Below, piece by piece: positions 1-32,497 of a stretch of 32,497 nucleotides of DNA (positions within the stretch are counted from its first letter, which is position 1; each line of letters begins with the position of its first letter). Under the pieces are notes generated by a model that was not told the origin of the DNA, did not search any database, and saw only the letters and a list, made by a program, of their open reading frames with translations. A program made the translations under genes and the position numbers. Source of the DNA: Candidatus Desulfosporosinus infrequens (GTDB taxonomy: Bacteria; Bacillota; Desulfitobacteriia; Desulfitobacteriales; Desulfitobacteriaceae); contig OMOF01000246.1 of the NCBI GenBank assembly GCA_900290375.1, forward strand, positions 1 to 32,497, given 5' to 3'.

Positions 1-46
1 ACTCAATTGATGATCGCCAAAGTTGATTAAAAGGCCTCGCGTTCTT

Positions 47-73
47 AATCTGTGTAATCTGTGTAATCTGTGG
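47..73. repeat. Short tandem repeat, about 3 copies of AATCTGTGT
   Basis: aatctgtgtaatctgtgtaatctgtgg. Confidence 0.7.
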
Positions 74-168
74 TTCCCCGTTCAGAATTCCCCAAGGCGT
101 ATTTAGAGTGTTTTTCCTAGTTAATTTTCTCGTGAATTGATTTTGATATTGAAATTTTCGCAACATTA

Positions 169-194
169 GATTAATATATAACTAGTGGTCTGAC
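169..194 (+). promoter_or_regulatory. Putative promoter/operator shared with the glcD gene (GATTAATATATA...GTGGTCTGAC)
   Basis: gattaatatataactagtggtctgac recurs almost identically at 2114-2140. It contains the GGTC-T-GACC palindrome. Confidence 0.5.
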
Positions 195-350
195 CGCCAT
201 ACAGTCAGCAGGCTTGATTATGCGTCCTTTACTTGTAAGAGGCGAAGAATGGGGGTGAGACATAAGATTCAAGTGAGGGAAGAGGCCTGAATAAGGCCGA
301 AAAGTAAGGGTAAAGCTATAACAAAAAAATAAGGAAAGGTGGAATCATTG

Positions 351-2012
351 ATGCCATGGACACAGAGCTATGCCGCTCTCGGCAATAGTATTGGACTCAC
401 CGCGCTCGCAGTTGCTGTTCCCATTTTTTATCTGTTTTGGGCCTTAGCGATTAAGCGGATGAAGGGGTATCTCGCGGGAAGCACTACGCTCTTATTAACA
501 ATAGTTGATGTCGTGCTTGTTTATAAAATGCCGCTGGGTAGTGCAATTTCGGCAAGTTTACTTGGAATCCTCAATGGCGTGTTTCCTATTGCTTGGATTG
601 TCATTGCCGCAGTCTTTTTATATAATCTGACGGTCGAAGCGGGGCAGTTTGAAATCATCAAAAGCTCTATCGCCTCGTTATCTAGTGATCGCCGCCTACA
701 GGTCCTTCTAATTGCATTTTCGTTTGGAGCATTTTTGGAGGGGGCTGCCGGATTTGGTACTCCAGTGGCAATTGCCGGTGCGATCTTGATTGGTCTAGGT
801 TTTGAGCCTCTTTATGCTGCAGGATTATGTTTGGTTGCCAATACGGCACCGGTTGCCTTCGGTGGAATTGGGATTCCAATCATTACGGCCAGTACCGCAA
901 CTGGAGTTAGTGCTAATCTAATCTCGATAGCTGTCGGACGTCAAGTTCCATTCCTTTCAGTTATTGTTCCGTTGTACTTGATTGTTATTATGGCCGGTTG
1001 GAAAGGGGCCAAAGAGGTCCTGCCAGCGATTGCTGTCTCCGGGTTGACGTTCGCTGTTGCTCAGTGGTGGTCTTCTAATTATTTAGGACCTTATCTCCCC
1101 GATATCATTGCTTCCTTATTTTCTCTAATTTCCACAGCGGTTTTTATCAAATTTTGGAAACCAAAAAACATCTGGCGTTTCCCACATGAGAAAAATGACA
1201 AGCTTGTGGAGCACAAAAAGTATCCGCTTAGTCAAATCCTCAAAGCGTGGTCTCCGTTCGCTATTCTGACGCTAGTCGTGGGTCTTTGGGGAACGGATGG
1301 GTTCAAAAATTTCGTCGGTAATCAGCTTAAATGGTTTGTTAACATCCCACATTGGCCAGGACTGGATGGACTCGTCTACAAAGCCGCACCGTTTGTTGCG
1401 AAACCTACGGTTTATGGCGCCAGTTATCGCTGGGACTTTTTCGTTGCAGCAGGGACAGCAATTTTGGTTACCGCGATCATCACCATGCTGATTTTGCGCA
1501 TCAGTCCAAGTAAAGGGATTAGTGTGTTTGGAGCAACGCTCAAACAACTGACCTATCCTGTCATCACGATTGCTTCGGTTCTCGGTTTCGCATATCTGGC
1601 GAACTACTCTGGACTTTCTTATACATTAGGTCTCTTATTGGCCCAAACTGGTCATCTCTTTCCGTTCTTTTCACCGTTCCTCGGTTGGATCGGCGTATTC
1701 CTTACAGGTTCTGACACCTCAGCAAACGCACTCTTTGGTATGTTGCAAAAAGTTACAGCCCAACAAATTGGCATCAATCCATTACTGACGATAGCGGCGA
1801 ATTGCTCAGGTGGAGGTCTCGGGAAAATGATTTCACCACAATCTATTGCCGTTGCTGCGGCAGCGACAGGTTTGGTGGGTAGAGAATCGGATCTCTTTCG
1901 TTTCACCTTTAAACATTCCCTACTCCTCTTGGTTTTTGTAGGTATCCTAATCTATTTACAAACGTATTTTTATCCAGGTATGATTCCGACAGTTGCAGCG
2001 TTGGCACGCTAA
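351..2012 (+). CDS. lctP: L-lactate permease (LctP/LldP family)
   Basis: Long multi-TM ORF. N-terminus MPWTQSYAALGN is typical of lactate permeases, as is GAFLEGAAGFGTPVAIA. ORF track begins at GTG 339, but AAGGAAAGG upstream favours ATG 351. Confidence 0.95.
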   Translation: MPWTQSYAALGNSIGLTALAVAVPIFYLFWALAIKRMKGYLAGSTTLLLTIVDVVLVYKMPLGSAISASLLGILNGVFPIAWIVIAAVFLYNLTVEAGQFEIIKSSIASLSSDRRLQVLLIAFSFGAFLEGAAGFGTPVAIAGAILIGLGFEPLYAAGLCLVANTAPVAFGGIGIPIITASTATGVSANLISIAVGRQVPFLSVIVPLYLIVIMAGWKGAKEVLPAIAVSGLTFAVAQWWSSNYLGPYLPDIIASLFSLISTAVFIKFWKPKNIWRFPHEKNDKLVEHKKYPLSQILKAWSPFAILTLVVGLWGTDGFKNFVGNQLKWFVNIPHWPGLDGLVYKAAPFVAKPTVYGASYRWDFFVAAGTAILVTAIITMLILRISPSKGISVFGATLKQLTYPVITIASVLGFAYLANYSGLSYTLGLLLAQTGHLFPFFSPFLGWIGVFLTGSDTSANALFGMLQKVTAQQIGINPLLTIAANCSGGGLGKMISPQSIAVAAAATGLVGRESDLFRFTFKHSLLLLVFVGILIYLQTYFYPGMIPTVAALAR

Positions 2013-2025
2013 AATTAGTAAAGTG

Positions 2026-2071
2026 AAGTATTGTGGAAAAGGGTTGTTTTTTATCCCTTCCCACAATACTT
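2026..2071 (+). terminator. Stem-loop after lctP, possible terminator without a clear T-tract
   Basis: AAGTATTGTGG (2026-2036) is perfectly complementary to CCACAATACTT (2061-2071). Confidence 0.6.
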
Positions 2072-2113
2072 TGACAACAAGGATATAAGGGTATTGATTT
2101 ATGTCGATATTTG

Positions 2114-2140
2114 GATTAATATATAGTTATGTGGTCTGAC
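2114..2140 (+). promoter_or_regulatory. Putative promoter/operator of the glcD-glcF operon
   Basis: gattaatatatagttatgtggtctgac, near-identical to 169-194. Confidence 0.5.
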
Positions 2141-2180
2141 AGGTAGGCCGCGAGCTAAAAGTTTTAAGGAGGTTAGAAAG

Positions 2181-3569
2181 ATGTTAGCTCATGAAATTTT
2201 GCAAGAACTCGTCCAAGTGCTCGGCCGAGAAAACGTCCTCACTGAGCAGGAGGATTTACTGACTTATGCTTATGACGCAACCGCGGCGATGAAACACCAT
2301 ACGCCCGATGTTGTGGTTTCGCCCCTGTCTACAGAACAGGTCGCTGAGGTCGTAAAAATTGCCATGCGCTACCATGTTCCTATCTATCCGCGTGGTTCGG
2401 GAACAAACCTCAGTGGAGGAACCATTCCCACTGAAGGAGGTATCGTTCTCTCGATGCTTAACCTCAACAAAATTCTGGAAGTAGACCAGGACAATTTAAC
2501 GGCAACCGTTCAACCTGGGGTAATTATCCAGGCTCTTAATAATGAAGCAGCAAAACTTGGCTTATTGTATCCGCCGGATCCTGGAACAGTTACCACTGCA
2601 ACGATGGGTGGCTCGGTATCGGAGTGTTCGGGTGGCTTGCGTGGCCTGAAATACGGTGTAACTAAACATTATATTATGGGTTTGCAATTGGTCCTGGCGA
2701 ATGGGGAAGTCATTCGCTGGGGCGGAAAAACGGTCAAGAACGTCACTGGGTATGATTTAGTGGCTCTCTTTACGGGGGCTGAAGGAACGTTGGGAATTAT
2801 AACCGAAATCATTGTCAAATTAATTCCAGCTCCTGAAGCTCGTAAAAGTATCCTAGCTGTTTTCGATGATGTTGATAAAGCGGGAAAGGCCATCGCGGCT
2901 ATTATTCGCAACAAGGTTATTCCGGCCACCCTAGAGATTATGGATAACGTGACGATTCAGACCGTGGAAAACTTTGTGCATGCGGGACTGCCGCTCGATG
3001 CCGAAGCGGTTCTTTTGTGTGAAGTCGATGGCTACCAAGAAGTTGTCGAAAGGGAAGCTGTTTTGGTGGAACGGATTTTGAACGAAGAAGGGGCTGTGCA
3101 GGTAAAAATCGCTAAAGATGATCAAGAGCGCGACCTTTTGTGGTTGGCTCGTCGCAGCGCACTACCAGCTCTCGCTCAAAAAAGGCCGACAACCGTACTT
3201 GAAGATGCGACCGTTCCACGAAGTAAAATTCCCGATATGCTTAAAGCAATCCGTCGAATTGCAACAAAACACAATCTGCAAATTGCCACGTTCGGGCATG
3301 CCGGAGACGGGAATTTGCATCCCACGATTTTGACCGATGAACGTGACTTGGAAGAAATGAAACGAGTGCATCTGGCCGTGGACGAAATTTTCCAAGTAGC
3401 TATAGCTTTAGGGGGAACCCTTTCCGGTGAACATGGGATTGGCATCGCTAAAATGAAGTATTTGGCTTGGGAGTTTGGAGAAGCCGGTGTGGCTGCTTTG
3501 CGGCATATTAAAGAAGCTCTAGATCCCGACTATATTCTAAATCCCGGGAAGCTAGTAAGGAGGGACTGA
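2181..3569 (+). CDS. glcD: FAD-binding oxidase, GlcD-like (glycolate/D-lactate dehydrogenase subunit)
   Basis: FAD-binding motif PRGSGTNLSGGTIPTEGGIVLSM, GHAGDGNLHPT and SGEHGIGIAKMKYL motifs. RBS aaggaggt upstream. Confidence 0.9.
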   Translation: MLAHEILQELVQVLGRENVLTEQEDLLTYAYDATAAMKHHTPDVVVSPLSTEQVAEVVKIAMRYHVPIYPRGSGTNLSGGTIPTEGGIVLSMLNLNKILEVDQDNLTATVQPGVIIQALNNEAAKLGLLYPPDPGTVTTATMGGSVSECSGGLRGLKYGVTKHYIMGLQLVLANGEVIRWGGKTVKNVTGYDLVALFTGAEGTLGIITEIIVKLIPAPEARKSILAVFDDVDKAGKAIAAIIRNKVIPATLEIMDNVTIQTVENFVHAGLPLDAEAVLLCEVDGYQEVVEREAVLVERILNEEGAVQVKIAKDDQERDLLWLARRSALPALAQKRPTTVLEDATVPRSKIPDMLKAIRRIATKHNLQIATFGHAGDGNLHPTILTDERDLEEMKRVHLAVDEIFQVAIALGGTLSGEHGIGIAKMKYLAWEFGEAGVAALRHIKEALDPDYILNPGKLVRRD

Positions 3570-3571
3570 TC

Positions 3572-4876
3572 GTGTCCGTATATAATTCGCTGGATTCGAT
3601 TACCGAAGAACTCCATAAATGTATGAAATGCGGAAACTGCATGGCGGTATGCCCCATTTATAAGGAAACACGCCAAGAAGTTGCAGTGGCTAGAGGAAAG
3701 ATTAGCTTAGTAGAATACCTTCTCTCTGGGGAGATAACGATGACGGAGGGCATGGCGGATCGTTTCTCCCTATGTACGACCTGCATGGCTTGTAATACCA
3801 ACTGTCCCTGTGGGGTTAGATTTGATAAAATAATTCTTGCAGCCAGGGCAGAGGCCGTCCGTAAAAAAGGGCTCCATCCGGTCAAAAAGATTGCCTTCAC
3901 GGCGTTAAAGATGCAGCGGGTGTTTGATTTCGGGATGAAGGCCGGAAGTATCTTTCAGGGTGTGGCCTTAAAAAACATTCCAGATCGACACAGCAAATTA
4001 GCACGGATGCGCGTTGATATCGGAATCGGCAAGGAAAAAGTGTTCCCCATGTTGTCCAAGAAGACCTTGCGTTCCGAGTTACCTGAAGTGATTACCGTGA
4101 AGAACCCAAAGATGAGAGTGGGGTTCTTCACAGGCTGTATGATCAACTATTTCTATACTGACATTGGTAGAGCCGTGGTCGAGGTGCTGACGGAAAACGA
4201 CATTGAAGTTGTCATTCCAAGGTTCCAGGCCTGCTGTGGTATCCCAGCCTCGGTCAATGGAGATGTGGGCTCAGCACGTACTTTGGCTAAGCGTAATTTA
4301 AGGGCGTTTGAGAGGATGGGAGCAGATGCCCTAGTAGTTGCCTGTTCTTCTGGTGGTACTGCTTGGAAGCATGTTTTTGGTGAGTTGCTGGAGAATGATC
4401 CGGAACTTAAAGCCTTGGCGGATAAGTGGGCGAAAAAATCGTATGATATTTCAGAGTTCTTGATTCATCAAGTTCCTTTTAAAAAGGACGGTTTGGGACG
4501 AGTAGCACGTAAAGTGACCTATCATGACCCTTGTCACTTAAACCGTGGACAGGGGATTAGTAAAGAACCGCGCGAAATTCTTAAAAGTATTCCCGGTGTG
4601 GAACTGATTGAGATGAAAGAAGCTGGCCGTTGCTGTGGTATGGCTGGCTCCTTCAGCCTTGTCCACCCAGAGCTTTCTGTACAAATATCGGATCATAAAA
4701 CAGCAGATATCCAGACGACAAATACGGATACCGTGGCAACAGGCTGTCCCGCTTGTCGCTTACAATTGCAAAGTGGGCTTGAAAATGCCAGGCTTGACGG
4801 AGAGGTATTGCACACAATTCAAATCTTGGCTGAGTCTTATCGAGTCGGCAAGGAAGAACTAAGGCGGCCTAAATAG
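3572..4876 (+). CDS. glcF: Fe-S oxidoreductase, GlcF-like (two 4Fe-4S motifs plus two CCG domains)
   Basis: CMKCGNCMAVCP and CTTCMACNTNCP; CCGIPAS and CCGMAGSF. GTG start with AAGGAGGG RBS, 2 nt after glcD. Confidence 0.88.
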   Translation: MSVYNSLDSITEELHKCMKCGNCMAVCPIYKETRQEVAVARGKISLVEYLLSGEITMTEGMADRFSLCTTCMACNTNCPCGVRFDKIILAARAEAVRKKGLHPVKKIAFTALKMQRVFDFGMKAGSIFQGVALKNIPDRHSKLARMRVDIGIGKEKVFPMLSKKTLRSELPEVITVKNPKMRVGFFTGCMINYFYTDIGRAVVEVLTENDIEVVIPRFQACCGIPASVNGDVGSARTLAKRNLRAFERMGADALVVACSSGGTAWKHVFGELLENDPELKALADKWAKKSYDISEFLIHQVPFKKDGLGRVARKVTYHDPCHLNRGQGISKEPREILKSIPGVELIEMKEAGRCCGMAGSFSLVHPELSVQISDHKTADIQTTNTDTVATGCPACRLQLQSGLENARLDGEVLHTIQILAESYRVGKEELRRPK

Positions 4877-4913
4877 TTGTAAGAATATCTGTTCAATTCC
4901 TTTAAGGTATTTT

Positions 4914-5098
4914 ATGAAAGAAAATAACAAATCAAAGATGCCTTGGATATTTTGCGTCAGACAAGGAGGGATGTCGCCAGAGGCCGGATAAAAGAAGCCA
5001 GAGATCAGAATGGGACTACCCCGGTCTGATACATCTGGCTTCTGACATCTGATTTCTGAGTAAATAGACTGGCTGACTTGTTATTTTCTTGAATGTGC
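4914..5098. repeat. Interspersed palindromic repeat, copy A, with an extra internal segment
   Basis: The ends (atgaaagaaaataacaaatcaaagatgcc and aaatagactggctgacttgttattttcttgaatgtgc) match copy B at 24135-24203. Copy A has about 118 bp more between them. Confidence 0.65.
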
Positions 5099-5303
5099 TT
5101 GGTTTAATCAGTGTTTCCATGTTTTATTTAAAAGAAGATTGGGTTTTGGTTATGGGATATGTTACACTAGGAAAGTAACAAGACCATGGATTTAACTCCT
5201 TAACTTGTTCATTAGAGAAGGTAGTCACAGATTTAGAAGGCCATGATAGTGAAATTTAGCAAAGCTCTTCCTTTAAGCAAAGGTTCAGAAGGAGTGACAT
5301 AGG

Positions 5304-6023
5304 GTGATTATAAAACCCATTAAAACTCAAAAAATTTATGAACAAATTGTCGATCAGATCGGCCAACTCGTTGCAGAAGGGCAATTGAAACCTGGTGACC
5401 GTTTGCCTTCAGAGCGGGAATTAGTCGAGCGGTTTCAAGTCAGCCGTGCCTCTATTCGTGAAGCCATCAGCGCCCTTGAGGTAATGGGGTTGATCGAAGT
5501 TCGTTCTGGTGAAGGAACGTATATTAGACAAGTTAACATTGAGTCGGTGGTTGCTCCCCTGGCCTGGATGCTATTTATTGAAAAGGATACGGATCTGGAA
5601 CTTTATGAGGCGCGCAAGATCCTAGAGGTTCAGGCTGCAGGGTTAGCGGCTGAGAGAGCGGAAGAAGATGAGATTGGTGAGATGTTCGAAGCTTTAGAAG
5701 TCATGCGCATGGATCTTCAAATACAGCGTCTGGGTGAAGATGCGGACCATCATTTTCATTATGCTATTGCCAGGGCTACCCATAACAAGATCCTGTTCCG
5801 TTTGATGAATACTATTTCAGATACTATGCGGAAAACCTTGAAGACCAGTCGTAGCAGGCTTTACGAAGACCAGAGCACGCCCGAAAAATTATATAAAGAG
5901 CATTATTCCCTTTATGAGGCAATTAAAAATCATGATGTGGAAAGAGCTCAGAAGCTTATGTTAGATCATTTAGTTGGTGTTGAGAACCAACTAGCCAACT
6001 ATATACTTACGGATGGTACGTGA
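5304..6023 (+). CDS. FadR/LldR-type GntR-family transcriptional regulator
   Basis: N-terminal wHTH GDRLPSERELVERFQVSRASIREAISALEVMGLIEVRSGEGTYI and FCD-like C-terminal domain. GTG start. Confidence 0.92.
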   Translation: MIIKPIKTQKIYEQIVDQIGQLVAEGQLKPGDRLPSERELVERFQVSRASIREAISALEVMGLIEVRSGEGTYIRQVNIESVVAPLAWMLFIEKDTDLELYEARKILEVQAAGLAAERAEEDEIGEMFEALEVMRMDLQIQRLGEDADHHFHYAIARATHNKILFRLMNTISDTMRKTLKTSRSRLYEDQSTPEKLYKEHYSLYEAIKNHDVERAQKLMLDHLVGVENQLANYILTDGT

Positions 6024-6085
6024 ACTGGTTTACATTATGCAGAACTAGAAACTCACCATTTATAGAATGGGGACTTAGCAACGGA

Positions 6086-6134
6086 TAAAAGAGGCGGAAA
6101 CACAAAAGATAATGTGGTTCCTGCCTCTTTTTTA
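6086..6134 (+). terminator. Intrinsic terminator after the GntR regulator
   Basis: AAAAGAGGCGGAA...GTTCCTGCCTCTTTTTT stem with T-tract. Confidence 0.75.
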
Positions 6135-6199
6135 AAGAAATACAAGATAGAAACGTGAATAGTTTTAACTATAAACCCTAAGATAGTGAGGATAAAAAT

Positions 6200-7264
6200 G
6201 TGACATGTCAAATGGTATACCACAACGGGAATTGTTTAAATACGAAAAAACCGTTTGCCCATGCTTGTAGATTGTGTATAGAGAGTTGTCCTCATCAAGC
6301 CATCTCGGAATATCGGCAGCTGGAGGCCAAAAAATGTACTGAATGTGGGGCATGTATGGCCGTGTGCCCAAGTGACGGCTTCGTGGATCGGACGATGGAT
6401 AAACTCCATGATTATCTCATGGAGGCGGAAGAAATTATTTTAAATTGTCCACAGGCGATCCCAAGTGGTTTTGAGATTCCATGTCTAGGGATACTGGATC
6501 GGGACGGCTGGATGACACTCATGCTTCTGGCCAAGGAAAAACCCGTAACGATCATTACGGGAGTTTGTGCAGAGTGTGAAGATCGTCAAGCCTGTGCCGC
6601 TAGTGTACAGACTTTCAAACAGGTTCATGTGGACTGGCCGGAACATGCAATTGTCCGTATACAAGTTCGTCCAGATAAAGAGGGTGTAGAGCCAGAGGCT
6701 AAAGAGGTGCCACCTCTTGCTGTCGTTCCACATGTTGAGAAGACTGGTTGGCGGCAAAGAAGCCGGGACAAGCTCGAGGAATGGCTACCCAACTTGGCTG
6801 CCGATGAGACATATTCTCTACCAAAATCTCGTCAGTGGCTCTTAGAAGTTTTAGCGGAAAGATTGGCAGGGAAGATTCCGTTTCGTGGGTTATCCGTCGC
6901 GGATTCGTGTACAAGTTGTGGGGTATGTATAGCAATATGTCCGCAGGGCGCGTTGCAAAAGCGAGAAGTAATGAACTCAGAACCAGCAGATCCAGCGCAA
7001 GAGGACAAGATCGTGTCCTTGAGCCTTATTTATGAACCTCAGAAATGTGTTCACTGCGCTCGTTGTGTAGAAATTTGTCGACCTAAAGCGTTGTCATTGA
7101 ACAGTAAACTGCTGTCTTATCGTTTACTGACAGGTAAAATATTGATTCACGAGGGAAGTCCGAAGTATTGTAGTCAATGTGGTAAACGAATTTTTGACAA
7201 CTCAGAATTATGTCTGGTCTGTTCGACTAGTGGTCCGGATAGTCGTGGGTTTTTCGCTCCTTAG
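6200..7264 (+). CDS. Multi-cluster 4Fe-4S ferredoxin-like protein with C-terminal zinc-ribbon-like motif
   Basis: CRLCIESCP, CTECGACMAVCP, CTSCGVCIAICP, CVHCARCVEICRP, then CSQC-x12-CLVC. GTG start. Confidence 0.85.
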   Translation: MTCQMVYHNGNCLNTKKPFAHACRLCIESCPHQAISEYRQLEAKKCTECGACMAVCPSDGFVDRTMDKLHDYLMEAEEIILNCPQAIPSGFEIPCLGILDRDGWMTLMLLAKEKPVTIITGVCAECEDRQACAASVQTFKQVHVDWPEHAIVRIQVRPDKEGVEPEAKEVPPLAVVPHVEKTGWRQRSRDKLEEWLPNLAADETYSLPKSRQWLLEVLAERLAGKIPFRGLSVADSCTSCGVCIAICPQGALQKREVMNSEPADPAQEDKIVSLSLIYEPQKCVHCARCVEICRPKALSLNSKLLSYRLLTGKILIHEGSPKYCSQCGKRIFDNSELCLVCSTSGPDSRGFFAP

Positions 7265-8113
7265 TGGGCCTTCCCAACCGAAGCGGCGAAATATATAGGG
7301 CGCTCCAAAGGATGTCCACAGACCGCCTAGCATAAGAACAGGCAGATTAACCCAGGCATAGTGTTGGGTTAGCAGGCGCCAAAGCCAGACCCATAGTCCT
7401 AGAAGGGTGAGTCCGACGAGTGTTTTATAGATCGAGGGAGCCAATCGAGTGCGCTCCTGATAATCTAGAAAGGTATCCTCTAAAAAATAGCCGCTTGTGA
7501 ATCCGCTGACAAAGCCAACGATCTGCCACCCTTCACGGGTATGGTAAACAAGCAAAAGAAGTAGCGAGAGCGTGATGGAGAGGAGAAGTTTTGAAGGTAA
7601 CGAAATTGGAATTTTGAACAGAGCTTTATCCAGTCGTTCAAACATAAGAACCATAAGAGAACCCAATAAATATCCGCCCAGGATGTCTCCAGGCCAATGC
7701 ATCCCTAGGTATAGTCTTGAAAAGCCAATGCCGATGATCATGAAAAGACCTATCCCTAGCCAAACTTTCTGTTGTCGCCAACGCCGCCACACATAGGGGT
7801 AAAAAGTAGTTGCTCCTTGACTATGACCACTGGGAAAAGAATTCCCTGTAGCCGACGAAAGATAGAGGGAACGGACACCTGCTTGGCCAATCGGACGTTG
7901 GGTGTGAAATACGTCTTTCAGTAAGCCATTCAAAGCCATGGAGGTCAGGAATAAGACGGCAAGCCTGAATCCAAACCGTTTGTCCACATTCCAAAAAAAG
8001 ACGGCAATTGATACAATGTAGGTTGGCTCACTTCCTAAAAAGCTAAGTAGAATAAAAAAAACATCGATATTGGGGTTATGAATGGATTGAATTGCCTGAT
8101 AGAAGGCTAACAT
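7208..8113 (-). CDS. PAP2-family membrane phosphatase
   Basis: KDVFHTQRP, SFPSGHS and SRLYLGMHWPGDILGG match the three PAP2 motifs; multiple TM segments. Confidence 0.9.
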   Translation of the reverse strand: MLAFYQAIQSIHNPNIDVFFILLSFLGSEPTYIVSIAVFFWNVDKRFGFRLAVLFLTSMALNGLLKDVFHTQRPIGQAGVRSLYLSSATGNSFPSGHSQGATTFYPYVWRRWRQQKVWLGIGLFMIIGIGFSRLYLGMHWPGDILGGYLLGSLMVLMFERLDKALFKIPISLPSKLLLSITLSLLLLLVYHTREGWQIVGFVSGFTSGYFLEDTFLDYQERTRLAPSIYKTLVGLTLLGLWVWLWRLLTQHYAWVNLPVLMLGGLWTSFGAPYIFRRFGWEGPLRSEKPTTIRTTSRTDQT

Positions 8114-8132
8114 AGCTTATGACTGCCTTGGC

Positions 8133-8402
8133 CTAAGCATGGTGGCTACCACAGCCGCAGTTTGCCCCATGATCATGAGACGGTTTTTTCGGTTCTCGCA
8201 AAAGTTGATCGGCTAAATGGGCTGCATGAGAAATAGGCTGTTGTTGAATATCTTTGGCCAAGGCTATAATCTCCTTGATTTCTTCTGGGCTTAAGCCCAC
8301 ATTTGCGGCTTCAGAGACTGCAAGTCGAAGTGCGGCTAAGGCATTGCACGCGACTGCAGCTGAAATCTGCGTGGCGACGAAGGTGCGCTGATCAAGACTC
8401 AT
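8133..8402 (-). CDS. Small carboxymuconolactone-decarboxylase-like (AhpD-fold) protein with His/Cys-rich C-terminal tail
   Basis: CMD-like helical core VACNALAALRLAVSEAANVGLSPEEIKEIIALA; tail HDHGANCGCGSHH. RBS aggaggac on the minus strand before the ATG. Confidence 0.6.
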   Translation of the reverse strand: MSLDQRTFVATQISAAVACNALAALRLAVSEAANVGLSPEEIKEIIALAKDIQQQPISHAAHLADQLLREPKKPSHDHGANCGCGSHHA

Positions 8403-8544
8403 AAACTAGTCCTCCTGATTTTTCAAGTATTGTCTATTGATGTGAGTGTTTTGTCAATATTAGCATAGATAAGTTCTAAGGGCAAAGGAGGAAGTCGGGC
8501 GTTAGTGGGAGGAAGTTTCTTAGCATCCTACGCCGGTTGGTGTG

Positions 8545-8561
8545 CAAGTGGGGACGGTTCT
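8545..8561. repeat. Short interspersed GGGGACGGTTCT element
   Basis: caagtggggacggttct; the reverse complement of its core recurs at 16464-16478. Confidence 0.4.
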
Positions 8562-8758
8562 TGATTGCATCCAGGCCCGTGACGTTGTTAGCGTCCAATG
8601 ACGCAAGACCTCAGTGACACTTGTAGAAATGCTAAATAATGTTGTAAGATTTGTATAGATGCATAGTTCAAGGTTTTCTGGGAGGGCTTTTGGTTCAACC
8701 CTCAGTGACTAGTTTTGGCCGTACGACAGACCATAGGCATATGAAAGGAAATAGATTG

Positions 8759-10024
8759 ATGAACGAATATCAGGTTATTGTGGTTGGTGGCGGAGCAGCT
8801 GGCATGATGGCTGCTGGTCAAGCTGCTAAAGGCGGTGCAAAGGTGCTATTACTAGAGAAGAAGGAACGTCTGGGTCGGAAAATTGCCATATCAGGTAAAG
8901 GACGTTGTAATATAACTAACGAAGAAAATGTCTCGGACTTTATTAGCCACTATCCGGGAAATGGTCGGTTCTTACATAGTATTCTGAGAGATTTTGATAA
9001 TGTGGTCTTACGGGATTTTTTTGCCAGCTATGGAGTTGAGACTAAAGTTGAACGAGGAGGACGCGTTTTTCCAGTTTCTGATGAAGCAGAAAAGGTTGTT
9101 GAAGCCCTAGAGGCCTTTCTGGCAGATAAGGGAGTAGAGATACGATCAGGAATTGCTGTAGAAGAAATTATAGTCGAAAATGGGCAGGTTACAGGAGTGC
9201 GAGGAGCGGGTCAAAAAAGATATTTGGCACCTGTAGTTATTGTTTGTACTGGAGGCTCCTCTTACCCGGCGACTGGTTCAAATGGGGATGGGTTTCGGTT
9301 TGCTCGAAAACTTGGTCACCATGTGATTACACCCCGTCCAGCCTTGGTTCCCCTCAAAGCAGCCGAAGATTGGGCGAAAGAGCTACAAGGTCTTGCCTTG
9401 CGCAATGTAGAGGCCACTTTATGGATGGATGGAAAGAAGCGAGTTGCTGAGTTTGGAGAAATGCTGTTTACGCATTTTGGGGTATCTGGTCCCATCATTT
9501 TAACGCTAAGTCGTCAGGCCGGAGATGCGCTTCGTAAAGGAGAACAAGTCGAGTTGCGAATTAATTTGAAGCCCGCTCTTTCGCCCGAACAGTTAGATGC
9601 CCGAGTCCAACGGGATTTTCAAAAGTATAGCAACAAACAATTTAAGAATGCCTTGGATGACCTTTTGCCTCAGAGTCTGATTCCAGTCATGATCCGTTTG
9701 AGCAGAATTAACCCTGAAGGGCTTGTGCATCAGATCAGCCGTGAAGAACGAAAACGTTTGGTGGGGTTGTTGCAAGAGTTACCTCTCACGATTACAGAGA
9801 CCCTGCCCATAGAGGCCGCAATTGTAACGGCTGGGGGAGTTGATGTTAAGGAAATCAACCCCAAAACAATGGCTTCAAAATGTGTAGAAGGGCTTTATTG
9901 GGCTGGCGAGGTTGTGGATGTCGATGGTATTACGGGCGGATATAACCTCCAGGCTGCGTTTGCAATGGGCTACAGAGCGGGACGTGCTGCTTGTGATAAT
10001 GCTCTCTCTCGGTGGTCTGATTAA
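8759..10024 (+). CDS. HI0933-family NAD(P)/FAD-dependent oxidoreductase
   Basis: VIVVGGGAAGMMAAGQAAKGGAKVLLLEKKERLGRKIAISGKGRCNITN and GGVDVKEINPKTMASKCVEGLYWAGEVVDVDGITGGYNLQAAFAMG. ORF track starts at 8651; the ATG at 8759 has AAAGGAAA upstream. Confidence 0.93.
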   Translation: MNEYQVIVVGGGAAGMMAAGQAAKGGAKVLLLEKKERLGRKIAISGKGRCNITNEENVSDFISHYPGNGRFLHSILRDFDNVVLRDFFASYGVETKVERGGRVFPVSDEAEKVVEALEAFLADKGVEIRSGIAVEEIIVENGQVTGVRGAGQKRYLAPVVIVCTGGSSYPATGSNGDGFRFARKLGHHVITPRPALVPLKAAEDWAKELQGLALRNVEATLWMDGKKRVAEFGEMLFTHFGVSGPIILTLSRQAGDALRKGEQVELRINLKPALSPEQLDARVQRDFQKYSNKQFKNALDDLLPQSLIPVMIRLSRINPEGLVHQISREERKRLVGLLQELPLTITETLPIEAAIVTAGGVDVKEINPKTMASKCVEGLYWAGEVVDVDGITGGYNLQAAFAMGYRAGRAACDNALSRWSD

Positions 10025-10061
10025 TATGCTTTCTGCATAAACTCTTTTCGAGGTGGTGTAC

Positions 10062-10541
10062 GTGCGTCGGAGAGAAAATTTATTGGAATTGGTGTGGAAC
10101 ACAGTTCAGCGGGGAGAACGCCAGTTCATCCGGGCAATGGTGCTGGCATCAGTATTACTTATCTTAATGCAGTTAAGTGTGGTAAGGGATCCGCTTCAAT
10201 TCTATATGGCAGTGGCGTCAAAGGTCGAAGCTCCTCCATTGGAGTTGCCGACTCTTGCTAATCCTGCGCTTCTCGAATCAGTTAAGACCTGGCAGGTGAC
10301 TTTAAAGGCGATACCTGCAGCTCCAATTCGGGTGCTTCAAAACGGGAAAATAATTGCCACTTTAGCTAAAGGCGAACAACAAATAATGGTTGAGTCCGGG
10401 CAAATTCAGTTGGACGGGACAGGTCTAGGTCAGACCATAAGGGTACAAGTCATAAAAAAAGATCCTCAATTACTTGAACCTCGTCAGAATCAGCTAGTCG
10501 TGTTACAAGGAAATATTCAAAATATGCTGGTGAGACCGTAG
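10062..10541 (+). CDS. Hypothetical membrane-anchored protein
   Basis: Single N-terminal hydrophobic segment (FIRAMVLASVLLILMQLSVV). GAGGTGG RBS before GTG 10062 (track start 10053). Confidence 0.6.
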   Translation: MRRRENLLELVWNTVQRGERQFIRAMVLASVLLILMQLSVVRDPLQFYMAVASKVEAPPLELPTLANPALLESVKTWQVTLKAIPAAPIRVLQNGKIIATLAKGEQQIMVESGQIQLDGTGLGQTIRVQVIKKDPQLLEPRQNQLVVLQGNIQNMLVRP

Positions 10542-10644
10542 GTTGCAAATCCTACGTTGGCATACTATAATTACTCTCAAGTATAATTTTTCACTTTAAA
10601 AGTCCGAAGAGATCTTATTTGTCTTGAAGCCAAGAAAAGGAGGG

Positions 10645-10735
10645 TAGTACGGTAGGATGGAACTAACTTTTAGGATTGAAGAATGGTGGGACGGTTTCTA
10701 AACAAAACAAAGACACCTGAAAGGTGTCTTTTTAT
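10645..10735 (+). promoter_or_regulatory. Leader of hutP: TAG/TAGGATNG motifs followed by intrinsic terminator
   Basis: TAGGATGG at 10653 and TAGGATTG at 10671 precede the terminator AGACACCT-gaa-AGGTGTCT-TTTTT (10711-10734). Confidence 0.5.
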
Positions 10736-10838
10736 ACTAGTAGGTCTTCATGTCGCTATACGGAACTACTGATGAATGTTAATAAGCTATTTTCACCCTT
10801 GACCAGCGCATCAGTATAACTTAGGGGAAAGGAAGAAC

Positions 10839-11261
10839 GTGATAATGGCACAAAGCAAGAAAATTGCACTCGCTGCCTTAAAGATGGCTATGACAGAGAG
10901 CCGAGAAGAAGAGACTCATTTAAAAGAGTCATATTTGCGGCTGGGAATTAAAACCGCAGCGGTAGATTACGGTGGAGAGTACATCAGTTCAATCCGAAAG
11001 ATTGTAGAACGTGCTATTGTCGCAGCCAAACGCGAAGGGGCCATCCAAGAGACACATGGGGATGAAGGGGCAGTTGCTGGCGCCACTCGTGAGGCGCTAA
11101 GTCAAATTATGAACAAAGCTATAGGTTTGAATATCGGCGGAAAGATTGGAATCGCACGTCAGGACGATCATTTAAGCGTTGCGATCTTTTTTGGAATCGG
11201 TCTATTACATTTGGATGAGGTAGCTGTGGGCTTGGGACATCGGGTTGCTCCTAAAGAATAA
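10839..11261 (+). CDS. hutP: HutP-family RNA-binding antiterminator-like protein
   Basis: Similar in layout to HutP, with a C-terminal half DHLSVAIFFGIGLLHLDEVAVGLGHRV resembling the HutP ending (...GVGINHI). Family call from memory. Confidence 0.8.
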   Translation: MIMAQSKKIALAALKMAMTESREEETHLKESYLRLGIKTAAVDYGGEYISSIRKIVERAIVAAKREGAIQETHGDEGAVAGATREALSQIMNKAIGLNIGGKIGIARQDDHLSVAIFFGIGLLHLDEVAVGLGHRVAPKE

Positions 11262-11273
11262 AGGGGGTAGAAC

Positions 11274-11642
11274 ATGGTAAGAGGAATTCGAGGTGCGACA
11301 ACGGTAGAGAATAATGATGCCGAGGAGATTCGAATAGCGACTCAAGAACTGTTGCAGCTGATTCTGTCTGAAAATCAGCTTAGCACAGAAGACCTGGTCA
11401 GTGCCATTTTTACTGTTACTTCGGATTTGAACGCAGATTTTCCTGCGTCTAGTGCACGCGGCATAGGTTGGCAGTTGGTACCACTACTTTGTGCGACGGA
11501 AATTCCAGTGCCCGGTGCACTTCCGCGTTGCGTTCGAGTGCTATTGCACGTTAATACGACACGAAATCAAAAAGAAATCCGGCATATCTTTTTACGCAAT
11601 GCCGCTTCATTGCGTAAAGATCTTGTTGATTCCGATACTTAA
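11274..11642 (+). CDS. aroH: Monofunctional chorismate mutase (AroH type)
   Basis: [55 protein letters not shown]. Confidence 0.94.
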
Positions 11643-11888
11643 GAAGTAGGGATTGTGAGACTTTTTAATCGTGATTAGGGGTTGTGAGGACAGTCCTTTA
11701 TATGGTAAGATGGTTTAAATTTTAAATTTGGCTGATGGATTAAAAGCTTTGTTTGGCAAAGCTTATGTAGGATGGTGTCAGTGGGTTTGTCGAGGTGCTT
11801 CGCTTAGAAGGACTTGCCAAAGATAAGTAGGATAGTAGGATGGGAGCGATTAAAAGTTATGGCACCCTCTATTTAGGGTGCCTTTTTG
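11643..11888 (+). promoter_or_regulatory. Putative RNA leader upstream of aroF with direct repeats, hairpin and intrinsic terminator
   Basis: TAGGGATTGTGAG (11647) and TAGGGGTTGTGAG (11676); hairpin AAGCTTTG/CAAAGCTT (11744-11764); TAGGATGG (11768), TAGGATAG (11828), TAGGATGG (11836); terminator GGCACCCT/AGGGTGCC-TTTTT (11861-11887). Confidence 0.5.
11861..11887 (+). terminator. Intrinsic terminator between aroH and aroF
   Basis: Perfect 8-bp stem GGCACCCT/AGGGTGCC followed by TTTTT. Confidence 0.85.
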
Positions 11889-11999
11889 CATCCAAGTTGG
11901 AAATTGAAGAGTGACCTTGCGAGACAAGGGGCTTGGAGCATTGAATATTTTAGAAACTTGTACGAAACAATGTAGTATGGTAGAAAGGGGTCGGAGAGA

Positions 12000-13028
12000 A
12001 TGATTATCGTTTTAAAAATGGGTTCGACGGTAGAGCAGATTGAAGAAGTTTCCACACGGTTAACTGAAGGGGGTTTCAAAGTACATCTGTCCCAAGGGGT
12101 AGAGAAAACAATCATGGGGGCTATTGGGGATCGGATGCGGATTGAAGCGCTTGATTTAGAAGCGTTGCCTTGGGTAGAAAAAGTTGTGCCTATTCTAGCA
12201 CCGTATAAATTGGTCAGTCGCGAGTTTCATCCTGCGGATACTATTATCCGTGTTGGAGGACATGAAATTGGAGGAAATACGGTCCACGTTATGGCAGGAC
12301 CTTGTGCGGTTGAAAGTCGAGCACAGATCTTGGAAACTGCCCATGCTGTGCGCGAGGCTGGGGCAACTTTTTTACGTGGCGGAGCCTTTAAGCCACGAAC
12401 TTCTCCCTATTCTTTCCAGGGGCTGGAGGAAGAAGGATTACGCTATTTGGCAGAAGCCCGTGCTGAAACGGGACTTTTAGTGATAACAGAGGTTATTGAT
12501 GCGCAGGACGTTTCTTTGGTGGCGGATTATGCGGATGTTCTCCAAATCGGCGCTCGGAACATGCAGAACTTCGTTCTACTCAAAGAAGTAGCCAAGTGCG
12601 GAAAACCTGTCCTTCTCAAAAGAGGGCCGTCTGCAACCTTAGAGGAATGGATGATGGCGGCAGAATATATTATGGCTGGAGGGAATTACCAAGTAATGTT
12701 CTGCGAACGGGGTATCCGAACCTTCGAAACTTATACGCGGAATACGCTCGATTTGAGCATGGTACCTGCTCTGCATGCCCTTTCACACTTACCAGTCATT
12801 ATTGACCCTAGTCATGGAACTGGGCGGTGGCAACTGGTTCATCCTATGGCGAAAGCGGCTTTGGCTGCTGGAGCTGATGGCCTGATTGTCGAAGTTCATC
12901 CGCATCCAGAAAAGGCCGTTTCAGACGGAAAACAGTCCTTAACGCCTGAAAAGTTCCAAGTTATGATGGCTGATTTGGCAAGGCTTACTTCCGTTCTAGA
13001 TCGTAAATTGGGGGAAGTGAAATCGTGA
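12000..13028 (+). CDS. aroF: 3-deoxy-7-phosphoheptulonate (DAHP) synthase, AroF/AroG-type with N-terminal ferredoxin-like domain
   Basis: MAGPCAVESRAQILETA, GGAFKPRTSPYSFQG, QIGARNMQNF, VIIDPSHGTGR. AGAAAGGGG RBS. Confidence 0.95.
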   Translation: MIIVLKMGSTVEQIEEVSTRLTEGGFKVHLSQGVEKTIMGAIGDRMRIEALDLEALPWVEKVVPILAPYKLVSREFHPADTIIRVGGHEIGGNTVHVMAGPCAVESRAQILETAHAVREAGATFLRGGAFKPRTSPYSFQGLEEEGLRYLAEARAETGLLVITEVIDAQDVSLVADYADVLQIGARNMQNFVLLKEVAKCGKPVLLKRGPSATLEEWMMAAEYIMAGGNYQVMFCERGIRTFETYTRNTLDLSMVPALHALSHLPVIIDPSHGTGRWQLVHPMAKAALAAGADGLIVEVHPHPEKAVSDGKQSLTPEKFQVMMADLARLTSVLDRKLGEVKS

Positions 13029-13927
13029 TAGATGGTCCAGAAGGGATTTTAACGCCTGGATGGTCAGGCCTTCGCATTCCGAAGGCCTGCATCTTCGGCT
13101 TGGGACTGATCGGCGGGTCATGGGCCGGTGCTTTGCATCAGATGGGATGGGAGGTTTTTGCGGTTGATCCGGAGAGGTCGAGTATTGATGAAGCTGTATG
13201 TAGGGGATGGATTCAGGCAGGCTGGACAGAAATGCCAGCGTTTCTGGAGGTGGATTTGGTCGTTCTAGCTCTACCCCTTAAAGAGTTGGCGAATGGATAT
13301 GATCAATTAATGGGCAGAATTTCCAAGGGGACGGTTGTTACCGATGTAGGAAGTATAAAAACAGAGATTTGCAATAAATCGCAAAGAGATGTCCAAACGC
13401 ATTCTCGTGACTTTTATTTTGTAGGCGGTCACCCTATGGCAGGTTCGGAACAGTCTGGGTTTGGGGTCGCGGACCCTGATCTTTTTAGGGGGTATCCCTA
13501 TGTCTTAACTCCTGCAACTGATTGCCCGCAACAAGTAGTTCAAAAGCTCGTAGAAATCGTTCAAGGGTTTGGAGCCAAAGTCGTGTTTCGAGAGCCTGTT
13601 AAACATGATGTAGAAGTGGCAATGGTTAGCCATATCCCTCATTTGCTAGCGGTAGCGCTAACCTTAGCTACGCAGGATGCTTCCAAGGAGGGGGAATCGG
13701 CCCTAGAATTAGCCGGACGGAGTTTCCGCGATTTGACGCGTATTGCAGACAGTTCTCCCGAGATGTGGAAGGAAATTATGGTGAGGAATGCCGAGGCAAT
13801 TCTTGACGGGCTTACCTTTTGGGAACGAAGAATAAAGGAACTAAAGGAGTGCATTCAGCAGGGAGAGGGAGAGGAGATCGCCTCAGCGTTTCGCAAGGCA
13901 CATGAGGTTCGGAGATTCATCAATTAG
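13025..13927 (+). CDS. tyrA: Prephenate dehydrogenase
   Basis: FGLGLIGGSWAGAL Rossmann motif, TDVGSIKTEI, GGHPMAGSEQSGF. GTG start overlaps the aroF stop. Confidence 0.94.
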   Translation: MIDGPEGILTPGWSGLRIPKACIFGLGLIGGSWAGALHQMGWEVFAVDPERSSIDEAVCRGWIQAGWTEMPAFLEVDLVVLALPLKELANGYDQLMGRISKGTVVTDVGSIKTEICNKSQRDVQTHSRDFYFVGGHPMAGSEQSGFGVADPDLFRGYPYVLTPATDCPQQVVQKLVEIVQGFGAKVVFREPVKHDVEVAMVSHIPHLLAVALTLATQDASKEGESALELAGRSFRDLTRIADSSPEMWKEIMVRNAEAILDGLTFWERRIKELKECIQQGEGEEIASAFRKAHEVRRFIN

Positions 13928-13979
13928 GCAGTTAGAAACGGTAAGTCAATCAAATCGATGACTGAGGGGGTTAATATTT

Positions 13980-15266
13980 ATGCGAGGCGTGTTTATTAAG
14001 CCAGTCTCCGGTGTCAAAGGAGAAATTAGAGTCCCTGGTGATAAATCCATTTCCCATCGGGCGGCTCTCCTAGGCGGGATGGCTCATGGAGAAACCCATG
14101 TCTCGAATTTTCTATTAGGCCAGGACTGTTTAAGTACGCTTCAGTGTTTAAAACAACTGGGGGTCGCCTGGGAGAGACAGGGAACGGAAGTTTGGATTCG
14201 AGGCGAGGGGATGGAAGCCTGGCAGGAACCGACGGACGTACTTGATGCTGGTAATTCAGGGACGACGTCTCGGTTGATGCTTGGGGCATTGGCTGGTAGT
14301 CCTTTCTCTGTAACATTCACTGGAGACGAGTCCCTTCGATCTCGCCCAATGCGGCGTGTCACCGACCCACTCAAGCAGATGGGTGCCCAAATTATGGGTC
14401 GGCAAGGTGGTAATCTATTTCCGCTCACGATGAGCGGTGGTCAGCTGCAAGGACAGGCGTTTCGAACAGTCGTGGCCTCAGCCCAAGTAAAATCAGCTAT
14501 TATCCTGGCAGGGGTGAGAGCGAATGGAGAAACGAAAGTGGAGGAACCGGCTCTTTCTAGAGATCATACTGAACGAATGCTCAGGGGGTTCGGTATCGAG
14601 GTACTCAGCGATAAAACCGAGGTAAGAGTTAAGGGCGGTGGCCGCCTTATTGGGCAAGATGTTTCGGTACCCGGAGACATTTCGTCGGCAGCTTTCTTTC
14701 TTATCTTAGGAAGTTTGGTTGGACGTGGAGAACTTATCCTGCCGAATGTTGGGGTAAACCCGACGCGTACCGGAATATTGGACGCCCTCAGAGCTATGGG
14801 GGCGGATATCGAATTGCTCGATGTTTCGGAAGTCTGTGGTGAGCCTAGGGCAACGTTGCGTGTTCGTCCCGCGCGACTTAAAGGGATCGAAATTGGAGGG
14901 GATATGATTCCGCGTCTAATTGATGAAATCCCGATTTTGGCTGTGGCCGCATGCCTAGCCGAAGGAGAAACTGTCATTCGGGATGCCGCAGAACTGCGGG
15001 TCAAGGAAACCGACCGCATCCGTTCGGTAGCGGAGGGATTAACCGCCTTGGGAGCCAAAGTTGAAGAACTTCCCGATGGGTTGCGCATTCAGGGTCAACC
15101 GTCCTTGCGGGGTGGACAAGCAAGTAGCCTAGGAGATCATCGGTTGGCTATGGCCTGGGCCATCGCTGGTATGTTATCTAAAGAAGGCGTCAGCGTGGAA
15201 GACTTAGAGGCAGCAGATGTATCCTATCCGGATTTTTTGGCCGTGCTTGAGAAGGTAGCTCAATGA
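13980..15266 (+). CDS. aroA: 3-phosphoshikimate 1-carboxyvinyltransferase (EPSP synthase)
   Basis: VPGDKSISHRAALLGG, LDAGNSGTTSRLMLGALAG, RVKETDRIRSVAEGL, DHRLAMAWAIAG. Confidence 0.97.
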   Translation: MRGVFIKPVSGVKGEIRVPGDKSISHRAALLGGMAHGETHVSNFLLGQDCLSTLQCLKQLGVAWERQGTEVWIRGEGMEAWQEPTDVLDAGNSGTTSRLMLGALAGSPFSVTFTGDESLRSRPMRRVTDPLKQMGAQIMGRQGGNLFPLTMSGGQLQGQAFRTVVASAQVKSAIILAGVRANGETKVEEPALSRDHTERMLRGFGIEVLSDKTEVRVKGGGRLIGQDVSVPGDISSAAFFLILGSLVGRGELILPNVGVNPTRTGILDALRAMGADIELLDVSEVCGEPRATLRVRPARLKGIEIGGDMIPRLIDEIPILAVAACLAEGETVIRDAAELRVKETDRIRSVAEGLTALGAKVEELPDGLRIQGQPSLRGGQASSLGDHRLAMAWAIAGMLSKEGVSVEDLEAADVSYPDFLAVLEKVAQ

Positions 15267-16009
15267 ATCAGAGGGTATCTCGTGAAGTGAAAAAAGGCTT
15301 TGCCTTTGGTTTGCGACAATCTTTGACGATAGCGATTGGGTATGCGCCAGTGGCGGTAACGTTTGGAATTTTAGCGACGCAGTTCGGCCTAACCTTTTGG
15401 GAAGCCGGACTGATGTCTTTTTTGGTTTATGCAGGTGCAGCACAGTTTATTGCGATTGCCATGCTTCATCAGGGGGCAACTGTAGGGATGGTTGGCCTGA
15501 CCACATTAATTCTTAATAGTCGCCATTTGTTGATGAGTATGTCGGTTGTTCCTAATTTCCCCAATAGAACGCTGCCCTGGTCTTTAGGGTTGGCCCAAGG
15601 GCTTACAGATGAAACATTTGTACTAAATACGAGGGTATTGAAGGATGTGGACGGGGAAAGTAATCGTCGCCGTGTCATGCTAGGAATTAACCTTGGCGCG
15701 TTTGTATCTTGGTTTGTTTTTACAATCCTGGGGGGTGTGATCGGGAAATGGTTGCCGGTTCAGTTCTCGGGGTTCCAGTTCGCTCTCTTAGCCCTATTCA
15801 TTATTTTGACGATATCATCGCTGTCTAAGAAAAACCTTATGACTTATCTTTTAGCCGCATTACTAGCCATCGTTTTCAAACTGCTTATCCCTGGGAAAGT
15901 ATATTTGCTTTTGAGTGTGACTCTCGCGGCAGGCATTGGCGCATGGTGGCGTCGGAGAGAACTTCCACTTCAGAATGAGCAGCAAAAAGGGCAGATGCCA
16001 AAGTTGTAA
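15263..16009 (+). CDS. azlC: AzlC-family branched-chain amino acid exporter subunit
   Basis: YAPVAVTFGILATQFGLTFWEAGLMSFLVYAGAAQFIAIAML and LNSRHLLMSM. ATGA overlap with aroA. Confidence 0.93.
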   Translation: MNQRVSREVKKGFAFGLRQSLTIAIGYAPVAVTFGILATQFGLTFWEAGLMSFLVYAGAAQFIAIAMLHQGATVGMVGLTTLILNSRHLLMSMSVVPNFPNRTLPWSLGLAQGLTDETFVLNTRVLKDVDGESNRRRVMLGINLGAFVSWFVFTILGGVIGKWLPVQFSGFQFALLALFIILTISSLSKKNLMTYLLAALLAIVFKLLIPGKVYLLLSVTLAAGIGAWWRRRELPLQNEQQKGQMPKL

Positions 16010-16027
16010 AGAGAGGAGAGGAGGACC

Positions 16028-16348
16028 ATGTCAGTCCGACTTCTTGAGACAATCTTATTAATGACCTTAGTCACTTATGGCTCGCGGGTTTTACCATTTC
16101 TCTTGTTCAAAGGAAAGAATGTTCAAGGCTTTGCGCGGGATTTCATTGAACTTGTCCCAATCGCCCTACTGGCGGCGTTAGTCATTCCAGACCTGATGAT
16201 ACAGGGAGATACAATTGCCATAATACATAATCCTTTTTTATGGGCAGGAGTCTTAACGTTTCTTTTTGCTCGGTTGGTTCCAAATCTTTTTCTAGGAATT
16301 ATTTTTGGGATGAGTGTGTTTTGGGGATTGGATAAGTTTCTTAAGTGA
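16028..16348 (+). CDS. azlD: AzlD-family branched-chain amino acid exporter subunit
   Basis: TYGSRVLPFLLF; 4 TM segments; directly after azlC. Confidence 0.9.
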   Translation: MSVRLLETILLMTLVTYGSRVLPFLLFKGKNVQGFARDFIELVPIALLAALVIPDLMIQGDTIAIIHNPFLWAGVLTFLFARLVPNLFLGIIFGMSVFWGLDKFLK

Positions 16349-16387
16349 ATATAGTTCGATTAGAATTGGTAATCTACGAAAGATAAG

Positions 16388-16417
16388 ATGTCTAGCTGTA
16401 AGTAGACATTTTTTTTG
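16388..16417 (+). terminator. Intrinsic terminator after azlD
   Basis: ATGTCTA-gctgtaag-TAGACAT followed by a T-tract. Confidence 0.8.
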
Positions 16418-16463
16418 TTGCATCAAAATTTTCTCTCTCGCTAGAATTGTTTTTAAAAGTAGG

Positions 16464-16478
16464 AGAACCGTCCCCTTG
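16464..16478. repeat. Short interspersed AGAACCGTCCCC element (inverse of 8545-8561)
   Basis: agaaccgtccccttg; reverse complement caaggggacggttct. Confidence 0.4.
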
Positions 16479-16655
16479 TCTCTCCACCACAAGTTTATCA
16501 GGATACAATCTAAAAGCAGGAAATTCACCTCTAAAGGAGAATTAGTTTGTAGTTGGAGAGGAGTTTTGTGCAGGAACTGGCATATAGCTCGCTCGGCCTG
16601 GCAAAGGAGAGAATAGAATAATGGTCGGTGAAACCATTTATGCGGATAAAAAAAG

Positions 16656-16680
16656 AAACTCCGAGGAAATCTCAGAGTTT
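16656..16680. terminator. Small hairpin in the azlD/small-ORF intergenic region, possible minus-strand terminator
   Basis: AAACTCCGAG-gaaat-CTCAGAGTTT with one mismatch, and an A-run on its left (T-run on the minus strand). Confidence 0.5.
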
Positions 16681-16721
16681 AAGTGTAGTTAAGTACCATT
16701 AATTAAGTTATAGTTAAAATG

Positions 16722-16919
16722 TTATTGTGGATAGCTACTGCTTGTTTTACTATCGTCCATCATATCCATCTCACTATCTTCATTAGAGCAACCGCACCCT
16801 CGTGATATAATGGTATAGCCGTACTGTTCGGATTTACGCCCAAGTAAAAAAGCTGCTATAAGACTGAGAACAAAAAGAAAACCATGTGTATGATAGTGTT
16901 GTCTTTGCCGGTAAAACAT
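16722..16919 (-). CDS. Small single-TM hypothetical protein with CGC motif
   Basis: Minus-strand RBS AAAGGGAGGGA just before the ATG; predicted hydrophobic helix GFLFVLSLIAAFLLG. Confidence 0.55.
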   Translation of the reverse strand: MFYRQRQHYHTHGFLFVLSLIAAFLLGRKSEQYGYTIISRGCGCSNEDSEMDMMDDSKTSSSYPQ

Positions 16920-17006
16920 TTTTGAAATCCCTCCCTTTATTTTAGAATAGCCTTTTTGGCTGAATTCATGCGGGAAATTTCAGGAAATTAGTTAGGAGGC
17001 GCCGAT

Positions 17007-17660
17007 GTGCGTTATGATGTATTGCTTTGGGATTTAGACGGAACCTTGACAGACCCTAAGGAAGGAATTACCCGCTCTGTTCAATTCGCCCTAAATCGAC
17101 TGAATTATCCCTTCTCTGAGACTGATGATTTAGGTTGGATTATTGGTCCGCCGTTGAAAGAGAGCTTTAAAATCCTGCTTCAAACGTTGGATGAGACCCT
17201 CCTAGACCGAGCTATCACGATTTATCGGGAGCGTTATCAAAAAATAGGTCTCTATGAAAATATTCTTTACCCAGGAATTATGGAGTTAATTGTTCAATTA
17301 AAAGAAAAGGGCTGTAGACATTTGTTGGCGACGTCAAAACCTAGGGTCTTTGCCGAAAAAATTCTTCAACATTTTTCACTGGATTCTTACTTTAGTGTTA
17401 TCATGGGAAGTGAATTGAATGGTCAATTTGTGGAGAAGGATGTTTTGATTGCGGAAGTGCTGAAAAAAGCACTTGCAGGTTCAAGATCCAAGACCGTAAT
17501 GATTGGGGATCGCAGTTTTGACGTTCAAGGTGCAAGAGCCAATGGTATTGATGTTATTTCAGTCGGATATGGTTATGGGACGATTGAAGAATTGAGCAGT
17601 GCCTCACCTGATTTTATTGTTCCGAGTGTCAGAGACTTAGGAATATTACTATCTAGTTGA
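17007..17660 (+). CDS. HAD-superfamily hydrolase, phosphoglycolate-phosphatase-like
   Basis: LLWDLDGTLTDPKEGI, LLATSKPRVFAEKIL, MIGDRSFDVQGARANGIDVISVGYGYG. GTG start after aggaggc. Confidence 0.9.
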   Translation: MRYDVLLWDLDGTLTDPKEGITRSVQFALNRLNYPFSETDDLGWIIGPPLKESFKILLQTLDETLLDRAITIYRERYQKIGLYENILYPGIMELIVQLKEKGCRHLLATSKPRVFAEKILQHFSLDSYFSVIMGSELNGQFVEKDVLIAEVLKKALAGSRSKTVMIGDRSFDVQGARANGIDVISVGYGYGTIEELSSASPDFIVPSVRDLGILLSS

Positions 17661-17675
17661 TATTGTTATCCGTGG

Positions 17676-17960
17676 CTACAGGGACACTCGGTCATCCATG
17701 ACCATCGGTCCCTTCTCGTCATCCATGACCATCGGATACCGGATAGCAGCATCCAAATATACGTAATCCTCGTCTTTTTTTTGGCGTACCATTCCTACAA
17801 TACCATTATCTTGCGTTTCTTCAAGGTATTGTTGAACAACGAACTGATAAGCCCGCTCATCCCAAGGATCCAGAAAATCAGTCACTGTATTTAAATAACG
17901 TACTAAGGGGATTTTAAAATGACGATGATAAATTTGTAGTGTCGTTTCGGGTAGTCGCAT
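17676..17960 (-). CDS. Hypothetical protein with a C-terminal 9-residue near-repeat
   Basis: Minus-strand RBS AAAGGGAGGGA before ATG; C-terminus PMVMDDEKG-PMVMDDRVS. Confidence 0.6.
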   Translation of the reverse strand: MRLPETTLQIYHRHFKIPLVRYLNTVTDFLDPWDERAYQFVVQQYLEETQDNGIVGMVRQKKDEDYVYLDAAIRYPMVMDDEKGPMVMDDRVSL

Positions 17961-18041
17961 ATCAATCCCTCCCTTTATAGGTTAGTCTGAGGAAATAAGC
18001 GAAGAAATATGTGTCTAAATCAGGAAAGATGGAGGGTAAGT

Positions 18042-18767
18042 ATGGACGAAGAAATTGAATTTAAGTTTGCCCAGACTGAGAGCCCTCTTATGAAACGAAA
18101 TTTGAGTTGGGTAGATCTTATTTTGATTTTGGGTGGGATTGTTGGGGTATACATTTTATTGGCGTACGGAACGTTTAGGATAATGGCATTGTGGCCTCAT
18201 GAACGCGCTTTAATGTATTTGAATGCCTTTATAACCCAGCTATCTTTTGGACTATTAATTTATATGCTGAAGAAATTTCGACATTGGGAATGGACAGATT
18301 TTGGTTGGCAGACTGTGTCACTAAAAGAAATTTTGTCTAGGGTCTTAGGGCTATATGCCATAACCTGGGCCATCAATATTACTTATGCCCTTGTCCTTTA
18401 TAAATATGGGTTAACCCCACCGAGTACAGATGTTTATACTAAGTTACTAGGGCAAGCCACTTGGTATACTTTGATCCTTAATTTGCTCCTAGCAGGTGTC
18501 TTAGCTCCCCTGGTGGAAGAAACGTTATTTCGCGGAATTATATTTGGTAGTTTACAAGCGTATTTTGGAAAATGGACTGCAGCTGTGATTAGCGCCGCCA
18601 TATTTTCTGGTCTTCATCTCCAAGCCTATGGTTTTTTTCCGCGCTTTATTTTGGGCATAGCTCTGGTTTACCTTTATGACAAGTACAAATCCCTCTATCC
18701 TTCTATTGCATTACATGCGTTGAACAACATAGTTGCTACCCTGATCGCAGCAAGTTTATCAAGATGA
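18042..18767 (+). CDS. CPBP-family intramembrane metalloprotease (Abi/CAAX-like)
   Basis: EETLFRGIIFGSLQ, FSGLHLQAYG, ALHALNNIVATL. GGAGGG before ATG 18042; track start 18009 probably too early. Confidence 0.88.
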   Translation: MDEEIEFKFAQTESPLMKRNLSWVDLILILGGIVGVYILLAYGTFRIMALWPHERALMYLNAFITQLSFGLLIYMLKKFRHWEWTDFGWQTVSLKEILSRVLGLYAITWAINITYALVLYKYGLTPPSTDVYTKLLGQATWYTLILNLLLAGVLAPLVEETLFRGIIFGSLQAYFGKWTAAVISAAIFSGLHLQAYGFFPRFILGIALVYLYDKYKSLYPSIALHALNNIVATLIAASLSR

Positions 18768-18786
18768 ATAAGAGGAGGATTTTAGG

Positions 18787-19470
18787 GTGAAACAGGCACA
18801 ACAAATGTCCTTGCAAATCGCCATAGATGGTCCTGCTGGGGCTGGAAAGAGTACGGTTGCAAAACTCGTAGCAAAACAATTAAATCTTTTCTATGTGGAT
18901 ACTGGTGCCATGTATCGGGCAATCGCTTACAAGGCCTTGAAAAATGGAATTTTGCTCGAAGATGAACTAAGTGTCAGCCAAATTGCTAAAACCACAGAGA
19001 TCATACTAGATCATTCAGAAGAACGAGTTGTTTGGTGTGATGGAGAGAATGTCACCCTAGCTATTAGGAAGCCGGAAATTTCACGTGCCGTTTCAATCGT
19101 CGCGGCTTATGTAGGGGTCAGGGAACGTTTGGTCGAATTGCAACGTAGAGAGGCAACTCGAGGGGGTGTAGTTATGGATGGTCGTGATATTGGTACACAT
19201 GTATTGCCGGAGGCCAATCTCAAAATCTTCTTAACCGCAACTCCTACGGAACGGGCAAGGCGTCGTTGGATGGAACTTGTCAAGGCGGGAAAAAATATTC
19301 CTCTTGAGGAGGTCGCTCATGATATGAAACAACGTGATCGCCAAGATATAGAAAGAAAAGTTTCGCCGTTAGAGCCTGCCCAAGACGCCGTCATTCTTGA
19401 TACGACGGGTTACAGTGTGGAAGGGATGGTAGCTAAAATTGTAGCGTTAACGCAGGAGGATGAAAAATGA
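18787..19470 (+). CDS. cmk: Cytidylate kinase
   Basis: [47 protein letters not shown] start. Confidence 0.96.
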
Positions 19471-20063
19471 CGCTTTATAGTTTTGTGAAAAGGATATTTC
19501 GCTTTCAGTTCAAATTAATGGGCTGGAAAATGCAAGGCGTGGAAAATATGCCGGCTGAAGGCCCTGTTATTTTAGCGATGAACCATGTGAGCCTTTGGGA
19601 TCCGATTGTGGCAGCAAGTAGCCTTCCACGCCAGGTTTCCTTTATGGCCAAAGAAGAATTATTTTTAATACCCATCCTAGGGAGGATCTTCTTAAAGCTT
19701 GGTGCTTTCCCGGTTAAAAGGGGGCAAGGTGATATGAACGCCATCCGACAGTCTCTAGGGATCTTAAAAGAGGGGCGTGTCTTGGGGCTCTTTCCTGAAA
19801 GAGCACGCTTAGCGACAGGGACCGTTCAAAAAGGCCTACCAGGAATGGTCCTATTAATGGAAAAAAGCAAAGCTTCAGTCGTTCCCATCAAGGTCTATGG
19901 AACAAGGCACTTGTTAACAAAAGGATGGGGAAACCTTGCGGTCGTCGTTGGCAAGCCACTGACAGCTGAGATGCTCAAGGCTCCGGAAGGGGTCGGAAAC
20001 CATCGGGAATGGATTGCCGAAAGGATTATGCAGGCGATGCTGGAACTGCCCGAGGCTAAGTGA
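19467..20063 (+). CDS. plsC: 1-acylglycerol-3-phosphate O-acyltransferase family (PlsC-like)
   Basis: NHVSLWDP (HX4D motif), [20 protein letters not shown]. The expected EGTR reads ERAR. Confidence 0.85.
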
Positions 20064-20080
20064 TTTGCTAGCACTTAGCC
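20054..20080 (+). terminator. Stem-loop at the 3' end of plsC
   Basis: GGCTAAGTG/CACTTAGCC, 9-bp perfect stem, no T-tract. Confidence 0.35.
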
Positions 20081-20181
20081 GCTGTGTCCCCTTTCTGAAT
20101 ATCTTCCCCAAAATAGCAGGAATTTGAGAACGTATAGAGAAGTAATCTTTTTTAGATTGCGCGATTAGGAGGTACCTAGCT

Positions 20182-22173
20182 TTGAAAGTTAAGCGGGCGG
20201 CTAAAGCCGGGTTTTGTTTTGGCGTCAAGCGCGCCTTAGATATGGCAGAACGAACAGTAGAAACCTCATCTGCGGTATCTCTTGGGCCACTTATTCATAA
20301 TCAGCAGGTTGTGAAACGCTTGGCAGAACGCGGAATTCGTGTTGTTAATAACCTAGAAGAAGTGAAATCCGAACAAGCCTTGATTATCAGGTCTCATGGT
20401 GTAGCACCCCTTGTCTATCAGAGAGCTGAAAATAAAGGTATCCAGGTGGTGGACGCAACTTGTCCTTTTGTTCAGAAAGCCCAACGCCTAGGGGCCGAGT
20501 CTGCTCAACTGGGGCGACAAGTGATCGTTATGGGAGATAAACTCCATCCTGAAGTGCAGGGAATTTTGGGCTGGGCCGGAGAACATGCCATACCTATCCA
20601 AACGGTAGAGGAAGCCCAAGAACTTCCGTTTTACCTTCATTTAGCCGTTCTGGCGCAGACCACCCAACTTGCGGAAAACTTTGAGGGGATTGTTGAAGAG
20701 TTAAAACTTCATACTGAAGACCTTACAGTTCACAACACGATCTGTAATGCTACGGCAGAGCGACAAAAGGCGGCCCGCCAGTTAGCAGAAGAAGTTGATG
20801 TTATGGTGGTCGTTGGTGGGCGCAATAGTGCGAATACCCAGAAATTAGCAAGTATTTGTGCTGAACGTACGAAAACGTATCTGATTGAAACGGCGGAAGA
20901 GTTAGAAAACATCTGGTTCCAAGAATCTAGAACATCAGGCTTGACAGCAGGGGCGTCCACGCCAGATTGGATCATAGAGGAGGTTTATAAGAAGATGTCT
21001 GAAATGAATGAGGAAGAAATGGATATGACCAGTTGGGATAAAAGTTTTCAAGAACTTCATCTCGGTGCCCGGGTTTCCGGTAAGGTCGTTAAAATAACAA
21101 ATGATGAGATATTTGTCGATATCGGCTGGAAATCGGAGGGCGTTATTCCTATTAAAGAGTTGGTGGTGACCAGGAAAACACGCTTGGAAGATCTCCCGTC
21201 GATCGGAGACGAAATTACGGCAGTGGTCTTGCGTGTGGAAAATGAAGCAGGGTATACGGTCCTTTCGAAACAACAAGCAGATGAAGAGAAAGCTGAGGAA
21301 CGTCTACGAAAGTTAGCAGAGAGTAAAGAAGAGATTCAAGCTAAAGTGGTTGAGATTGTTAAAGGTGGTTTGGTTGTTGACGTGGGAGTTCGTGGTTTCG
21401 TTCCTGCCTCTCAAGTTCAACTGGGGTATGTTGAAGATCTCAATCAGTTTTTAGGTCAAACTCTTCGCTTGCGTATGATCGAATTCAATCCCTCTAAACG
21501 GAAAGTGGTTCTTTCTCAAAAAATTATTTTGGCAGAAGAACAGGTAATTAAGCGCAGAAATTTACTTGAAACTCTCAAAGAGGGGGACGTGGTGACAGGG
21601 GTCGTCCGGAGGATGGCCGATTTCGGTGTGTTTGTAGACATCGGCGGTATGGACGGTTTGCTTCATGTTTCAGACATAGCCTACGCTCGGATTAAGCATC
21701 CTTCGGAGGTACTGAAAATAGGGGATGAAGTTGAAGTCCAAGTATTAAAATTCGAACAAAAAACTAGAAGACTATCACTTGGACTTAAACAGCTTAAAGT
21801 AAGTCCCTGGATTCAAGCGGCTGAAAAATATCCTGTTGGATCGTTAGTTCAAGGCATTGTGGTGCGTATTGCTACGTTTGGTGCTTTCATCCAACTTGAA
21901 GATGGGATAGATGGGTTAGTGCATATTTCCCAATTGGCGGACCATCGTGTCAATAAGGTGGAGGAGGTACTTAAAGTTGGGGAGCGGGTCAACGCTAGGG
22001 TCCTCGAATGTAAGCCTGAGGAGAAACGGATCAGTCTAAGCATTCGCAAGGTGATTTTTGACGCTGCTCAGACTGAGGATGTTCTGGCTTTAGCTTCGCA
22101 ATCTGAAGGCGAACCAGTAACTATCGGTGATGCACTTGGTAATACTAACTTCACAGAAAAATCAGAGGAATAG
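20182..22173 (+). CDS. ispH-rpsA: Fusion of 4-hydroxy-3-methylbut-2-enyl diphosphate reductase (IspH/LytB) and ribosomal protein S1 with four S1 domains
   Basis: IspH half: AGFCFGVKRALDMAE, SHGVAP, DATCPFVQKAQ, NTICNAT, TAGASTPDWIIEEV. S1 repeats such as GDVVTGVVRRMADFGVFVDIGGMDGLLHVSDI. TTG start after AGGAGGT. Confidence 0.96.
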   Translation: MKVKRAAKAGFCFGVKRALDMAERTVETSSAVSLGPLIHNQQVVKRLAERGIRVVNNLEEVKSEQALIIRSHGVAPLVYQRAENKGIQVVDATCPFVQKAQRLGAESAQLGRQVIVMGDKLHPEVQGILGWAGEHAIPIQTVEEAQELPFYLHLAVLAQTTQLAENFEGIVEELKLHTEDLTVHNTICNATAERQKAARQLAEEVDVMVVVGGRNSANTQKLASICAERTKTYLIETAEELENIWFQESRTSGLTAGASTPDWIIEEVYKKMSEMNEEEMDMTSWDKSFQELHLGARVSGKVVKITNDEIFVDIGWKSEGVIPIKELVVTRKTRLEDLPSIGDEITAVVLRVENEAGYTVLSKQQADEEKAEERLRKLAESKEEIQAKVVEIVKGGLVVDVGVRGFVPASQVQLGYVEDLNQFLGQTLRLRMIEFNPSKRKVVLSQKIILAEEQVIKRRNLLETLKEGDVVTGVVRRMADFGVFVDIGGMDGLLHVSDIAYARIKHPSEVLKIGDEVEVQVLKFEQKTRRLSLGLKQLKVSPWIQAAEKYPVGSLVQGIVVRIATFGAFIQLEDGIDGLVHISQLADHRVNKVEEVLKVGERVNARVLECKPEEKRISLSIRKVIFDAAQTEDVLALASQSEGEPVTIGDALGNTNFTEKSEE

Positions 22174-22204
22174 CTGCCAGCACTTGTGTTTAAACTAAGT
22201 GCGT

Positions 22205-22241
22205 AATGACTTCTTGCTCTTAGGTGCAGGAAGTCATTTTC
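22205..22241 (+). terminator. Terminator-like hairpin after ispH-rpsA
   Basis: AATGACTTCTTGC...GCAGGAAGTCATTTT. Confidence 0.65.
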
Positions 22242-22270
22242 CTGCAAGGCTTTGAAGGAAGGTGATCCAG

Positions 22271-23437
22271 ATGGCTAAACGACAATCGGCGTTGCCCATT
22301 GATTTTCCAATCTTATTCTTAACACTGACACTTTTAGCTTTTGGCTTAATAATGGTGTTAAGTTCTGGGGCAGTACTGGGTTTTAACGCTTCACAAAATA
22401 CATATTTCTATGTCTTTCAGCAAATGAAGTGGGTACTCATCGGAATTTTTTTCGCGTTTGTGGCCATTAGAGTTCCTTATGCGTTTTGGCGCAGGTTCGC
22501 GGGTTTTGGCGTCTTAATTAGTCTGGGCTTACTGATCGCAGTCATTTTCACGGATAAAGGGATTGCGACGCAAGGTTCAGCCCGTTGGATTAAAGTCGTA
22601 GGAATCACAATTCAGCCTTCTGAAATTACAAAATTGGCTCTAGTGCTCTTTTATGCGCATGTTTTAGACCGATACCCAGTTATAAAAGGCAAAGGCTGGC
22701 ACACTCCATTAGGAATACTGATTCCGGTGTCTACTCTTGTTTTGGCTCTAGTTTATAAACAACCGGATTTGGGGACGACGATGGTTATCGCGTTGACGAG
22801 TGCAGTGATGCTGTTGCAGACGGAAATCTCGACGCTCTGGTTTGTACTGGCTGGTCCAACTTTTGGCTTACCGCTTTTCTATCTGATCTATCGCACCAAG
22901 GATCAACCGACCCATTATCAATGGGATCGAATTTTGGCATGGTTAAACCCATGGAAATACGCAGCGAATATTGGCTACCAGATTACAAACGCTGAGATTG
23001 CCTTTGGCTCCGGCGGCTTGTTTGGAGTGGGCTTGGGTCGAAGTCTGCAAAAATACGGGTTTCTTCCGGAAAACCATACAGATATGATCTTTGCCATGGT
23101 TGGAGAGGAACTAGGCTTGGCAGGCACCCTTCTCCTAGTATTTCTCTTTATAGCGTTGTATGCGCGAGCCTACTATGTTGTTCGGGAATGTCCGGATCGC
23201 TTTGGAAGACTATTAGGTTTTGGACTGACCTCCACATTAGCGATTCAGACAACCATTAATTTAGGCGTAGTGACCGGGGTGTTACCGGTTACGGGGATCA
23301 CCCTGCCTCTGATCTCATATGGTGGAAGTTCCCTAGTCATTACCTTGACTGAACTTGGTTTGCTTTTAAACCTATCCCGCTTTCGCACAAAAGCACCAAC
23401 CTATCCGGTAAAGAACCTTCCTAAAATTACAGTCTAA
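22271..23437 (+). CDS. SEDS-family FtsW/RodA/SpoVE-like peptidoglycan polymerase
   Basis: PITLPLISYGGSSL-type ending (PVTGITLPLISYGGSSLVITL), AEIAFGSGGLFGVGLGRSLQKYGFLPENHTDMIFAMVGEELG. AAGGAAGGTG favours ATG 22271 over GTG 22262. Confidence 0.93.
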   Translation: MAKRQSALPIDFPILFLTLTLLAFGLIMVLSSGAVLGFNASQNTYFYVFQQMKWVLIGIFFAFVAIRVPYAFWRRFAGFGVLISLGLLIAVIFTDKGIATQGSARWIKVVGITIQPSEITKLALVLFYAHVLDRYPVIKGKGWHTPLGILIPVSTLVLALVYKQPDLGTTMVIALTSAVMLLQTEISTLWFVLAGPTFGLPLFYLIYRTKDQPTHYQWDRILAWLNPWKYAANIGYQITNAEIAFGSGGLFGVGLGRSLQKYGFLPENHTDMIFAMVGEELGLAGTLLLVFLFIALYARAYYVVRECPDRFGRLLGFGLTSTLAIQTTINLGVVTGVLPVTGITLPLISYGGSSLVITLTELGLLLNLSRFRTKAPTYPVKNLPKITV

Positions 23438-23485
23438 ACTCGATCTAAGTTGGGAAACATATAGATAAGGAAGGAGGGCGAGTTT

Positions 23486-24118
23486 TTGATTTTTCCCTAT
23501 GGAGAATGGGTTATTTTTTTCTTAGGAATCACAACTTGGATCGAAAAACGAGCCTCCCGGCGATTCTTCCTAATCTTGGCTATTGCTTGGCTAATCGGAA
23601 AAGGAATAGAGTTAGTCTTCCCTTCAACAATGCCCTGGAGTTGGCACTTTGCACGACTGGCGGTCAGCCTGGTTGTTTTGGTATGTGCTTTGCAGCGCGC
23701 TAAGCGGAGGATTGTACCTCTTTTAGTTACCACCTTTATACAGAGCATGGAAACCCTTTTTCTCGTTAATGATCCTGGAGTGATTCCCTATGGAGCTTGG
23801 CTTTTCACAGGCGTGCTGGTTGTAGCTGCTTGGCTGACTGCTAAGTGTTACTGGGGAACAGTAGCTGCTTTCACAGGGAGCGTTCTTGTGAACCAAGCTT
23901 TAGTGCGTTTTACCAATGAGGGGATCGTGAGGCATACGGATTTTCCAGATGCGTTTGTTTGGAATTTCGGAGTGATACTCTTTGCTGTTTGGGCAGGTCT
24001 CCGTGCAGGATGGCAACACTGGTTAAAAAGAAAAATGCAAAAAACGAGCGAGGAGCCTATATTACCCGTGCATCGGGTAGGGGTATGTGATCACTCGGAA
24101 GAACGAGAACTCCAGTAG
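23486..24118 (+). CDS. Hypothetical multi-TM membrane protein
   Basis: Hydrophobic ORF with TTG start after AAGGAGGG. Confidence 0.6.
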   Translation: MIFPYGEWVIFFLGITTWIEKRASRRFFLILAIAWLIGKGIELVFPSTMPWSWHFARLAVSLVVLVCALQRAKRRIVPLLVTTFIQSMETLFLVNDPGVIPYGAWLFTGVLVVAAWLTAKCYWGTVAAFTGSVLVNQALVRFTNEGIVRHTDFPDAFVWNFGVILFAVWAGLRAGWQHWLKRKMQKTSEEPILPVHRVGVCDHSEERELQ

Positions 24119-24134
24119 CGGGCTCGTTAGGCAT

Positions 24135-24203
24135 ATGAAGGAAATTACAAGTCAAAGACGCCAAAATAGACCGGCAGACTGATTTGTTATTTTTTTGAAT
24201 GTG
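24135..24203. repeat. Interspersed palindromic repeat, copy B (short form)
   Basis: atgaaggaaattacaagtcaaagacgcc + aaatagaccggcagactgatttgttatttttttgaatgtgc; ends mutually complementary (aaattacaagtca / tgatttgttattt). Confidence 0.65.
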
Positions 24204-24284
24204 CCGAAGATTTGTAGTATACTTGTAAACGATTGAGGCTGGGATAATATGCCCTGATCTAGAATGTCGGGAGGATGAAACATT

Positions 24285-25616
24285 TTGTCTAAAGGGCTTG
24301 TGGTCGCCGCAGTCGAAACAGGGAGTATTGCAGAAGAAATGGAGATTCAAGTCGGAGATCGAGTTCTGGCAGTGAATGAAGAAGAACTTAACGATATTAT
24401 TGACTTTCAGTTTGGCATAGCGGAAGAGGAGTTTACGCTGCTTATTGAAAAGATAAATGGCGAACTATGGGAGCTTGAAATAGAAAGGGATCCTGGAGAA
24501 TTCTTAGGTTTAGAGTTAGAAACAATCAGCGCTGAGGGGTTAAAACTCTGTCGTAATAATTGTGCGTTTTGTTTTGTAGCGCAAATGCCCCCAGGTATGC
24601 GGTCTACTCTTTATGATAAAGATGATGATTATCGTTTGTCGATTACACAGGGGAGTTTTATCACCCTGTCCAATTTGAGTGAAGAAGAATTAAGACGGAT
24701 TATTTCTTTGCATCTTAGTCCTCTGTATATTTCTGTCCATGCCTGGAACCCAGAAGTACGTGCCCGTCTAATGGGAAACCCCCAGGCAGGCAAGTTGCCA
24801 GAGCAGCTTCGGCGCTTAACCGAGGCTGGAATTGTTGTTCATGCGCAAGTTGTCTTGATCCCAGAACATAACGATGGAGACGTGTTGACAGAAACAATCG
24901 AACGGTTAGGTGAACTTTATCCGGCTGTGCAATCAATTGCTGTGGTTCCGGTAGGGTTAACTCGCTATCGCAAACAGCTGACAACGTTGCGCGGATTTAC
25001 GGCGCCTGAAGCGCGTCAGATCTTGGATCAGGGCGAGAGCTGGCAAACAAACTTTTTCGCGCAAACCGGACAACACCTTGTTTATTTCGCCGATGAATTT
25101 TATGTTTTGGCTGGACGGGAGTTTCCTGAAGCCAGTGTTTATGACGATTTCCCCCAATTAGAAAACGGTGTGGGCATGGCACGAAAATTTATGACTGAGA
25201 TTGAAGCTGGTTGGAAACAGCTGCCGGAAGCAATCTCAGAGCGTCCTATCCATTTGATTACTGGCACATCAGCGCAGGATTTCTTCGAATTATTGCGAGA
25301 CCGCTTAATGAAACAAGTGATCGGTTTGAAGCTCACGGTACATGCCATCCGCAATGATTTCTTTGGGTCATCCGTCACTGTCGCAGGATTACTGACGGCG
25401 CAGGATATCGCCCTTCAATTAGGAGATATGGGAGGGGAAGAGTTTCTTATTCCCAGTGTTATGCTTAAGGCGGATGAGGATCTCTTTCTCGATGATCAGA
25501 GCGTTCAATGGTTAGAGGGAAAAGTTAATGGTAAGGCGAGCATTGTTGAAAACAATGGCCTAGCTTTTTTAGAACATGTGATTGGATATACTTTGGGAGG
25601 TAAAACTATTGAGTAA
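24285..25616 (+). CDS. DUF512 radical SAM protein with N-terminal PDZ-like domain
   Basis: [32 protein letters not shown] (CX3CX2C) and conserved synteny upstream of der. TTG start. Confidence 0.9.
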
Positions 25617-26940
25617 ACCTATTGTAGCTATTGTGGGCCGTCCGAATGTCGGGAAATCTACGTTGTTTAATCGGATTACCGGCGGACTTGTGGCCATTGT
25701 GGAAAATATGCCTGGGGTGACGAGAGATCGTCTCTACCGAGATGCCGAGTGGCTGGGACGGAAGTTCGCCTTGATTGATACAGGGGGAATCGAATTTAAA
25801 GATGAAGGGACGCCAATCGCCGCTCAGATGCGCAGGCAAGCAGAAATCGCCATGGAAGAAGCGGACGTTGTTGTTTTTGTCGTGGATGCTCAGATACCAC
25901 CTACGGCGGACGATGAGATGATTGCCCGTACTTTGCGACGGTCTGGAAAACCGGTCTTACTTGCTGCGAACAAAGTAGAAGATTTTGCGAAGGTAGAAGG
26001 GCAACTTTACGACTTCTTAAGTTTAGGGTTAGGAGAAGCAATTCCCATTTCGGCAGTTCACGGCATGAATACGGGAGATTTACTCGACTTGGTGATTTCC
26101 AACTTACCAGAGAATAATGAAGAAGAGTTTGATCCGGATGTGATACGCATTTCCGTCATCGGTCGTCCCAATGTGGGAAAATCATCCTTGGTTAATACCA
26201 TGCTTGGGAAAAATCGAGTTATTGTCAGTAACATACCAGGAACTACCCGGGATGCGATAGATACTCCCTTTGAACACGAAGGGAGGCATTATATACTGAT
26301 AGATACGGCAGGAATGCGCCGCAAAGGGCGTATTGATGAACTAACTGAGCAATATAGTGTCGTCCGTTCTCTCCGGGCAGTTGATCGTTCTGATGTGATT
26401 CTCATGCTTATAGACGCGGTGGATGGAGTTACGGAACAAGACAAAAAGATTGCCGGATATGCCCATGAAGCAGGTAAAGCAATTATTTTGGTAGTCAACA
26501 AATGGGATCTCGTTGAAAAAGATGAGAAGACCATCAACAAATTCGAAAAGACGATTCGCGAAGAATTAGGCTTTATGCAGTATGCACCAACCATGTTCAT
26601 TTCTGCCTTAACTGGACAACGGGTCAATAAAATTCTTGATCTTGTCGATTTCGTGGTTGAACAAAACGCCACTCGAGTGACGACGGCTACCTTGAACACC
26701 TTGCTTAGAGAATGGCTCCATCTCAATCCGCCCCCGTCCGATAAAGGACGGCGCTTAAAGGTTCGCTACCTTACTCAGGTGGGCGTTAAGCCACCGACGT
26801 TCGTTTTCTTCGTCAATGACCCCGAACTGATGCACTTTTCCTATAAACGATATTTGGAGAATCAAATGCGTAAACATTTTGGGTTTGAGGGTACTCCGAT
26901 CCGAATGGTGATTCGACAAAAAGATGAAGAAAAGGAGTAA
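25609..26940 (+). CDS. der: GTPase Der (EngA), two G domains
   Basis: [17 protein letters not shown] and [31 protein letters not shown] at 25609 preceded by GGGAGGT gives [13 protein letters not shown]. Confidence 0.97.
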
Positions 26941-26943
26941 GTC

Positions 26944-27540
26944 ATGTTGCGCTACCTAATTTTTATCCTGACGTATTTCCTAGGTGCCATTCCTTTTGCC
27001 TATCTAGCGGGCCAATTCAAAGGGATTGACGTACGTCGGCATGGCAGCGGAAATATCGGCACAACGAATGCTTTTCGCCTTCTGGGAGTTAAAATGGGCA
27101 TCTTGGTGTTGCTAGGAGATGCCCTAAAAGGGGCGTTAGCTGCTTATCTCGGCCTGCGAGTTTTTGGGAATTCGGGAGGTTGGGGAGGAATCATTGGGGG
27201 GTTACTGGCCATGGCTGGCCATAGCTGGAATCCCTTTTTTGGCTTTCGACCGAGCGGCAAAGGGGTTGCCGCTGGATTTGGCATAGTTACCGTTTTAATG
27301 CCGAAAGTTATGTTTTTCGCAATTGCTCTATTTCTCCTAGTAGTGGGGACGACACGCTATGTTTCGATGGGATCGGTTGTTGGTGCACTCACGGTTGCGA
27401 TCGCAGTGTTTGTATTTCCAGAACCGCTCGCCTATAAGTTTTTCGGTTTGATCGGCGCAACAGCCGTGTTGGTTCTTCATCGTGCCAATTTCCAACGTGT
27501 ATTACAAGGAACGGAACATCGGTTCGGTGAAAAGAAGTAG
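26944..27540 (+). CDS. plsY: Glycerol-3-phosphate acyltransferase PlsY
   Basis: [50 protein letters not shown]. Confidence 0.96.
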
Positions 27541-27552
27541 CGAGGCAGGTGA

Positions 27553-27603
27553 TTCGTGGTTTGAGGGTTTCGGGACGTGGTTAAGTCATATTCGAACCAC
27601 GAA
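27553..27603. repeat. Intergenic inverted repeat between plsY and gpsA
   Basis: TTCGTGGTTTGA (27553-27564) and TCGAACCACGAA (27592-27603), one mismatch. Confidence 0.55.
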
Positions 27604-27649
27604 CTACGGACATTGAATATCGAACATCTATTTGAGGGGGAGTAAAAGT

Positions 27650-28663
27650 ATGCCCAAGGTAGCGGTTTATGGGGCCGGGAGCTGGGGAAGTGCTTTGGCC
27701 GTGCTGTTAGCGAATGCAGGTCATCAGGTTGCGCTCATCGGTCGTCATCCGGATGAAATGGAACTCATGACGAAGCAACGTGAAAACGCACGATATTTGC
27801 CGGGAGTTGTTTTGCCTCAAGGACTTCTCCCAACCACGGATCTTGCACTTTTAAACGTTGATCTTGTTGTTTTAAGTGTGCCGTCCCATAATGTTAGAGA
27901 GGCGGCCCGTGTGGTAAAGCCCTTCCTCAGGCCAGGTTGTATTGTGGTCAATACAGCTAAGGGGATGGAAGAAGGAACTCACCTTCGCCTCTCAGAAGTA
28001 TTGACAGAGGAGCTTCCGCAAAATCCGATTGCCGTGTTGTCGGGTCCAAGCCATGCAGAAGAAGTCGGACGGGATATGCCGACAACCGTAGTGGTTGCCT
28101 CGGATGTAGGAACCGCAGAAGCAGTTCAAGATTTGATGATGACCCCGAAGTTTAGAGTCTATACGAATCCTGATGTTATCGGAGTTGAGCTCGGTGGGGC
28201 TTTGAAGAATGTCATTGCTTTGTGCACTGGGATTGCGGAGGGGTTTGGGTTTGGAGACAACACCAAAGCGGCTCTTATGACCAGGGGATTAGCGGAGATT
28301 GCACGTTTAGGTGTAGCCCTAGGGGGGCATCCATTGACCTTTGCCGGATTATCGGGCGTTGGCGACCTTATAGTTACCTGTACTAGCCCACATAGCCGTA
28401 ATCGTCGGGCCGGTGTCGCTCTTGGACAGGGTATACCATTAGAGACGGTGCTGAGAGACATTGGGATGGTTGTTGAAGGGGTTAAGGCAGCGCGCATAGC
28501 CTACGAACTTAGTGTGGAAAAACATATTTCCATGCCTATTACAGAACAAGCCTATAAGGTGCTGTTTGAAGGTGCTGATCCGAAAGTGGCAGTCGCGGAA
28601 TTGATGTTGCGTGGGAAACGCCATGAACTGGAAGAAGCTGTGGAGATGAGTTGGTTGAAATAA
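27650..28663 (+). CDS. gpsA: NAD(P)H-dependent glycerol-3-phosphate dehydrogenase
   Basis: VAVYGAGSWGSALAVLLANAGH, LSGPSHAEEVG, GVELGGALKNVIALCTGIAEGFGFGDNTKAALMTRG. GAGGGGGAG favours ATG 27650. Confidence 0.96.
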   Translation: MPKVAVYGAGSWGSALAVLLANAGHQVALIGRHPDEMELMTKQRENARYLPGVVLPQGLLPTTDLALLNVDLVVLSVPSHNVREAARVVKPFLRPGCIVVNTAKGMEEGTHLRLSEVLTEELPQNPIAVLSGPSHAEEVGRDMPTTVVVASDVGTAEAVQDLMMTPKFRVYTNPDVIGVELGGALKNVIALCTGIAEGFGFGDNTKAALMTRGLAEIARLGVALGGHPLTFAGLSGVGDLIVTCTSPHSRNRRAGVALGQGIPLETVLRDIGMVVEGVKAARIAYELSVEKHISMPITEQAYKVLFEGADPKVAVAELMLRGKRHELEEAVEMSWLK

Positions 28664-28691
28664 TATACATATTTTTATACTTTGTTTCATA

Positions 28692-28732
28692 GACGTAGAA
28701 GAGGTTGTAAAAAAACCTTGTCTGCGTTTTTT
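28692..28732 (+). terminator. Intrinsic terminator after gpsA
   Basis: Imperfect stem gacgtagaagaggtt...aaccttgtctgcgtt followed by TTTTT. Confidence 0.65.
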
Positions 28733-28894
28733 ATTGTCTTGTCATAATTACCCAAGAGCGTCAATATACTTATATTGCTTAATGTGCTAGTCCGGTCATC
28801 GGAGACCACGGGTTACAGGGGGGTGGAAGGGGAGAAAAGGTGGAGGCCCTTCCCCAAATTTTGGGACAGCACTCAAAAGGGAGGGAAATTACTA

Positions 28895-30379
28895 ATGGAA
28901 AAATTAGACATTTTTAGAGATATTGCTGAACGTACGGGAGGCGATATTTACCTCGGTGTCGTAGGGCCAGTCCGTACAGGAAAGTCCACCTTTATCAAAC
29001 GATTCATGGACCTCCTGGTCCTGCCTAACATTCAAGATGCCTTTGAGCGAGAGCGGGCCAAAGATGAGCTACCTCAAAGTGGGACAGGAAGAACGATCAC
29101 GACGACAGAACCTAAATTTATTCCATCAGAATCTGTAGAAATAGTTGTGAAAGACTCAATCCACATGAATGTGCGTTTGGTTGATTGTGTTGGGTATAGT
29201 GTGGAAGGTGCCTTAGGGTATGAAGCAGAAGACGGTGAAGAGCCTCGGATGATGAAAACATCATGGAGTGACGAACCCATGTCTTTCCAGGATGCAGCTG
29301 AGATGGGCACCCGTAAAGTCATAACCGATCATGCCACGATCGGTATTGTGATTACAACAGATGGTTCAATAACCGATATTCCACGTGAGGCATACCTAGA
29401 TGCAGAAGAACGGGTTATTTCCGAGCTCCGTCAACTTGGAAAACCCTTTGTAGTGGTCTTAAATACAATCCGTCCCTATGCAGAAAATACGTTGGAATTG
29501 AGCCGTTCTCTGGAGGAAAAATATGGGATACCAGTTATTGCGGTGAATTGCTTGGAAATGAAACAAGAGGATATCACGCAAATTCTTGAAGAAGTATTGT
29601 ATGAGTTCCCTGTTGCTGAAGTCAATATCGACCTGCCAAAATGGGTTGAGGAACTCGATAGCACTCATCCGATCAGGGCTGCTTTTGAGGAAACTGTGCG
29701 TAAAGCAATTGATGGGGTACGGCGTTTGCGGGATATTGATCAGGCCTTAGACGCTTTGACAGAATGCCAATATGCGCAAGATGTACTTCTTAAAGAGATG
29801 AACTTGGGTACAGGAGTCGCCAATGTTGAAATAACCGCTGTCGAAGGGCTCTTTAAAACTGTCCTGCAAGATCTCACGGGGATAGAAATTGAAGGAGATC
29901 ATACCTTGCTCCGTTTAGTGTTAGACTATAGCAAGGGTAAGAAGGAATGGGATAAAGTGTCAGCGGCCATTGAAGAAGTCCGTATCAATGGTTATGGCGT
30001 TGTCACACCCCAATTGGAAGAGATGTTCCTCGAAGAACCTGAACTTGTCAAACAGGGAGGACATTATGGTATCAAGCTCAAAGCAAGTGCTCCATCGTTG
30101 CATATTATCAGAGCAGATATCACGACAGAAATTACGCCGTTAATCGGAACTGAAAAACAAGCCGAGGAATTAGTCAAGTATATCCTTGATGAGTTTGAAA
30201 GTGACCCGAAGAAGGTTTGGGGGTCAAATATTTTTGGCAAATCCTTGCATGATTTGGTTCGTGAGGGAATCCAAAATAAACTCTATCGGATGCCTGAAAA
30301 TGCCCAACATAAGCTCCAAGACACCTTACAACGGATTGTTAATGACGGTAGTGGAGGCCTTATTTGCATCATAATTTAG
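28895..30379 (+). CDS. spoIVA: Stage IV sporulation protein A (spore coat morphogenetic ATPase)
   Basis: MEKLDIFRDIAERTGGDIYLGVVGPVRTGKSTFIKRFMDLLVLPN. Track start 28775 adds 40 implausible residues; GGGAGGG precedes ATG 28895. Confidence 0.96.
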   Translation: MEKLDIFRDIAERTGGDIYLGVVGPVRTGKSTFIKRFMDLLVLPNIQDAFERERAKDELPQSGTGRTITTTEPKFIPSESVEIVVKDSIHMNVRLVDCVGYSVEGALGYEAEDGEEPRMMKTSWSDEPMSFQDAAEMGTRKVITDHATIGIVITTDGSITDIPREAYLDAEERVISELRQLGKPFVVVLNTIRPYAENTLELSRSLEEKYGIPVIAVNCLEMKQEDITQILEEVLYEFPVAEVNIDLPKWVEELDSTHPIRAAFEETVRKAIDGVRRLRDIDQALDALTECQYAQDVLLKEMNLGTGVANVEITAVEGLFKTVLQDLTGIEIEGDHTLLRLVLDYSKGKKEWDKVSAAIEEVRINGYGVVTPQLEEMFLEEPELVKQGGHYGIKLKASAPSLHIIRADITTEITPLIGTEKQAEELVKYILDEFESDPKKVWGSNIFGKSLHDLVREGIQNKLYRMPENAQHKLQDTLQRIVNDGSGGLICIII

Positions 30380-30441
30380 TTAGTATCTATTAGGGATAAA
30401 CATCTAAGAGACTAATATAATTAAAGGGACTAAGAGATCGG

Positions 30442-30492
30442 AAAAGGAACGTATGGGTCATCGCTTTAAGGCGAGATCTAGTGTTCCTTTTT
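30442..30492 (+). terminator. Intrinsic terminator after spoIVA
   Basis: AAAAGGAAC...GTTCCTTTTT with inner TCGC-tttaag-GCGA. Confidence 0.7.
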
Positions 30493-30570
30493 CTTTAGGT
30501 TCCGTTTTACCCACTATGACAAAACTGACATACTCCGCTATCTTCCGAGTTTGCGCTCGAATTAGTGTTC

Positions 30571-30600
30571 TTGCCAAACTCGTGCGGATTAGCTTATAAT
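30571..30600 (+). promoter_or_regulatory. Sigma-A-like promoter of the ACT-domain gene
   Basis: TTGCCA - 18 nt - TATAAT ending at 30600. Confidence 0.6.
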
Positions 30601-30651
30601 ATGTCTGAACATTTAGACGGAATGATCGAGGAGAGAGATAGGGGCGATTGG

Positions 30652-31098
30652 GTGGTTGACAAGACAAACGATTTTTTAATTGTCAGTAAAAATATATTGC
30701 CGGAAGCCATCTTGAAGACTGCTAAGGCAAAAGAATTACTTGTCAAAGGGGATGTCTATACTATCAATGATGCTGTGGAACGTGTAGGGCTTAGCCGAAG
30801 TGCCTATTATAAATATAAGGACGGCGTGTTCCCTTTTTACGAGGCAAGCAGGGAAAAGATCATTACGATTTCGCTCATTCTCGAAAATAAAGCGGGAGTA
30901 CTCTCTCACGTTCTTAATTTCATTGCCTCAGTCAAAGGCAACGTTCTAACCATTAATCAGGGAATTCCACTGCAAGGAATTGCTAATGTCTCGCTTTCCA
31001 TTGAAACAGCAGGAATGGCAGATACCCCCGAAAATCTTTTGTTTGGTCTGGCAGAAATCAATGGGGTAAGAAAGATAGAAGTAATTGGACAAACTTAG
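30652..31098 (+). CDS. pheB: ACT-domain protein, PheB family
   Basis: DKTNDFLIVSKNILPEAILKTAKAKELL...VGLSRSAYYKYKDGVFPFYE...ISLILENKAGVLSHVLNFIA. TATAAT abuts ATG 30601, so GTG 30652 (AGGGG RBS) is the likelier start. Confidence 0.85.
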   Translation: MVDKTNDFLIVSKNILPEAILKTAKAKELLVKGDVYTINDAVERVGLSRSAYYKYKDGVFPFYEASREKIITISLILENKAGVLSHVLNFIASVKGNVLTINQGIPLQGIANVSLSIETAGMADTPENLLFGLAEINGVRKIEVIGQT

Positions 31099-31159
31099 AG
31101 TTGCTTTTTCTCACTTAATATGATATCTTGTAACAGTCCTTCATATGAGGGTACTAAGT

Positions 31160-31236
31160 CGGGGCGTGGCTCAGCTTGGCAGAGCGCTACCTTGGGGTGG
31201 TAGAGGTCGCACGTTCGAATCGTGTCGCTCCGACCA
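31160..31236 (+). tRNA. tRNA-Pro, anticodon GGG, CCA encoded
   Basis: Acceptor CGGGGCG/CGCTCCG, anticodon arm CTACC-TTGGGGT-GGTAG, T-loop GTTCGAATC, terminal ACCA. Confidence 0.93.
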
Positions 31237-31274
31237 ATTAAAACGGTCGGCAAATTATGAAAGCTTTATTATAA

Positions 31275-31298
31275 GCGGGTTTGCGGGTTTGCGGGTTT
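31275..31298. repeat. Three tandem copies of GCGGGTTT
   Basis: gcgggtttgcgggtttgcgggttt just downstream of tRNA-Pro. Confidence 0.8.
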
Positions 31299-31358
31299 CT
31301 GTTATAATCGGACAAAAGTGTCTTAATACCCGTAAGTTTCCCTTAATTAGTTATGTTA

Positions 31359-31395
31359 AATACTCATCCTCTGTTTAAAGGATGAGTATTTTTTG
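31359..31395 (+). terminator. Intrinsic terminator downstream of tRNA-Pro
   Basis: AATACTCATCC/GGATGAGTATT perfect 11-bp stem followed by TTTT. Confidence 0.88.
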
Positions 31396-32155
31396 TTATT
31401 AATTATAGCTGTCCTTCTGAGAAAAGGTTGAATTTGAAGTCTATAACCTACTATTTATTACGTAACTGAATGTTCAGAAGTGCCTTCTAAGTGCTCAAAA
31501 ATTTACGAGTGAGGTTTTTACCTGTGAAAATGCTCTGATTGCCTCAAAGGCATTAAATCACTTCTTAATAACCCTTCTTTATTTCATGCGGAAGAAAATG
31601 ATCATCGTCTTACAGAATAAACACCAAACTACACCGTCATTCGTAAAGCCGGTCTAATCATGAATTGAGAAGAGGGACATACCCCCAGCATATTAAGGCT
31701 TCTTTCTTATTTTCAATTTACTCCTGATTGCGGTAAAATAGTTTCTCCTCGTTCCGATAGTGGAGCGGGACATCTTTTATGTTCAAGGATTATTGGAGTA
31801 GCCTAGCACTACGTGATCCAGGTAATCCGCATAATTCAATATTTAAAGCTGGACCTCGACCAATATTAGATACTTTAACTTTAAAAGATACGGTATCAGA
31901 CTCTGCTGATCGGAGTGGATGTAAATATATTATTCTGTTTCACTATCTTTCTTGTCAGAACCGTATACCAAGCAGTAATAATCACAAGAACAGGGCAAAA
32001 CAGTCCAAAATTCACCACTCGTGGACAAACAGGTTGAGGGGAAAATCTGTCGAAAAAAAGGATTTTGGAACTCTGGTTAGAATATTATAATTGGACGACA
32101 AGTTCATATCAAGATCTCGCGGATCATTTAGGTTTATTGAAAAGGATGGGATCCC

Positions 32156-32497
32156 GTGAACGATGTACTTACATCAGTTATGTATAATATGCCTTTAGGA
32201 TATGCCTACCATAGAATTCTATATAATGAGATTGGTGAACCAGAAGACTATGTCTTTCTTCAAGTCAATCATGAATTTGAGAATATTATAGGCTTAGATA
32301 GTAGCAATATTATTGGGAAAAGAGCATCAGAAATATTTCCAAGTAACAAAGAAAAATTATATTGCATTGCTACTTGCGGGTTCATTGCTCTTAATGGGGG
32401 CAGTAAGGAGTATATAAAGTTCATCGAAAATTCAAACCGCTGGTATAAAGTATTTGTGTATTCCCAGCAAGAAGATTTTTTTGTCACGCTATTTTGC
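32156..32497 (+). CDS. N-terminus of a PAS-domain signalling protein, truncated by the window edge
   Basis: Open frame to window end, absent from the ORF track: (M)NDVLTSVMYNMPLGYAYHRILYNEIGEPEDYVFLQVNHEFENIIGLDSSNIIGKRASEIFP. GTG start after AAAGGATGGG. Confidence 0.75.
   Translation, partial: MNDVLTSVMYNMPLGYAYHRILYNEIGEPEDYVFLQVNHEFENIIGLDSSNIIGKRASEIFPSNKEKLYCIATCGFIALNGGSKEYIKFIENSNRWYKVFVYSQQEDFFVTLFC

Follow-up and report, generated by a model that had tools for sequence, protein, structure and literature searches.

A repeated 8-nt RNA motif precedes aroF across a bacterial phylum and co-occurs with a specialised HutP relative

Results

Throughout the phylum, a hitherto unlisted RNA motif, present in repeats, stands upstream of aroF and co-occurs with a specialised relative of HutP, referred to here as HutP-A. 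The conserved unit, defined by comparing species within and then beyond the genus, is the octamer NAGNAYGG, usually in directly adjoining copies that recur at intervals of exactly 8 nt. We consider it likely, with a probability of roughly 80%, that HutP-A, as an RNA-binding protein of the HutP family, regulates aroF and its own operon; it would act through these 8-nt NAG repeats by controlling termination and, probably, the translation of aroF.

The hutP-A–aroH–aroF locus

The window, i.e. the whole 32,497-nt stretch of Candidatus Desulfosporosinus infrequens DNA that was analysed, carries the following genes:

10839..11261, + strand: hutP-A, HutP-family protein with an altered ligand site (PF09021; likely start ATG 10845)
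11274..11642, + strand: aroH, monofunctional chorismate mutase (TIGR01796, 151 bits against a cut-off of 82)
12000..13028, + strand: aroF, DAHP synthase (TIGR01361, 409 bits against a cut-off of 268)
13025..13927, + strand: tyrA, prephenate dehydrogenase (NCBIfam prephenate dehydrogenase models, at most 207 bits, scores below the equivalog cut-offs)
13980..15266, + strand: aroA, 3-phosphoshikimate 1-carboxyvinyltransferase (TIGR01356, 419 bits against a cut-off of 287)

The aroH gene lies 12 nt downstream of hutP-A and is co-directional with it. A preliminary description of this DNA had assigned the gene between the two leaders to the HutP family, in agreement with its Pfam match (PF09021, E 3.4e-50, 170 bits against a cut-off of 25). 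The same description reported that hut genes were absent; this holds within the window, while the host genome also contains two HutP paralogs scoring like the nif type, one of which adjoins nifI/nifH, and congeners of the host carry a genuine hutP–hutH pair. At 30565-31098 the window encodes an ACT-domain protein (PRK04435 family, 193 bits), possibly another amino-acid-sensing regulator.

HutP binds RNA as a hexamer, together with L-histidine and Mg2+. On its AlphaFold model (pLDDT 84), HutP-A has the HutP fold, the ten best PDB matches being all HutP structures (Foldseek; best E 1.3e-7, probability 1.00, TM 0.70) and no other structure matching well. The protein is 67-98% identical across the collected relatives, and in most of them, across many orders, hutP-A is followed by aroH and often next by aroF or trpE; its linkage is thus to aroH, aroF or trpE, and not to hutH or other hut genes. 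We aligned HutP-A with the paralogs HutP-B and HutP-C, numbering residues according to the solved B. subtilis HutP sequence. At His73, His77 and His138, which we take to hold Mg2+ and L-histidine in the B. subtilis protein, HutP-A has G, G and E, and HutP-B and HutP-C of the same clade have H, H and H. Since the histidine-Mg2+ site is lost in HutP-A, its effector is probably not histidine. In addition, HutP-A shows V, K and D at Thr56, Thr99 and Glu137, presumably RNA contacts in B. subtilis HutP; taken at the level of the alignment, these substitutions count against HutP-A reading the octamers.

Two leaders with NAG octamers and terminators

The elements of the hutP leader are:

10543..10571, + strand: promoter of the hutP–aroH transcript, TTGCAA / 17-nt spacer / TATAAT (consensus scan, 10 of 12 matches)
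10637..10660, + strand: NAG cluster I, AAGGAGGG TAGTACGG TAGGATGG (three NAG units, 8-nt period)
10671..10694, + strand: NAG cluster II, TAGGATTG AAGAATGG TGGGACGG (8-nt period)
10709..10733, + strand: intrinsic terminator, AAAGACACCTGAAAGGTGTCTTTTT (sequence and fold)

Those of the aroF leader are:

11682..11711, + strand: probable aroF promoter, TTGTGA / 18-nt spacer / TAAGAT (sequence)
11744..11764, + strand: conserved hairpin AAGCTTTG-TTTGG-CAAAGCTT, located 5' of aroF octamer 1 (folded)
11768..11775, + strand: octamer 1, TAGGATGG, nearly invariant in 16 Desulfosporosinus leaders
11820..11851, + strand: NAG cluster, AAGATAAG TAGGATAG TAGGATGG GAGCGATT (central pair conserved)
11842..11847, + strand: GGGAGC, possible 5' strand of an antiterminator, complementary to the terminator GCACCC bar one mismatch
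11861..11887, + strand: intrinsic terminator, GGCACCCTCTATTTAGGGTGCC TTTTT (fold; conserved in the alignment of 16 leaders)
11973..11988, + strand: octamer pair TAGTATGG TAGAAAGG over the aroF ribosome-binding region

Both promoter stretches, TTGCAA...TACTATAAT for hutP–aroH and TTGTGAGGA...GGTAAGAT for aroF, are found again in congeners. In cluster I the NAG units start at 10637, 10645 and 10653, and the last two octamers are kept in congeners; in cluster II the kept part is AAGAATGG-TGGGAYGG, its third unit being UGG rather than NAG. Terminators occur at the same place in the hutP leader of relatives. In the aroF leader, NAG is found at 11820, 11828, 11836 and 11844, again with an 8-nt period, and 9 nt separate the end of the cluster from the terminator stem. 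In an alignment of 16 aroF leaders from Desulfosporosinus, the hairpin, whose core is invariant, is kept, as are octamer 1, the tandem pair, GGGNGC and the terminator, the spacers between these conserved parts varying in length and sequence. A counterpart of octamer 1 is found across the phylum; Desulfosporosinus, other genera of the family and Desulforamulus also have an octamer some 20-50 nt upstream of the aroF start.

The preliminary description had named five octamers and two terminators, all of which are present in place; it had missed TAGTACGG (10645), AAGAATGG (10679), TGGGACGG (10687) and TAGTATGG TAGAAAGG (11973-11988). Its own pattern, TAGGATNG, is at background, with 412 occurrences genome-wide against 430 for the reversed control and no enrichment in the window (6 against 3.6 expected), and we therefore replaced it. 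Once the unit is corrected to NAGNAYGG with period 8, its conservation in relatives extends far beyond the genus. Each leader contains three NAGNAYGG octamers. Dinucleotide shuffles of the hutP leader gave a mean of 0.08, with 0 of 2000 reaching three and 0 of 2000 producing a period-8 pair; for the aroF leader the mean was 0.20, three octamers were reached in 6 of 2000 shuffles and a period-8 pair in 4 of 2000.

Spacing, strand and position of the octamers

The 8-nt period prevails where octamers follow one another: a spacing of 8 nt was counted in 28 cases, and every other spacing in at most two. Half of the tandem sites (21 of 42) have a third NAG at +16, compared to a background of 6.5%, so that the aroF cluster often comprises three NAG units. 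This is also the size of the known HutP cluster (PMC7430163).

The octamers lie on the sense strand, mostly between promoter and terminator and sometimes over the ribosome site. In a set of 64 HutP-A loci, the majority of which came from other genera, every one of the 22 tandem sites was on the gene strand. More than half of these sites preceded aroF and belonged to clades like Pelotomaculum and Desulforamulus. The hutP leaders of clades of this type are without octamers, their tandem sites preceding aroF instead; octamers near hutP are absent in some HutP-A genomes (Moorella, several Pelotomaculum). At least one sense octamer precedes 27 of the 32 aroF genes located near hutP-A, with a total of four on the antisense strand. 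As control for single octamers we took the antisense strand; the octamer is similar to its own reversal, which inflates counts of the reversed pattern.

In Desulforamulus and Pelotomaculum, the octamers lie directly next to the Shine-Dalgarno sequence of an ORF of six or seven codons, Trp, Phe or Tyr among them, and in their aroF leaders the stop of the short ORF lies at the terminator. Short ORFs between the octamers and the terminator (MRLWSV, MSNWLK, MFFLGIA, MSIFGRF, MSYFSD and MSLWPG) are candidate leader peptides; the aroF leaders with such ORFs are L151, L164, L171, L174, L175, L176, L178, L182 and L188.

Association of the octamers with HutP-A

We compared aroF leaders of genomes with and without HutP-A, the aroF genes having been found by protein search, separately from the scan for the tandem pattern. 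Specifically, at least two octamers were present in 22 of 27 HutP-A-positive genomes of different genera (63 sense and 3 antisense octamers overall), compared to 1 of 24 HutP-negative genomes (4 sense, 0 antisense). The corresponding Fisher p of 1.4e-8 is only a guide, because the test ignores kinship: the species cannot be treated as independent, and HutP-A-positive and HutP-negative genomes differ phylogenetically and in aroF similarity. The same contrast is seen again in many families. Two octamers at aroF are absent in 5 of the 27 HutP-A-positive genomes, and one HutP-less aroF leader (L215) has a tandem pair.

A phylum sample of 300 genomes gave a comparable picture. The exact tandem pattern was matched 123 times against 55 for the control in the 169 HutP-A-like genomes, and 15 times against 29 in the 102 HutP-less genomes. 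Within HutP-A genomes, 38 of 107 tandem matches fell within 12 kb of hutP-A, where about 0.9 would be expected, and all 38 were on the hutP-A strand. The proposal, already made in the preliminary description, that these leaders are read by the HutP homologue is supported by octamers that track hutP-A in position, strand and presence or absence.

The paralogs HutP-B and HutP-C as internal controls

Relatives carry up to three types of HutP. HutP-C is the hutH-linked paralog and precedes hutH (NCBIfam, 722 bits). In the HutP-C/hutH leader, 63 NAG pairs are spaced by 7 nt and 7 by 8 nt, with a terminator after them; a 7-nt NAG spacing followed by a terminator is the textbook HutP arrangement. The caveat originally attached to the UAG spacing was well placed: in the same genus, genuine hutH leaders have a 7-nt period, compared to 8 nt here. 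The hutH leader of Acididesulfobacillus (L052:4660-5347), unlike the short one of Desulfosporosinus, contains about five copies of a repeat of about 20 nt, AAGGATTNGTANGAYRGGTT.

HutP-B keeps all three histidines and precedes nifI and nifH or the ammonium transporter gene amt. In its leaders, NAG repeats form long arrays whose spacing peaks at 8 nt (101, with 58.9 in shuffles; z 6.4), and no Rfam match was found for these leaders. A strongly conserved hairpin, GGGCACCAAATC...GATTTGGAGCGG, and a terminator were also seen in the HutP-B leader, and downstream of the HutP-B gene nifI1/nifH or amt comes next (L046, L047, L049, L195-L214). These arrays suggest that HutP-B possibly exerts a HutP-type RNA control of nitrogen fixation.

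The chief reason for thinking that HutP-A reads the octamers is that every HutP branch comes with a NAG-repeat leader of its own. More broadly, we find it fairly probable that HutP is the founder of a modular RNA-reading family with at least three branches in this phylum, which would recognise 7-nt repeats at hutH, 8-nt NAGNAYGG repeats at aroF and 8-nt arrays at nifI/nifH/amt, with changed effectors and an aromatic branch devoid of the Mg2+-histidine site.

Discussion

Taken together, we infer that HutP-A is the reader of the octamers, that it exerts feedback repression on aroF and that it controls its own gene. HutP-A would have been diverted from histidine degradation to the synthesis of aromatic amino acids, reading runs of NAGNAYGG in the aroF leader RNA and, in many genomes, also in its own hutP–aroH leader. 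Bound just upstream of, or over, a switch sequence, it would choose between terminator and read-through, and the octamer pair at the aroF ribosome site may provide a second, translational step of repression. When an aromatic amino acid or an intermediate of the pathway is present, HutP-A binding would favour termination and block aroF translation. Since aroH is the fixed neighbour of hutP-A, the effector would most likely be a late intermediate or an aromatic amino acid.

Pairing partners for such a switch are visible in several genera. In Desulfosporosinus, GGGNGC after the last octamer is pairable with GCACCC of the terminator bar one mismatch; in a related genus (L053, L054), ACGGTG of the last octamer is pairable with CACCGT; in Pelotomaculum, GGGGAGG is pairable with CCTCC. 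By analogy with TRAP, a protein sitting on the octamers would block the antiterminator and favour termination. The antiterminator is thus a candidate only, GGGNGC and GC(A/G)CCC being too conserved for covariation and the N not pairing. In Desulforamulus and Pelotomaculum, HutP-A could act by blocking translation of the leader ORF.

The octamers could be a real RNA element with another reader, be it an RNA-binding protein or the ribosome, hutP-A being merely a neighbour in the regulon. We judge this rather unlikely, since aroF leaders of HutP-less genomes lose the octamers, the paralog-linked leaders likewise have NAG repeats and HutP is known to read NAG-triplet clusters (PMC7430163); it would fit the several HutP-A genomes lacking octamers near hutP, and the short Trp/Phe/Tyr ORFs adjoining octamers in Desulforamulus and Pelotomaculum, where attenuation by the ribosome may contribute. 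The aroF leader also has a conserved hairpin and conserved unpaired stretches, and in one leader TAGGATGGTACC resembles part of the T-box sequence, as if a metabolite riboswitch or T-box made the leader itself sense the effector. The resemblance is confined to that leader (L011) and not conserved, and we dismissed it. The covariance search proposed at the outset returned no Rfam family, T-box included, at the gathering threshold or at E up to 10, one chance match aside; moreover, the conserved parts are short repeats with spacers variable in length and sequence, and the folding energy is not unusual, all of which makes a riboswitch or T-box very improbable. With z-scores of -0.5 to -1.2, a stable conserved fold of the whole leader was rejected as well; such ordinary folding is as expected for a single-stranded protein site, yet is no evidence for one.

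A transcription factor binding the octamers as DNA operators is, in our estimate, very unlikely too. Direct repeats can be DNA sites, and computation cannot fully separate DNA from RNA, but the 8-nt period mismatches the DNA helical repeat, and the sites lie downstream of the promoter in a fixed sense (63 to 3), just before terminators or at ribosome sites. This placement, after the promoter, before the terminator or over the ribosome site and sense-oriented, argues for RNA. The strand bias, the exact period and the HutP association contradict chance or shared ancestry of unconstrained sequence, as does the retention of octamers across many families while the spacers between them diverge; although TAGGATNG itself is at background, we give this explanation practically no weight. 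CsrA sites, whose core is ANGGA, were discarded, octamer variants like TAGTACGG, AAGAATGG and CAGAACGG being without GGA.

HutP-family proteins that read NAG repeats ahead of a terminator are known in principle, and control of aroF by HutP-A would follow this scheme; what appears to be new is the HutP-A branch, with its spacing, its targets and the loss of the histidine site. The system shares with B. subtilis HutP and its hut leader the protein family and fold, as well as NAG repeats clustered near an intrinsic terminator. It differs in the period, 7 nt there (units 4 nt apart) and 8 nt within NAGNAYGG here, in having G, G and E in place of the ligand-site histidines, in a linkage to aromatic synthesis, not to the breakdown of histidine, and in octamers that also overlap the aroF ribosome-binding region. 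In outline it would resemble TRAP and the trp leader, where a pathway regulator reads (G/U)AG triplets and may block an antiterminator or a ribosome site. TRAP is a different protein, reading about 11 triplets spaced by 2-3 nt (PMC7430163), compared to a HutP protein and 3-4 NAG units with an 8-nt period here. T-box leaders likewise combine leader RNA and terminator before an amino acid biosynthesis operon, but the aroF and hutP leaders are without an Rfam T-box match; in Rfam release 15 no family matches the octamer leaders. Our literature search, which was short on subscription papers, found no work joining HutP with chorismate mutase or nitrogen fixation. Arrays of GAG/UAG resembling TRAP sites, a few nt apart and before a terminator, occur downstream of aroH in L043, L057 and L058, preceding trpE in the last two.

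If HutP-A does read the octamers, aromatic amino acid synthesis would be under an RNA regulon, so far unlisted, in much of the phylum, with sulfate reducers, acetogens and syntrophs among its carriers, and the sister HutP would point to RNA-level control of nitrogen fixation. The HutP paralogs would then represent a natural series with differing spacing rules and pockets, making the change of triplet spacing and effector in a hexameric RNA-binding protein directly testable.

Octamers are also found at transporter genes, so that the regulon may extend beyond the aro genes. In about ten species of Desulfosporosinus, tandem octamers lie over the start region of the gene for a branched-chain-type ABC transporter binding protein; in L098, L100, L104, L106 and L111 they cover its start codon, and the N-terminus MVRMVG is encoded by the octamer-like ATGGTTAGAATGGTAGG. 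Tandem octamers were likewise seen in this genus upstream of an SSS-family sodium:solute symporter gene (L101, L109) and of a lactate-permease-like gene (L099, L114), and in L114 three of them in tandem are followed by a terminator containing a sequence complementary to the octamers.
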